Shown piece by piece: positions 1 to 64,000 of a stretch of DNA of 64,000 nt (positions are counted from its first letter, which is position 1; every line of letters begins with the position of its first letter). Below the pieces are notes generated by a model. The model worked only from the letters and a program-made list of their open reading frames with translations. It made no database searches and was not told where the DNA came from. Source of the stretch: Pseudonocardia sp. C8 (lineage in GTDB: Bacteria > Actinomycetota > Actinomycetes > Mycobacteriales > Pseudonocardiaceae); contig NZ_JACMTR010000002.1 in assembly GCF_014267175.1 (NCBI RefSeq), positions 3,311,501 through 3,375,500 on the forward strand. The letters run 5' to 3'. The translations under genes and the position numbers were made by a program.

Positions 1-398
1 ACCTCGACGCCGGCCGCGCGCAGCCGGTCCAGCCCGCCGGCCGCGACCGGGTTCGGGTCGGCGAGCGCGGTGTGCACCCGGGCGATCCCGGCCTCGAGCA
101 GCCCGTCGACGCACGGCGCGGTGCGGCCGGTGTGGTTGCACGGTTCCAGGGTGACGACGGCGGTGCCCCCCGCGGCCCGGGCGCCCGCCGCGGCGAGCGC
201 GGCGCGTTCGGCGTGCGGCCCGCCGGGCGGCGCGGTGGCGCCCACCCCGGCCACGGCGCCGTCCCGGTCGAGGATCACGCACCCGACCGCCGGGTTGGGG
301 CTGGTCGTGCCGTGCACCCGCTCGGACGCGGCCAGGGCACGGCGCATCGCGTCGACGACCGCGTCCGGCCCGCCCGCCCCGCTCTCCCCCGTGCGCAC
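1..398 (-). CDS. ribD: Riboflavin biosynthesis protein RibD, deaminase domain (partial, cut by window start)
   Basis: Only the N-terminal part is present; the gene runs off the left edge. RibD deaminates the pyrimidine intermediate of riboflavin synthesis and, in the full protein, reduces its ribose side chain. The visible segment is the zinc cytidine-deaminase fold: TSPNPAVGCVI, the HAE zinc ligand/catalytic Glu motif (PHAERAAL) and the double-Cys motif LEPCNHTGRTAPC. I chose the GTG at 396-398, 13 bases after the rpe stop; an in-frame ATG at 345-347 is the alternative but would leave little sequence before the TSPNPAVG segment. It follows rpe on the same strand, the usual actinobacterial order, so co-transcription is likely. 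The reductase domain should lie outside the window. Confidence 0.9.
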   Translation of the reverse strand, partial: MRTGESGAGGPDAVVDAMRRALAASERVHGTTSPNPAVGCVILDRDGAVAGVGATAPPGGPHAERAALAAAGARAAGGTAVVTLEPCNHTGRTAPCVDGLLEAGIARVHTALADPNPVAAGGLDRLRAAGVE

Positions 399-411
399 CG
401 CGTCCGCCCGG

Positions 412-1119
412 TCAGTCGGCCCAGCGCCGGGGGGCGCTGCGGCGCACGCTGTCCCGCAGCGCGGCGACGGCACGGCCGGGGTCGTCGGCGCCGTAGACGG
501 CCGAGCCCGCGACGAAGCAGTCGACACCGGCCTCGGCGGCCTGCTCGATGGTGTCGGCGTTGATGCCGCCGTCGATCTCGACGATCAGCTTGAGGTGCCC
601 GGTGTCCACGAGGCGGCGGGCGGCGCGGACCTTGTCCAGCACCTCCGGGATGAAGCTCTGGCCGCCGAAGCCCGGCTCGACGCTCATCACGAGCAGCGTG
701 TCGTAGTGCTTGAGCACCTCGACGTACGGGTCGAGCGGCGTCTTCGGCTTGATCGACAGGCCGGCGAGCGCGCCCGCGGCGCGCAGGTTCTTCGCGAGCA
801 TGACCGGGTCACGTGCCGCCTCGACGTGCACCGTGACGTTCGCGGCGCCGGCCTCGGCGTACCCGGGTGCCCAGCGGTCCGGGTCCTCGATCATGAGGTG
901 GCAGTCGAGCGGGATGTCGGTGGCTGCACGCAGGCTCTGCACGACCGGGAGGCCGAGGGTCAGGTTGGGCACGAAGTGCGCGTCCATGACGTCGACGTGC
1001 AGCCAGTCCGCGCGGGCCCCGCCGTCGGCGCCCTCCCCCGTTGCCGCGACGGCGGCGGCCTCGTCCGCGAGCCGCGCGAAGTCCGCCGACAGGATGCTGG
1101 GCGCGATCATCGGGTGCAC
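412..1119 (-). CDS. rpe: Ribulose-phosphate 3-epimerase
   Basis: Interconverts ribulose 5-phosphate and xylulose 5-phosphate in the pentose-phosphate pathway (cytoplasm). The 235-residue TIM barrel starts with the family hallmark [12 protein letters not shown], has the metal-binding [12 protein letters not shown] and CHLMIEDP strands, the [15 protein letters not shown] loop, and the phosphate-binding end [10 protein letters not shown] / [13 protein letters not shown]. All catalytic Asp/His positions are visible and the length is normal. The start is GTG at 1117-1119; a TAGCCT box (minus strand, 1126-1131) ends 6 bases before it, so the message may begin at or near the start codon without a leader. 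The next gene is ribD, 13 bases on. Confidence 0.96.
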
Positions 1120-1125
1120 GACGGC

Positions 1126-1131
1126 AGGCTA
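1126..1131 (-). promoter_or_regulatory. Putative -10 box of a leaderless rpe promoter
   Basis: TAGCCT on the minus strand fits the actinobacterial TANNNT -10 pattern and ends 6 bases before the rpe GTG. No good Shine-Dalgarno sequence lies between. No clear -35 box is seen. Inference only. Confidence 0.35.
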
Positions 1132-1197
1132 TCCCTGCCGGCCGCGGCCGTCGGCACCCCCGTGCGAGGCCCGGGTCACACCCGGCACGGGGGCACC

Positions 1198-3135
1198 TCA
1201 GCCGAGCGGCCGGCGCAGCAACGCGAGGTACATGGCGTCGGTGCCGTGCCGGTGCGGCCACAGCTGCACGGCCGGCCCGGCACCGAGGCCGGGCATGCCC
1301 TCCGGCAGGACGGCACGGGCGTCGAGCTGCTCGACCGGGCCCGCCGGGCCGGGCCGCCCCGGGCGGCCGACGATCCGGCCGACGACGCCCGCGGTCTCCG
1401 ACACGTGCGGCGAGCAGGTCACGTAGGCGACCACGCCGCCGGGGCGGACGTGGCCCAGCGCCGCGACGAGCAGCTCGCGCTGGAGCCGGGTGAGCGCGGC
1501 GGTGTCCTCCGGGCGGCGGCGCCACCGGGCCTCGGGGCGGCGGCGCAGCGCGCCGAGTCCGGTGCAGGGCGCGTCGACGAACACGCGGTCGTACTCGCCG
1601 GCGGGCAGCGGGGCCTCGCGGCCGTCGGCGACGTGCACGGTCACCGGGAGCTCGGCGGTCGCCGCCCGGACCAGGCCGGCGCGGTGCTCGCTCGACTCGA
1701 CCGCGTCGAGGGTGCCGCCGTGCGCGGCGACCAGGCCGCCGAGCAGCGACGCCTTGCCGCCCGGGCCGGCGCACAGGTCCAGCCAGCGGCCGGTGTCCTC
1801 GCCGAGGAGCTCGGCACGTGCCAGCGCGGCGGCGACGAGCTGGCTGCCCTCGTCCTGGACGACGGCGAGTCCCTCGGCGACGGCGTCGAGCTCCCCGATG
1901 TCGCCGCTTCCCGGCTCCAGGTGCACGCCGTACGGCGACCACGGCGCCTGCTCGCCGCCGGTGGCCAGGGCGAGCTCCTCGGCGGTGATCTCCCCGGGGC
2001 GGGCGAGCAGGTGGACCTGCGGGCGGGCGTCGTCGGCGGCGAGGGCGGCGGCCAGCTCCTCTCCGGTGTCACCGAGCGCGTCGGCGAACGCCTGGGCGAT
2101 CCAGCGCGGGTGGGCGTGCCGGAGCGCGGCGGCCCCGACCGGGTCCTCGGCCGGGTCCGGGGCGAGCCGGTCCAGCCATTCGGACTCCTCGTGCTCGCCG
2201 ATCCGGCGGAGCACGGCGTTGACGAACCCCGCCGCCTGGGAGCCGTGGCCCTCGCGGACCAGCTCCACGCAGGTCGAGACGGCGGCGTGTGCCGGAACCC
2301 GGGTACGCAGCAGCTGGTAGGCGCCGAGCCGGAGGGCGTCCAGCAACGGGTGCTCGATCTTCGACAGCGGGCGGTCGGTGCAGGCGTCGATGACCGTGTC
2401 GAGCAGGCCCTGGGCGCGCAGCGTGCCGTAGCCGAGCTCGGTCGCGAGCGCGGCGTCCCGGTCGCGCAGCCGGTGGCGGCGCAGGATCCCCGGCAGGGCC
2501 AGGTTGGCGTACGCGTCCCGCTCGCGGACCGCGGTCAGCAGCTCGTAGGCCGCCTGCCGGGCCGGGTCGACGGCCGGTGGGCGCCCGGGCCCGACCCGGC
2601 CGCGGGGAGGACCGGCATTGCGCGGGCCGGCGGTGCGCTCGCGGCGCCCGCCCTCCCGGCGTGCCTGGTCGCGGCGGTCGTGCTCGCGGCGCGGGGCCCG
2701 GCCGGTGTCGCGGTCGCGCCGCGCGCGGCCGTCCCGGTCGTCACGGTGCCGGTCCTCACGCGGGCGGTCCTCACGAGGCCGATCACCACGCGGGCGCTCG
2801 CCGCGGGGCCGGCCCTCACGCGGGCGGTCCTCACGCGGCCGGTCGCCACGGGCGCGCTCCTCACGCGGCCGGTCGCCGCGCGGCCGGTCCTCACGCGGCC
2901 GGTCCTCACGGCGCCGGTCCCGATCACCGGGGCGGTCGTCGCCCCGCCGGTCCCGGCCACCGCCCCAGCCGGAGCCGGTGCGCCCCCGGCCCTCCGGGCG
3001 GCCGCCGTCCTGGCGCGGACGGCCGCCGCGGCCGTGCCCGCCGGGACCGCGCCGGTCCCGGTCGCGGGGCGCGCCGCGGTCGTCACGGCGGCGGTCGTCG
3101 TCGCCCGGCCGGCTCCCGGGATCCTGCTCGCTCAC
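1198..3135 (-). CDS. rsmB: 16S rRNA m5C967 methyltransferase RsmB with a long Arg/Asp-rich N-terminal tail
   Basis: Methylates a cytosine of 16S rRNA using SAM. From about residue 190 the protein is a normal Fmu/Sun enzyme: a NusB-like RNA-binding domain (AAYELLTAVRERDAYANLAL), then a Rossmann methyltransferase with SAM loop LDLCAGPGGKAS, catalytic motif VDAPCTGLGALRRRPEARW and the second cysteine in YVTCSPHVSE. The first ~188 residues are a low-complexity tail dominated by five-residue repeats such as DRPRE and DRPRG, with no recognisable domain; RsmB is usually 430-470 residues, here 645. I start at the GTG at 3133-3135 because GAGGAG lies 6 bases upstream; an ATG 13 codons further up would lack this site. 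Downstream of def-fmt in the usual order. Confidence 0.92.
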   Translation of the reverse strand: MSEQDPGSRPGDDDRRRDDRGAPRDRDRRGPGGHGRGGRPRQDGGRPEGRGRTGSGWGGGRDRRGDDRPGDRDRRREDRPREDRPRGDRPREERARGDRPREDRPREGRPRGERPRGDRPREDRPREDRHRDDRDGRARRDRDTGRAPRREHDRRDQARREGGRRERTAGPRNAGPPRGRVGPGRPPAVDPARQAAYELLTAVRERDAYANLALPGILRRHRLRDRDAALATELGYGTLRAQGLLDTVIDACTDRPLSKIEHPLLDALRLGAYQLLRTRVPAHAAVSTCVELVREGHGSQAAGFVNAVLRRIGEHEESEWLDRLAPDPAEDPVGAAALRHAHPRWIAQAFADALGDTGEELAAALAADDARPQVHLLARPGEITAEELALATGGEQAPWSPYGVHLEPGSGDIGELDAVAEGLAVVQDEGSQLVAAALARAELLGEDTGRWLDLCAGPGGKASLLGGLVAAHGGTLDAVESSEHRAGLVRAATAELPVTVHVADGREAPLPAGEYDRVFVDAPCTGLGALRRRPEARWRRRPEDTAALTRLQRELLVAALGHVRPGGVVAYVTCSPHVSETAGVVGRIVGRPGRPGPAGPVEQLDARAVLPEGMPGLGAGPAVQLWPHRHGTDAMYLALLRRPLG

Positions 3136-3249
3136 GTCGTCTCCTCGGCGGTCACCCGCCGCGGCCGTGCCCACGGGCCCGGCCGTCCTCGTCGGTCGTC
3201 GTCGGTTCGGTCACCGGCACGGTGGCGGTCGTGCCCGGCGGCGGCACCC

Positions 3250-4188
3250 TCACGGTCGGTGCAGGTGCTCGCCCGGCTCGATCCGGGCACCGCGGGCCCA
3301 GTCCGGGGCCGGCATCAGGCGCTTGCCCTTCGGTTTCACCTCGCCCAGCTCGACCGGGACGGTGCCCGTCCCGGCCAGCACCCGGCGGCGCTCGACGCGC
3401 AGCTCGCCCGGCGCCAGCCCGACCTCACCGGTCCGCAACGGTCGCACCGGGCCGAGCCCGAGCCGGTCCCCGCGGAACTCGCACCAGGCGCCCGGGTCCG
3501 GGGTCACCGACCGGATCAGCCGGTCGATCGCGGCGGCCGGCGAGCCGGGATCCACCCGGGCGTCGGCCGGGGTCACCTTCGGTGCCAGCGAGACGCCCTC
3601 GGTGGGCTGCGGCACGGCCTGCACGGTGCCGTCCTCGATCCCGTCGAGCGTCGCGGCCAGCAGCTTCGCCCCGGACTCGGCGAGCCGGCCGAGCAGGGTG
3701 CCGGCGGTGTCGGCCGGGCCCACCGTCTCGGTGACCACACCGAAGGCCGGGCCGGTATCCATGCCCTCCTCCAGCCGGAACGTGGTCGCGCCGGTGACGT
3801 CGTCGCCGTGCCGGATCGCGGCCTGGACCGGTGCGGCCCCGCGCCAGGCCGGCAGCAGCGAGAAGTGCAGGTTGACCCAGCCGTGCGCCGGTACGTCGAG
3901 CACCGGCCGCGGCAGCAGCGCCCCGTACGCGACGACCGGCGCGCAGTCCGGTGCGAGCTCGCGCAGGGCGTCCAGGAACTCCGGGTCGGACGGCCGGGCC
4001 GGCGTCAGCACGGGCAGGCCGGCCTCGTCGGCGAGCACGCCGACCGGGGACCGGGTGAGCGTGCGGCCGCGCCCGGACGGGGCGTCCGGCCGGGTCAGCA
4101 CGGCGACGACCTCGTGCCGCGGCGACTCCAGCAGCGCCCGCAGCGACGGCACGGCCGGCTCCGGGGTGCCGGCGAACAGCAGCTTCAT
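3250..4188 (-). CDS. fmt: Methionyl-tRNA formyltransferase
   Basis: Formylates Met-tRNAi with 10-formyl-THF for translation initiation. The protein begins [16 protein letters not shown], typical of the family, and carries the folate-binding loop region [15 protein letters not shown] followed by the conserved [21 protein letters not shown]. Length 312 residues is normal. The ATG overlaps the def stop (ATGA), so translation is coupled to the deformylase that removes the formyl group. rsmB follows 114 bases downstream. Confidence 0.96.
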
Positions 4189-4733
4189 CGGGCCTTGCCG
4201 AACATCGGGTGCGGGCTGACCTTGACGACCGGCTCGGGCTCGCCGAACCACGCCGCCTCCCGGATCTCGCTCATCGCGCGCTTGCGGGTCTCGGCATCCA
4301 GGCGGTCGACGAACAGGACACCGTCGAGGTGGTCGGTCTCGTGCTGGATGGCGCGGGCGAGCAACGCGGACCCCTCGATCACCTGCGGCTCGCCGTGCAT
4401 GTTCCAGCCGCGGCCGACGACGTGCATCCGGCGCCGGCAGTTCCAGCCGAGGCCGGGGATGGACAGGCAGCCCTCCGGCCCGAACTGCTCCTCGTCGCCG
4501 ACCGGCTCCCAGGTCGGGTTGACCAGGTGCCCGGAGACGCCGTCGCAGTCGAAGACGAACACCCGCTTGCTCACGCCGATCTGCGGCGCGGCCAGGCCGG
4601 CACCGCCCTCGTCGTGCATGGTGTCCGTCAGGTCGGTGACCAGCTTGCGCAGCTCCGCGTCGAAGTCGGTCACCTCGGTCGCGCGGGTGCGGAGCACGGG
4701 GTCACCGAACAACCGGACGGGCTGGATGGGCAC
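4185..4733 (-). CDS. def: Peptide deformylase
   Basis: Removes the N-formyl group from nascent proteins; metal-dependent. The three family motifs are present: [11 protein letters not shown] (motif I), EGCLSIPG (motif II, metal-binding Cys) and [12 protein letters not shown] (motif III, HExxH). 182 residues. The start is the GTG at 4731-4733, preceded by GAGGAG with five bases between; no closer ATG is supported. It overlaps fmt by four bases. Confidence 0.96.
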
Positions 4734-4772
4734 GGTTCTCCTCGGGGACGGTCGGGGTGGTCGGCGCTCCAC

Positions 4773-4818
4773 TGTGCCAGTGCGCGACCGCGCCATTGTG
4801 CCACTGCGCGACCGCGCC
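4773..4818. repeat. 24-bp-period tandem repeat between def and priA
   Basis: Two 22-base units (4773-4794 and 4797-4818), identical except at one base, lie 24 bases apart in the 151-base gap upstream of def. Each reads TGTGCC[A]-G/C-TGCGCGACCGCGCC. It is not in a coding frame of any supported gene. It could be a leader element of def or leftover duplication. Confidence 0.7.
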
Positions 4819-4884
4819 GCCCCTGCCCCCGCAGGCCGCCGCACCGCGCCGGCCGGTGGCACCGCCGGGCTCCCGGACGCCGGG

Positions 4885-6990
4885 TCAGTCGATCTCGTCG
4901 GGGTCCAGGCGCACCCGCACGGTCTCGGTGGCCTTCCGGGCGGTGCGCAGCGCCTGGGCGTCGTGCAGGGCCGCCGCGAGCCGGCGCCCGGCCCGGCGCG
5001 GCACCCGCAGCAGCGCCCGTTCCCGGACGTCCCCGCCGCCCGCGCCGGGCCGCTCCGGCGGGTCGATCTCCACCGGCCCGAGCAGCTCCACGCCCTCGGG
5101 CGGGTCCCGGTCGGGGTCGACCACGAGGTCGCAGATCTCGGCGACGGCGGCGGGCGGGCCCTCGACGGCGGCCATCCGCACCGCGGGCGGGAAGCCGACC
5201 TCGGCGCGTTCGGCCAGCTCACCCTCGGCGTGCCAGGCCGGGTCCCACCGGACGAGTGCCTGCACGGTCGGGATCGCCGAGTCGGCGACGACCACGACGC
5301 GGCCGCCGTCGGCGTGCGGGACCACACCGGCGGCCGCGGCGAACCAGCGCCGCAGGGTCTCCTCGGCCACCCGCAGGTCGGGGCGGGCCAGCATCGCCCA
5401 GCCGTCGAGCAGCAGCGCGGCACCGTATCCGCCGTCGGCGACCGGTTCCGCACCGGGCGTGGCGACCGCCAGGGACGGGCCGGCCGGCACGGCGTCCAGC
5501 ACCGCGGAGCCGCCACCGGAGGTCCGGACCGTCACGCCCGGGAACGCCCGCCCGAGCTCCTCGGCGGTCCGGCCGGCGCCGATCACGCCGGCCCGCAGCC
5601 GGCGGGACCCGCAGTTGCCGCACCGGAACGCGGGCTCCACCCGGCCGCACCAGCGGCACGCCGGCAGGCCGGCCGCGCCACCGGGGTCCGCGCCCCGCTC
5701 GCCGGCCGCCGGACGCGGCAGCCCCAGCGGACCCGCGCAGTGCCGGCACCGCGACGCCTCCCGGCACGACGCGCACGCCAGGAACGGCAAGTACCCGGAC
5801 CGCGGGACCTGCACCAGTACCGGCCGTCCCGCCTGCAGCGCCGCCCGGGCCGCCTCGAACGCCACCCCCGGCACCCGCGCCGCCCGGGCCGCCGGGTCGC
5901 GGACGAGCTGGGTGTCGCTCTCCCCGATCGCGGTCACCCGCGGGGCGCGGGCCCGGACCGTCGCCCGGTCCGCGACGACCTCCCGCGCCCAGCCGGACTC
6001 CACCAGCAGCTGCGCCTCTGCGGTGCGGGCGAACCCGCCGACCAGCAGGGCGGCGCCCTCCCGGTGGGCACGCAGCACGAGCACGTCCCGGACCTGCGGG
6101 TACGGCGCGCGCGGCTCCGAGTGGGAGTCGTCGCCGTCGTCCCAGACGGCCAGCAGGCCGAGCTCGCCGAGCGGGGCGAACGCGGCCGACCGCGTCCCGA
6201 CGGCGACCCGGACGTTCCCGCGCCGCACCGCCAGCCACCGCCGGTACCGCTCGGCGGGCCCGAGGTCGGCGGTGAGCGCGACGACGGCGTCCGCACCGAG
6301 CAGCGCCGCGCAGGCGGCGTGCAGCCGGTCGACGTCGCGCTGGTCGGGCACCACCAGCAGCGCGGACCGGCCCGCGGTCCGGGTCGCGGCGGCGGCCTCG
6401 GCGAGCCGGGCCGCCCAGTCCTCGCCGGGCAGCGCCTGCCAGACGGCGTGCGCGGCCCGGCCGCGGGCCAGGGCGTCGAGCAGGGCGCCCCCGCGCGGGT
6501 AGGCGTCCCACCCGGTGCGGTCGGGCGGTTCCGGGTCGGGGACGGCCCGATCGCTCGGCTGCTCCGACTCGACCCGCGCGTGCCGGGCGGGGATCGCGAG
6601 CCGCAGCACGTCGGCGAGCACCCCGGCGTACCGGTCGGCGACGGCCCGCGCGAGACCGGCGATCTCCGGGGTCAGCACCGGCTCGGCGGAGACCACCTTG
6701 TCGACCCAGGCGAGCTTCCCACCGTGCGCGGAGCCGTCCACCCGCTCGAGCAGGTAGCCGTCGACCATCCGCCCGGCGAACCGGACCCGCACCCGCACCC
6801 CGGGGACGGCGGCCTCGTCGAGGTGCGCCGGCACCCGGTAGTCGAAGGGCCGGTCCAAATGCGGCAGCGGCACGTCGACGACCACCCGGGCCACCGGTGC
6901 CGTCTCCGCGGGCCGCCACTCGCCGCGGTTCCGTGCGGGACGCCGCGGCGCACCCGTCCGTGCGGACCGTGCCGTCGCGGGAGAACTCAC
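4885..6990 (-). CDS. priA: Probable replication restart protein PriA (helicase-degenerate actinobacterial type)
   Basis: Primosome assembly factor for restarting stalled forks. The N-terminal 3'-DNA-binding domain (RVVVDVPLPHLDRPFDYRVP) and a run of paired cysteines (CASC, CRHC, CRWC, CGNC) that bind the structural zincs are clear. What is missing is the motor: where other PriA proteins have a GxGKT Walker A there is QALPGEDWAARLAEA, and the DEEH box is replaced by VWDDGDDSHS. This loss is known for actinobacterial PriA, so it is probably a loader without helicase activity. 701 residues, GTG start. metK lies upstream behind a strong hairpin, so priA likely has its own promoter. Confidence 0.92.
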   Translation of the reverse strand: MSSPATARSARTGAPRRPARNRGEWRPAETAPVARVVVDVPLPHLDRPFDYRVPAHLDEAAVPGVRVRVRFAGRMVDGYLLERVDGSAHGGKLAWVDKVVSAEPVLTPEIAGLARAVADRYAGVLADVLRLAIPARHARVESEQPSDRAVPDPEPPDRTGWDAYPRGGALLDALARGRAAHAVWQALPGEDWAARLAEAAAATRTAGRSALLVVPDQRDVDRLHAACAALLGADAVVALTADLGPAERYRRWLAVRRGNVRVAVGTRSAAFAPLGELGLLAVWDDGDDSHSEPRAPYPQVRDVLVLRAHREGAALLVGGFARTAEAQLLVESGWAREVVADRATVRARAPRVTAIGESDTQLVRDPAARAARVPGVAFEAARAALQAGRPVLVQVPRSGYLPFLACASCREASRCRHCAGPLGLPRPAAGERGADPGGAAGLPACRWCGRVEPAFRCGNCGSRRLRAGVIGAGRTAEELGRAFPGVTVRTSGGGSAVLDAVPAGPSLAVATPGAEPVADGGYGAALLLDGWAMLARPDLRVAEETLRRWFAAAAGVVPHADGGRVVVVADSAIPTVQALVRWDPAWHAEGELAERAEVGFPPAVRMAAVEGPPAAVAEICDLVVDPDRDPPEGVELLGPVEIDPPERPGAGGGDVRERALLRVPRRAGRRLAAALHDAQALRTARKATETVRVRLDPDEID

Positions 6991-7030
6991 GGCCAGGGTC
7001 TACCAGACGCTCCCGACGGGCCGGCGACAC

Positions 7031-7071
7031 GGCCGTGGCCGGGCCCGCGGGGTGCGGACCCGGCCACGGCC
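7031..7071 (-). terminator. Terminator hairpin downstream of metK
   Basis: Left arm 7031-7047 and right arm 7055-7071 pair over 17 positions with one mismatch around a 7-base loop. It begins 14 bases after the metK stop. There is no U-run, as is common in high-GC actinobacteria. Confidence 0.75.
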
Positions 7072-7084
7072 GGTACTGGATCGA

Positions 7085-8287
7085 TCAGGCCCCGACGGCG
7101 GACTTGAGCGCGTCCGCGCGGGAGGTGTCCTCCCACGGCAGGTCGATGTCGGTCCGGCCGAAGTGACCGTAGGCGGCGGTCGGCGCGTAGATCGGCCGCA
7201 GCAGCTTCAGGTCGCGGATGATCGCGGCCGGGCGCAGGTCGAAGACCTGCTCGATCGCCTTCTGGATCTTGGCGGGGTCGACGTTCTCCGTGCCGAAGGT
7301 CTCGACGAACAGGCCGACCGGGGCCGCCTTGCCGATCGCGTAGGCGACCTGGACCTCGATCCGGCCGGCCAGCCCGGCGGCGACGGCGTTCTTCGCCACC
7401 CAGCGCATGGCGTACGCCGCGGAGCGGTCCACCTTCGACGGATCCTTGCCGGAGAACGCGCCGCCACCGTGGCGGGCCATGCCGCCGTAGGTGTCGACGA
7501 TGATCTTCCGGCCGGTGAGGCCCGCGTCACCCATCGGGCCGCCGAGGACGAAGCGGCCGGTCGGGTTGACCAGCAGCCGCGGCTCGCTCGGGTCCCAGCC
7601 CAGCGCCTCGACCTCGGGGGTCACGACGTGCTTGAGGATGTCCGGGGCGAGCATGCCGTCGAGGTCGACGTCGGCGGCGTGCTGCGTGGACAGGACGACG
7701 GTGTCCAGCCGGGCCGGCTTGTCGCCGTCGTAGTCGATCGTGACCTGGGTCTTCCCGTCGGCCCGCAGGTAGGGCAGGGTGCCGTTCTTCCGGACCTCGG
7801 TCAGCCGGCGGGAGAGCCGGTGCGCGAGCGCGATCGGCAGCGGCATCAGCTCCGGGGTGTCCTCGCAGGCGTAGCCGAACATCAGGCCCTGGTCGCCCGC
7901 ACCCTGCTTGGCGATCTCGTCCTCGGCGGACTCGACGCGCTTCTCGTAGGCCGTGTCCACGCCCTGGGCGATGTCCGGGGACTGGGCGCCGATCGCGATG
8001 TTGACGCCGCAGGACGCGCCGTCGAAACCCTTCGCGGAGGAGTCGTAGCCGATCTCGAGGATCTTGTCCCGCACGAGCTGCGGGATCTCGACATAGGCGT
8101 TGGTGGTGACCTCGCCGGCGACGTGCACCTGCCCGGTGGTCACGAGGGTCTCGACGGCCACCCGGCTGCTGGGGTCCTGCGCGAGCATGGCGTCGAGGAT
8201 CGTGTCGCTGATCGCGTCACAGATCTTGTCCGGGTGGCCCTCGGTGACCGACTCGCTCGTGAACAGACGGCGGCTCGTGTTCGACAC
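7085..8287 (-). CDS. metK: S-adenosylmethionine synthase
   Basis: Makes SAM from methionine and ATP. All signatures are present: [14 protein letters not shown] (ATP and Mg site), [12 protein letters not shown], the P-loop-like [19 protein letters not shown], and the C-terminal [15 protein letters not shown] prefer the GTG at 8285-8287 (protein VSNTSRRLF, 400 residues), with GGAGAA upstream; an in-frame ATG five codons earlier has no ribosome binding site. The product feeds the SAM-dependent enzymes nearby (RsmB, the methyltransferase at 59.4 kb, radical SAM at 55.2 kb), though that is not specific. Confidence 0.96.
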
Positions 8288-8393
8288 GCGCTGTTTCTCC
8301 ATCCCGTTGGTGGTACTGCGTTCACTCCGGCACAGCCTCTCGACCGCGCTGGTCCGGACGCACCCAAGACTTCGGAACGCCCTCTGGCGGCTC

Positions 8394-8420
8394 ACCCTAG
8401 TCCAGATCCGCCGCCCGCAA
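8394..8420 (-). promoter_or_regulatory. Possible metK promoter
   Basis: On the minus strand TTGCGG (8415-8420) and TAGGGT (8394-8399) are 15 bases apart, a little short, about 105 bases before the metK start. I saw no SAM-riboswitch core in the leader. Low certainty. Confidence 0.3.
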
Positions 8421-8638
8421 GGGGTGACGGAGGGCCAGCTCACATACGGAGCGTAGCGACACGCCGAGCGTCGACTACGTGGTGTCGCCGGATGGGGTGG
8501 TTGACCCCCTCGGTCGCGAATCGATCCCGCGCGGCCTCGTTGGGCCGGACAACGCCTCGCGGCAGTGGCCGTGAGGTGGCTCTGACCACACGGAACGGCG
8601 GTTCCCCAGTCCGCCGTCGGCACGGAGGTAATCCCACG

Positions 8639-9154
8639 ATGAAGCCGAACTCGCGACGCATCGCCGCCGCCGTCGGTGCCCTGGCGGTGGCGGGCGTCAC
8701 CGTCACCGGTCTGATCGCCGGCACGGCGACCGCGGCCGGCACCGGAACCTGCACCTCGAGCGTGAACGTGCGCTCCGAGGCGAAGCCGGACGCCCCGATC
8801 GTCGGCGTGTGCGAGCGCGGTGAGACCACCTCGGTCGGCGAGACGAAGGACGGCTTCGTCGAGCTGCCGGAGTACGGCGGCTGGGCGGTCGCCGACTACG
8901 TCACGACCTCGTCGAGCTCGTCGCCGCAGACCGGATCCTCGGAGGACTCGGAGGACTCGCTGACCTCGACCAGCACCGAGCCGTCGTCGAGCAGCACCCC
9001 GAGCGCGACGCAGGCCCCGCAGCCCAGCGGCACTGCCGAGCCGGCGCCGAGCGGGTCCGCCGCGCCGGAGGCCCGGACCGCGCCGACCGCCCCGGCGTCG
9101 CCGTCGTCCTCCGCCCCGAACAGCAGCGAGTCCCCCTCCTTCTGGGAGGACTGA
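8639..9154 (+). CDS. Secreted SH3-like domain protein with Ser/Thr/Pro-rich tail
   Basis: 171 residues. Residues 1-33 look like a Sec signal peptide ([19 protein letters not shown] followed by a TATAAG cleavage region). Residues ~35-85 resemble a bacterial SH3 (SH3b) domain: [20 protein letters not shown] ... [17 protein letters not shown]; its two cysteines could form a disulfide. The rest is a disordered tail of Ser, Thr, Pro, Ala and Glu. SH3b domains usually bind cell-wall peptides, so a wall or surface role is likely but unproven. A GGAGGT site precedes the ATG. It is the only plus-strand gene between metK and coaBC and is divergent from metK. Confidence 0.85.
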
Positions 9155-9179
9155 CCAGACCCGGTCACCACGACGCGAC

Positions 9180-9206
9180 GGCGCCGCTGCGGTCTGCAGC
9201 GGCGCC
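9180..9206. terminator. Bidirectional terminator between the SH3 protein gene and coaBC
   Basis: A perfect 11-bp stem, GGCGCCGCTGC (9180-9190) with GCAGCGGCGCC (9196-9206), and a GGTCT loop. It sits in the 76-base gap between two convergent genes. Confidence 0.8.
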
Positions 9207-9230
9207 GCTGTCGTTCCCGGAGCAGGCTGC

Positions 9231-10445
9231 TCAGGGCAGGCGCGGGGTGACGGCGTCCCAGATCCGGGAGGCGAGCAGTGCCTTCGACCCCATCGGGAGC
9301 TCCTCCTCGCCGCCGTCGCGGGCGAGCAGCCAGCCGGCGTTGTCGAGGGTCTCGAACGCCTTGCCGTCCCCGACGGTGTTGACGACGAGCAGGTCGCAGC
9401 CCTTGCGGGCGAGCTTGGCGCGACCGTGGTGCAGGGCGTCGCCCTGGGCGTCACCGGTCTCCGCGGCGAACCCGACGATCACCTGGCCGGGCCGGGGGTT
9501 GTCCCGCACGATCCCGGCGAGGATGTCCGGGTTCTGCGCCAGGCGCAGCGGGGCGGGCTCGTCGCTCCCCCGCTTGATCTTGTCGGCGGCGGACTCGACG
9601 GGCCGGAAGTCGGCGACGGCGGCGGCCATGACGACCGCGTCGGCGCCGACGGCGGCGTCGCGGACGGCGGCCTCCATCGCCGCGGCGGTGCCCGCCGGGA
9701 CCAGGTCCACGCCGGCGGGTGTGCCCAGGTCGGCGGTGTGCCCGGCGACGAGCGTGACCCGGGCCCCGCGCTGGGCGGCGACCCGGGCGAGCGCGTAGCC
9801 CTGCCGGCCGGACGAGCGGTTGCCGAGGTAGCGCACCGGGTCCAGGTTCTCGCGGGTGCCGCCGGCGCTCACGACGACGTGCCGGCCCTCCAGGTCCCGG
9901 GGCAGCGCGTCCGCGCGTTCCAGCAGCAGCCGGGCCACGTCGAAGATCTCGGCCGGGTCGGGCAGCCGGCCCTTGCCGGTGTCGGCGCCGGTCAGCCGGC
10001 CGGACGCCGGCTCCAGGACGACCGTCCCCCGGGAGCGCAGGAGCGCGACGTTGTCCCGGGTGGCGGGGTGCTCCCACATCTCGGTGTGCATCGCGGGGGC
10101 CAGCAGGACCGGGCAGCGCGCGGTGAGCAGCGCGCCGGTGAGCAGGTCGTCGGCGCGGCCGTGGGCGAGCCGGGCCATCAGGTCCGCGGTGGCCGGGGCG
10201 ACGACGACGAGGTCGGCCTGCTGCCCGAGGGCGACGTGCGGGACCTCGTGGACGTCGTCGAAGACACCGGTCGCCACCGGGCGCCCGGAGAGCGCCTCGA
10301 AGGTCGCGGCGCCGACGAACCGCAGCGCGGACTCGGTGGGGATGACCCGCACGGCGTGACCGGACTCGGTCAGCCGGCGCAGCAGCTCCGCGCTCTTGTA
10401 GGCGGCGATGCCGCCGGAGACGCCGAGCAGGACCTCGGGAGGCAC
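9231..10445 (-). CDS. coaBC: Bifunctional phosphopantothenoylcysteine decarboxylase/phosphopantothenate-cysteine ligase
   Basis: Two consecutive coenzyme A steps. The N-terminal flavoprotein half (CoaC, ~1-180) has [17 protein letters not shown], the catalytic His in HEVPHVALG, and [13 protein letters not shown], where His replaces the Asn usual in the PAMNxxMW motif. The C-terminal CoaB half (~185-404) has [22 protein letters not shown] and AAVADFRP. 404 residues, GTG start. It lies 9 bases after rpoZ in the gmk-rpoZ-coaBC run. Confidence 0.95.
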
Positions 10446-10454
10446 GGTGGGGTC

Positions 10455-10721
10455 TTACTCGCCCTCGGTGTGCTCGAGCATGCCGGCCTGGATCTCGCGC
10501 ATGGCGATCGACAGCGGCTTCTCGCGGGGGCCCGGCTCGACGAGCGGGCCGACGTACTCCAGCAGGCCCTCGCCGAGCTGGGAGTAGTAGTCGTTGATCT
10601 GCCGGGCGCGCTTGGCCGCGTAGATGACCAGCGCGTACTTCGAGCTGACCTGGCCGAGCAGGTCGTCGATCGGCGGGTAGGTGATGCCCTCGGGGGCGGT
10701 GGTGCCGGTAGGCGTGCTCAC
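10455..10721 (-). CDS. rpoZ: RNA polymerase omega subunit
   Basis: Small core RNAP subunit that chaperones beta-prime. 88 residues with the family core [31 protein letters not shown] and a conserved [10 protein letters not shown] segment. Its GTG start overlaps the gmk stop (GTGA), so it is translationally coupled to guanylate kinase. Confidence 0.95.
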
Positions 10722-11380
10722 GTACTCACTCCAGAAGCGGACGGGGGACCGAGGCCTCGCGCGGCGTCACGGTCGACCACCAATGCTACCAACCGGCCGA
10801 TCACGGCCCGCAGGTCGTCGTTGACGACGACCTCGTCGAACTCGTGCCGGGCCTCCATCTCCTCGATGGCGGTACGCAGCCGGCGGGCCCGCTGCTCCGG
10901 GGTGTCGGTGCCGCGGTCGGTGAGCCGGCGGGCGAGCTCCTCCATCGACGGCGGTGCGACGAACACGGTGACGGCCTCGGGCAGGACCCGCTTCACCGAG
11001 CGGGCGCCCTGCAGGTCGACCTCGACGAGGACCGGACGGCCCGCGGCGAGCGCCCGCTCCACCGGTTCCCGCGGCGTGCCGGAGCGCTGCAGCCCGCCGT
11101 GCACCTCGGCCCACTCCAGGAGCTCGCCGCGCTCGATCAGCGCGTCGAACTCCTCGCGGGACACGAAGCGGTAGTCACGGCCGTCCACCTCGCCCGGCCG
11201 GGCCGGCCGGGTCGTGGCGGACACGCTGAACAGCAGCTCCGGCAGCGCCTCGCGCAGGCCCGCGACCACACTGCTCTTCCCCACGCCGGACGGCCCGGCC
11301 AGCACGAGCAGGCGCCCGCGGGCCGGGCGGCCGGCCTGGTCGGGGGACGCCGGCGACGGATCGGAGGAAGTTCCGGTCAC
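10718..11380 (-). CDS. gmk: Guanylate kinase
   Basis: Phosphorylates GMP to GDP. P-loop GPSGVGKSS near residue 30, GMP-binding residues in [17 protein letters not shown] and [11 protein letters not shown], lid region RLTDRGTDT. 220 residues, with a ~20-residue flexible N-terminus. It sits between mihF and rpoZ, as in mycobacteria. Confidence 0.96.
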
Positions 11381-11393
11381 GGGGTGCGCCGGG

Positions 11394-11708
11394 TCAGCTC
11401 GGGTAGCGCTCGAGCAACGCCTTGCGCTGCCGGTCGCCGAGGCCGCGCAGCCGGCGGCTGCTCGCGATCTCCAGCTCCTCCATGATCTGCTGCGCGCGGA
11501 CCTTGCCGACGTTCGGCAGGGCCTCCAGGAGCGCAGAGACCTTCATCTTGCCGAGGACCTCGTCGGTCTCGGCCTTCTTGAGGACCTCCTCGAGGGTGGT
11601 GCCCCCTCGCTTGAGGCGGTCCTTCAGCTCCGCGCGGGCCCGGCGCGCGGCCGCGGCCTTCTCCAGCGCGGCAGCGCGCTGTTCCTCGGTCAGCTGGGGA
11701 AGGGCCAC
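11394..11708 (-). CDS. mihF: Actinobacterial integration host factor mIHF
   Basis: Nucleoid-associated DNA-bending protein unrelated in sequence to E. coli IHF. 104 residues: an N-terminal helix rich in Ala/Arg/Glu, then the helix-two-turn-helix core (VSALLEALPNVGKVRAQQIM) ending in RLRGLGDRQRKALLERY. The GTG start is preceded by GGAGG seven bases upstream. It is 13 bases ahead of gmk, the conserved order. Confidence 0.95.
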   Translation of the reverse strand: MALPQLTEEQRAAALEKAAAARRARAELKDRLKRGGTTLEEVLKKAETDEVLGKMKVSALLEALPNVGKVRAQQIMEELEIASSRRLRGLGDRQRKALLERYPS

Positions 11709-11819
11709 GGTGATGCCTCCGTACTCTCCGTGTCGTTCAGGTCGTGCTCGTCGCCGGGTGGCGGCGCTCGGGTGGTGGTCGCACCGACCCGTCCGGGGGA
11801 CGCCCCGGAGTTGCGATCG

Positions 11820-11850
11820 AACGTACCCACGCCCTCCACACGGGCGTCAA
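11820..11850 (-). promoter_or_regulatory. Candidate mihF promoter
   Basis: TTGACG (11845-11850) and TACGTT (11820-11825) on the minus strand, spacing 19, which is long. It gives a leader of roughly 100 bases before mihF. The remainder of the 11709-12131 gap holds nothing else I can support. Confidence 0.4.
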
Positions 11851-12131
11851 TGGGGGTCCCACCTCCGGTTTCGCCGGCTGTGAGGTGATCATCGGCACGC
11901 TCTGTGATGCCGCTCGCGGTGCCGCCGGGCTCCCCCGGACGACGGGTCGGCGCAACACGGTCCGCCGGACGGCCGGTTCGCGACACGGCCGCTCGCGCCC
12001 AGTTGCACTCCCGGAGCGCCCAGGGCCACCGGCCGCACGCGGAACGCACACGACCGGCGACGGACGGTACGCCTGCCGACGCAGGGGTGTCGTCCGGCTC
12101 GACCCGGCTACTCGCGCGCCGGCGGAGGCGT

Positions 12132-12968
12132 TCAGCCCGCCACGGCGCGGGCCGAGGCCAGCTCCTCCCCCAGCGCCCGCGCCGCGTCCCGCAACGCGGC
12201 CGGGTCCGGCCCGGCCGCCAGCAGGGTCCGGGCCGCCGCCGGCAGCACCGGGCCGGAGGCACCCGCGAACCGGGACGCGATGTCGGCCGGGTCTGCGCCC
12301 TGCGCACCCAGGCCCGGCACGAGCACCGGGCCGTTCAGCGCGGACAGGTCCAGCCCGTGGTCGTGGGTGCCGCCGACGACCACGCCGACGTCGCCGGTGG
12401 GTACCGCACCCGCGTTGCGCTCGGCCGCCGCGTCGACCATCGACTGGGCGACGGTGCGGCCCCCGGGGGCGGTGGCGAGCTGCACCGCACCACCCTCCGG
12501 GTTGGACGTGCGCGCCAGCACGAACACCCCGCGGCCGGCCGCGGCGGCCGCGGTGAACGCCGGCTCCAGGGAGCCGAACCCCAGGTACGGCGAGAGCGTC
12601 ACCGCATCGGCGCCGAGCGGTGCGCCGGGCCGGAGGCAGGCGTCCGCGTACCCGTCCATCGTGGACCCGATGTCGCCGCGCTTGGCGTCGAGCAGGGTCA
12701 GCGTCGGCGTCCCGGCGAAGCCGGCCAGCAGCCGTTCCAGCACCGCGATCCCGGCCGAGCCGTGCCGCTCGAAGAACGCCGACTGCGGCTTCACCAGGGC
12801 GACGGCACCGGCGAAGCCGGCCAGGCAGGCGTCGGCGAACCGGGCCAGCCCGTCGGCGTCGTCGGCCAGGCCCCACCGGGCCAGCAGCGGCGGGTGCGGG
12901 TCGATCCCGGCGCACAGCGGCCCGTACGCCGCGACGGCGTCGGCGAGCCGCTGCCCGAACCCGGTCAC
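12132..12968 (-). CDS. pyrF: Orotidine 5'-phosphate decarboxylase (type 2)
   Basis: Last step of UMP synthesis. 278 residues. The type-2 active-site motif [13 protein letters not shown] is complete, and LCAGIDPHP and [10 protein letters not shown] match the substrate and phosphate sites. The GTG start overlaps the carB stop (GTGA). It is the last gene of the pyr operon; mihF follows after about 420 bases. Confidence 0.96.
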
Positions 12969-15900
12969 GATCGCGGCGCCGGGGAAGGTGTGTCCGCACC
13001 CGGCCCGGAGACGGCGTGCGTCACGAACCCGGCGTCCGGTCCGGACCGCAGTGCCGCGTGCGCCTGCTGCAGCGACCGCACGCCGAGCCCGCCGGAGGCC
13101 AGCGCCTCGATGCCCTGCACCGCGGCCGCAGCCCCCTGGACCGTGGTGATGCACGGGACACCGCGGGACACGGCCGCGGCGCGGATCTCGTAGCCGTCGA
13201 CCCGCGGCCCGGGGTTGCCGACCGGGGTGTTGACGATCAGGTCGACGCCCCCGTCGAGGATCGTGTCGACGATCGTCGGGTTGTCCGGCGTCGACCCGGC
13301 CGAGTGCTTGCGGACCACGGTCACGCTGATCCCGTTGCGGCGCAGCATTTCCGCGGTGCCCTCGGTGGCGAGCACCTCGAACCCGAGATCGGCGAGGCGG
13401 CGGATGGGGAACACCATCGCCCGCTTGTCGCGGTCGGCGATCGAGACGAACACCCGCCCCGAGGTCGGCAGCGAGCCGTAGGCCGCCGCCTGGGACTTCG
13501 CGAAGGCCGGCCCGAACGCCGCGTCGAAGCCCATGACCTCGCCGGTCGACTTCATCTCCGGGCCGAGCAGCGGGTCCACGCCCTGGCCCGCGGTGTTGCG
13601 GAACCGGTTGAACGGCAGCACCGCCTCCTTCACCGCGACCGGCGAGTCGGCCGGGAGCAGGCCGCCGTCGCCGGTGGCGGGCAGCATTCCCTCGGCGCGC
13701 AGCTCGGCGACGGTGGCGCCCAGCATGATCCGCGCGGCGGCCTTGGCCAGCGGCACCGACGTCGCCTTGGACACGAACGGCACCGTCCGCGACGCGCGCG
13801 GGTTGGCCTCCAGCACGTAGAGCACGTCGCCGTGCAGCGCGTACTGCACGTTGAGCAGCCCCCGGACGCCGACGCCGTGTGCGATGGCCTCGGTCGCCTC
13901 CCGGACCTTGGCCAGCACCGACGAGCCCAGCGTGATCGGCGGCAGCGTGCACGACGAGTCACCGGAGTGCACCCCGGCCTCCTCGATGTGCTCCATCACG
14001 CCGCCGAGGTAGACCTCGTCGCCGTCGCACAGGGCGTCGACGTCGATCTCGATGGCGTCGTCGAGGAACTTGTCGACGAGCACCGGCCGGTCCTGCGAGA
14101 CCGTCGTGGCGCGGGCGATGTAGCCGGCCAGCGTGGCCTCGTCGTAGACGATCTCCATGCCGCGCCCGCCCAGCACGTACGAGGGCCGCACCAGCACCGG
14201 GTAGCCGATCCGGGCGGCGATCTCGCGGGCCTCGTCGAAGCTGGTCGCCATGCCGTAGTCCGGCGCCGGCAGGCCCGCCTTGCGCAGCACCTCGCCGAAC
14301 GCGCCGCGGTCCTCGGCCAGGTCGATCGCCGCCGCCGTCGTCCCGACGACCGGCACCCCGGCCTCGGTGAGCCGCTGTGCCAGGCCGAGCGGGGTCTGCC
14401 CGCCGAGCTGGACGATGACGCCGGCGACCGTGCCGGACCGCTGCTCGGCGTGCACGACCTCCAGCACGTCCTCGAAGGTGAGCGGCTCGAAGTAGAGCCG
14501 GTCGGCGGTGTCGTAGTCGGTCGACACCGTCTCCGGGTTGCAGTTGACCATCACGGTCTCGAACCCGGCGGCCCGCAGGGCCATCACGGCGTGCACGCAC
14601 GAGTAGTCGAACTCGATGCCCTGCCCGATCCGGTTCGGGCCGGAGCCCAGGATCAGCACCTTCGGCTTCTCGGTCTGCGGGGCGATCTCCGACTCGGCGG
14701 CCGGGTCGGTCTCGTAGGCCGAGTAGTGGTACGGCGTCCTCGCGGCGAACTCGGCGGCGCAGGTGTCGACGGTCTTGTAGACCGGGCGGATCCCCAGCCG
14801 GTGCCGCAGCGTCCGCACGCCGTCCTCGCCCGCGAACTCGGGACGGACCGCGGCCAGCTGCCGGTCGGACAGGCCGTACCGCTTGGCCTTGCGCAGCAGG
14901 TCGGCGTCGAGCACCGGCGCGGCCTCGAGCTCGGCCCGGAGCTCGCCGAGCAGCGCGATCTGGTCGACGAACCACGGGTCGATGCCGGAGGCCTTGGCGA
15001 CGTCGTCGACCGACTGCCCGGACCGCAGCGCGCGCTCGACCTCGTAGATCCGGCCGTCGACCGGGCTGGCGTACTCGGGATCGCCGTCCGGGTCCGGCGC
15101 CGTCCAGAAGCCGGCCCGGGCCCGCTCCATCGAGCGCAGCGCCTTGCCCAGCGCCTCCGGGAACGAGCGGCCCAGTGCCATCGCCTCGCCGACCGACTTC
15201 ATGGTCGTCGTCAGCTCGGGGTCGGCGCCGGGGAACTTCTCGAACGCGAACCGCGGGATCTTGACGACGACGTAGTCCAGCGTCGGCTCGAACGCGGCCG
15301 GGGTCTCGCCGGTGATGTCGTTGCGGATCTCGTCGAGGGTGTAGCCGACGGCCAGCCGGGCGGCGATCTTCGCGATCGGGAAGCCGGTGGCCTTGGACGC
15401 CAGCGCCGACGACCGGGACACGCGCGGGTTCATCTCGATGACCACCAGGCGCCCGGTCTCCGGGTGGATCGCGAACTGGATGTTGCAGCCACCGGTGTCG
15501 ACGCCGACCTCGCGGAGCACGGCGATGCCGACGTCGCGCATGTGCTGGTACTCGCGGTCGGTCAGCGTCATCGCGGGCGCGACGGTGATCGAGTCCCCGG
15601 TGTGCACGCCCATCGGGTCGAGGTTCTCGATCGAGCAGACGACGACCACGTTGTCGTGGTGGTCGCGCATCAGCTCGAGCTCGTACTCCTTCCAGCCGAG
15701 CACCGACTCCTCGATGAGGACCTCGGTGACCGGGGACGCGTCCAGCCCCGCACCGGCGAGGCGCTCCAGCTCCTCGGCGGTGTGCGCCATGCCCGAGCCG
15801 AGGCCGCCCATCGTGAACGACGGCCGGATCACGACCGGCAGGCCGAGTTCCCCGGCCGCGGCCCGGACCTCGTCCATCGAGTGGCAGACCCGCGAGCGCG

Positions 15901-16330
15901 GCACGTCGCCGCCGACGCTCGTGACGATGTCCTTGAACTTCAGCCGGTCCTCGCCCCGCTGGATGGCGTCGACGTCGGCGCCGATCAGCTCGACGCCGTA
16001 GCGCTCCAGCACGCCGTTGTCGTGCAGCGCGATCGCGGTGTTCAGCGCGGTCTGCCCGCCCAGGGTCGCCAGGATCGCGTCCGGCCGCTCCGCGGCGATG
16101 ACCTTCTCGACGAACTCCGGGGTGATCGGCTCGACGTAGGTGGCGTCGGCGAACTCCGGGTCGGTCATGATCGTGGCCGGGTTCGAGTTGACCAGCGAGA
16201 CCCGGATGCCCTCGGCCTGCAGCACCCGGCACGCCTGGGTCCCGGAGTAGTCGAACTCGCAGGCCTGTCCGATGACGATCGGCCCGGATCCGATCACCAT
16301 CACGTGGTTGATGTCGTCGCGGCGGGGCAT
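12965..16330 (-). CDS. carB: Carbamoyl-phosphate synthase large subunit
   Basis: 1121 residues; forms carbamoyl phosphate from bicarbonate, ATP and ammonia passed from CarA. Two ATP-grasp halves are visible, each starting with a nucleotide-fold motif ([20 protein letters not shown] and [19 protein letters not shown]) and each with its own [14 protein letters not shown] or [20 protein letters not shown] metal segment, then an allosteric MGS-like domain at the end ([15 protein letters not shown]). AGGAGG lies seven bases before the ATG, which overlaps the carA stop (TGATG). Confidence 0.97.
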
Positions 16331-17802
16331 CAGCGGTCCTCCTGCCGGGCCTGCGGGCCGTCCTGGTCGGACGGGGTGGTCGGGTCGGCCGCGGGTGGCG
16401 GCCAGGGTCGGTCGTCGACGGGGCCGGAGCGGCCGGTCGCCGCGCCCGGGTCGTCGTCGCCGCGCAGGGCGTTCTCCACGTCGGAGAACGGCGCGGTCAG
16501 CGGGTCCGGGGCCCCGGGCCGGGCCTGCCCCGGCCGTTCCCCGCCCGGGCCGGTGACCGGTTCCTCGCCGGGGAGGACCTCCACCTCCGGGTACGGGGCC
16601 GGCTCGACGCCCGCGGGCCGCTGCGCGGCGACGCCGGCGTAGCCGACCGGGTGGCCGGCCATGAGCTGCACGAACCGGTCGAACAGGTCGGCGGCGTCGT
16701 GCGGGCCGGCGGCGGCCTCCGGGTGGTACTGCACGGAGAACGCCGGGAAGTCGATCCCGGCCATGCCCTCGACGCAGCCGTCGTTCGGGCAGGTGTGGGT
16801 GATCACCGCCCGCCCGTACGGGGTGTCGAACTCCTCGCCGGCCTCGCCCGCGACGGCGAAGCCGTGGTTCTGCGAGGTGATCGCGACCCGGCCGGTGGCG
16901 TGCTCCACGACCGGGATGTTGATGCCCCGGTGGCCGTAGCGCAGCTTGTAGGTGGAGCGGCCCAGCGCGCGGCCCAGGATCTGGTTGCCGAAGCAGATCC
17001 CGAACAGCGGGATCCGCCGCTCCAGCACCTGCCTGGTCAGCGCGACCGGATGGTCGGCGGTGGCCGGGTCGCCCGGGCCGTTGGCCAGGAAGAACCCGTC
17101 GGGCCGCAGGGACTCGATCGTCTCGATCGTGCTCGACGCCGGCAGCACGTGCACCTCGATGCCGCGCGCCGCCATCATCCGCGGGGTGTTGTACTTGATC
17201 CCCACGTCGAGCGCGGCCACGACGAACCGCCGCTCCCCGACGGCCGGGACGACGTAGGGCTCGGTCGTCGTCACCGCGCCGTAGAGGTCGGCGCCCTCCA
17301 TCGGCGGGCTCTGCACGACCCGCTCGACGAGCTCCGCCTCGGGCGCCAGCGCGGAACCGGAGAAGATCCCGGCCCGCATCGCACCCCGCTCGCGCAGGTG
17401 CCGGACCGCGGCCCGGGTGTCGATCCCCGCGATGCCGACGATCCCCTGCGCCCGCAGCGCGTCCTCCAGCGAGCCGGTGGCCCGCCAGTTCGACGCCCGC
17501 CGGGCCGGGTCACGCACCGCGTAGCCGGCGACCTGGATGCCCGACGACTCGTCGTCGGCGTCGTTCCAGCCGGTGTTGCCGATCTGCGGTGCGGTCTGCA
17601 GCACGATCTGGCGGTGGTACGACGGGTCGGTCAGGGTCTCCTGGTAGCCGGTCATCCCGGTGGTGAACACGGCCTCGCCGAGGGTCGCCCCGGTCGCGCC
17701 GTACGCCTCGCCGCGGAAGATCCGCCCGTCCTCGAGCACCAGCAGCGCGGTGTTGTCCCCACCCCGCGCGCTCCGCCCGCTGCCGACCCCCAACGACTTC
17801 AT
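16330..17802 (-). CDS. carA: Carbamoyl-phosphate synthase small subunit with extended C-terminus
   Basis: Glutaminase subunit of CPSase. Residues ~20-385 are standard: the CPSase_sm domain ([17 protein letters not shown]) and a class-I glutamine amidotransferase with nucleophile [12 protein letters not shown] and His-Glu in [11 protein letters not shown]. After the last domain helix ([11 protein letters not shown]) comes a 106-residue Pro/Asp/Gly-rich tail with no domain; CarA normally ends here. 490 residues in total. The ATG overlaps the pyrC stop (ATGA). Mycobacteria have a small extra gene between pyrC and carA (Rv1382); here there is none. Confidence 0.95.
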
Positions 17803-19091
17803 GCCTGCACCTTCCCGTCCTGCGCCGTGATCCGGCCACGCAGCACCGTCGCGACCACCGATCCGGGCAGCCGCATTCCCTCGTACGGCGTGTTCGCCGC
17901 CTTGCTCGCCAGGTTCGCGCCACGCACCGTCCAGACCGCGTCCGGGTCGACGAGCGCGAACGTCGCCGGCTCCCCCTCCGCGACCGGCCGGCCCTGGTCG
18001 GGCAGCCGCCCGATCTCGGCGGGGCGCTCGGACAGCACGCGCGCGACGCCGTGCCAGTCGAGCAGGCCGGGCTCGACCATGGTCTCGATCAGCACCGACA
18101 GCGCGGTCTGCAGGCCCAGCATGCCGGGTTTCGCCGCCTGCCACTCGGTGTCCTTGTACTGCTGCGCGTGCGGGGCGTGGTCGGTGGCGACCACGTCGAT
18201 CACGCCCTCGGCGAGCGCCTCCCGCATGGCCCGGGTGTCCTCCGCGGTGCGCAGCGGCGGGTTGACCTTGTTCACCGGGTCGTAGCTGGACAGTCTGCTG
18301 TCGGTGAGCAGCAGGTGGTGCGGGGTGACCTCGGCGGAGACCTGCACGCCCTGCGCCTTGGCCGCGCGCAGCACGTCGATCGTGCGGGCGGTCGAGATGT
18401 GGCAGACGTGCAGCCGGGCCCGTGCCTCCCGGGCCAGCGCGCAGTCCCGGGCGACGATCGTCTCCTCGGCGGTGGCCGGCCATCCGGCGAGCCCCAGCCG
18501 GGCCGCGACGGCACCCTCGTGCGCCTGCGCCCCGCCGGTGAGGCGGTGGTCCTCGGCGTGCTGGGCGATCACGGCGTCCAGCGCGGAGGCGTACTCCAGT
18601 GCCCGCCGCATGATCAGCGGGTCGTTCACGCACCGCCCGTCGTCGGAGAACATCCGGACGGCGGCGCGCGAGTCGGTCATGGTCCCGAGCTCGGCGAGCC
18701 GCTCGCCGCCCAGCCCGACGGTGACCGCACCGACCGGGTGGACGTCGACGAGCCCCACCTCGGCGCCGCGCCGCCACACGTGCTCGACGACGACGTCGGA
18801 ATCGGCGACCGGGTCGGTGTTCGGCATCGCGAAGACCGCGGTGAACCCGCCGAGCGCGGCGGCGCGGCTGCCGGTCTCGATCGTCTCGGACTCCTCGCCA
18901 CCGGGTTCGCGCAGGTGGACGTGCAGGTCGACGAACCCGGGCAGCAGGACGGCGCCCTGCGCGTCGAGCACGCCGCTGCCCTCGGGGGCGGTCAGGCCGG
19001 TCCCAATCGTGCGGACGACCCCGTCGGCGACGAGCACGTCGACCGGGTCCTCGCCGTAGGGCCGTGCGTTGGTGATGAGCAGATCGGTCAT
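17799..19091 (-). CDS. pyrC: Dihydroorotase
   Basis: Cyclises carbamoyl aspartate to dihydroorotate. Amidohydrolase barrel of 430 residues with metal motif [13 protein letters not shown], later His ligands in IAQHAED and HVCHIST, and the catalytic Asp in VVATDHAPH. Class I bacterial type. The ATG overlaps the pyrB stop, and its own stop overlaps carA, so the block is translationally coupled. Confidence 0.96.
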
Positions 19092-20032
19092 TCGGGGGCT
19101 CCGGCGAGAAGGTGGTAGAGGACGGCCATCCGGACGTGCACGCCGTTGCGGACCTGCTGCAGGACGGCGGAGCTGGGCGCGTCGGCGACCGCGGGGGCGA
19201 TCTCCATGCCGCGGACCATCGGCCCGGGGTGCAGCACCACGGCGTCCTCGCGCAGCAGGGCGGCCCGGTCCTCGGACAGCCCGAACCGGACGGCGTACTC
19301 CCGCGAGGAGGGGAAGAAGCCGCCGTGCATCCGCTCGGCCTGCACGCGCAACATCATCACCGCGTCGGCGGCCGGCAGCTCGGCGTCGAGGGTGTGCGAG
19401 ACCCGGCACGGCCAGGACTCGACCCCGGTGGGCAGCAGCGTCGGCGGCGCGACCAGCACCACCTCGGCGCCCAGCGTGGCGAGCAGCAGCACGTTGGACC
19501 GGGCGACCCGCGAGTGCAGGACGTCGCCGACGATCGCGACCCGCCGCCCGGCGATGCCGCCGAGCCGGTCGCGCAGCGTCGCGGCGTCCAGGAGGGCCTG
19601 GGTGGGGTGCTCGTGGGTGCCGTCACCGGCGTTCACGATCGCGGTCGGCGTCCCGGTGTTCTCCCGGTCGGCTTCCAACCAGTGCGCCAGCCGGTGCGCC
19701 GCACCGGAGGCCGGGTGCCGCACGATCACGCAGTCGACGCCCATCGAGGACAGGGTCAGCGCGGTGTCGCGCAGCGACTCCCCCTTGGACACCGACGAGC
19801 CGGACGCCGACACGTTCACGGTGTCGGCGCTCATCCACTTGCCGGCGATCTCGAACGAGACCCGGGTGCGGGTCGAGTTCTCGTAGAACATCGTGATGAC
19901 GGTGCGGCCGCGCAGCGTCGGCAGCTTGCGGACCTCGCGCCCGAGCAGCGCCTGGCGCAGCCGGTCGGAGGTGTCGAGCAGCGCCGTGGCCTCGCTGGCG
20001 TCGAGGTCGGCGACCGAGAGCAGGTGCTTCAC
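19088..20032 (-). CDS. pyrB: Aspartate carbamoyltransferase catalytic subunit
   Basis: Transfers the carbamoyl group to aspartate. 314 residues with the carbamoyl-phosphate motif STRTRVSFE, the mobile-loop SKGESLRDT, and HPTQALLDA. No pyrI regulatory chain is present, as usual in actinobacteria. Start: the GTG at 20030-20032 with GGGGGAG five bases upstream; it overlaps the pyrR stop. Confidence 0.96.
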
Positions 20033-20619
20033 GCGGTCTCCCCCTGGGTGATCCACACGCCGTCGCTGCCGTCGATCTCCGACAGCGACACCAGGATCTG
20101 CTCGGTGCGCGAGGTGGGCACGTTCTTGCCCACGTAGTCGGCACGGATCGGCAGCTCGCGGTGGCCGCGGTCGACGAGCACGGCGAGCTGGACGATCCGC
20201 GGCCGGCCCTCGTCGCGCAGCGCGTCGAGCGCGGCCCGGGTGGTGCGGCCGGACATCAGGACGTCGTCGACGAGCACGACCAGCTTGTCGTCCACCCCGC
20301 CCTCGGGCACCGCGGTCGACTCCAGCGCGCGGGCCGGGCCGCGCCGCAGGTCGTCGCGATAGAGGGTGGCGTCGACGGAGCCGACGGCCGGGGCGGCGCC
20401 GGCGAACTCGGTGATCGCGGCGGCCAGCCGGTGCGCGAGGTGGACGCCCCGGGTGGGGACGCCCAGCAGGACGAGGTCGTCGGGCCGGTCGGGGCCGAAC
20501 GCCGTCTTCTCGATGATCTGGTGCGCGATGCGCGCGATGGTGCGGGTGACGTCGGCCGCGGACAGCAGCTCCCGGCGGGAGTCCTGCGCGTCGACGTCCC
20601 CGCGGCGGTTCTGCGCCAC
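20029..20619 (-). CDS. pyrR: Bifunctional PyrR: pyr operon regulator / uracil phosphoribosyltransferase
   Basis: Senses uridine nucleotides and binds pyr mRNA; also has UPRTase activity. 196 residues: the PRPP loop [35 protein letters not shown], and the C-terminal [20 protein letters not shown] that contributes to RNA binding in the family. I start at the GTG at 20617-20619, with GGAAGGAG seven bases upstream; a longer reading frame exists but has no such site. First gene of the pyr operon, immediately after a leader that folds into a PyrR-binding loop. Confidence 0.95.
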
Positions 20620-20627
20620 GAGGTCGC

Positions 20628-20661
20628 TCCTTCCCCGCCTCACCGGACGGGTCTTAAAGGA
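20628..20661 (-). promoter_or_regulatory. PyrR-binding loop in the pyr operon leader, sequestering the pyrR ribosome binding site
   Basis: Read as mRNA, the leader folds as: lower stem UCCUU (20657-20661) with AAGGA (20628-20632); a purine-rich 5' bulge UAAGA; upper stem CCCGUC (20646-20651) with GGCGGG (20634-20639); hexaloop CGGUGA (20640-20645). The hexaloop fits the CNGNGA consensus of PyrR-binding loops, and the bulge sits where the family has it. The lower stem uses the AAGGAG ribosome binding site of pyrR. This matches translational repression by UMP-loaded PyrR as described for mycobacteria, rather than Bacillus-type attenuation; no terminator/antiterminator pair is seen. Confidence 0.8.
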
Positions 20662-20676
20662 CGGTCTTGCGCGCTC

Positions 20677-20682
20677 AACCTA
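20677..20682 (-). promoter_or_regulatory. Possible -10 box of the pyr operon promoter
   Basis: TAGGTT on the minus strand, in a TTGCTAGGTTGAG context. Transcription starting just downstream would give a leader of about 50 bases that contains the whole PyrR loop. No convincing -35 box. Confidence 0.35.
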
Positions 20683-20949
20683 GCAACCGCCCCGATGTGA
20701 CGTGGGCCCTGTCCCGTCCGGCGCCGGTGGACCGGCCGTCACCCACCCGAGGTCACGGTCCGATCACGATGCGCAGCCGTCGCCCGGTCGTCCGAGCGGG
20801 TCCGGCGATACCCGGTTCTGCCCATCACACCCACAAGAGCGGGTGGTCCGGCCCGGGCGTCCACACCCAGCGCTACCGCCGACGAGGGACGACCACTGCC
20901 CCGTTCGTGTGGGAAACCGCTCGTCAACCCCCCGGGCAGGGGGTCGAAC

Positions 20950-20990
20950 TTGACCGCGCCGGACCGGACCCGGAGGATTACTCTCCGTAT
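20950..20990 (+). promoter_or_regulatory. bldD promoter with an overlapping BldD-like operator
   Basis: TTGACC (20950-20955) and GAGGAT (20973-20978) are separated by exactly 17 bases. Right after the -10, TTACTCTCCGTAT (20978-20990) matches 8 of 10 fixed bases of the BldD box TNACNCWGNGTNA, suggesting autorepression. The leader would be about 180 bases. In the 20704-21163 gap I see only this and a short CACCC/GGGTG hairpin near 20830. Confidence 0.5.
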
Positions 20991-21163
20991 CAAATAGGGA
21001 ACGTGCCGCAGGGCCGGAGCGAGCGCGCCGGTACACGAGCCGGCGCGGGCCCGGTGTCGCCACCCCGCCGGGCAACCACCCACAGGGGCGACGACACGGC
21101 CACTTCCGGCACACCGCCGGTGACGACCGGCCGCCGGCACGGACCGCAGGAACGAGGAGATCG

Positions 21164-21655
21164 ATGGGCGACTACGCCAAGGCGCTCGGGGGCAAGCTCC
21201 GGGCGATCAGGCAGCAGCAGGGGCTGTCGCTGCACGGCGTCGAGCAGAAGTCGGGCGGGCGCTGGAAGGCGGTCGTCGTGGGCTCCTACGAGCGCGGCGA
21301 CCGTGCGGTCACCGTGCAGAAGCTGGCCGAGCTGGCCGACTTCTACGGGGTCCCGGTGGCCGAGCTGCTCCCCGAGGGGCGCGTCCCGTCGGGCAGCGAG
21401 CCCGCCACCAAGATCGTGATCAATCTGGAGCGGCTGCAGCAGCTGCCCGCGGACAAGGTCGGGCCGCTGGCCCGCTACGCCGCGGCCATCCAGAGCCAGC
21501 GCGGCGACTACAACGGCAAGGTGCTCTCGATCCGGGCCGAGGACCTGCGCTCGCTCGCGATCATCTACGACATGTCCCCCGGCGAGCTGACCGACCAGCT
21601 CATCGAGTGGGGCGTGCTGCCGCCCGAGTCCCGGCCCGGCCCGCACGTGGGATGA
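21164..21655 (+). CDS. bldD: Developmental master regulator BldD (c-di-GMP-responsive repressor)
   Basis: 163 residues. Residues ~5-70 are an HTH_3 (XRE) DNA-binding domain (LGGKLRAIRQQQGLSLHGVE ... SYERGDRAVTVQKLAELA). The C-terminal domain carries the complete c-di-GMP signature RGD-X8-RxxD: R113-G114-D115, then R124 and D127. In Streptomyces, a c-di-GMP tetramer glues two BldD molecules together and represses sporulation genes. An AGGAG site precedes the ATG. It converges with nusB across a hairpin. Confidence 0.93.
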   Translation: MGDYAKALGGKLRAIRQQQGLSLHGVEQKSGGRWKAVVVGSYERGDRAVTVQKLAELADFYGVPVAELLPEGRVPSGSEPATKIVINLERLQQLPADKVGPLARYAAAIQSQRGDYNGKVLSIRAEDLRSLAIIYDMSPGELTDQLIEWGVLPPESRPGPHVG

Positions 21656-21705
21656 TCGGACCCGCCGGACGCGCCCCAGGGGAAGGGTGGCGCGCTCGGC
21701 GCCCG

Positions 21706-21760
21706 TCCGGGCGGTGGTGGCCGTTTGCTCGGCACAGTTCTCCGGCCGTCACCGCCCGGA
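21706..21760. terminator. Bidirectional terminator between bldD and nusB
   Basis: Arms 21706-21722 and 21744-21760 pair over 17 positions: 11 perfect outer pairs (TCCGGGCGGTG with CACCGCCCGGA), then six more including two G-U wobbles. The loop is 21 bases. It lies between convergent genes. Confidence 0.8.
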
Positions 21761-21773
21761 TCTCCGCGTGGCC

Positions 21774-22193
21774 CTACAGGGTGGCGCGCAGGTGCTCGGC
21801 GATGTCCGAGATCTGGCCGAGCACGCCGTTGACGTAGCGCGGCGAGTCGTCGGTGGACAGGGTCCGGGCCAGCTCGACGGCCTCGGTGATCGCCACCGGG
21901 TCGTCGACGTCGTCGACCCACAGCAGCTCGTAGACGCCGATCCGCAGCAGCCCGCGGTCCACCGCCGGCATCCGGTCGACCGACCAGCCCTCGGCGTGCT
22001 CGGCGATCAGCTGGTCGATCCGCTCGCGGTGGGTGGCGACGCCCTCGACCAGCCGCGCGGCGTAGTCCTGGACCGGTGGGGCGTCGTCGGTCTCGCGGCG
22101 CGCGGCCAGCACCTCCAGCGGTGCCTCGCCACGCGCCTCGGACTCGAAGAGGATGTCCAGGGCCCGTTTGCGGGCCTTGGTACGTGCACGCAC
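21774..22193 (-). CDS. nusB: Transcription antitermination protein NusB
   Basis: Binds boxA RNA with S10 in rRNA antitermination. 139 residues, all-helical: N-terminal RARTKARKRALDILFESEARG, then IDQLIAEHAEGWSVDRMPAVDR and the conserved ITEAVELARTLSTDDSPRYVNGVL end. GTG start, with the efp stop one base upstream, so the two genes are co-transcribed. Confidence 0.96.
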   Translation of the reverse strand: MRARTKARKRALDILFESEARGEAPLEVLAARRETDDAPPVQDYAARLVEGVATHRERIDQLIAEHAEGWSVDRMPAVDRGLLRIGVYELLWVDDVDDPVAITEAVELARTLSTDDSPRYVNGVLGQISDIAEHLRATL

Positions 22194-22194
22194 G

Positions 22195-22755
22195 TCAGCT
22201 CACGCGGCCGAGGTAGCGGCCGTCCCGCGTGTCGACCTTCACCTTGGTGCCGGACTCCAGGAACAGCGGCACCTGGATCTCGGCGCCGGTCTCCAGGGTG
22301 GCCGGCTTGGTACCGCCCGTGGAACGGTCGCCCTGCAGGCCCGGGTCCGTGTGGGAGATGACCAGCTCGACCGAGGTCGGAAGCTCCACGAACAGCGGCT
22401 CGCCCTCGTGCAGCGACACCTGGGCGCCTGCGTTCTCCAGCAGGTACTTCGCGGCGTCGCCGACCTTCTCCTCCGGGATCGGGATCTGCTCGAAGGTGTC
22501 GCCGTCCATGAACACGAAGTCGGTGCCCTCGCGGTACAGGTAGGTCATGTCGCGGCGGTCGACCGTCGCGGTGTCGACCTTGGTGCCGGCGTTGAAGGTC
22601 TTGTCGACGACCTTGCCGGACATCACGTTCTTCAGGGTGGTGCGCACGAAGGCGCCGCCCTTGCCCGGCTTGACGTGCTGGAACGCCGTCACGGTCCACA
22701 GCTGGCCCTCGAGGTTCAGCACCAGGCCGTTCTTCAGGTCGTTCGTGGTCGCCAC
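22195..22755 (-). CDS. efp: Elongation factor P
   Basis: Relieves ribosome stalling at proline runs, relevant in a genome with so many Pro-rich tails. 186 residues in three beta-barrels. The loop that reaches the peptidyl-transferase centre reads KPGKGGAF with Lys at position 32; in actinobacteria this lysine is thought to work unmodified. The C-terminal signature [28 protein letters not shown] is complete. Start: the GTG at 22753-22755 after AGGAG. nusB follows directly. Confidence 0.96.
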
Positions 22756-22945
22756 GTGCGCGTTCTCCTGATCGGGTGTCGGGTCTCGCTGGTCGGGCAC
22801 CGGGTCCCGACGGCGCCACGGCCACGGTCGGCGGGCGGCGCGTCGCGAGGACGTCCGGTACGTCCGGCGCGCCCTGCCCGCGGGCGGTGCGCACCTGACG
22901 GTCAAGGGTACCGGCACGCGGTCCACCTGCCCGTGCCGGGCCGGT

Positions 22946-24022
22946 TCAGACCTCGATCAGGTCGCGGGGCAGGGTCGTCAGCGGTACGGCGGGCCCGCCG
23001 GCCGGCACGTGCAGGGTGTCCTCGATCCGCACCCCACCGCGTCCCTCCAGGTAGACGCCCGGTTCGACGGTCACGACCGCGCCGGCGGGAACGGTCCCGG
23101 CCCCGGTGCGGGCCAGCCACGGCGGCTCGTGGACCGCCAGCCCGACGCCGTGCCCGAGGCCGTGCGGGAACTCGTCGCCGTACCCCGCCTTCTCGATCAC
23201 CGTGCGGGCGGCGGCGTCGACCTCGCGCACCCCGGCACCGCCGCCGAGCGCGGCCCGCCCGGCACCGGCCGCGGCGTCGACCAGGGCGTGCAGCTCGCGC
23301 TGCCAGCCGGCGGCCGGGCCGAGGCAGAACGTCCGGGTGGTGTCGGAGTGGTAGCCGTCCAGCTCCGCCCCGAAGTCGATCTTCACGAGGTCGCCCCGGC
23401 ACAGCTCGGCGTCCGTCGGCGCGTGGTGCGGGACGGCCGAGTTCGCCCCGGCGGCGAGGATCGTGTCGAACGACGGCCCGGCCGCGCCCAGGCGCCGCAT
23501 GCGGTCGTCGAGGTCGCCGGCGACCTCCCGCTCGGTCCGGCCCGGCGCGAGCCCGCCGGCGTCGAGCAGGGCGCGCAGCGCGGTGTCGGCCAGCTCGCAG
23601 GCGGCCCGGATCGCCGCGACCTCGCCGTCGTCCTTGACCTGCCGCAGCCGGCCGACCAGGCCCGGGGCGCGGCGCAGGCGCCGTCCCGGGGCCGCGTCCC
23701 GGACCGCGGCGAGCCCGTCCACCGTCAGGGTCGCCGAGTCGTAGCCCAGTCCGGCCCCGGTCGGGACGCTCGCCGCGGCGGCCGGGGCGCTCGGCCGGTC
23801 GATCACCACGGGCAGGTCCGGGCACTGCGCGGCCGCCTGGAGCCGGTACCGGCCGTCGGTGCACAGCAGGTCCTCGCCCGCGCGGGACACCACGACCGCG
23901 GCGTTCGAGCCGGTGAACCCGGTGAGGTAGCGGACGTCGAGCAGGTCGGTGACCAGCAGCGCGTCCAGCCCCTCGGCGTCGAGGAGTGCGCGCACGGCGT
24001 CCCGGCGGGCGGCATGGGGCAT
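22946..24022 (-). CDS. pepQ: M24 family Xaa-Pro peptidase
   Basis: Dimetal aminopeptidase that cleaves Xaa-Pro bonds. The creatinase-type N-domain (~1-125) is followed by the pita-bread domain, with metal ligands visible as Asp in [13 protein letters not shown] and HSDTTRT, His in [13 protein letters not shown], and Glu in [11 protein letters not shown] and GGVRIEDT. 358 residues. It lies upstream of efp in the conserved order. The ATG follows a TAGGGT box by seven bases, so the transcript may be leaderless. Confidence 0.9.
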
Positions 24023-24026
24023 GCGC

Positions 24027-24054
24027 GCGACCCTATGCCGGCATCTAGGGTCGC
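24027..24054. promoter_or_regulatory. Symmetric divergent promoter between pepQ and the metallo-hydrolase
   Basis: A perfect 9-bp inverted repeat, GCGACCCTA (24027-24035) and TAGGGTCGC (24046-24054), fills the 35-base gap. Each arm holds a TAGGGT -10 box ending exactly six bases before an ATG: 24046-24051 for the plus gene (ATG at 24058) and the complement of 24030-24035 for pepQ (ATG at 24022). Both transcripts would be leaderless and the two polymerases would compete. Confidence 0.6.
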
Positions 24055-24057
24055 CGC

Positions 24058-24777
24058 ATGGGCCTGTACTTCCGCCAGCTGCTCTCCGGCCAGGACTACG
24101 CCGTCGGCGACCCGGTGGCCACCCAGATGGTCAACTTCTCGTACCTGATCGGCGACACCGAGACGCGGGACGCGGTGGTCGTCGACCCTGCCTACTCCCC
24201 CGACGAGCTGCTGGCCGTGCTCGACGCGGACGGCATGCGGCTCACCGGGGTGCTCGCCACCCACCACCACCCCGACCACGTCGGTGGCTCGATGCTGGGC
24301 TTCGACCTCCGCGGGATCGCGGACCTGCTCGGGAAGCACCCGGTGCCGATCCACGTCCAGCGTCCCGAGGCCGACTACGTGACCCGGGTGACCGGCCTGT
24401 CCGCGACCGACCTGACCCCGCACGACCACGACGACGTCGTCGAGGTCGGCAACGTCGCGATCCGGCTGCTGCACACCCCGGGCCACACCCCGGGCAGCCA
24501 GAGCTTCCTGGTGCCCGACCCGGACGGCGGGGACAAGCTCGTCGCCGGTGACACCTTGTTCCTGCAGGGCTGCGGGCGGACCGACTTCCCGGGCGGGGAC
24601 GCCGCGCAGATGTACCACTCGCTGCAGCAGCTGGCGTCGCTCAAGGGCAACCCGACCGTCTACCCCGGGCACCGCTACACGGACGCCGCCAGCGCGCCGC
24701 TGCAGGACGTGCAGCGCACCAACATGGTGTACCGGGCGAGCTCCGCGGAGCAGTTCGTGGCAGCGTTCGGCGGGTGA
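24058..24777 (+). CDS. Metallo-beta-lactamase fold hydrolase (glyoxalase II / persulfide dioxygenase-like)
   Basis: 239 residues. Metal motif THHHPDHVGG, further ligands in HTPGHTPGSQSF, AGDTLF and YPGHRY match the GloB/ETHE1 branch of the MBL superfamily, which hydrolyses thioesters or oxidises persulfides. Substrate cannot be decided from sequence. There is no fused rhodanese domain. Divergent from pepQ and convergent with aroB, it occupies the place where mycobacteria have aroD (3-dehydroquinase). Confidence 0.85.
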   Translation: MGLYFRQLLSGQDYAVGDPVATQMVNFSYLIGDTETRDAVVVDPAYSPDELLAVLDADGMRLTGVLATHHHPDHVGGSMLGFDLRGIADLLGKHPVPIHVQRPEADYVTRVTGLSATDLTPHDHDDVVEVGNVAIRLLHTPGHTPGSQSFLVPDPDGGDKLVAGDTLFLQGCGRTDFPGGDAAQMYHSLQQLASLKGNPTVYPGHRYTDAASAPLQDVQRTNMVYRASSAEQFVAAFGG

Positions 24778-24789
24778 GCCGCGGCCGGC

Positions 24790-24792
<3 letters not shown>
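24775..24792. terminator. Mini-hairpin overlapping both stop codons of convergent genes
   Basis: TGAGCCG (24775-24781) pairs with CGGCTCA (24786-24792) around a four-base loop. The left TGA is the hydrolase stop; the right TCA is the complement of the aroB stop. Confidence 0.55.
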
Positions 24793-27823
<3,031 letters not shown>

Positions 27824-27953
27824 GGCATCCATCCTCTCACCCGGGGTTTCCGGGCCCGGACCAGGCCGAGGCCGGGCCGGGGCGGCGGTGGGGGCATCAG
27901 CCCGGCCTGTGGCGGCGCGGCGGCCGTCCGGCCGGTCCCGGGTGGCGCGCCGT

Positions 27954-28595
27954 TCATCCGGCCGCGCCGGCCACGATCACGACGAGTGCCGAACCGAGCA
28001 GCACCGGTCCGTGCGGGAGCCTGCTCCCCCACCGTGCCCGGCCGGCGAGCAGCGCGCATCCGGCGACGGCGGCCGACAACAACGCGGTGAGCAGGGCCGC
28101 GGCCGCGAGCGCACTCCAGGACGGGCCGGTGACCGCGGCCCCGACCGGTCCGGCGAGCTTGACATCGCCGGCGCCCATCGCGACCGGCGAGATCAGGTGG
28201 ACGGCGGCGTACGCCCCGGCCAGCAGCAGCGCCCCGGCGACTCCGCGCAGCACCGCGCCGGGCCCGGCCGGGAGGAGCGCGAGGACCACCGCCGGCAGCG
28301 CGGGCAGGGTCAGCGCGTCCGGCAACCGCCGCCGCAGCAGGTCCGTGGCCGCGCCGGCGACACCCAGCCAGCACACGACGGCGAGCACCGGTGCCCACCG
28401 GACGTCGATCAAGCCGCCGGCGCCCACCGCACCGAGCCCGGCCCACAGCACGCCGAGCCCGGCTTCGCACCACGGTGGTTCGACCGGTGCACCACGGCGC
28501 AAGCGGGCCAGCCAGCAGCGGGTCAGCGCGCCGGCGAGCGCACCGGCGGCGCCGAGGAGCAAGGTCGCGACGAGCGGGTGGTGCAGGAGGTCCAT
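27954..28595 (-). CDS. Type IV prepilin peptidase (A24 family)
   Basis: Integral membrane aspartyl protease that cleaves the leader from type IV pilin-like proteins. 213 residues, about six hydrophobic segments. The two catalytic aspartates are seen: [12 protein letters not shown] and GAGDVKLAG (GxGD). The N-terminal zinc/methylase domain of larger PilD proteins is missing, as in other actinobacteria. No pilin genes are in the window, so substrates (e.g. Tad/Flp pilins) must be elsewhere. Usually found just upstream of aroC next to aroE; aroE is absent here. Confidence 0.85.
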
Positions 28596-28683
28596 GCGAT
28601 CGAGCCTGCCGTGGATCGGCACGGTTGCACCCACGACTTCGGCGCCTGTGGACAACTTTCCCGAGCGGTTCGGCGATGTCTGC

Positions 28684-28732
28684 GCGAGCGGGCCTGGTCC
28701 CGTTGCGAGCGGGCCTGGTCCCGTTTGCGAGA
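28684..28732. repeat. 21-bp tandem repeat, two full copies and a partial third
   Basis: Units 28684-28704 and 28705-28725 are identical (GCGAGCGGGCCTGGTCCCGTT, 21 bp, abridged here as GCGAGCGGGC...CCCGTT); after one T a third copy starts (GCGAG) and diverges. It lies in the gap between the prepilin peptidase and the DUF222 gene, some 60 bases before the SOS-like box. Confidence 0.75.
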
Positions 28733-28792
28733 GGTCACCTGGACCCGGGTACGGCTCGGCTCCCGGCGCCGGCGCCGCGAAAGTGTCGGTGG

Positions 28793-28808
28793 TCGATTGT
28801 ATGTTCTA
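28793..28808 (+). promoter_or_regulatory. LexA (SOS)-box-like site before the DUF222/HNH gene
   Basis: TCGATTGTATGTTCTA matches the actinobacterial SOS consensus TCGAAC-N4-GTTCGA at 9 of 12 fixed bases, with both inner and outer quartets TCGA and GTTC intact. It ends three bases before the ATG. Known: several 13E12-family genes are in the mycobacterial LexA regulon. Confidence 0.5.
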
Positions 28809-28811
28809 GAT

Positions 28812-30713
28812 ATGCCCGTTGAGCAGGTGGTTCCGGAGGGTCTGGCGGGATTGCCCGTCGGCCCCGGGCTGGCCGCTGCGCTCGCCGGGCTGGACCTGGC
28901 CCGGGTACCCAACGACGACATCGTCGACGTCCTGCTCGCCCAGTCCCGGCAGCTGGCCCACGAGCAGGCCCGGATGCTGGCCGCGCTGGCCGAGGTGGTC
29001 TACCGGCGCCCGTTCGCCGGCCCCGGGCAAATCCACCGCGGCGAGACCCCCGAACCGTACGCCGCCGACGAGGTCCGGGCCGCGCTGGCCTGGACCCGGC
29101 GGGCCGCCGAGGCCGAAACCGACCTGGCCGTCGCACTGGTCCACGACCTACCCCAGGTCTGGACCGCCCTGGACCAGGGCCGGATCGACCGGGGCAAGGC
29201 CACGGTGTTCGCCACCCACCTGGCCGGCCTCCCCACCACGCTGCGGGAACGGGTCTGCACCGAGGTCCTGCCACACGCACCACGGCTGACCACCGGCCAG
29301 ATCGCCGAGCGGATCAAACGCCTGATCCTGGAGGCCGACCCGGCCTACTTCGAGCAGCGCTACCGCCGCGCGATCCGCGAACGCCAGGTCGTGGCCTACC
29401 TGGCCGAAGACGGCACCGCCGTGCTGACCGCCACCGGACTACCCGCCGACGAAGCCGCCGCAGCCTGGGAACGACTCGACACCCTGGCCCGCGCCGCCCG
29501 CCACGACGGCCACCCCGGCACCCTCGACCAGGTCCGCGCCGACCTGGTCCTGGGCCTGCTCGACGGCTCCCTGCACGGCCTCAGCCGCGCCGAGATCCTG
29601 CACGCACTGCTGGAACGCTTCGCCGGCCACCCCGACACCCCCGACACCCCCGCTTCCCCGGACGGGGCAACCGGCAGCAGCCCCACACCCACCGCACCCG
29701 GATCCGCGTCCGCTCAGCCCGGTGCGGCCGAGTCCGACGGCACCGACTCCAGCAGCCCCGGCTCCGGCGGCCCCGACTCCGGCGATCCCGACCCCGCCCG
29801 ACCGAACCGCCGCCGACGCCGCGGGGTCGGCGTCGAGGTCCGGGTCCCGCTGAGCACCCTGCTCGGCCTCGACCAACGCCCCGGCGAGATCCCCGGCTGG
29901 GGACCGATCCCCGCCGATGCCGCCCGCAGGATCGTGGCCCGCCAACACCGCGCCCAATGGCGCTGGGTCATCGTCGACACCGACGGGCACCTGCTCGCCG
30001 AAGGCCTCACCCGCCGACGACCCACCACCGGTATCCGCCGCCGCGACCGCGACCGCACCGACGAACACGACCACAAGGACGACGGCCCGGCCGGGGGCAT
30101 CGTCGAGATCCACATCCCGGAAACCCTGCTCACCGAACTGGCCGCCGACGCGGCCCACCCCCGATGGGCCCGGGTGATCGCCGACATCACCGCCCGCTAC
30201 CAGCACCACCGGCAGCAGGCCGCACCCGGCGCCGACCTCGACGCCCACCCCACCGCCCGCTTCCCCCGCGCCGCGCTGCGCCGCCACACCCAGGTCCGCG
30301 ACCGCACCTGTACCTTCCCGACCTGCCGGACCCCGGCCCGACGCTGCGACCAGGACCACACCACCGACCACACCCACGGCGGCCCCACCACCCGCGACGA
30401 TCTCGGACCGCTGTGCCGCCACGACCACACGCTCAAGACCGAAGCCGGCTGGGACCTCGACCAGCCCGAACCCGGCCGGTTCATCTGGACCAGCCCCCTC
30501 GGCAAGACCTACCCGGTCGCCCCCGAACCGATCCTGCCACCGCCGATGCCACCGCTACCGCCCGACAACGACCCCGGCGGCGAACCTCCGGACGCCGACA
30601 CCGGACAGCACGACCTCGACCTGCACCGACGCCACCGCGCCCCACCCCAGGACGACACACCACCCGACGACACCGCCGCAGGTGGTCCTCATGACGACCC
30701 CACACCGTTCTGA
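28812..30713 (+). CDS. DUF222 domain HNH endonuclease-like protein (13E12 repeat family)
   Basis: 633 residues. The N-terminal DUF222 region (~1-260) is helical; a Ser/Pro/Gly/Asp-rich linker (~280-335) follows; the C-terminal part (~475-545) is an HNH nuclease: CTFPTCRTPARRCDQDHTTDH, HGG, then DDLGPLCRHDH with paired Cys and His ligands. The middle HNH Asn is replaced by Asp, which some members tolerate. The tail is Pro/Asp-rich. Family members are repeated in actinobacterial genomes and their role is unknown; one mycobacterial subgroup hosts a phage attachment site. No Shine-Dalgarno precedes the ATG and an SOS-like box abuts it, so a leaderless LexA-controlled message is plausible. Confidence 0.88.
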   Translation: MPVEQVVPEGLAGLPVGPGLAAALAGLDLARVPNDDIVDVLLAQSRQLAHEQARMLAALAEVVYRRPFAGPGQIHRGETPEPYAADEVRAALAWTRRAAEAETDLAVALVHDLPQVWTALDQGRIDRGKATVFATHLAGLPTTLRERVCTEVLPHAPRLTTGQIAERIKRLILEADPAYFEQRYRRAIRERQVVAYLAEDGTAVLTATGLPADEAAAAWERLDTLARAARHDGHPGTLDQVRADLVLGLLDGSLHGLSRAEILHALLERFAGHPDTPDTPASPDGATGSSPTPTAPGSASAQPGAAESDGTDSSSPGSGGPDSGDPDPARPNRRRRRGVGVEVRVPLSTLLGLDQRPGEIPGWGPIPADAARRIVARQHRAQWRWVIVDTDGHLLAEGLTRRRPTTGIRRRDRDRTDEHDHKDDGPAGGIVEIHIPETLLTELAADAAHPRWARVIADITARYQHHRQQAAPGADLDAHPTARFPRAALRRHTQVRDRTCTFPTCRTPARRCDQDHTTDHTHGGPTTRDDLGPLCRHDHTLKTEAGWDLDQPEPGRFIWTSPLGKTYPVAPEPILPPPMPPLPPDNDPGGEPPDADTGQHDLDLHRRHRAPPQDDTPPDDTAAGGPHDDPTPF

Positions 30714-30836
30714 CCCGAACCGGCCGGCTCGGCGGTGGGTCGGCCGGGTGTGCCGCCACGGGCCCGGGCCGACTCCTCTACCTGCGTCCGCCGGTCCGCC
30801 CCGCCGCACGGTCTCCGTCCCGGGCAGGATGGACGG

Positions 30837-31715
30837 ATGGGACCCGGTCTGCCGCAGGGCGCGCGCACGGCCTCGGCGATGTTCCGGGCCGAGGTCGACC
30901 ACGGCGTCGCCGAGCTGGTGCAGGACCCGGACCGCCCGCAGTCGTGGACGCTGCTGCTCGATGGGACCGCGCAGTCGCACGTCGACCTCGCCGATCCCGA
31001 GCACCTGGAGTTCGAGTACCTCCGCCGGGTCGCGCACCTCGTCGACCTGGCCGGGCCGCCGTCGGCGCCGCTGCGGGTGCTGCACCTCGGCGGCGGCGCG
31101 TGGACCCTGGCCCGCTACGTCGCCGCGACCCGGCCCGGCTCGCCGCAGACCGTGGTCGAGCTGGACGCGGCGCTGGCCGAGTTCGTCGCACACCGGCTGC
31201 CCGGCCCGGGCGAGGCCGACGGGCTGCGGGTCGTCACCGCCGAGGCCCGGTCGAGCCTGGACCGGTTCCCGGCGGACGCGTTCGACCTCGTCGTGCTGGA
31301 CGTCTTCGCCGGTGCCCGCACCCCCGCCCAGGTCACGACGGCCGAGTTCCTGCACGGGGTCCGCCGGGTGCTCGCACCGGCCGGTGTGTACGTCGCGAAC
31401 CTCGGCGACGGCTCCCCGTGGCCGTTCCTGCCCGGCCAGGTCGCGACGGCGGGCACGGTGTTCACCGAGCTGGCGCTGATGGCGGCGCCGGACGTGCTGC
31501 ACGGGCGCCGGTTCGGCAACCTCGTGCTGATCGGGTCGTGCCCGGAGCGCGACCTCCCGCTGCCGGGGCTCGTGCGGCGGGCCGCGGCGGACCCGTTCCC
31601 GGCCCGGGTGCTCGACGACGGCGGAACCCGGGCGCTCGGCCGGGGCGCCGCCGTCGTCACCGATGCGACCGCGGCACCGTCGCCGCGCCCGCCATCCGGG
31701 CTCTGGGGCCAGTAG
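30837..31715 (+). CDS. Spermidine-synthase-like methyltransferase-fold protein
   Basis: 292 residues with a Rossmann fold of the SpeE type: RVLHLGGGAWTLARYVAA (nucleotide loop), VVELDAALAEFVAHRL (acidic end of strand 2), FDLVVLDVFAGARTPAQVTT and a long C-terminal part. Family members in actinobacteria are annotated as fused-MFS/spermidine synthase or plain SAM-dependent proteins; the polyamine-binding residues cannot be confirmed by eye. The ATG at 30837 follows a weak AGGATGG site. It converges with the dehydrogenase, with only three bases between the stops. Confidence 0.75.
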   Translation: MGPGLPQGARTASAMFRAEVDHGVAELVQDPDRPQSWTLLLDGTAQSHVDLADPEHLEFEYLRRVAHLVDLAGPPSAPLRVLHLGGGAWTLARYVAATRPGSPQTVVELDAALAEFVAHRLPGPGEADGLRVVTAEARSSLDRFPADAFDLVVLDVFAGARTPAQVTTAEFLHGVRRVLAPAGVYVANLGDGSPWPFLPGQVATAGTVFTELALMAAPDVLHGRRFGNLVLIGSCPERDLPLPGLVRRAAADPFPARVLDDGGTRALGRGAAVVTDATAAPSPRPPSGLWGQ

Positions 31716-31718
31716 CGA

Positions 31719-32771
31719 TCAGGAGATCGACGGGTCGACCAGCACCTTCATCTTCTGCCCGGCCTTCAGCGCCTCGAAGCCCTCGGCCACGACGTCCGGC
31801 ATCGCGATCTTCTCCACCCACCCGGTCGTGTCGTAGTGCCCCCGCCCCATCAGGTCGATCACCGCCCGGTAGTCCTCGGCGGTGTAGCAGAGCGAGCCCT
31901 GGATCCGGGACTCGTTCATCACGAGGTTGATCAGCGGGGTCTCGATCGGGGTCTCGTAGATCGCCACGCTGACCGTGGGCCGCCCGTTCCCGACCGACGC
32001 CGTCGCCGTCTCCACCGCGGCCCGCACCCCGGCCGCGTCGTAGGCCGCGTCGGCGCCCCGGCCGTGCGTGAGGTCCGCGACGACGGACGGCACGTCCACC
32101 TCGGCCGGGTCCAGGGTGCGGGCACCGAGCCGCTCGATCGAGCTCCGGCGGGTCGCCGACGGCTCGACGACGTGGACGTCCTGCAGCCCCAGCCCGAGCA
32201 ACGCGAACCACAGGCCGATCCCGATCGGCCCGGCGCCGAACACGAGCGCCGTCGAGTCGGGGTTCACGTCGCCGAGCTTGGCCGCGTGGTAGGCCACCGA
32301 CATGGGCTCGACGAGCGCGCCCATCTCCAGGGACACCCCGTCGGGCAGCTTGTGCAGCATGTGCTGGGGCACGATCGTCGTCTCGGCCATGCCGCCGTCG
32401 GCCATCAGGCCGTGGAAGCCGATCTGCGCGCACACGTTGTAGCGGCCGTCCGTGCAGGCCGGGCAGGTCCCGCAGTAGTAGAGCGGCATGACGGCGACCC
32501 GGTCGCCCTCGACGACCCCGTCGACGCCCTGGCCGACCTCGACGACGGTGCCGGAGAACTCGTGCCCCAGGGTCAGCGGGAGCTCCCGGCCGGTGAGCGG
32601 GTGCTTCTGCCCGTGCGGGATGAAGATCGGGCCGGCGAAGTACTCGTGCAGGTCGGTGCCGCAGATCCCGTTGAAGCCGACCCGCAGCCGTACCTCGCCG
32701 CTGCCGACCGGGGCCTCCGGCACGTCGGTGATGTCGAGGTTCTCGCGTCCCCGGTAGACGACCGCACGCAT
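31719..32771 (-). CDS. Zinc-dependent medium-chain alcohol dehydrogenase (2,3-butanediol dehydrogenase-like)
   Basis: 350 residues. Catalytic-zinc ligands Cys in NGICGTDLHEY and His-Glu in LGHEFSG; structural-zinc cysteines in YYCGTCPACTDGRYNVC; NAD site VFGAGPIGIGLWFALL. The overall pattern (IFIPHGQKHPLTG insertion) resembles (R,R)-butanediol dehydrogenases; sorbitol or threonine dehydrogenase activity is possible. GGAAGGA precedes the ATG. Single gene, not coupled to mltG. Confidence 0.85.
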   Translation of the reverse strand: MRAVVYRGRENLDITDVPEAPVGSGEVRLRVGFNGICGTDLHEYFAGPIFIPHGQKHPLTGRELPLTLGHEFSGTVVEVGQGVDGVVEGDRVAVMPLYYCGTCPACTDGRYNVCAQIGFHGLMADGGMAETTIVPQHMLHKLPDGVSLEMGALVEPMSVAYHAAKLGDVNPDSTALVFGAGPIGIGLWFALLGLGLQDVHVVEPSATRRSSIERLGARTLDPAEVDVPSVVADLTHGRGADAAYDAAGVRAAVETATASVGNGRPTVSVAIYETPIETPLINLVMNESRIQGSLCYTAEDYRAVIDLMGRGHYDTTGWVEKIAMPDVVAEGFEALKAGQKMKVLVDPSIS

Positions 32772-32860
32772 GGTTGTTCCTTCCCGCCGACGACTGGTGC
32801 GCCGACCGGTCTACCAACCGCGTGTGGCGCCGGTCACGGGTTGGACCGGGGTTGCATGCC

Positions 32861-34003
32861 TCAGAAAGCCCCCACCGCCTGGGCGCGCGCGACGTTGCCG
32901 CGGTGCTCCTCGAACGTGGCGGCGAAACAGGACCCGCCCTCGGGGGTGCAACGGACGAAGAACAGCCACGGTCCGGGCGGCGGCTCCTGCGCGGCGGCGA
33001 GCGCCGCCGTCGACACCGAGGCGACCGGCGTCGGCGGCAGCCCGGTGTTGAGGTAGGTGTTGTACGGCCCCGGAGCCCGGCGCGCCTCCGCCGTGGTCCG
33101 GAGCGCCTGGACGTCCAGCGGGTAGTTCACCGTGGAGTCCATCTCCAGGCGCTGGTTCACCGCGAGCCGGTTCTCGATCACCCGCGCGACCCGGGGCATG
33201 TCCGGTGCGAGCGCTTCTTTCTCGACGACCGAGGCAAGCACCAGCGTGCGGTACGCGTCCGGGCCGTCCAGGCCGGCGTCGGCGAGCCGCCCCGCGGAGA
33301 CCGCGAGGACCTGGCGCAGCACGTCCTCCGGGGTGCCGCGCGGGTCGATGTCGTACGGGCCGGGGGCCACCAGGCCTTCGAGCCGCCGTTCCGGGGCGGC
33401 GGCGCGGTAGCCGGCGCGGGCCCATGCGGGCACGCCGAGTGCGGCCGGGTCGGCCGTGGCCATCGCCTTGCGCAGCTGCTCGACGCCGGTGCAGCGGGGC
33501 GCGCCGTCGGCCTCGCCCAGGCAGGTCGCCCCGGAGATCTGGCTGAGCACGCCCGGGCTGACCGCGCCGTTCGGGGCGCGGGTGTCGTCGAGCTGCACCC
33601 CGCCCTTGACGTCCAGGAACCCGACCCGGCGTTCCGGGTCGACCAGGGCCTCGGCGGCGGCGCTGCCGGACATCCGGGACCGCAGCTCGTAGTAGCCGGG
33701 CTGGATGCGCTGGATGCCCGGTTCGTCCTCGGCGGCCTCGACGAACGCTGCCCGCGACCGGACGACGTCCTGGGCGGCCAGGGACTCCCCGATGGCGCTG
33801 GTGGAGTCGCCGACCCGCACCCGGACGACGACCGAGCCGGTGCCGTCGCCGGTGTAGTCCGACGGGCCGAGCAGGAAGACCGCGGCGCCGACGAGCAGCG
33901 CCCCGACCAGCAGGGCGGAGCCGAGCAGCGTCAGCCGGCGCCGGCGGAAGTCGACGGGCGCAGGACGGTGGCGGACGGGTGGGGCGGTCACCGCCGCGCT
34001 CAC
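32861..34003 (-). CDS. mltG: Endolytic murein transglycosylase MltG
   Basis: Cuts nascent glycan strands and so sets their length. 380 residues: cytoplasmic N-terminus of ~25 residues, one membrane helix (LTLLGSALLVGALLVGAAVF), a LysM-like region, then the YceG domain with catalytic Glu in LASVVEKEA, NRLAVNQRLEMDSTVNY and PYNTYLNTGLPPTPV. GTG start with a four-base overlap to the stop of a 19-codon upstream reading frame. ruvX-alaS upstream is conserved; aroE, which normally follows mltG, is missing. Confidence 0.93.
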   Translation of the reverse strand: MSAAVTAPPVRHRPAPVDFRRRRLTLLGSALLVGALLVGAAVFLLGPSDYTGDGTGSVVVRVRVGDSTSAIGESLAAQDVVRSRAAFVEAAEDEPGIQRIQPGYYELRSRMSGSAAAEALVDPERRVGFLDVKGGVQLDDTRAPNGAVSPGVLSQISGATCLGEADGAPRCTGVEQLRKAMATADPAALGVPAWARAGYRAAAPERRLEGLVAPGPYDIDPRGTPEDVLRQVLAVSAGRLADAGLDGPDAYRTLVLASVVEKEALAPDMPRVARVIENRLAVNQRLEMDSTVNYPLDVQALRTTAEARRAPGPYNTYLNTGLPPTPVASVSTAALAAAQEPPPGPWLFFVRCTPEGGSCFAATFEEHRGNVARAQAVGAF

Positions 34004-34059
34004 ACCCCGCCCCGTGCCGGGGGGCGTCGGTGCACGTCGTTCTCGCCGGGACCGGTCAC
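34000..34059 (-). CDS. Possible leaderless 19-codon upstream ORF coupled to mltG
   Basis: A GTG at 34057-34059 sits seven bases after TACCCT (34067-34072, minus strand), a -10-like box. The frame encodes VTGPGENDVHRRPPARGGV and its TGA overlaps the mltG GTG by four bases. It may be only a device for coupling mltG translation, since mltG has no good ribosome binding site of its own. No homologue is known to me; chance cannot be excluded. Confidence 0.3.
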   Translation of the reverse strand: MTGPGENDVHRRPPARGGV

Positions 34060-34131
34060 GTGCCCGAGGGTAACGGGCCGGTGACCCGGCCGAGCAGCCG
34101 CCCGCGGGCCATGATCATGATCCGGCGACGG

Positions 34132-34559
34132 TCAGCCACGCGCCGTGTCCAGCCAGCCCTGCAGGATCTGCACGGCCGCCGCCTGGTCGACGACCGCCCG
34201 CTGCTTGCGCCCCCGGACGCCGCGCCCGGACAGCTGCCGGGCGGCGACGACCGTCGTCATCCGCTCGTCGGTCAGCTCCACCGGCACGTCGAGACCGGCC
34301 CGGAGGGCGTCGGCGAACTCGCGGGCCGACCGCGCGGCCGGGCCGTCCTGCCCGCGGAGGTTCCGCGGCAGCCCGAGCACGACGCCGACGACGTCGTACT
34401 CGGCCACCAGCTCGGCGATCCGGCGGACGTCCGCGCCGCCCTCGGCGTCCCGCGGGACGGTCTCGACCGGGGTGGCGAGGATCCCGTCGGGGTCGCACAT
34501 CGCGACCCCGACCCGCACGGCGCCGACGTCGATGCCGAGGCGCCGGCCCCGCGACCAGC

Positions 34560-34563
<4 letters not shown>
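34132..34563 (-). CDS. ruvX: Putative pre-16S rRNA nuclease / Holliday junction resolvase RuvX (YqgF)
   Basis: 143 residues, RNase H fold: [15 protein letters not shown] with the first catalytic Asp, [14 protein letters not shown] strand ([14 protein letters not shown]), [11 protein letters not shown], and the final Asp in [13 protein letters not shown]. Family evidence in E. coli points to 16S rRNA 5' processing. The start overlaps the alaS stop, so the two are coupled. Confidence 0.94.
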
Positions 34564-37220
<2,657 letters not shown>

Positions 37221-37576
37221 CGGTTGGTCTCTCGTGACGGGTACGGCGACGGCTGGGCGGCGACGACGACGCCGTCGCGCGGGAACACCGTACGGCGGGA
37301 CGGCGCGGGAGCGCCGGGGAGGCTCGCGAACGCGGGGCCGGGTCAGGCGCCCGCGCCGGGCGCTCGGTCCCGGAACGGTTCGCGGGGCACGGGGAACGGC
37401 ACGACCGCAACGGGCACGCCGCCGGTCATGCGGATCCCTCCCCTCGTCCGGCCCTACGCGGGAATCGCCGTCCAGGCTACTCCCCGCGGGCGAGAGGGTT
37501 TCCGCCGGTCACCGGGACACGCCCGGGCCGCCACGGCGGGCGGCGGTGCCGCGGGCCTGCCGTTCCCGTCACGAGA

Positions 37577-37622
37577 GCGGACGCTCCTTCGTGGCGACCC
37601 CTCCCCACGAAGGGGCGTCCGC
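37577..37622 (-). terminator. Strong terminator downstream of the sigma factor gene
   Basis: Arms 37577-37594 and 37605-37622 pair over 18 positions, 17 Watson-Crick plus one T-G wobble, around a 10-base loop. It starts 13 bases after the sigma-gene stop and isolates it from alaS on the same strand. Confidence 0.85.
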
Positions 37623-37635
37623 GTGCGGGAGGCGG

Positions 37636-38484
37636 CTAGACGGCGACGGGGAGGGCGGGCTCGGCGACGACGATCGGGGACCGCGGGTCCGGGATCGGCG
37701 GCGGGGTGACGGGCACCGGGTGGTGCCGGCGCGGCGCGGGCGGGGCGGGCTGCGGGCGGCGGTCCCGCGGCGCGGCGTGGGGACGGCGGTCCCGCGCCGC
37801 GGCGTCCCGCCGGACGGCGCGCTCCTCCAGCTCGCGGCGCAGCCGCTGCAGCGCCCGGTGCTGGGCGACGCGGACCGCACCGGGCGTGGACCCGAGCACG
37901 TCCGCGGTCTCCTCGGCGGACAGACCGACCGCGATCCGCAGCGTGAGGATCTCGACCTGCCGGGGGCCGAGGACGCTCATGAGCTCCCCGAGCCGCTCGT
38001 TGCGTTCGGTGTCCAGCACGACCTGCTCCGGGTCGTCCTCCCGGCTGATCCGCTCGGGGATGTCCGGGACCGCGTCGCAGCGGTTGCGGGCCATCGCCCG
38101 GAACGCGTCGGCGATCTTGTGCCGGGCGATGCCGAACACGAAGGCCCGGAACGACATGCCGGACAGCCGGTAGTCGGGCAGCACGGTGAGGACGGCGGTG
38201 CAGACGTCCTGGGCGACGTCGGCGGCCGATCCCAGGGTGGTCTCCCGGCGGCCGAGCCGGGCCCGGCAGAATCGCTCGACCTGGGGCTGGACCTTCGCCA
38301 GCAGCAGCGCGACCGCGGCCGGGTCACCCGCGACGGCGGCCTGCAGCAGCTCGGGCGGCAGCAGGTCGGTCGTGGGGCCCGGCGGGCGTTCCGCATCCAC
38401 CACGGCGACGTCCTCCTCCGCGGGGGCGTCGTCGGCGATCACGACCGCGACGAGCGGTTCGTCCGGCACGGGTCCGTCGTCCAT
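37636..38484 (-). CDS. ECF-like sigma factor of the SigD/ShbA type
   Basis: 282 residues. Region 2 (~85-165): RFCRARLG ... DVAQDVCTAVLTVLPDY, MSFRAFVFGIARHKIADAFRA. Region 4 (~190-245): LGPRQVEILTLRIAVGLSAEETADVLGSTPGAVRVAQHRALQRLRREL. The helix sequence TPGAVRVAQHRAL is characteristic of the SigD (mycobacteria) / ShbA (Streptomyces, which transcribes the housekeeping sigma gene) group. The last ~55 residues are an Arg/Pro-rich tail. No anti-sigma factor gene is next to it, unlike mycobacterial sigD-rsdA. The ATG has AAGGAG twelve bases upstream, rather far, so the start is not certain. Confidence 0.85.
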   Translation of the reverse strand: MDDGPVPDEPLVAVVIADDAPAEEDVAVVDAERPPGPTTDLLPPELLQAAVAGDPAAVALLLAKVQPQVERFCRARLGRRETTLGSAADVAQDVCTAVLTVLPDYRLSGMSFRAFVFGIARHKIADAFRAMARNRCDAVPDIPERISREDDPEQVVLDTERNERLGELMSVLGPRQVEILTLRIAVGLSAEETADVLGSTPGAVRVAQHRALQRLRRELEERAVRRDAAARDRRPHAAPRDRRPQPAPPAPRRHHPVPVTPPPIPDPRSPIVVAEPALPVAV

Positions 38485-38642
38485 CGTTACCCAGAGCTCC
38501 TTCGCTGCAGCCCCCGCCGCACCCGCCCCGCGATGCCGCCGGTTCGGCTCATCGAGGAGGTGATCGGCAGCACGCTCCGTGTCCGACGACCGGGACGGTG
38601 ACGCTCCGCAGCGCCGCTCGGCCGCATCCCGATCTGCGATCA

Positions 38643-38671
38643 ACCCTGGCCAGACACCCGATCGGGGTCAA
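38643..38671 (-). promoter_or_regulatory. Candidate promoter of the sigma factor gene
   Basis: TTGACC (38666-38671) and CAGGGT (38643-38648) on the minus strand, exactly 17 bases apart, within the 375-base divergent gap 38485-38859. On the plus strand TTGCGG (38686-38691) and TAGTGA (38709-38714), also 17 apart, could serve the protease gene; weaker. Confidence 0.45.
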
Positions 38672-38859
38672 TCAACATGCTCAATTTGCGGTACGTCGCG
38701 ACGCGCGGTAGTGACGTTCGTCCCGAAGGCGCAACCGGAGCGGTTGCCGCGCGTCGTCGTCGACGTCACCGCGTCGCGTGCCGGCGCGGAGCGTGACCCG
38801 CACGGAGCAGTGTCGTTGAGCCGAGTGTCCGCTCCCCACGCTCCCCGAAGGACCCGCAC

Positions 38860-39924
38860 GTGCCCCTGCGCCGCTCGAAACGTCTGCTCCTCGCCGTCGC
38901 CGGTACCGCCGCGATCGGGCTCGGCGCCGTCGCGACCGCCGTCCCGTCGGTCGCGGCCCCGCCGCTGGACCTCCCGGTGCTCTCCGAGGGGGCCGCGGCC
39001 GAGCTGGTGCCCGCGGTGACCGAGGCCGCGGGCGACTCGCTGGCCGGGGTCTGGTTCGAAGACGGCAAGCTCATGGCCGGGACCTGGGACCCCGCCCGCG
39101 CCCCGGTGCTGAGCGGCCTGGGCGCCACCCCGGTCGTGCGGGACGAGCCGCGCCGCGACCCCGCCGCCGTGCTGGACCAGCTCACCGTCCGCACCGCCCC
39201 GACGATGCCGGCCGGGGTGGCGTCCTACGGGGTCGACCCGCGCACCCAGCAGGTGGTGCTCGACGTCGTCGACGGGCCCGGCGCCGACACCCTCGCCCGG
39301 GAGCTCACCGCCGGTCTCGACCCGTCCGCCGTGCGGGTCGAGCGGGTCGCGGCCGCGCCGCACCGCCAGGCCGCGGTCGCCGGCGGCGACACGATCAGCG
39401 ACGGCAGCCGCCGCTGCACCGCGGGGTTCGCGGCCTCCGACTCGGCGGGCGACTGGATCCTCACCGCCGGGCACTGCACCCGTGGGTCGTCGACCTGGTA
39501 CGACTCCGGGCAGGAGTCCCTCGGCACCGGGGAGCCGCGGTCGGCCGAGGAGGGCATCGACGTCGGCGCGATCCCGGTCGAGCCGGGCAGCGCCTCCCCC
39601 ACCGTCGCCGGGACCCGCGTGACCGGGTCGAAGGCGGCGCCGGTCGGCGCGTCGGTCTGCCTGTACGGCTCGAGCAGCGGCCAGTCCTGCGGCCCGGTCG
39701 AGCGCACCGACGTCACGGTGAACTTCGAGGGCCAGCAGCAGTCCGGTCTCACCTCGGTCGCCGCGTGCGCCCGGGAGGGCGACTCGGGCGCGCCGTACAT
39801 CACCTCGGACGGGCAGGCGCAGGGCCTGCACACCGGGGCCGGCGGCGCCGACAACTGCACGAGCTACTTCACCCCGATCCGCACCGCCACGGACGCGCTC
39901 GGGGTGTCGCTCACGACGGGCTGA
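38860..39924 (+). CDS. Secreted chymotrypsin-fold serine protease precursor (S1E, streptogrisin-like)
   Basis: 354 residues: signal peptide (LRRSKRLLLAVAGTAAIGLG to about VAA), a pro-domain of ~140 residues, then the mature protease from about residue 168 (GGDTISDGSRRCTAGF). Catalytic triad: His in LTAGHCT, Asp in EGIDVGAIPV, Ser in AREGDSGAPY. Paired cysteines fit the disulfides of alpha-lytic/streptogrisin enzymes, whose pro-region acts as a folding helper. GTG start. Divergent from the sigma factor gene, which may or may not control it. Confidence 0.9.
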   Translation: MPLRRSKRLLLAVAGTAAIGLGAVATAVPSVAAPPLDLPVLSEGAAAELVPAVTEAAGDSLAGVWFEDGKLMAGTWDPARAPVLSGLGATPVVRDEPRRDPAAVLDQLTVRTAPTMPAGVASYGVDPRTQQVVLDVVDGPGADTLARELTAGLDPSAVRVERVAAAPHRQAAVAGGDTISDGSRRCTAGFAASDSAGDWILTAGHCTRGSSTWYDSGQESLGTGEPRSAEEGIDVGAIPVEPGSASPTVAGTRVTGSKAAPVGASVCLYGSSSGQSCGPVERTDVTVNFEGQQQSGLTSVAACAREGDSGAPYITSDGQAQGLHTGAGGADNCTSYFTPIRTATDALGVSLTTG

Positions 39925-39950
39925 GGATCATCGGGTGCTCCCGCGGTCCC

Positions 39951-41123
39951 TCACGCCAGGAGGTTCTTCGCGATCCCGTTCTTCTGGATCTCCGAGGACC
40001 CGGTCAGCACCCGGAACATCCGCAGCCTGCGGAACAGCGACTCGATCTCCGATCCCTGGACCATGCCGGCCTTGCCGTGGATCTGCATGGCCTCGTCGGC
40101 GATCCGGAAGGCGTTCTCGGCGACGAACAGCTTGCACATGAACGCCTCGGTCGTCGGCTGCCGGCCCGCGTCCATGGCCGCCAGCGCGTCGTAGGTCATG
40201 GACCGCGCCGCGTAGTGCGCGGTCGCCATGTCCGCGATCTTGTGCTGGATCGACTGCAGCTCGGCCATCGGGCCGCCGAACACGTTCCGGTTCTTCACGA
40301 AGTCCACGGTCAGGGCGATCAGCCGCCGGGTGCTGCCGAGCACGGTGGGGCAGTGCAGCAGCCGGTTCGCCGTCACCCGGCCGATCCCGATCCGCAGCCC
40401 GTCACCCACCCGGCCCAGGAGCTGCTCGGGACCCACGTAGCAGCCGTCGAGCACGATGTCGGCCTCGATGTGCTGCCCGGACAGCGGGACCTCGCCGGCC
40501 GTCACCGTGCACCCCGCGGAGTCGAGGTCGACCAGGAACGCGGAGAACGCCTCCTCGTCCCCGGCCATCCGGGCGACCAGCACGGCGAAGTCGGCAAAGG
40601 GCCCGGCCGAGCTGAAGACCTTGTGCCCGCTGATCCGCCAGCCGTCACCGTCCGGGGTGGCCGTCGTGCGCATCGCGCGGACGTCCGACCCCGCGTCGGG
40701 CTCGGTCAGCGAGAAGCAGCAGGCGCGGTCGCCCTCGACCACGGGCCGCAGGTAGCGCTCGAGCTGGTACGGCGTGGCGAACCGGAAGATCGGGCCGACC
40801 CGGAGCGGGCCGCCCATGTCCCCCAGCACGCTGTGCCCGAGCACCCGCCCGGAGGCGGCCACCTCCTCCTTCAGCACGCCCAGCTGGGAGGCCGTCAGGC
40901 CCCGGCCGCCCAGCTCGGGAGGCAGGTGGATGCCGTAGAAGCCCAGCTCGCGGCTCCGCTTCCACACCGGCTGCAGGACCTCGCGCCCGTAGACCGAGTC
41001 GTGCCGCAGGCCGTGTCGGCGTTCGTGGTCGGCGAGCTCGCCGTCCAGGTAGGTGCGCAGCTCCTCGATCACCGGGTGCAGCTCCGGGTGCTCGGCGTGC
41101 TCCGGGGTCAGATCGAACGTCAT
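39951..41123 (-). CDS. Acyl-CoA dehydrogenase family protein lacking a visible catalytic Glu
   Basis: 390 residues, full ACAD fold: N-helical domain, FAD/substrate segment CCFSLTEPDAGSDVRAMRTTA, middle beta domain, C-helical domain with QIHGKAGMVQGSEIESLFR. The catalytic base normally in YEGxxxIQ is not there: the segment reads RVLTGSSEIQKN. The alternative helix-G position (E in ERL of isovaleryl-type enzymes) is Asn (ANRLLHC). So it may use another residue, act on an unusual substrate, or reduce rather than oxidise. Downstream of the ligase by 33 bases in one operon under the TetR-like control region. Confidence 0.88.
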   Translation of the reverse strand: MTFDLTPEHAEHPELHPVIEELRTYLDGELADHERRHGLRHDSVYGREVLQPVWKRSRELGFYGIHLPPELGGRGLTASQLGVLKEEVAASGRVLGHSVLGDMGGPLRVGPIFRFATPYQLERYLRPVVEGDRACCFSLTEPDAGSDVRAMRTTATPDGDGWRISGHKVFSSAGPFADFAVLVARMAGDEEAFSAFLVDLDSAGCTVTAGEVPLSGQHIEADIVLDGCYVGPEQLLGRVGDGLRIGIGRVTANRLLHCPTVLGSTRRLIALTVDFVKNRNVFGGPMAELQSIQHKIADMATAHYAARSMTYDALAAMDAGRQPTTEAFMCKLFVAENAFRIADEAMQIHGKAGMVQGSEIESLFRRLRMFRVLTGSSEIQKNGIAKNLLA

Positions 41124-41156
41124 GACCGTCCTCGTCTCGGGGATCGGATGGCGGGG

Positions 41157-42695
41157 TCAGCCGATGCGGCGGGCGCTGCCCGCCCAGTCGCGCTCGCGCA
41201 GGGCGCGCCGGTCGACCTTGCCGGTACGGGTGCGGGGCAGGCTGTCCAGGAACTCCACGACCCGCGGGAGCTTGTGCCGGGCGATCCGTGCCGCGCACGC
41301 GGCGACGAGGCCGTCGGCGTCCACCGAGGCGCCGGGGCGGCGCACGACACAGGCCTTGACCGTCTCGCCCCAGCGCTCGTCCGGCACGCCGTAGACGCAC
41401 ACCTCGTCCACCTCGGGGTGGGTGTACAGGGCGGACTCGACCTCCGAGCAGTACACGTTGTACCCGCCCGAGACGATCATGTCCTTCTTGCGGTCGACCA
41501 GGAACAGGTAACCGTCCGCGCGGAACCGTCCCAGATCGCCGGTGAACACCCAGCCGTCACGGAACGTCGCGGCCGTCGCGTCCGGCGCGTCATGGTATTC
41601 GCCGACGCAGTCCGGCCCGCGGGCCACGACCTCGCCGACCACCCCCGCCGGGACCGGACACCCGGCCTCGTCGACGACCCGGACCTCGGTGTCGAAGACC
41701 GGCCGCCCGCAGGAGAGCAGCAGTTCCGGGTCGGACTCGATCCCGCGCAGCACCTCCGCCGCGGACAGGTGGGTGATCGCGCTGGTGGTCTCGGCCTGGC
41801 CGTAACCCTGCTGGACGACCGGGCCGAACGCCGCCACCGCCTCCCGGAGCCGGGTCGGGCTGACCGGGGCCCCACCGATCGTCAGCGACCGCAGGCACGA
41901 CAGGTCACGTGCCGCGAGCGTGGGCGAGGCCAGCACCCGGTTCAGCATCGCGGGCACCAGGAACGTCGACGTCACGCGTTCGCGTTCCAGCGTGTCGAGA
42001 TAGCCCTCGACGTCGAAGGACGGCAGGACGACGACGGTCGACCCGCGGAAGAAGCAGGCGAGGATCCCCATGCCGCTGGCGTGTGTGATCGGTCCGGGCG
42101 CCAGGTACACCTCCGGCTCACCGGTGCCCCGCATGACGAGCTTGCGCATGTTCGCGAGCCGGTTGCCGACGGTCTGGACGGCGGCCTTGAGCGTCCCGCT
42201 CGACCCGGAGGTGAAGTTGAGGACCGCGGGGGTGCCTGCGGTGACCTCGACGGCGACGGCGGCGTCGTCGCCCTCCGCCACGAGCGTGTCGTAGGTGGTG
42301 GCGGTCCCGCCCGCGACCGGGTCGAGGTCCACGACGAGTGCCCCGCTCCCGGCGGCGTGCACGGTGCCGCGACCTGCCCGGTCCACGAGGACCGCGGTCG
42401 GGGCCGAGTCCGCGAGCAGCTGCCCGACCTCCGCCGGGGAGAGCCGGGGGCTCAGCGGCACCCGGACGTGGCCGGCCTTGCACATCGCCATCTCGGCGAC
42501 GACGAGCTCGCCCCGGTTTCCCGCCAGCGTCGCCACCCGGGATCCCGGGCCGATCCCGCGGGCCAGCAGCGCCGACGCCAGGCGGTTCGACTCGGACTCG
42601 AGCGCGGAGTAGGACCACCGCCGGTCGCCGCAGACGAGTGCGGTGGCATTCGGCCGGTGCTGGGCGGTCCGGGTCAGGTAGTAGCCGAGGTTCAC
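41157..42695 (-). CDS. AMP-forming acyl-CoA ligase
   Basis: 512 residues, class I adenylate-forming enzyme. ATP motif NFTSGSSGTLKAA, YGQAETTSA, hinge FTGDLGRFRADGYLFLVDRKKD, and the catalytic lysine in LPRTRTGKVDRR. It activates a carboxylic acid to its CoA thioester; the substrate (fatty, aromatic or other) is not clear. Start: the GTG at 42693-42695 after AAGGAGG; an ATG nine codons up is weaker. First gene of the ligase-dehydrogenase operon, divergent from the TetR gene. Confidence 0.9.
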   Translation of the reverse strand: MNLGYYLTRTAQHRPNATALVCGDRRWSYSALESESNRLASALLARGIGPGSRVATLAGNRGELVVAEMAMCKAGHVRVPLSPRLSPAEVGQLLADSAPTAVLVDRAGRGTVHAAGSGALVVDLDPVAGGTATTYDTLVAEGDDAAVAVEVTAGTPAVLNFTSGSSGTLKAAVQTVGNRLANMRKLVMRGTGEPEVYLAPGPITHASGMGILACFFRGSTVVVLPSFDVEGYLDTLERERVTSTFLVPAMLNRVLASPTLAARDLSCLRSLTIGGAPVSPTRLREAVAAFGPVVQQGYGQAETTSAITHLSAAEVLRGIESDPELLLSCGRPVFDTEVRVVDEAGCPVPAGVVGEVVARGPDCVGEYHDAPDATAATFRDGWVFTGDLGRFRADGYLFLVDRKKDMIVSGGYNVYCSEVESALYTHPEVDEVCVYGVPDERWGETVKACVVRRPGASVDADGLVAACAARIARHKLPRVVEFLDSLPRTRTGKVDRRALRERDWAGSARRIG

Positions 42696-42721
42696 GTCGC
42701 CTCCTTGCAACATGCTGACCA

Positions 42722-42750
42722 TTTATAGACATCATGTCCAGGATTGTCGA
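42722..42750 (-). promoter_or_regulatory. Ligase-operon promoter with a GAC-N5-GTC operator in its spacer
   Basis: On the minus strand TCGACA (42745-42750) and TATAAA (42722-42727) are 17 bases apart, one of the best promoters in the window. The palindrome GACATCATGTC (42728-42738) occupies the spacer beside the -10. On the plus strand a TAGAAA box (42765-42770) six bases before the TetR ATG suggests a leaderless repressor message. Similar palindromes precede the MFS gene. Confidence 0.6.
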
Positions 42751-42776
42751 GAGAGCCCTGCTGGTAGAAACCGGGC

Positions 42777-43451
42777 ATGCCCGCTGACGCCTCGACCGCC
42801 ACCGACCGGCCGCACCGCGACACCCCGCCCCGACGCGAGGACCGCCGGACCCGGCGGACGCGGACGGCCCTGCAGCACGCCCTGGTCGAGCTGGCGCTCG
42901 AACGGGGCTACGCCCACCTGACCGTCGAGGAGATCGCCGAACGGGCCGACGTGGGGCGCGCGACCTTCTACACCCACTACCGCGACAAGGACGAGCTGCT
43001 CGACGCGGTCGTGCGGACCCTGCTCGACGAGCTCCGCGACCTCCTCGCCACGGAGCTCGACGACGACACCGGCTTCACCGGCCGGCCGGTGCACGTCCTG
43101 TTCCGGCACGCCGCGCAGCGCTCGGCCCCGTACCGCCTGATCCTGCGCGGCGACGGCGACGGCCGGGCGCTGCTCGCCCTCACCGACGCGCTCTCCCGGT
43201 CGACGTGGAGCATCTTCACCCGGCGGATCGCGGCGCACGGCGTGACACCGCGGGTCGACCCGGAACTCCTGGCCCGCGCCTGGGTCGGCGAGCAGCTCGC
43301 CGTCCTGACCTGGTGGTTCGACCGGCCCGATCCGCCGATGTCCCTCGACGACGCGGCGCGGATGCTGGCCGACCTGTCCCGGCACGGGCGGTGGTGGGCG
43401 ACCGGGTTCGACGGGCCACCGCCGGAGGGGGGCGGCACACCACCGGCCTGA
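42777..43451 (+). CDS. TetR/AcrR family transcriptional repressor
   Basis: 224 residues. The N-terminal HTH (~25-75) reads RTRTALQHALVELALERGYAHLTVEEIAERADVGRATFYTHYRDKDELLDAV (shown here as the classic TetR_N pattern with GRATFYTHY recognition helix). The C-terminal ligand domain resembles TetR_C families with no assigned ligand. It lies between the divergent ligase-dehydrogenase operon and the MFS gene, so it is the likely local regulator, perhaps sensing the acyl-CoA product. Confidence 0.92.
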   Translation: MPADASTATDRPHRDTPPRREDRRTRRTRTALQHALVELALERGYAHLTVEEIAERADVGRATFYTHYRDKDELLDAVVRTLLDELRDLLATELDDDTGFTGRPVHVLFRHAAQRSAPYRLILRGDGDGRALLALTDALSRSTWSIFTRRIAAHGVTPRVDPELLARAWVGEQLAVLTWWFDRPDPPMSLDDAARMLADLSRHGRWWATGFDGPPPEGGGTPPA

Positions 43452-43460
43452 ACGACCCCC

Positions 43461-43524
43461 TTGAGCGACTGCCGACCCTCGCGCTACTTTCCTGGACGCT
43501 GCGTCTATCAATAGACGTGGCGTC
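43461..43524 (+). promoter_or_regulatory. MFS transporter promoter with a 30-bp double operator
   Basis: TTGAGC (43461-43466) and TACTTT (43485-43490), spacing 18. Five bases downstream starts an imperfect 14+2+14 palindrome: GACGCTGCGTCTAT (43495-43508), CA, ATAGACGTGGCGTC (43511-43524), 12 of 14 positions complementary. Each arm itself contains GAC-N5-GTC, the core also found before the ligase. It covers the expected transcription start. Confidence 0.6.
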
Positions 43525-43546
43525 TTCAATGGTGAGGAGTCGTACC

Positions 43547-44878
43547 GTGCTGCCACATCGGCGTGAGCTGCAGACCTACCCGACCGGTGCCCGACGGCGC
43601 GCGTTGCTGGCCGTCGCGATCCTGGCGTTGTTCCTCACCGCTTACGAGGGTCAGCTCGCCCCGATCCTGAGCCTGCTGCTCGCCGACATCGGCATGTCCC
43701 TCAGGATGTACGGCCTGATCACGGCCTCGTCGCTGCTCGTCGGCGCGATATCCGGCTACGTCGGCGGCCGGATCGTGGACCGCATCGGGCGGGTGCGGCT
43801 GATGGTGCCGTTCCTGTTCCTGTCCGGCCTGTCGTGCCTGTTCATGGCGACCGCGGAGTCGGTCGGCCAGTTCACCGTCGCGCGGATCGTGCTGGCCCTC
43901 GTCGAGGGGATCGCGGCCGCCGGGACCGCGCCGCTGGTCCGCGACTACGCACCCCGGATGGGCAGGGCCCAGGCATTCGCGTTCTGGTCCTGGGGCCGGG
44001 TCGGCGCCAACTTCTTCGCCGCCGCGGTCACGGCGCTGACCCTGGACCTGCTCGGCGGGACCTGGCAGGCCCAGCTCTACCTGATGACCGTCATCTCGCT
44101 GGTGGGCTCGGTCGTGGTCGCCGCGACGATGCGGGATCTCTCGCCGGAGGTGCGCCGGGAGATCAGGCACTCCGAGGAGGCGCACACGCGCCCGCCGGTC
44201 ACGGGCCCGGAGGCCGACGGCCCGCGCCCGCTGCTGCGCGACGGCACGGTGTGGATGTTCGTGGCGGCCATGTCGTCGCTGTTCCTGCTGCTCGGCACCC
44301 TGAACGCCTACGGCCAGATGCTCGTCATCGAAGCGCTCGACACGTCGGTCCGCTCCGCGTCCGCGATCGTGATGTTCTTCTGGGGCGCGAACCTGGTCGC
44401 CAGCCTCACGGCGTCGCGCTGGTCCGACCGGCTCCAGCTGCGCATCCCGTTCCTGCTCGCCGGCGGCGCGGGCTCGGCGGCGGCCCTCGCGGCGCTCGCC
44501 GCCCTGCTCCTGATGGGCGGCCGGGCACCGACCGCTCTCGTGATCACTGCGTTCGGCGGGCTCGGGATCGCGCTCGGCGCCGTGTTCGGGCCCTGGATGG
44601 CCGCGTTCTCCAGCTACGTGGAGGAGACCCACGTCGACGGCCAGGGGACCGCGTTCGGGCTGGAGCACCTGGTCAGCCGCCTCGTGGTGCTCGGCGCCGT
44701 GCTGCTCGCCCCGGGGATCGCGGCAGCGGCGGGATGGGCGGCCTGGACCGTGATGACGCTCCTGGCCGTGCTGGTGTTCGTCGCCCTGACCGTGGTCCTG
44801 CACCGGCGGGTGCCCGAGCGGACGGCACCGACGCCGTCCGGCACCTCGACGCCGGGCGTGCGCGATCGCGCGTCGTGA
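43547..44878 (+). CDS. Major facilitator superfamily transporter
   Basis: 443 residues with about twelve membrane helices in two halves. The A-motif-like loop GGRIVDRIGRVRLMVP follows helix 2, and a second copy ASRWSDRLQLRIPFL lies in the C-half; LYLMTVISLVGSVVVAATMRD ends helix 6, then a hydrophilic central loop. Substrate unknown; by context it may import the acid that the ligase activates. I start at the GTG at 43547 after GAGGAG; an ATG at 43529 is possible. Convergent with rarA. Confidence 0.9.
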   Translation: MLPHRRELQTYPTGARRRALLAVAILALFLTAYEGQLAPILSLLLADIGMSLRMYGLITASSLLVGAISGYVGGRIVDRIGRVRLMVPFLFLSGLSCLFMATAESVGQFTVARIVLALVEGIAAAGTAPLVRDYAPRMGRAQAFAFWSWGRVGANFFAAAVTALTLDLLGGTWQAQLYLMTVISLVGSVVVAATMRDLSPEVRREIRHSEEAHTRPPVTGPEADGPRPLLRDGTVWMFVAAMSSLFLLLGTLNAYGQMLVIEALDTSVRSASAIVMFFWGANLVASLTASRWSDRLQLRIPFLLAGGAGSAAALAALAALLLMGGRAPTALVITAFGGLGIALGAVFGPWMAAFSSYVEETHVDGQGTAFGLEHLVSRLVVLGAVLLAPGIAAAAGWAAWTVMTLLAVLVFVALTVVLHRRVPERTAPTPSGTSTPGVRDRAS

Positions 44879-44888
44879 GGCCCCGGCG

Positions 44889-46256
44889 TCAGGTGTGCCC
44901 GCCGCCCCGCACCACCCGGCGCAGCTTCGGGACCCGCTCGGCGAGCGTCCGCTCGTGGCCGCGGCCCGACGGCGTGTAGTAGTCGACCCCGACGACGTCG
45001 TCGGGCGGGTACTGCTGGCGCAGCACGCCGTCCGGGTCGTCGTGCGGGTACCGGTACCCGACGGCGTTGCCGAGCTTCTGCGCGCCCGCGTAGTGCCCGT
45101 CCCGCAGGTGCGGCGGGACGGCACCCACCTTCCCCGACCGCACGTCGGCCATCGCCGCGTCGATCGCGGTGATCACCGCGTTGGACTTGGGCGCCGTGGC
45201 CAGGTGCAGGGTCGCCTGGGCGAGCGCGATCCGCGCCTCCGGCATCCCGACGAGCTGGACGACCTGCGCGGCCGCGGTCGCGGCGGACAGCGCGGTCGGG
45301 TCGGCGAGGCCGATGTCCTCGGACGCGTGCACCATCAGCCGGCGCGCGATGAACCGGGGGTCCTCCCCCGCGACGATCATGCGGGCGAGGTAGTGCAGCG
45401 CCGCGTCCGGGTCGGAGCCGCGGATGGACTTGATGAAGGCGCTGATGACGTCGTAGTGCTGGTCGCCGGCCCGGTCGTAGCGGACCGCGACCTCGGTGAC
45501 GGCCCGCTCCACGGCGTCCAGGTCGATCACCGTGGACCCGCCTGCCGCCCCGAGGACGCCGTCGGCGGCCGCCTCCAGCGCGGTCAGCGCCCGGCGGCCG
45601 TCCCCGGTGGAGAGCCGGACCAGCGCGTCCTCCCCCTCGGGGGCGAGGGTGACGGCGCCGTTCAGGCCGTGCTCGGAGGCCACGGCGCGGCGCAGCAGCG
45701 TGCGCACGTCGTCCTCGGACAGCGAGTGCAGCTGCAGCACCAGCGAGCGGGACAGCAGCGGGGACACCACGGAGAACGACGGGTTCTCGGTGGTCGCGGC
45801 CACGAGCAGGACGAGCCGGTCCTCGACGGCGCCGAGCAGCGCGTCCTGCTGGGTGCGGGAGAAGCGGTGCACCTCGTCGATGAACAGGACCGTCGTCGTG
45901 CCGCTGCGGTCGCGGCGCCGGCGGGCCTCCTCGATGACGGCCCGCAGCTCCTTCACCCCGGCCGAGAGCGCGGACAGCGCGACGAAGTGCCGCTCGGCGC
46001 CGCCGGCCCCCGCCATGAGCCGTGCGAGGGTGGTCTTGCCGGTCCCGGGCGGGCCGTAGAGCAGCACGGACGCCGCCGCACCGCCCTCGAGCAGGCGGCG
46101 CAGCGGCGCCCCCGGCTTCAGGAGCTCGGCCTGGCCGACGACCTCGTCCAGGCTGCGCGGGCGCATCCGCGCCGCGAGCGGGGCGTCCGGGCGCGGGCCG
46201 GAGCCGGGTTCGTCCTCCGTCACGGGGTCGATGTCGAACAGGCCGTCGGTGCTCAT
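44889..46256 (-). CDS. rarA: Replication-associated recombination protein RarA (MgsA)
   Basis: 455-residue AAA+ ATPase that acts at stalled forks and on SSB-coated DNA. Walker [16 protein letters not shown], Walker [13 protein letters not shown], sensor [10 protein letters not shown], Arg finger region SRSLVLQL, and the tetramerisation C-domain ([30 protein letters not shown]). The gene normally lies close to alaS; here ~7.5 kb of accessory genes separate them. Confidence 0.96.
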
Positions 46257-46295
46257 CGCGTCCAGCCTGCCAGGGCACCGGTCCCGGCAGGCGCG

Positions 46296-47411
46296 TCAGG
46301 GGCGGTCGATCTCGTCGGCCAGGACCGGGGTGTGCACCGGGTTGTACTCGTGGAACCGGTTCTCGGCGTAGGTCACGACCGTCGCCCCGGCGGCCACCAC
46401 GGCAACCGGGATGCCGATCAGCACGGTGCTCACCAGCTGCCCCAGCACAGGGCTCAGGGTCACGATCGGCCCGACCACCAGGCTCACGAGGAGGCTCGCC
46501 ACGATCGCGGCCACCAGCAGGACCAGCAACCGCCCGAGCACCGGGAAGAACCGGGGGTTGACCAGCGTGAACGCCCGCCCCATCCCGGCCCGTTCGACGA
46601 CGACGACGCCGAGCAGCGCGCCGGCGAACACGGTCGCCAGGTAGATGCCCGGCAGGACGAGGGCGAAGAACCCGAGCATCACGAGCAGCCCGGCGAGCAG
46701 CGACCAGCCGATCACCGGGAGGGCGCGGCTCCGCGCGAACGCCAGCGCCTGCTGCGGGGTGTAGGGCCGCTGCGCGGCGTCGCGGACGACCACGAACACC
46801 GAGGCCGCCTGCCCCAGGGCGGAGACCACCAGTGACACCGCGAACAGCAGCAGTCCGACCAGCAGCGTCCCGGTCAGGAATCCCGGGGACGGGAGGCCGG
46901 TCGGGTCGAGCCCGCTGGTGGCCGCGGTGTAGCCCGCCAGCGCAGCAACGGCGTTCAGGATCGCGATCGGGATGTAGACGGCCAGCTGGATGAGCGCCAG
47001 GGGCTTCCAACTGCGCTGCACCACGCCCACGATCTTGCTGAACCAGTCCCCGAACGAGAACGGGACGAGCGGGTCCGGGGACGTCCCGGACGGCGCGGCC
47101 GGGTACGCGGGATACCCGCCGGGGGCCGGGTACGCGTACGGCTGGCCGGTGGGCTCCGGTCCCCCGTACTGCTGGGCGCCGTAGTGCTGGCTGCCGTACT
47201 GCGGTGTGCCGTACTGCTGGCCCCCGTACTGGGGTGTCCCGTACTGCTGGCCGCCGTACTGCGGCTGCTGGCCGCCGTACTGCGGCCCGTAGGGCGGCGG
47301 CTCGTACCGCCCGCCGTGCGGCTGCTGGGCACCCGGCCTGTCCGGTTGCCCCGGCGACGATCCCCCTGCCCCCTGACGGGGGTCACCGCCCTGTGGCGGC
47401 TCATCACTCAT
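46296..47411 (-). CDS. Multi-pass membrane protein with Q/Y/G-rich N-terminal repeats
   Basis: 371 residues. Residues ~1-110 are low complexity, with near-identical repeats of PQYGGQQYGT type and Pro/Gly. Residues ~120-350 contain about six hydrophobic helices, with FSFGDWFSKIVGVVQRSWKPL as amphipathic entry and ERAGMGRAFTLV in a loop; this pattern resembles the membrane domain found in glycerophosphoryl diester phosphodiesterases. No catalytic motif is seen. The repeats are tandem in DNA too (47160-47290). Function unknown. Confidence 0.82.
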   Translation of the reverse strand: MSDEPPQGGDPRQGAGGSSPGQPDRPGAQQPHGGRYEPPPYGPQYGGQQPQYGGQQYGTPQYGGQQYGTPQYGSQHYGAQQYGGPEPTGQPYAYPAPGGYPAYPAAPSGTSPDPLVPFSFGDWFSKIVGVVQRSWKPLALIQLAVYIPIAILNAVAALAGYTAATSGLDPTGLPSPGFLTGTLLVGLLLFAVSLVVSALGQAASVFVVVRDAAQRPYTPQQALAFARSRALPVIGWSLLAGLLVMLGFFALVLPGIYLATVFAGALLGVVVVERAGMGRAFTLVNPRFFPVLGRLLVLLVAAIVASLLVSLVVGPIVTLSPVLGQLVSTVLIGIPVAVVAAGATVVTYAENRFHEYNPVHTPVLADEIDRP

Positions 47412-47634
47412 GCGGGCGCACCCTAGCCCTGAACCGGCGATCCGGGGCCGGGTTCGGCCACATCTCCCCACGATTCGTGATCCGGCCCCCGGTTCACCCG
47501 GTCTGCCGCGGCGGCGGGGTCGCCTCCGGACAGCCCCGCTCCCCTGGGCGCGACCCCGGATCGTCGACGGAACGCAACGCCCGCGACGCGCCGCGTCACC
47601 GTCCGGCAACACGCGCCGGGCACCCTCACGGGGC

Positions 47635-47856
47635 ATGGACACGATCCTGTGCTGCCCGCTCTGCACCCGTCTCCGCACCCCGGCCGACGCCCGCGGCCTC
47701 GACTGGAGCAGTCACCACGGCCCGGGCGGCCCCGTGTACGTCTGCGGTCCGTGCACCCGCGCCCACCTCGTCGACCTCGAGTGCGGCCTGCTGGACCCGG
47801 CCCGGCGGGTCCCGGCCGCGGGTCAGGTGCCCGCACCCGCCCGGCGGGCCGCCTGA
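47635..47856 (+). CDS. Small zinc-ribbon protein
   Basis: 73 residues beginning MDTILCCPLCTRLRTPADA. Two CxxC knuckles (CPLC and CGPC) about 27 residues apart are likely to bind one zinc. The C-terminal third is Pro/Arg/Ala. Not recognised; similar orphan zinc ribbons in actinobacteria are of unknown role. It sits between two minus-strand genes for Q/P-rich membrane proteins. Confidence 0.6.
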   Translation: MDTILCCPLCTRLRTPADARGLDWSSHHGPGGPVYVCGPCTRAHLVDLECGLLDPARRVPAAGQVPAPARRAA

Positions 47857-47868
47857 CCGGGGGCGCGG

Positions 47869-48489
47869 TCAGCGCCGGTGGTGGATGTCCTCGGACATCC
47901 GCACGACGGCGTAGTAGAACTCGAGCGTCACCCGGATCAGGGTCAGGTAGATCAGGAACGCGAGTGCGCCGCCGACCAGGGCCAGCAGCCCGACGCCGAT
48001 CCCCTGCGTGAACCCGGCGATCACGACGCCGATCCAGCCGATCACCAGCACGGCGGTCAGCAGGATGTAGAGGAACTTGACGACGTAGGGCGTCACGAAC
48101 TGGTTGAAACCGAAGTCGAACAGCGCCGTCAGCGGGTTCGACGGCGGCGGCGACGGGTTCGCGCCCGACGACGACGGGAACGGCGGGTAGCCGGGCGGCC
48201 GGCCCTGCTGCGCCCCGGCCGGGCCGGCGCCGTAGGGCGACTGCGCGTGCTGGGTCGGCTGCCCCTGCGGACCGGGCTGGCCCGGCTGGTTCTGCTGGCC
48301 GTGCTGCCCGGGCTGACCCGGCTGACCCTGTCCCGGCTGGCCCGGCTGGCCCGCCTGGCCGGGCTGGCCGTACTGCCCCGGCCCCTGCTGCCCGTACGGG
48401 CCCGGCTGCCCGGGCTGCTGCTCCGGCTGACCGTACTGATTACTCTCCGGGCGCTCTCCGGAACCGCCGAATGGAGGCTGATTGCTCAT
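47869..48489 (-). CDS. DUF4282 membrane protein with Q/P/G-rich tail
   Basis: 206 residues. Residues ~1-115 are Gln/Pro/Gly repeats (PGQ, GQP units), ending in PSSSGANPSPPPSNP. Residues ~118-205 carry two membrane helices, KFLYILLTAVLVIGWIGVVI and LLALVGGALAFLIYLTLIRV, followed by the DUF4282 end RVTLEFYYAVVRMSEDI. Function unknown. Same architecture as the protein 0.5 kb away, though not homologous in the membrane part. Confidence 0.88.
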   Translation of the reverse strand: MSNQPPFGGSGERPESNQYGQPEQQPGQPGPYGQQGPGQYGQPGQAGQPGQPGQGQPGQPGQHGQQNQPGQPGPQGQPTQHAQSPYGAGPAGAQQGRPPGYPPFPSSSGANPSPPPSNPLTALFDFGFNQFVTPYVVKFLYILLTAVLVIGWIGVVIAGFTQGIGVGLLALVGGALAFLIYLTLIRVTLEFYYAVVRMSEDIHHRR

Positions 48490-48618
48490 GGCTCGGGACG
48501 ATATCCCGGGCCACCGATAGTGACGCGATCCGGAACGCGATCGTGTCGTGCCGTTCGGCCGCCCGTTTCCCTCGTGGCACCGGGCGGACCGCGGCGGACG
48601 GGTCGTAGGGTGCGGGGC

Positions 48619-49134
48619 GTGCGGGAGATCCTCGAGTTGCTCGAACGCGACGCGTCCCTGAGCCACGCCACCGTCGCCACCATGCTCGGCCTGCCGGTGG
48701 AGGAGGTCGACGCCCGGATCGCCGACTGGGAACGGACCGGGGTGATCCGGCGGCACAAGGCCGTCGTCGACTGGGCCCGCTACGAGGACGGCGGCCCCGG
48801 CGTGGAGGGCGCGGGCCGGGCCGGCGCCCAGGTCACCGCGTTCATCGACGTCTCGGTGACCCCGGCCCGCGGGGTCGGGTTCGACGACGTCGCCGCCCGC
48901 ATCTCCCGGTTCGCGGAGGTCCGCGACTGCTACCTGGTCTCCGGCGGGCACGACCTGCGCTGCACGGTCGTCGCACCGGACATCCGGGCCGTCTCCGACT
49001 TCGTGTCGCACAAGCTGTCCACCATCGACCGGGTGCGGTCCACGGCCACCCACTTCGTGCTGGCGACCCACAAGCGCGACGGCGACACCTTCGCCGAGCC
49101 GGAGTCCGACCACCGCCTGCCGGTGACGCCGTGA
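48619..49134 (+). CDS. Lrp/AsnC family transcriptional regulator
   Basis: 171 residues. An N-terminal winged HTH (REILELLERDASLSHATVATMLGLPVEEVDARIADWERTGVIRRH) is followed by a RAM-type ligand domain (VTAFIDVSVTPARGVGFDDV ... GGHDLRCTVVAPD). GTG start; a TAGGGT box (48606-48611) ends seven bases before it, so the message may be leaderless. The stop overlaps the aminotransferase start (GTGA), so it probably regulates that enzyme in response to an amino acid. Confidence 0.9.
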   Translation: MREILELLERDASLSHATVATMLGLPVEEVDARIADWERTGVIRRHKAVVDWARYEDGGPGVEGAGRAGAQVTAFIDVSVTPARGVGFDDVAARISRFAEVRDCYLVSGGHDLRCTVVAPDIRAVSDFVSHKLSTIDRVRSTATHFVLATHKRDGDTFAEPESDHRLPVTP

Positions 49135-50285
49135 AGCCGCTCAACGAGACGATCACGGCCATCCCGCCGTCCGGGATCCGGCGCTTCTTCGACATCGCCG
49201 CGGAGATGGAGGACGTCATCTCGCTCGGCGTCGGCGAACCGGACTTCGTGACCCCGTGGCGGATCCGCGAGGCCGGGATCTACGCGCTCGAGCACGGCTA
49301 CACCACCTACACCGGCAACGCGGGTCTCCCGCGGCTGCGCGAGCTGATCTGCGCCGACCTGGCGTCCCGGTACGACGCGCACTACGACCCGGCCACCGAG
49401 TGCCTGGTCACGACCGGGGTCTCCGAGGGCCTCGACCTGGCGTTCCGGGTGATCCTCAACCCGGGCGAGGAGGTGCTCGTCCCGGAGCCCTGCTACGTGG
49501 CGTACCAGCCGTGCGTGTCGTTCGCCGGCGGCGTCCCGGTCGGGGTCCCGACCCGCGCCGAGGACGGCTTCCTCATCGACGTCGCCGCCGTCGAGGCCGC
49601 GGTCACCCCGCGCACCAAGGCGATCCTGATCGGCTCGCCGGCCAACCCGACCGGCGCGGTGCAACCGCCGGAGGTGCTGCGCGCGCTCGTCGCGCTGGCC
49701 GAGCGGCACGACCTCTACCTGCTGTCCGACGAGATCTACGACCGCTTGACCTACCAGGGCACCCACACCTGCCTGGGCGCGGTCCCGGGCGCCCGCGAGC
49801 GGACGGTGGTGCTCGGCGGGTTCTCCAAGGCGCAGGCGATGACCGGCTGGCGGGTCGGCTGGCTGGCCGCACCCCGCCCGATCGCGGAGCTCTGCCTGCG
49901 GGTGCACCAGTACACGATGCTGTGCGCACCGCACATCTCCCAGCTGGCCGCGGTGGAGGCGCTGACCCACGCCGAGGGCGACGTCGCCGAGATGGTGGCC
50001 GACTACGACCGGCGCCGCCGGGTGTTCGTGAAGGGCCTGCGCGAGATCGGCCTGGACTGCCGGGAACCGGAGGGGGCGTTCTACGCGTTCCCGAGCATCC
50101 GCGCGTCGGGGCTGGACTCGGAGACGTTCGCGGAGCGGCTGCTGCGTGAGGAGTCGGTCGCCGTCGTCCCCGGGGACGTGTTCGGCCCGTCCGGTGAGGG
50201 CCACATCCGGTGCTCGTACGCGACCGCGCTGCCGCAGCTGGAGCAGGCCGTCGAGCGGATCGGGAACTTCCTGCGCCGGCTGTGA
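49131..50285 (+). CDS. PLP-dependent aminotransferase class I/II
   Basis: 384 residues, fold type I. Substrate/PLP landmarks: ISLGVGEPDF, YTTYTGNAGLPRLRE, Asn in SPANPTGA, Asp/Tyr in LSDEIYDRL, Schiff-base lysine in GGFSKAQAMTGWRVGW, Arg in GHIRCSYA. The sequence type is that of aspartate/aromatic aminotransferases (MalY/PatA neighbours excluded by the motifs); the exact amino acid is undecided. Translationally coupled to the AsnC-type regulator. Confidence 0.9.
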   Translation: MKPLNETITAIPPSGIRRFFDIAAEMEDVISLGVGEPDFVTPWRIREAGIYALEHGYTTYTGNAGLPRLRELICADLASRYDAHYDPATECLVTTGVSEGLDLAFRVILNPGEEVLVPEPCYVAYQPCVSFAGGVPVGVPTRAEDGFLIDVAAVEAAVTPRTKAILIGSPANPTGAVQPPEVLRALVALAERHDLYLLSDEIYDRLTYQGTHTCLGAVPGARERTVVLGGFSKAQAMTGWRVGWLAAPRPIAELCLRVHQYTMLCAPHISQLAAVEALTHAEGDVAEMVADYDRRRRVFVKGLREIGLDCREPEGAFYAFPSIRASGLDSETFAERLLREESVAVVPGDVFGPSGEGHIRCSYATALPQLEQAVERIGNFLRRL

Positions 50286-50298
50286 GCCCGCGGCTCAC
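50282..50298. terminator. Short hairpin over the stop codons of convergent genes
   Basis: GTGAGCC (50282-50288) and GGCTCAC (50292-50298) with a three-base loop. It contains the aminotransferase stop; the SGNH hydrolase stop lies on the other arm. Confidence 0.5.
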
Positions 50299-51134
50299 CG
50301 CAGCCGTGCACCCTCCGCCACCCCGCGGAGCATCACCGGGCCGAGGTCGCGGCCGCGCCGGCACAGCCACGGCACGCCCTTGACGACCAGCCACGCCCCG
50401 CGGTGCCACGCGGTCACCTCCCGGCCGCCCTCGGGTGCCAGCCCGACCGTGCCGGGCACCGCCCAGCCGCGGGCCGCGAGCAGCTCGGCCATCCCCCGGG
50501 CGAGCAGCCGGTGTCCCAGCTCGGACGGGTGCAGCCGGTCGACGCTCCAGGCTGCGGCCTCGTAGGAGGCCGGCACGTCCAGGTCGAGCACGCCCACCGG
50601 GATCCCCGCGTCGGCGACCGCGCCGTCGAGCGCCGCGTTGAGCGCCGCGATCCGGGCCGCCAGTGCCCGGCGCAGCACGGCCGGCAGCCGGAACACCCGG
50701 GTGTGGTCGTGGAACCGGACCAGCAGCACGGTCACCCCGGCCCGGCCCAGCAGGTCGAGGGCCTCGGCACAGTCCCGGCGGAGCGCCGCCGGGTCGAAGT
50801 CCGAGCGCATCGTGTCGTTCATGCCCGCGCACAGCACGACGACGTCGGGGCGGGCGGCCGCAGCCGCCGGGACCTGCTCGTGCCGGGTGGCGGCCATCCG
50901 GGCGCCGGTGCGCGCGTGGTTGTCGAGGCGGACGTGCCCGTCCGGGCGGGACGGGTCGGACAGGGCGTCCCGCAGCAGCGGGCCGAACCCCCGCCAGCCG
51001 CCGCCGGGCCGGGGGTCTCCCAGCCCGACGGCGGTGGAGTCGCCCAGCACGACCAGGTGCCGGACGGGGCGCCCGCTCCCCGGCGGGGTGGCGCGGGTAC
51101 GGGCGGGATCGGCGACGGTGGTGGACGCGATCAC
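50295..51134 (-). CDS. SGNH/GDSL hydrolase
   Basis: 279 residues. Catalytic blocks: Ser in VVLGDSTAVGLG, Gly-region NHARTGARMAA, Asn in CAGMNDTMR, Asp-His in DRLHPSELGHRL. No signal peptide, so probably a cytoplasmic esterase. The last ~50 residues (WHRGAWLVVKGVPWLCRRGRDLGP) are a basic extension that occurs in actinobacterial relatives. The start is the GTG at 51132-51134; another GTG three codons up is possible. Confidence 0.87.
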   Translation of the reverse strand: MIASTTVADPARTRATPPGSGRPVRHLVVLGDSTAVGLGDPRPGGGWRGFGPLLRDALSDPSRPDGHVRLDNHARTGARMAATRHEQVPAAAAARPDVVVLCAGMNDTMRSDFDPAALRRDCAEALDLLGRAGVTVLLVRFHDHTRVFRLPAVLRRALAARIAALNAALDGAVADAGIPVGVLDLDVPASYEAAAWSVDRLHPSELGHRLLARGMAELLAARGWAVPGTVGLAPEGGREVTAWHRGAWLVVKGVPWLCRRGRDLGPVMLRGVAEGARLR

Positions 51135-51191
51135 GGGGCGCACGCGCCCACGATCACCCGCCGGCCCTCCGCGGGGGTGTGCAGCCGGTGA

Positions 51192-51212
51192 CGCGTCCCG
51201 GACCGGGACGCG
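51192..51212 (-). terminator. Terminator of the aspS operon
   Basis: Perfect 9-bp stem CGCGTCCCG (51192-51200) / CGGGACGCG (51204-51212), loop GAC, five bases after the stop of the kinase-like gene. Confidence 0.75.
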
Positions 51213-51217
51213 AACAG

Positions 51218-52402
51218 TTACCGGTCGGGCACCCGGAACGCCGGGAACACCGGGAGCTCGGACGGCGCGTCCGGGAACCGGGCGTCCAGCGCGTCGACGA
51301 CGGCGCCCGCCAGGTCCGCGGTCGCCGGCCGTTCGGTGTCCGCCGCGACCGCGGCCAGCCCGCGCCAGTAGTGCCGCAGCGCGGTGGAGATCCGCGGGGA
51401 CCGGCCGGCGTCGGCGCCGATCGGGCCGTCCCGGTGCAGCAACCGGGGCAGCAGCAGCCAGGTCGACCACCACACCCACAGCAGGTGCGCGTCACCGAGC
51501 CGGGACTCGAGCACCTCCGGGTCGTCGAGCTCGGGCCACACCGGGGTGACCTCGGCCCGCCAGGCGTCGAGCATCTGGGTCGCCACCGGCGCGGGCAGCG
51601 CGAAGCTGGCCGCGCAGGCGGGGAACGGGAGGCGGACGTAGGCGGCGTCCAGCACGACGTCCCGGAAGCAGCCCCACTCGAAGTCGACGAACCGGACCCC
51701 GCGGCTGGTGACCAGGTTGTTGTCCGGGCAGGTGTCGGACGGGCTGAACGCCCGGAACCCGGTCCCGCCGAGCAGCCGGACCCCACCGTGCGCCTCCAGC
51801 ACCGCCAGGTCGGGCACGTGGACGCCGAGGGCGTCGGCGAGCAGGTCCGGGAGCCCGGCGAGCGCGGCGCGGGCCTGGTCTGCGACCGGGTCCCGGCGGA
51901 CCTTCTCGCCGAGGCGGCGCAGCAGCGCCCCGAAGTCGCCCTCCCGCCCGGCGGTCGCCGCCTGCATCCGGCCCAGGCCGCGCGCCCAGCCGAGCAGGCA
52001 GGTGCGGGCGGCCTCCCGGTCCGGGCCGAACAGCTTGTCGGCGAGCGTCATGCTGCGGCCCAGGTCCTCGAGCACGAGCAGCCGCTGGTCCGGGTCGTGC
52101 GCGATGATCACGGGGCTGGGCCGGACGTCGGCGGGCAGCGCGGTGAACAGCTGGCAGGACGCCACCTCGTAGCGGAACGGGTCGGAGGGCCCGGGGACGT
52201 CCTGGTACTGCTTGATGACGACGCTGCGCCGGTCCGAGAAGGGGTTCTGCGCCATCCGGGCCCGGGCCACGACCGAGCTGCCGCTCCCGCCGAGGTCCTC
52301 CGGTTCGGAGAGTTCCACCTCCGAGCCCGCCCGCCGGGACAGCAGCCGCGCGGCGCCGGCCACCGCCGCGACCGCGCCGGGAGTCGCCTGCGGATCGGTC
52401 AT
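51218..52402 (-). CDS. Aminoglycoside phosphotransferase/kinase-like fold protein
   Basis: 394 residues. N-lobe with ELSEPEDLGGSGSSVVARARM (nucleotide loop) and VVIKQYQD (lysine). The catalytic-loop equivalent is FSPSDTCPDNNLV: the Asp and metal-binding Asn of HxDxxxxN are present but the His is Ser. The DFG equivalent is VRFVDFEWG. It may phosphorylate a small molecule, or be a degenerate kinase. Third gene of aspS-DUF389-this, 11 bases after the DUF389 gene, closed by a hairpin. Confidence 0.75.
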   Translation of the reverse strand: MTDPQATPGAVAAVAGAARLLSRRAGSEVELSEPEDLGGSGSSVVARARMAQNPFSDRRSVVIKQYQDVPGPSDPFRYEVASCQLFTALPADVRPSPVIIAHDPDQRLLVLEDLGRSMTLADKLFGPDREAARTCLLGWARGLGRMQAATAGREGDFGALLRRLGEKVRRDPVADQARAALAGLPDLLADALGVHVPDLAVLEAHGGVRLLGGTGFRAFSPSDTCPDNNLVTSRGVRFVDFEWGCFRDVVLDAAYVRLPFPACAASFALPAPVATQMLDAWRAEVTPVWPELDDPEVLESRLGDAHLLWVWWSTWLLLPRLLHRDGPIGADAGRSPRISTALRHYWRGLAAVAADTERPATADLAGAVVDALDARFPDAPSELPVFPAFRVPDR

Positions 52403-52413
52403 CGGAGGAGACC

Positions 52414-53355
52414 CTACCCGTCGGGGAGCCCGCGGTCCGCGCCCCGACGCCGGGTACGCCGGCGGGCCAGCAGCAGGACCAGCGCCGCCGCGACGGTCAT
52501 CCCCGCCAGGTTGACGCCCAGTTGCAGGGCCGACATCCCGGCCTCGTACCAGCGGCCCTCGACGGCGGCGGCCGACGCGAACCCGGCGGCCGGCACCGTC
52601 ACCACCGAGATGAACACCCCGACCAGCGCCGAGGACCGTGCCGAGGTCAGCGACAGCATCCCGGCCGCGCCCGCCAGCACCGCGACGACCAGCGAGAACG
52701 GCCCGACCTCGTAGATGAAGTCGGTCTGGGGCAGGTGCGCGAGCGACGACGCCGACAGCCAGCCGAACAGGTCGAACAGCAGCGTGGCGCCCGCGGTCAC
52801 CAGCATCGCGAACGGGAACCCGGCCGCCAGGGCGAGGCCGCCGCGGCGGAGCAGGTCGCCCCGGCGCAGCACCAGGCCGACCGCCGTCGCCGCGATCGGG
52901 CCGAACTCCGGGCCGAGCACCATCGCCCCGACCACGGTGACCGGGGAGTCGGTGACGGCCCCGATCGCGCCGAGCAGGCAGGCGATCGTGAGGAACGCGA
53001 GGAACGTGGCCGAGAGCCGCGACTCGGTGCCGGTGCGGTTGATCAGCTCGTCCCAGACGACGGCGTCCGTCCCGTCCCCGGGGGCGGCCTCCTCGGCCGC
53101 GTCGGCCCGGTCGGACAGCACGGTGTCGAGCTCTTCGAGGGTGATCCCGCCGTCGTGGTCGACCCCGAGGTCGGCGAGGCGCGCGAGGACGTCGTCGGCG
53201 CACTCGCGCGCGACGACGGCCTCGACCAGGTCCCCGGCCGGCTGCACCGCGACCCCGCGCTGGACGACCAGGTGGGCCGCCCCCGGCTCGCCGGTGAGGA
53301 CGTCGCGGACGTCGGCGGTCCGCTCGGGCGGGCAGACCACGCGCAGGTGCAGCAC
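52414..53355 (-). CDS. DUF389 membrane protein
   Basis: 313 residues. A cytoplasmic N-domain (~1-110, HLRVVCPPERTADVRDVL) is followed by five or six membrane helices; the family hallmark PVTVVGAMVLGPEFGPIAATAVGL is clear. The C-terminus is basic (LLARRRTRRRG). Function unknown. GTG start three bases after the aspS stop, so co-transcribed with it. Confidence 0.88.
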   Translation of the reverse strand: MLHLRVVCPPERTADVRDVLTGEPGAAHLVVQRGVAVQPAGDLVEAVVARECADDVLARLADLGVDHDGGITLEELDTVLSDRADAAEEAAPGDGTDAVVWDELINRTGTESRLSATFLAFLTIACLLGAIGAVTDSPVTVVGAMVLGPEFGPIAATAVGLVLRRGDLLRRGGLALAAGFPFAMLVTAGATLLFDLFGWLSASSLAHLPQTDFIYEVGPFSLVVAVLAGAAGMLSLTSARSSALVGVFISVVTVPAAGFASAAAVEGRWYEAGMSALQLGVNLAGMTVAAALVLLLARRRTRRRGADRGLPDG

Positions 53356-53358
53356 GGG

Positions 53359-55200
53359 CTACGCGGCGGGCCCGGGCTTCTCCGGGGCACCGCCACCGGT
53401 CTCGCCGGGCTTGCCGGGGGCGGACCCACCGGGGGCGCGACCGGCCGGCGCCGCGTCGACCCCGGCCTCCTTGCGCTGGGCGGCGGTGATCGGCGCCGGC
53501 GCGTGGGTCAGCGGGTCGAAGCCGCCGCCGGTCTTCGGGAACGCGATGACCTCCCGGATCGAATCGACGCCGGCGAGCAGCGCGGTGATCCGGTCCCACC
53601 CGAACGCGATCCCGCCGTGCGGGGGCGGGCCGTAGGAGAACGCGTCGAGCAGGAAGCCGAACTTCTCCTTGGCCTCGGTCTCGGACAGGCCCATGACCTC
53701 GAAGACCCGCTTCTGGACCTCGGGGTCGTGGATACGGATGGAGCCGCCGCCGATCTCGTTGCCGTTGCAGACGATGTCGTAGGCGTACGCGAGCGCGTTC
53801 CCGGGGTCCTGCTCGAAGGTGTCGATCCACTCCGGGGTCGGCGAGGTGAACGCGTGGTGCAACGCCGTCCAGGCCCCCGAGCCCACCGCGACGTCGTCGG
53901 TGTCGGCGGTCGACTCGAACAGCGGGGCGTCCACGATCCACACGAACGACCACGCGGACTCGTCGATCGCGCCGATCCGCCGCGCGATCTCGCCGCGGGC
54001 GGCGCCCAGCAGGGCGCGGGCCTCGGACGGCGTGCCGGCCGCGAAGAAGATGCAGTCGCCGGGGTTCGCACCGGTGGCCTCGGCCAGCCCGGCCCGCTCG
54101 GCCTCGGACAGGTTCTTCACGACCGGGCCGCGCTCGTCGACCGTCCCGTCCTCACCGATCAGGACGTAGGCGAGCCCGCGGGCGCCGCGCTGCTTGGCCC
54201 ACTCCTGCCAGCCGTCGAGCACCTTGCGCGGCTGCGCGGCACCTCCCGGCATGACGACGGCGCCGACGTAGGGGTTCTGGAACACCCGGAACCCGGTGTT
54301 CGCGAAGTACCCGGTGAGCTCGGTCAGCTCGATGCCGAACCGCAGGTCCGGCTTGTCGGACCCGAAGCGGGACATGGCCTCGGCGTAGCTCATCCGCGGG
54401 ATCGGCGTCGGGATCTCGTGGCCGACCAGCTTCCACAGCGCGACCAGCACCTTCTCGGCCAGCGCGATGACGTCGTCCTGCTCGACGAAGCTCATCTCGA
54501 TGTCGAGCTGGGTGAACTCGGGCTGCCGGTCGGCACGGAAGTCCTCGTCCCGGTAGCAGCGCGCGATCTGGAAGTAGCGCTCCAGGCCGCCGACCATCAG
54601 CAGCTGCTTGAACAGCTGCGGGCTCTGCGGCAGCGCGTACCACGAGCCGGGCCGCAGCCGGGCCGGGACGAGGAAGTCCCGGGCGCCCTCCGGGGTCGAG
54701 CGGGTCAGGGTCGGCGTCTCGACCTCGATGAAGTCCTCGCCGGCCAGCACGTCCCGGGCGGCCTTGTTGACGTCGCTGCGCAGCTTCATCACCGACGCCG
54801 GGCCGGTGCGGCGCAGGTCGAGGTAGCGGTGCGTCAGGCGGATCTCCTCGCCGACGCCGGTGTGCTCGTCGATCGGGAACGGCAGCGGCGCCGACTCGGA
54901 CAGCACCCGCAGCTCGGTGACCGTGACCTCGATGTCACCGGTGGGCAGCTCGGGGTTCTCGTTGCCGGCGGGGCGCCGGACGACCTCGCCGACGACCTGT
55001 ACGCAGAACTCGGCCCGCAGCCGGTGGGCCCGCTCGGCCATCTCGCCCTCGCGGAACACCACCTGGGCGCTCCCGGACCGGTCACGCAGGTCGATGAAGA
55101 TCACGCCGCCGTGATCCCGGCGGCGCGCCACCCATCCGGCGAGGGTCACGGTCTGGCCGGCGTTCTCGGCACGCAGCGTGCCGACGGGGTGGGTTCGCAT
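53359..55200 (-). CDS. aspS: Aspartyl-tRNA synthetase
   Basis: 613 residues, class IIb. OB-fold anticodon domain ([22 protein letters not shown]), motif 2 [20 protein letters not shown], bacterial GAD insertion, motif 3 [13 protein letters not shown]. The last ~40 residues are a Pro/Gly-rich tail. The ATG at 55198-55200 directly follows a GTG; a TAGCCT -10 box (55212-55217, minus strand) ends eight bases before that GTG, so the mRNA may be nearly leaderless. Heads the aspS-DUF389-kinase operon. Confidence 0.96.
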
Positions 55201-55236
55201 CACGGCGGACAAGGCTATCCGCCCGCCCTCGCGGCG

Positions 55237-57303
55237 TTACAGCAGGCTCAGCTGGCCGGCCCGCGGGTCGGGCACGGCAGGTGGCTCCTCCTGACGGGTC
55301 CAACCCAGATCCCGCACCGGCTTCCGCGACGCGGGGTCCCCGGCTGCCGGATCCCGCCGGTCCAGGCCGTGCCGGGCCAGCAGCGGGACGACCCGCCGGT
55401 GCAGCGCGGTCCGGTACTCCCGGTCGGCGTTGGCGCCCCGCCGGTAGAGCCGCTCGTAGCGCGGCAGCAACTTCGGGTACTCCCGGGCGAGCCACTGCAG
55501 GAACCATTCCCGGGTTCCGGGGCGCAGGTGCAGCGCGAGCACCGTCGCACCGGTCGCGCCGGCGGCGGCGATCTCCGCGAGCACCGCGTCGAGCGCCTCC
55601 TCGGAGTCGGTGAGCCAGGGCAGCACGGGCGCGACCATCACCCCGCACGGCAGCCCGGCGTCGGTGATCCGGCGGACCAGGTCCAGGCGGGCCCGCGGGC
55701 TCGGTGTCCCGGGTTCGAGCCGCGCCTGCAGGCCGCGGTCCAGCAGCGCGATCGACACCCCGGTCCCGACCCGGACGTCGGCGTTCGCGGCGGCCAGTTC
55801 CGGGAGGTCCCGGGTGAGGACGGTGCCCTTGGTGAGGATCGAGAACGGCGTGCCCGACCGGGCGAGCGCGGAGATCACGCCCGGCATCAGCCGGTAGCGA
55901 CCCTCGGCGCGCTGGTAGGGATCGGTGTTGGTGCCCATCGCGACGTGCTCGCGGCGCCAGCCCGGCCGGGCCAGCTCCCGTTCCAGGACGCGGGCCACGT
56001 TCACCTTCACCACGATCTGCGAGTCGAAGTCGGCGCCCGCGTCCAGGTCCAGGTAGGTGTGCGTGTTCCGGGCGAAGCAGTTGTGGCTCACGACACCGGC
56101 CGCGACGAAGTCGCCGGTGCCGGTCGTGATGTCGACCATCGGGACGATCTCCCCGGTGTCCTCCACGTCGACGACCCGCGGGGCACCGTCCGGTGGTTCC
56201 TCCACGAGCGCGCCGCCGACGTCGCGCACCCGGGCCACGGCCGGGTCGGCGGCGGCGACCAGCCGCAGCTGCTCGGCAGCCCCGCCCAGCACCCGCAGGG
56301 CGCGGCCGCCCGGCCGGCCCGACGGTTCGGACGCGACCCGGAACCCGAGCCGGCGCAGCGCCTCGACGGTCGCCCGGGTGAGCACCTCGTCGGCGGGGAC
56401 GACCCGCAGCACTCCGGCGCTCACCTCGCCGCACACGTCCAGCACGCCACCGAGGAAGCCGGCGGACCAGCCGGGGCCGGGTCGGTCCGGCCAGGCCGCC
56501 GGTGAAGGCCGCTCCCCCGCGACCGCCGCGACCCCGCCGGCCGCGGGACGCGGCGCGCGGTCCGGACCGTGCGCCACCACCGGCCGCGACGTGAGCAGGT
56601 GGTGGGCCCGGGCCAGCGCCTCCAGCTCCACCCATGCCGACGGGAACGGAGCGGCGGTCACCCGGCCGCGGACCGCATCGGCCCGGGCCAGCCCGCAGAG
56701 GTAGCCCTGCGCGTAGCCGTCCGGCCGGGGCCGGCCCGGCATCGCCGCGGCACCGGGACCGGCCAGCTCCGAGCCGGGGCGCAGGTGCGGCCGGTCCGCC
56801 GACGCCCGGCACCGCCCGGGCCGGACGTGCGCCCACCCGCCCCGGGTGAGGAAACGGTGTTCGGCCGAGGTCACCAGCAGCGTGCCGTCGTCGAGGACCA
56901 CCCGCTGCGCCCGGCGATGGGTGGACCAGCGCGCCAGCACCGGGGTGCGGACGAACCGCCGCCGGCCGCGCGCGTCGGGCACCGTGCCGACGACCTCGTC
57001 GCCGGCCCGGAGCTCGCCGATGGGCCGGGAGCGGCCGTCGGCGGTCAGCACCGGGGTCGCCCCGTCCAGGCAGTAGGTGCAGGCATGGGAGCAGCCGCGG
57101 TACGGGTTGACCGTCCAGCCGAACGGCATCGGCGACGACGACGGCACCCGGTTCAGCACCGACCGCGCCTCCACCTCGTGGAAGACCGTGCCCGCGAACT
57201 CCGGGGTCCGCACGCTGCGCAGCAACCCGCGCATCCCGGGCAGCGCCGCATCGGTGCCGATCCCGTCGAGTCCCACCTGCTGTCCGCTCCACCGCACACC
57301 CAT
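55237..57303 (-). CDS. Intein-containing radical SAM protein, Rv2578c family (SplB-like)
   Basis: 688 residues before splicing: N-extein 77, intein 331, C-extein 280. The exteins together form a radical SAM enzyme of the SplB (DNA-repair photolyase-like) group: RTPEFAGTVFHEVEARSVL, NPYRGCSHACTY joined to CFARNTHTYLDLDAGADFDS, MGTNTDPYQRAEGRYRLMPG, ILTKGTVLTRD. The cluster ligands C71 and C75 lie in the N-extein; the third Cys of CxxxCxxC is the +1 residue of the C-extein, so the FeS site forms only after splicing. The ATG lies two bases after a perfect SOS box, with no ribosome binding site: leaderless and LexA-controlled. Its biochemical reaction is unknown; a DNA-damage role is an inference. 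Confidence 0.93.
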   Translation of the reverse strand: MGVRWSGQQVGLDGIGTDAALPGMRGLLRSVRTPEFAGTVFHEVEARSVLNRVPSSSPMPFGWTVNPYRGCSHACTYCLDGATPVLTADGRSRPIGELRAGDEVVGTVPDARGRRRFVRTPVLARWSTHRRAQRVVLDDGTLLVTSAEHRFLTRGGWAHVRPGRCRASADRPHLRPGSELAGPGAAAMPGRPRPDGYAQGYLCGLARADAVRGRVTAAPFPSAWVELEALARAHHLLTSRPVVAHGPDRAPRPAAGGVAAVAGERPSPAAWPDRPGPGWSAGFLGGVLDVCGEVSAGVLRVVPADEVLTRATVEALRRLGFRVASEPSGRPGGRALRVLGGAAEQLRLVAAADPAVARVRDVGGALVEEPPDGAPRVVDVEDTGEIVPMVDITTGTGDFVAAGVVSHNCFARNTHTYLDLDAGADFDSQIVVKVNVARVLERELARPGWRREHVAMGTNTDPYQRAEGRYRLMPGVISALARSGTPFSILTKGTVLTRDLPELAAANADVRVGTGVSIALLDRGLQARLEPGTPSPRARLDLVRRITDAGLPCGVMVAPVLPWLTDSEEALDAVLAEIAAAGATGATVLALHLRPGTREWFLQWLAREYPKLLPRYERLYRRGANADREYRTALHRRVVPLLARHGLDRRDPAAGDPASRKPVRDLGWTRQEEPPAVPDPRAGQLSLL
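56080..57072 (-). other. Intein (331 residues) with a LAGLIDADG-like, possibly degenerate, endonuclease domain
   Basis: Starts with Cys1 (CLDGATPVLTADGRSRP, block A), block B TSAEHRFLT with Thr and His of TxxH, and ends in VDITTGTGDFVAAGVVSHN (blocks F and G) followed by Cys+1. Block F lacks its usual His (GDF in place of HNF). The middle ~110-290 contains two motifs like LAGLIDADG helices, GYLCGLARADA and GFLGGVLDVCGEV, with weakened acidic residues, so homing activity may be lost. Splicing residues are otherwise complete. Confidence 0.92.
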
Positions 57304-57305
57304 AT

Positions 57306-57321
57306 TCGAACACAAGTTCGA
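57306..57321 (-). promoter_or_regulatory. Perfect LexA SOS box
   Basis: TCGAACTTGTGTTCGA (minus strand) matches TCGAAC-N4-GTTCGA at all 12 fixed bases. It ends two bases before the radical SAM ATG and also lies 85 bases from the divergent YibE/F gene. Confidence 0.9.
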
Positions 57322-57406
57322 GCAGCCGGCAACCGGTCGTCGCCGGACGGTGTCGTCCGGGCGAGCGCCGGTCGGCGATCCGGAGATCGACTGCGAGGAT
57401 GCGGGG

Positions 57407-59392
57407 GTGCACCCGCCCGATCCGCGCCGTCCGGGCCCGCCGGACGCCGAGCCGCCGCGCCGGAACCCGCGCCGGCCGGACGGGCGACGGCCGGACGGAC
57501 GCGGACCGGACGCCCCCCGACCGAACGACGCCGGACCGAACGACCCCCGGCAGGACGACCCCGGGCAGGACCCGCGCAGGCAGGACGGACCCGGGCAGCA
57601 CGAGCCCGGGCGTCGCCGGGCCGGGGGCAGCCGGCACCGGGCGGCGGAACCGGACACCGAGCAGGTCACCCGCGCCCGCCGCGCCGCGCACCCCACCGGC
57701 GGCGACGACACCCCCCGGGCACCGAGACACGCATCCGGCCCGGCCGAGAACCGTCCGGTCACGAGCGGACCGGCCGAGAACCGCCCGGCCGAACACCGCC
57801 CGGCCGAGAACGGCCCACCCGCGGAGTGGTGGGGCCGGTACCCGATGGCACCCGGCGACCGGACGGGCGGGCATCCGGCCTCTCCCGCGTCACCGCCGGA
57901 CCGGCCCGGCGCGCCGCCGGCAGGTGAGGCCGGGAGCGCGGCCGTCGACCGGTCCCCGACGTCCGGCACCACGAGGTCACCCGGACCGGAATCCGACCAC
58001 CCAGCGGAGGACGGTCCGGAGGGCACCGGCTCGTCGCGGGCCCGGTCGGCGGCCCCGGAACCGGCCCGCCGGCGCCGCCGGCCGGCTCGCGGACCGGCAC
58101 GGTCCGGCGGTACGCCCCCCGGAACCCGGCACACACAGCCCGGCGATGCGCCCCCCGCGACCGGGCACGCACAGCCCGGTGGTACGCCCCCCGCAACCGG
58201 GCACACACAGCCCGGCGATGCGCCCCCCGCGACCGGCCACGGGCACGGCCACGGGCACGGCGCCGCCACCCCGGCCGGCCGCCGCGTCCGGAACCTGCTG
58301 GTCGCCCTGCTCGTGCCGTGCGCGCTCGCCACCCTCGCCGGGGTGGCGCTGCTGTGGCCCGGGCAGGCCCCGGTGCCCGAGCTGCCGCCGACCCAGCAGG
58401 TCCGCGCCGAGGTGACGGCCGTGCAGGTCGCCGACTGCACCCCCGGCTCCGGGGACGGCGCCTGCACCGGCGTCACCGTCACCATGACCGACGGTCCACG
58501 GGCCGGCCGGACCCTCGTGCAGCTCGTCCCGGACGAACCGTCCAGCCCGCGCTTCGCCGCCGGCGACCCGGTGACGCTCGCCTGGTCCGGGGGCAACCCC
58601 GACGAGGCCGGGTCCTACCAGCTCAACGACTTCCAGCGCGGACCCCCGCTGATCTGGCTGGCGGCGGCGTTCGCGCTGGCCGTCGTGCTGCTCGGCCGGC
58701 TGCGCGGGCTCGCCGCGCTGGCCGGGCTGCTCCTCAGCTTCGCGGTGCTGCTGTGGTTCGTGCTGCCCTCGATCCTGTCCGGGCGCTCGCCGCTGGCGGT
58801 CGCGGTGACCGGCGCGTGCCTGATCATGTTCGTGGTGCTGTACCTGACGCACGGGTTCAGCGCCCGGACCTCCTGCGCCGTGCTGGGGACGCTGGCCTCG
58901 CTCGCCCTGATCGGCGTGCTCGGCTCCGCGTTCACCGCCGCGGCCCGGCTGACCGGCCTGGACGACACGACCACGAACCTCATCGGCACCCTCGGGCCCG
59001 GCGTCCCGATCGACCCGCGCGGGCTGGTGCTGGCCGGGCTGGTGATCGGCGCCCTGGGCGCGCTGGACGACGTCACGGTCACCCAGGCGTCGGCCGTCTG
59101 GGAGCTCGGTGCCGCCGACCCGGAGCTCGGTGCCGGGAAGCTGTTCGCCGCCGGGATGCGGATCGGGCGGGACCACGTCGCGTCCGCGGTGAACACCCTC
59201 GTGCTGGCCTACGCCGGCGCCGCGCTGCCGTTGCTGCTGCTGTTCAGCGTCGCCGCCGGCGGGGTGACCGAGGTGCTGACCAGCCAGGACGTCGCGACCG
59301 AGATCGTCAGGACGCTGGTGGGCAGCATCGGGCTGGTGGCCGCGGTGCCGGTCACCACGGGCCTCGCGGCACTGGTCGTCGCGCGGCGCTGA
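57407..59392 (+). CDS. YibE/F family membrane protein with a long disordered, His-rich N-terminus
   Basis: 661 residues. Residues 1-~290 are disordered, rich in Pro/Arg/Gly/Asp, with 12-residue repeats (GDAPPATGHAQP type) ending in GHGHGHGHG. Then a membrane helix (VRNLLVALLVPCALATLAGVALLW), an extracytoplasmic segment with two cysteines, and seven more hydrophobic helices with the family motifs LLGRLRGLAALAGLLLSF, VLYLTHGFSARTS and GALDDVTVTQASAVWEL. Function of YibE/F unknown. The GTG at 57407 follows a GAGGAT box by six bases (leaderless). Divergent from the radical SAM gene. Confidence 0.85.
   Translation: MHPPDPRRPGPPDAEPPRRNPRRPDGRRPDGRGPDAPRPNDAGPNDPRQDDPGQDPRRQDGPGQHEPGRRRAGGSRHRAAEPDTEQVTRARRAAHPTGGDDTPRAPRHASGPAENRPVTSGPAENRPAEHRPAENGPPAEWWGRYPMAPGDRTGGHPASPASPPDRPGAPPAGEAGSAAVDRSPTSGTTRSPGPESDHPAEDGPEGTGSSRARSAAPEPARRRRRPARGPARSGGTPPGTRHTQPGDAPPATGHAQPGGTPPATGHTQPGDAPPATGHGHGHGHGAATPAGRRVRNLLVALLVPCALATLAGVALLWPGQAPVPELPPTQQVRAEVTAVQVADCTPGSGDGACTGVTVTMTDGPRAGRTLVQLVPDEPSSPRFAAGDPVTLAWSGGNPDEAGSYQLNDFQRGPPLIWLAAAFALAVVLLGRLRGLAALAGLLLSFAVLLWFVLPSILSGRSPLAVAVTGACLIMFVVLYLTHGFSARTSCAVLGTLASLALIGVLGSAFTAAARLTGLDDTTTNLIGTLGPGVPIDPRGLVLAGLVIGALGALDDVTVTQASAVWELGAADPELGAGKLFAAGMRIGRDHVASAVNTLVLAYAGAALPLLLLFSVAAGGVTEVLTSQDVATEIVRTLVGSIGLVAAVPVTTGLAALVVARR
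58105..58248 (+). repeat. 36-bp tandem repeats coding for the 12-residue repeats of the YibE/F tail
   Basis: Four in-frame units start at 58105, 58141, 58177 and 58213. Units share the CGCCCCCCG core and a CACACAGCC end (the fourth diverges into GGGCACGG). Variation is by a few bases, so the repeat is likely recent. Confidence 0.85.
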
Positions 59393-59396
59393 CCCG

Positions 59397-59942
59397 TCAG
59401 GCGGGGCGCCTCGCCAGCAGGTGCGCCTCCCCGGCGTCCTCGTGGTGCGCCACGATCTCCAGGTCTGCGAACGCCCGGACCAGCTCGCCGGGCGCGGCGC
59501 GGAACCGCCCGCCGGCGTCGCCGACCTCGGACAGCACGGTGATCGCCAGCAGTCCGCCGGGCGCGACCGCCGACGCCAGCACCGGGTACAGCGCGGGAGC
59601 CCGGAACCGCTGGCAGACGACGACGTCGTAGGTCCCGTCCTCGATCGGGAACCCGTCGTCGAGATCGGCCTCGACCCAGCGGATCCGGCCGGGCGGCCGT
59701 TCCGCGGTCGCCAGCTCCGCCGCGGCGGCCAGACCGGCCGGCGAGACGTCGACGGCGACGACGTCCAGGCCCCGGCCGGCCAGCCACACGGCGACGGCGC
59801 CCCGCCCGCACGCCACGTCCAGGGCACGGCCCTGGGCCGGCACCAGGTCGAGGTGCCCGCGCAACGCGTCCGGCGGCTGCGGCGTGCCCGGGCCGAGCCC
59901 GAGGTGCCGGGCGTCCCAGCGCTCGCGGTCCTCCCCGCTCAT
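59397..59942 (-). CDS. Class I SAM-dependent methyltransferase
   Basis: 181 residues. Motif [20 protein letters not shown], then [11 protein letters not shown], acidic [11 protein letters not shown] and DVVVCQRF: a small methyltransferase of type 11/25. Substrate unknown. The ATG overlaps the hisS stop (ATGA), so it is expressed with HisRS. Convergent with the YibE/F gene at four bases. Confidence 0.9.
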
Positions 59943-61267
59943 CGGCCGCCGGGATCGACCTCGGCGGCGACCGCGGTCACCACGGCCTCCACGACCGCGT
60001 CCAGCGGCACGTCCTGCTGCTCGCCGGAGACCAGGTCCTTGAGCCCGATCGTCCCACCCGCCAGGTCCCGCTCGCCGAGCACCAGCGCGAACCGGGCTCC
60101 GGACCGGTCGGCGGACTTCATCGCGCCCTTGAGCCCGCGGCCGCCGTAGGACAGGTCCACCCGGACCCCCCGCGCCCGCAGCCCGGCCGCGATCGTGACC
60201 AGGCGGCGTTTCGCGGCGTCCCCGAGCGGGACGCCGAACACCTCGGAGCGTGCCGCCGACCACGGCTGGACGCCCTCGACACCGCAGGCCAGGAGCGTCC
60301 GGTCGACGCCGATGCCGAACCCGACCCCGGACAGCTCCGGCCCGCCGAGGGTGGCCATGAGGCCGTCGTAGCGTCCGCCGCCGCCGATCCCGGACTGGGC
60401 GCCGAGCCCGTCGTGCACGAACTCGAAGGTCGTCTTCGTGTAGTAGTCCAGGCCGCGCACCATCCGCGGGTTCGGTGTGTACGCGACACCGAGGTCGTCG
60501 AGGTGTTCGAGGACGGCGGCGTGGTGCGCCGCGGCGGCGTCCGACAGGTGGTCCATGAGCAGCGGCGCCTCGGCCATGGCGGCGCGAACCTCGGGCCGCT
60601 TGTCGTCGAGCACCCGCAGCGGGTTGATCTCGGCGCGGGCCTTCGTCGGCTCGTCGAGGTCCAGCCCGGCCAGGAACTCCTGCAGCCGCGCCCGGTAGGC
60701 GGGACGGCACTCGGCGTCCCCGAGCGAGGTGATCTCCAGCCGGTAGCCGGTGAGGCCGAGCGCCTTGAAGCCCTCGTCGGCGATCGCGATCACCTCGGCG
60801 TCGAGCGCGGGGTCGTCGACGCCGATCGCCTCCACGCCGACCTGCTGCAGCTGCCGGTAGCGCCCGGCCTGCGGGCGCTCGTAGCGGAAGAACGGCCCCG
60901 TGTAGCGCAGCTTCACCGGCAGGCCCTGCTTGTCGAGGCTGTGCTCGATCACCGACCGGACGACGCCCGCGGTCCCCTCGGGCCGCAGCGTCACCGACCG
61001 CTCGCCCCGGTCGGCGAACGTGTACATCTCCTTGGAGACGACGTCGGTGGACTCCCCCACCCCGCGGGCGTAGAGCCCGGTCTCCTCGAAGACCGGCAGC
61101 TCGATGTGGCCGTACCCGGCGCGGGCCGCGGCCGCGGCGAGGGTGTCCCGGACGTGCACGAACCCGGCCGAGTCCGGCGGCAGGTACTCCGGGATGCCCT
61201 TCGGCGCGGCGAACGGCTCGGGCTTGCGCGCCCGGGCGCCGTCGGCTCGCTGCTCGGTGGCGGTCAC
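59939..61267 (-). CDS. hisS: Histidyl-tRNA synthetase
   Basis: 442 residues, class II. Motif 2 [16 protein letters not shown] with [20 protein letters not shown], the His-specific [14 protein letters not shown] and GGGGRYDGL, and the C-terminal anticodon domain [21 protein letters not shown]. Divergent from the cyclophilin gene; a TAGGGT box (minus strand, 61351-61356) lies some 85 bases upstream as a candidate -10. Cotranslated with the methyltransferase. Confidence 0.96.
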
Positions 61268-61442
61268 AGTGGGTCCACGTCCTCTCGATGCCGGCAGGTG
61301 CGCGGAACCCGCGCCCGGCCACGGTCGAATGCGCAGGGTCCCGCGCCCCCACCCTAGAACCGTGGTCTCCCGGATTCGCTCCCAGGTCGCCCCGCTACCC
61401 TCCCCGCGGGACGAGTGATCATCGCAGGGGAGTCGGCGGAGC

Positions 61443-62267
61443 GTGGCGACGAATCAGCAGCGCCGGGAGGCGGCGAAGCGGAAGCTGGCGGCCCAGCAGG
61501 CCCGCCGGGCCGAGCGGGCGGCGAAGCGGAAACGAACCACCACGATCGCCGCGGTGGCGACGGTCCTCGTGGTTGCGCTGGTCGCCGCCGTCGTCTACGC
61601 GCTCACCTCGGCGTGGAGCGGGCCGGCCGAGCCGGCGGCCGCGGGCGGCGGGCCGGACACCTCGGCCCTGCCGACGGTGCCGCTGCCGCAGCGCCCGACC
61701 GCGCTGCCCGCGTCGGTGAACTGCGACTACCCCGCGTCGCCCGAGCCGGCGTCCAAGCCGGTCGGCCCGCCCGCCGCCGGTCCGGTGCCCGCCGCGGGCA
61801 CGGTGCCCGCCACCCTGCAGACCAGCGCCGGGCCGATCGACCTCACCCTCGACCGGGGGCTCGCGCCGTGCACGGTGCACAGCTTCGTGCACCTCGCCGA
61901 ACAGGGTTTCTTCGACGGCACCTCCTGCCACCGGCTCACCACCAGCCCCGGCCTGCAGGTCCTGCAGTGCGGTGACCCGACCGGGCAGGGCAACGGCGGC
62001 CCCGGCTACTCGTTCGCGGACGAGGTCTTCCCCGGGCTCACCTACGGCCGCGGGCTGCTCGCCATGGCGAACGCCGGCCCGGACACCAACGGCAGCCAGT
62101 TCTTCATGATCTACGGCGACGCCCAGCTGCCGCCGAACTACACGGTCTTCGGTTCGATCGGCCCGCAGGGCCTCGCGACCCTGGACACCGTCGCGAAGGG
62201 CGGCGAGTCGGCCGGGTCCGGGGACGGCACCCCGAACGTCCCGGTCCGCATCGAACGCACCTCGTGA
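61443..62267 (+). CDS. Membrane-anchored cyclophilin-type peptidyl-prolyl isomerase
   Basis: 274 residues. A basic N-terminus ([20 protein letters not shown]), one membrane helix ([21 protein letters not shown]), a Pro/Ala linker, then the PPIase domain on the outside: [60 protein letters not shown]. The catalytic Arg equivalent is in CHRL. GTG start after AGGGGAG. In mycobacteria the same gene lies between hisS and rel (ppiB). Confidence 0.93.
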
Positions 62268-62303
62268 GTGGACAGGAGGGCTCCGGCCCTCCCATCCACT
62301 CAC
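62264..62303. terminator. Strong bidirectional terminator between the cyclophilin gene and rel
   Basis: Outer stem GTGAGTGGA (62264-62272) / TCCACTCAC (62295-62303), symmetric CA/CA bulge, inner stem GGAGGG (62275-62280) / CCCTCC (62287-62292), loop CTCCGG: 15 perfect pairs. It includes the cyclophilin stop codon and ends six bases before the rel stop. Confidence 0.88.
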
Positions 62304-62309
62304 GGGCGG

Positions 62310-64000
62310 CTACGCCGCACTCGTGACGCGGTAGACGTCGTAGACGCCCTCGATGTTGCGCACCGCCTGCAGCAGGTGCCCGAGGTGCTTGGGGTCGCCC
62401 ATCTCGAAGGAGAACCGGGAGACCGCGACCCGGTCCCGGGACGTCGTCGTCGACGCCGACAGGATGTTGACCTTCTCGTCGGCCAGCACCTTCGTCACGT
62501 CGGACAGCAGCCGGTGCCGGTCGAGCGCCTCCACCTGGATCGCGACCAGGAACACCGACTCCGGCGACACCGACCAGGCGACGTCGACCAGGCGCTCCTC
62601 CCGCGCGGTGAGGTCGCCGGCGTTGGTGCAGTCGGTGCGGTGCACGCTGATCCCGCCGCCGCGGGTGACGAAGCCGAGGATCTCGTCACCGGGTACCGGG
62701 GTGCAGCAGCGGGCGAGCTTGACGTACAGGTCGCCCATCGGGTTGCCGTCGGCGTCCTGCACGACGACGCCGGCGTCCCCGGACGGCCGCCGGTGCCGGA
62801 CCGTGGACGGCGTCGCCCGCTCGGCGAGCTCCTCCTCGGCCTCCTCCTCGCCGCCGAACCACGCCACCAGCCGCTGGACGACGTGCTGGGCGCTGGCCTG
62901 GTGCTCGCCGACGGCGGCGTAGAGGGCCGAGACGTCGGTGAAGTGCATCTCCCGGGCGATCGCGGACATCGCGTCGGCCGAGACGAGCCGCTGCAGCGGC
63001 ATCCCGGTACGCCGCGCCTCCCGGGTGATCGCCTCCTTGCCCTCCTCGACGGCCTCCTCGCGGCGCTCCTTGGCGAACCACTGCTTGATCTTCGCCTTCG
63101 CCCGCGGGGACTTGGCGATCTGCAACCAGTCCCGGCTGGGGCCCGCGTCCTCGGCCTTCGAGGTGAAGATCTCGACGACGTCGCCGGAGGACAGCTCCCG
63201 TTCCAGGGCGACCAGCTTGCCGTTGACCCGCGACCCGATGCAGCGGTGTCCGACCTCGGTGTGCACCGCGTACGCCAGGTCGATCGGGGTCGCCCCGGTG
63301 GGCAGGGTGACGACGTCGCCCTTCGGGGTGAACACGAAGATCTCCCGCGCGGCGAGGTCGAAGCGCAGCGAGTCGAGGAACTCGCCGGGGTCGGCGGCCT
63401 CGCGCTGCCAGTCGAGCAGCTGGCGCATCCACGCCATCTCCTCGACCTCGACCTCCTTGCCCGCGCCGCCGCGGACCTCCTTGTACCGCCAGTGCGCGGC
63501 GATGCCGTACTCGGCGGTGCGGTGCATCGCGTGCGTGCGGATCTGCACCTCGAGGGGCTTGCCGTCGGGGCCGATGACCGTGGTGTGCAGCGACTGGTAG
63601 ACCCCGAACCGGGGCTGGGCGATGTAGTCCTTGAACCGGCCCGGCATCGGCTGCCACAGCGCGTGCACCATGCCGATCGCGGCGTAGCAGTCGCGCACCT
63701 CGTCGACCAGCACGCGGACGCCGACGAGGTCGTGGATGTCGTCGAAGTCCCGGCCCTTGACGATCATCTTCCGGTAGATCGAGTAGTAGTGCTTCGGGCG
63801 TCCCTCGACCTTCGCCGGGATGCGGGCCGAGTCCAGCTGCGAGGTCACCTCGTCGATGACCTGGCGCAGGTAGGTGTCCCGGGACGGCGCCCGGTCGGCG
63901 ACCAGCCGCACGATCTCCTGGTACTTCTTCGGTTGCAGGATCGCGAACGACAGGTCCTCCAGCTCCAGCTTCACCGTGGCCATGCCGAGCCGGTGCGCGA
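62310..64000 (-). CDS. rel: Bifunctional (p)ppGpp synthase/hydrolase Rel (partial, cut by window end)
   Basis: The gene runs off the right edge: the open frame continues upstream of the internal ATG at 63981-63983 as [12 protein letters not shown], so the N-terminal HD hydrolase domain is outside the window. Present are the synthetase domain ([38 protein letters not shown]), the TGS domain ([22 protein letters not shown]), the zinc-finger/CC region ([16 protein letters not shown]) and the C-terminal ACT domain. It controls the stringent response on the ribosome. At least 563 residues are in the window. Confidence 0.95.

What the first reader, a model, noticed from the sequence alone, without database searches (positions are those of the whole stretch)
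55237..57321. Intein inside the FeS motif of an SOS-controlled radical SAM enzyme
Seen: Cys1 of a 331-residue intein follows CSHACTY, and Cys+1 starts CFARNTH, so the CxxxCxxC cluster motif is broken until splicing. The gene begins two bases after a perfect TCGAAC-N4-GTTCGA box. Known: Rv2578c-family/SplB-like enzymes exist in actinobacteria, some with inteins, and Cys-dependent splicing is redox sensitive. Inferred: DNA damage induces an enzyme whose cluster site is gated by splicing, and splicing chemistry uses the thiol that later ligates iron. That would make the intein a post-translational checkpoint in the SOS response.
Basis: partly seen in the sequence, partly recalled or inferred. Interest (0 to 1): 0.85.

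Follow-up and report, generated by a model that had tools for sequence, protein, structure and literature searches.

The report
Intein in SOS-controlled radical SAM enzyme
A self-splicing protein insert sits in the iron-sulfur motif of what looks like a DNA-damage-controlled enzyme of a Pseudonocardia-type bacterium; the gene type is already catalogued and the insert looks like an old mobile passenger, but its position might let oxidation block splicing, which can be tested.

Summary
The intein is real. ORF 57297-55237(-) carries a 331-residue class 1 intein (57072-56080) directly before the third cluster cysteine of an Rv2578c-family radical SAM enzyme. It passes the NCBIfam models for the family (515 bits) and for its intein-containing form (776, cut-off 700), so the gene type is catalogued. 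Two details need correction. The precursor still reads CSHACTYC, because Cys1 stands in for the third cysteine. The conserved start is GTG 57297, 8 bases after the LexA-type box; ATG 57303 directly follows a putative -10. The box lies inside a promoter that looks leaderless and is present in 50 of 51 intein-bearing and 39 of 41 intein-less homologues, so it goes with the gene, not with the intein. The intein is sporadic, with one likely cross-family transfer, repeated endonuclease loss and, here, a lost endonuclease acid. That favours a decayed mobile element with ordinary splicing. The checkpoint idea is not excluded: Cys-3/Cys1 repeats the redox trap reported for Pyrococcus abyssi MoaA (a radical SAM enzyme, recalled) and engineered in 3nzm. 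New member of a known kind; gating testable but unshown.

The parts
57327..57332 (-). putative -35 element TTGCCG, 17 bases before the putative -10
   Evidence: TTG at spacing 16-18 in 40 of 46 intein-bearing and 33 of 38 intein-less rows with a well placed box; shifted control 1 of 336
57306..57321 (.). LexA-type SOS box (perfect palindrome; TCGAACTTGTGTTCGA on the gene strand), covering promoter spacer and part of the -10
   Evidence: conserved place in homologues; one-mismatch boxes upstream of the recA and lexA matches of this genome
57304..57309 (-). putative -10 element TCGAAT, 6 bases before the GTG start (leaderless layout)
   Evidence: box followed by AT or CT in 44 of 46 intein-bearing and 35 of 38 intein-less rows; function inferred
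55237..57297 (-). Rv2578c-family radical SAM gene with intein, 686 codons plus stop, GTG start
   Evidence: NF038136 775.9 bits, NF038135 515.2 bits, scanned from ATG 57303; start by conservation
57073..57297 (-). N-extein, 75 residues, ends CSHACTY; cluster cysteines C69 and C73
56080..57072 (-). class 1 intein, 331 residues, with a decayed LAGLIDADG region (block C GYLCGLARADA, block E FLGGVLDVCGEV; second acid replaced by Cys)
   Evidence: TIGR01445 20.6 bits on the intein alone, under its cut-off of 24.5; fold matches to inteins
57070..57072 (-). intein Cys1 (residue 76), splicing nucleophile, three residues after C73
   Evidence: 56 of 56 inteins; aligned by phmmer with the CPGC junction of 3nzm
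56077..56079 (-). Cys+1 (residue 407), third cluster ligand after splicing
55240..56079 (-). C-extein, 280 residues, rest of the radical SAM domain
   Evidence: PF04055 39.4 bits

Best explanation
This is an Rv2578c-family (SplB-like) radical SAM enzyme with a LexA-type promoter that carries an old, site-specific intein. LexA on the box would cover the spacer and -10 of a promoter whose transcript appears to start at the GTG; LexA cleavage after DNA damage would free it (sequence plus inference). The precursor then splices by the class 1 route: Cys1 (C76) attacks its bond with Y75, the N-extein moves to Cys407, Asn406 cyclises with help of His405, and Y75 is joined to C407, giving CSHACTYCFARNTH, which can bind the [4Fe-4S] cluster (motifs shown, chemistry inferred from class 1 inteins). 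The intein reached this site as a homing element and has here lost one endonuclease acid; it stays because getting rid of it needs an exact deletion inside an essential motif. Splicing is probably constitutive in a reducing cytoplasm. Oxidation or thiol-binding metals may slow it through C73/Cys1, as a by-product of the site rather than as an evolved SOS switch.
For: Family models. Splicing residues invariant in 56 of 56. Splicing part under purifying selection, dN/dS 0.03-0.57 over 20 pairs; endonuclease region higher than splicing part in 15 of 17 pairs. Both endonuclease acids in only 12 of 56 inteins. Extein tree of 107 rows: presence changes 11 times, at least 8 forced by starred branches; mini form at least 8. 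The own-genus mini-intein L028 lies in a starred clade of inteins from other families although its extein lies in the genus. Box in 50/51 and 39/41 rows. Leaderless-type promoter. An S. venezuelae LexA target, vnz_31145, a radical SAM gene, is induced 19.97-fold by mitomycin C (PMC9380542 section 7; family membership not checked, and its listed box differs in letters and lies at -61). Foldseek: mature relative closest to spore photoproduct lyase, E 1.1e-5; precursor matches inteins.
Against: No splicing, LexA binding, transcript or enzyme activity was measured. In the genus the intein is frequent (44 of 55 gene-bearing genomes), which a function could also explain. Extein and intein distances correlate (r 0.456, 0 of 999 permutations as high, 52 of 56 inteins used), so much descent may be vertical. 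The insertion-site DNA is only moderately conserved (24-base window rank 55 of 970, 36-base window 222 of 958). TIGR01445 falls short of its cut-off; Pfam gives nothing for the insert alone and a sub-threshold Hint match (E 0.29) for the whole protein.
Confidence: 0.77

Rival explanations
1. Redox checkpoint: the intein is kept because a C73-Cys1 disulfide holds the oxygen-labile enzyme as an unspliced store during oxidative DNA damage and releases it when the cytoplasm is reducing again.
For: Cys-3/Cys1 geometry equals the trap reported for P. abyssi MoaA (passage; passages) and aligns with the engineered CPGC junction of 3nzm (entry titled redox trap). Oxidative control of the mycobacterial DnaBi1 intein, a class 3 intein, is published (PMC6195587 passages). 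It is the only place in this genome that the N-terminal intein model found at E<=1.
Against: Cys-3 is dictated by CxxxCxxC. Box and intein are not seen to go together (weak test). 51 of 107 homologues do without the intein.
Confidence: 0.14
2. Metal or cluster gating: the precursor's C69, C73 and Cys1 bind iron-sulfur or zinc, masking the nucleophile, so that splicing reads metal or cluster supply.
For: The precursor keeps a complete CxxxCxxC string. Zinc inhibits mycobacterial DnaB splicing by contact with the catalytic cysteine (PMC7360933 passages).
Against: No structural support: residues 69-72 and 409-412 have pLDDT under 50 in the precursor model, so no distance is given. No data on metal binding.
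Confidence: 0.05
3. The intein is defective or the gene is decaying, so that no active enzyme is made.
For: In 3 of 55 gene-bearing genomes of the genus the two halves of the gene lie in different frames of one contig (G002, G041, G051), and 5 of 60 genomes show no gene.
Against: The own copy is one open frame with all splicing residues; extein dN/dS 0.10-0.21 in 19 pairs. The frame breaks may be sequencing errors.
Confidence: 0.04

Closest known systems
NCBIfam NF038136, intein-containing Rv2578c family radical SAM protein
   Same: Same host family and, by the profile match, the same insertion place; 775.9 bits over cut-off 700.
   Different: Intein here has 331 residues against model positions 76-334; the model's name says nothing of LexA control or redox.
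Pyrococcus abyssi MoaA intein with native Cys-3/Cys1 disulfide (Callahan et al. 2011; paper not held; seen through passages of PMC3922620 and PMC10663303)
   Same: N-extein Cys at -3 and Cys1 nucleophile; host a radical SAM enzyme (recalled).
   Different: Archaeal host of another pathway; no SOS control mentioned in the passages seen; its sequence was not compared here.
SplB-type radical SAM genes in SOS regulons (PMC3323433, PMC8565304, passages) and vnz_31145 of S. venezuelae (PMC9380542, section 7)
   Same: LexA-linked SplB-like or radical SAM gene.
   Different: No intein mentioned in the passages seen; family membership not checked; the vnz_31145 box differs in letters and place.
P. horikoshii RadA intein, spliced faster with single-stranded DNA or DNA damage (PMC10663303 passages)
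   Same: Intein in a DNA-repair protein, linked to damage.
   Different: There the link is post-translational and measured; here only transcriptional control is indicated.

Membership tests
Rv2578c family radical SAM (NF038135/NF038136) | score over curated cut-offs 430 and 700 | tested here: met
   515.2 and 775.9 bits
Rv2578c family radical SAM (NF038135/NF038136) | CxxxCxxC cluster motif in the mature protein | tested here: met
   C69, C73, C407 invariant in the 64 aligned proteins
Class 1 intein | Cys/Ser1, block B TxxH, block F Asp, His-Asn end, Cys/Ser/Thr+1 | tested here: met
   all present; block B has Ser for Thr, as in 51 of 56
Class 1 intein | self-splicing | not testable with these tools
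   needs expression
LAGLIDADG homing endonuclease (active) | two catalytic acids | tested here: not met
   first D kept, second position is Cys; both acids in 12 of 56
LexA regulon of this organism | SOS box overlapping the promoter | tested here: met
   one-mismatch boxes upstream of the recA and lexA matches
LexA regulon of this organism | LexA binding and damage induction | not testable with these tools
   no experiment
Cys-3/Cys1 redox-trap intein (MoaA type) | N-extein Cys at -3 beside Cys1 | tested here: met
   sequence; alignment to 3nzm
Cys-3/Cys1 redox-trap intein (MoaA type) | reversible disulfide that blocks splicing | not testable with these tools
   needs experiment; local model confidence too low
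Spore photoproduct lyase | PF20903 and SPL fold | tested here: inconclusive
   PF20903 11.4 bits under cut-off 27; profile of 44 intein-less relatives hits SPL 4k9r at E 0.0094; fold nearest SPL, TM 0.49

The most novel reading that the evidence does not exclude
A two-layer DNA-damage switch: LexA release makes the precursor, and splicing of an intein whose nucleophile sits beside the cluster cysteines frees active radical SAM repair enzyme only when thiols are reduced or cluster chemistry is possible; kept by selection in many actinobacteria after the endonuclease was lost.
Probability: 0.14. Interest if true: 0.8.

Novelty: new member of a known kind. Interest (0 to 1): 0.42.

Why it matters
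The site recreates, in a LexA-box-bearing gene spread over actinobacteria, the Cys-3/Cys1 junction that the passages I saw describe for one archaeal intein and one engineered intein. Close relatives with no intein, a mini-intein or a full intein keep the same kind of SOS box, so whether inteins become regulators can be tested by swapping natural alleles. It also ties a little-studied SplB-like family to the SOS response through a conserved promoter layout.

Tried and rejected
Considered and not supported: intein presence linked to SOS-box quality. Raw counts differ (perfect box in 32 of 51 rows with intein, 14 of 41 without) but independent pairs on the tree show nothing (7 pairs on starred branches, median p 1; too few differing pairs to reach 0.05). 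Junction co-adaptation: Arg at -2 in 2 of 55 intein-bearing and 21 of 51 intein-less rows; on the tree not supported, again with little power. Split intein in genomes with the gene in two frames: not pursued, since the frame changes could be sequencing errors. Cysteine distances in the precursor model: no model files in the box and low local confidence. M. tuberculosis record for gene order: not in the collections. Papers holding Rv2578c: two listings, neither opened. Of 18 papers holding intein, SOS response and LexA, the 15 listed have none of the terms in the title; only PMC8151990 was looked into, with no occurrence of 2578 or splB. The search for intein with CxxxCxxC listed 12 of 35 papers, none with the term CxxxCxxC. 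TIGR01443 found nothing in the own genome at E<=1, not even this intein, so it cannot count inteins.

Rows dropped: of 110 loci L005-L114, 11 were not parsed by the motif; 10 of these joined the tree (3 with intein, 7 without), L065 did not (no N-terminal part found in frame). L035 and L036 duplicate L031 and L030. Five of 97 rows had no start call (L014, L019, L033, L054, L059); four of them do have a box with at most one mismatch. The own gene (L012) is one of the 51 intein-bearing rows. The parser looked for inteins at this one site only. L047, L052, L054 and L059 were left out of the distance test. The extein value of the pair L057/L059 is an offset artefact and was dropped. Tree method 'quick', 31 of 104 inner branches open. 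'Full' means over 200 residues; one such row (L060) has lost part of the endonuclease.

Full report
WHAT IS THERE. The minus-strand frame ending at 55237 encodes an Rv2578c-family radical SAM protein with an insert. Read from GTG 57297 it has 686 residues: N-extein 1-75, intein 76-406, C-extein 407-686. The junctions are NPYRGCSHACTY / CLDGATPVL ... GVVSHN / CFARNTHTYLD. NCBIfam names it directly: NF038136 'intein-containing Rv2578c family radical SAM protein', 775.9 bits against a cut-off of 700, and NF038135, 515.2 against 430 (scanned from ATG 57303). So the combination of host and intein is catalogued. Pfam adds Radical_SAM (39.4 bits) and only sub-threshold SPL and Hint matches. The genus is Pseudonocardia or its GTDB equivalent: two same-genus loci (L031, L030) are identical over the gene to records titled Pseudonocardia (L035, L036).

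CORRECTIONS TO THE FINDING. The three-cysteine string is not broken in the precursor: C69-SHA-C73-TY-C76, with C76 being intein Cys1. Splicing replaces C76 by C407. Second, the start. Homologues begin at [MV]RW. In 92 rows with a start call, a box with at most two mismatches lies within 60 bases upstream in 50 of 51 intein-bearing rows (own gene included) and 39 of 41 intein-less rows, against 0 of 297 and 3 of 240 control windows. In 84 of the 92 it ends 7-12 bases before the start; of these 84, 79 have AT or CT after the box and 73 have TTG 16-18 bases before the -10 hexamer; shifted controls give 1 of 336. This reads as -35, spacer and -10 with the start codon where transcription should begin: a leaderless promoter with the LexA-type box inside it. 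No transcript was measured. ATG 57303 directly follows the putative -10 and is unlikely to be the start.

SOS CONTEXT. The genome has 8 perfect boxes, reversed control 0, and 68 with up to one mismatch, control 7. One-mismatch boxes stand upstream of the recA match (box 1430095-1430110, match from 1430281) and of the lexA match (boxes from 1463611 and 1463627, match 1462761-1463399 on the minus strand). Beside other perfect boxes are a PHP-domain protein (DnaE2 type by reading), a GIY-YIG protein (UvrC type by reading) back to back with a DUF2786 protein, and a 2OG-Fe(II) oxygenase (AlkB type by reading); at three of the seven other boxes I put no name to the neighbours that bears on repair. 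SOS control of SplB-like genes is in print for alpha- and beta-Proteobacteria (PMC3323433, passages) and Bacteroidetes (PMC8565304, passages). In Streptomyces venezuelae a LexA-bound radical SAM gene, vnz_31145, rises 19.97-fold with mitomycin C (PMC9380542, section 7 read). I did not test whether it belongs to this family, and its listed box differs in letters and lies at -61, unlike the layout here.

THE INTEIN. In the 56 inteins Cys1, block B His, block F Asp and the final His-Asn are invariant; block B has Ser where TxxH has Thr in 51 of 56. Lengths run from 143 to 402 residues; the tree has 51 rows without intein, 43 full (over 200 residues) and 13 mini. The 56 sit at this one site, the only site the parser looked for. 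Both endonuclease acids survive in 12 of 56; here the second is Cys. Over 107 exteins presence changes 11 times and starred branches force at least 8; the mini form needs at least 8 changes (quick method, root not inferred, so gains and losses are not told apart). In the intein tree the mini-intein L028 from the own genus lies in a starred clade of inteins from other families, while its extein lies in the genus: a likely transfer. Intein and extein distances still correlate (r 0.456, 52 of 56 inteins). In close pairs the endonuclease region has the higher dN/dS in 15 of 17 pairs; the extein is lower than the splicing part in 16 of 19 pairs after one artefact was dropped (pairs overlap). In the own genus 60 genomes were drawn: 55 hold the gene, 44 with intein and 11 without; 5 show none, one of them with a 24-bit fragment not counted and one only 72% complete. 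Eight of the 44 and three of the 11 were judged by match span alone; the others were read. In three genomes the halves lie in different frames of one contig. The N-terminal intein model found no other intein in the own genome at E<=1. Among 120 listed of 239 proteins related to the intein, the named ones are mostly Rv2578c-family, radical SAM or 'DNA repair photolyase' entries.

REDOX POSITION. C73 is Cys-3 relative to Cys1. The best PDB sequence match of the precursor, 3nzm (E 0.005), aligns its CPGC junction with C73-TY-C76, and 3nzm is 'DNAE intein with N-extein in redox trap' (title). Reviews state that the P. abyssi MoaA intein has a native Cys-3/Cys1 disulfide that controls activity (PMC3922620, one passage; PMC10663303, passages). 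That MoaA is a radical SAM enzyme is recalled. So the chemistry of the proposed gate has a precedent. But any intein with a Cys1 placed before the third cysteine of CxxxCxxC gets this geometry for free.

STRUCTURE. An intein-less relative (L005) was modelled with 44 sequences, pLDDT 78.6, pTM 0.77; its best PDB matches are spore photoproduct lyases, E 1.1e-5, TM 0.49. The precursor model (64 sequences, pLDDT 83.2, pTM 0.62) matches inteins and spore photoproduct lyase. The cluster loop is under pLDDT 50, so no cysteine distances are claimed.

VERDICT. Ordinary class 1 intein in a catalogued family, with a well conserved SOS-type promoter that does not depend on the intein. The checkpoint reading is possible, precedented in chemistry, and not supported by the distribution. 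Shown: sequences, conservation, distribution. Inferred: LexA control, leaderless start, splicing, redox sensitivity, DNA-repair role.

Noticed in passing
Decay or sequencing error not decided.
   Followed up: partly
53359-62267: Gene order aspS-type, this gene, a membrane protein (YibE/F-like by reading), hisS-type, cyclophilin-like recalls the M. tuberculosis order around Rv2578c; names by reading and recall, no family search.
   Followed up: no
L117 (G000:C2:3306200-3307500): A perfect SOS box stands between a GIY-YIG (UvrC-type) gene and a divergent DUF2786 gene of unknown function, 4.7 kb before the window.
   Followed up: partly
56809-56811 (intein residue 88): A non-catalytic Cys at intein position 87-91 is present in 22 of 23 full inteins of the genus and 2 of 13 mini-inteins (counted); a possible extra thiol.
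   Followed up: partly
L065: Amycolatopsis anabasis locus keeps the C-extein but no in-frame N-terminal part was found.
   Followed up: no
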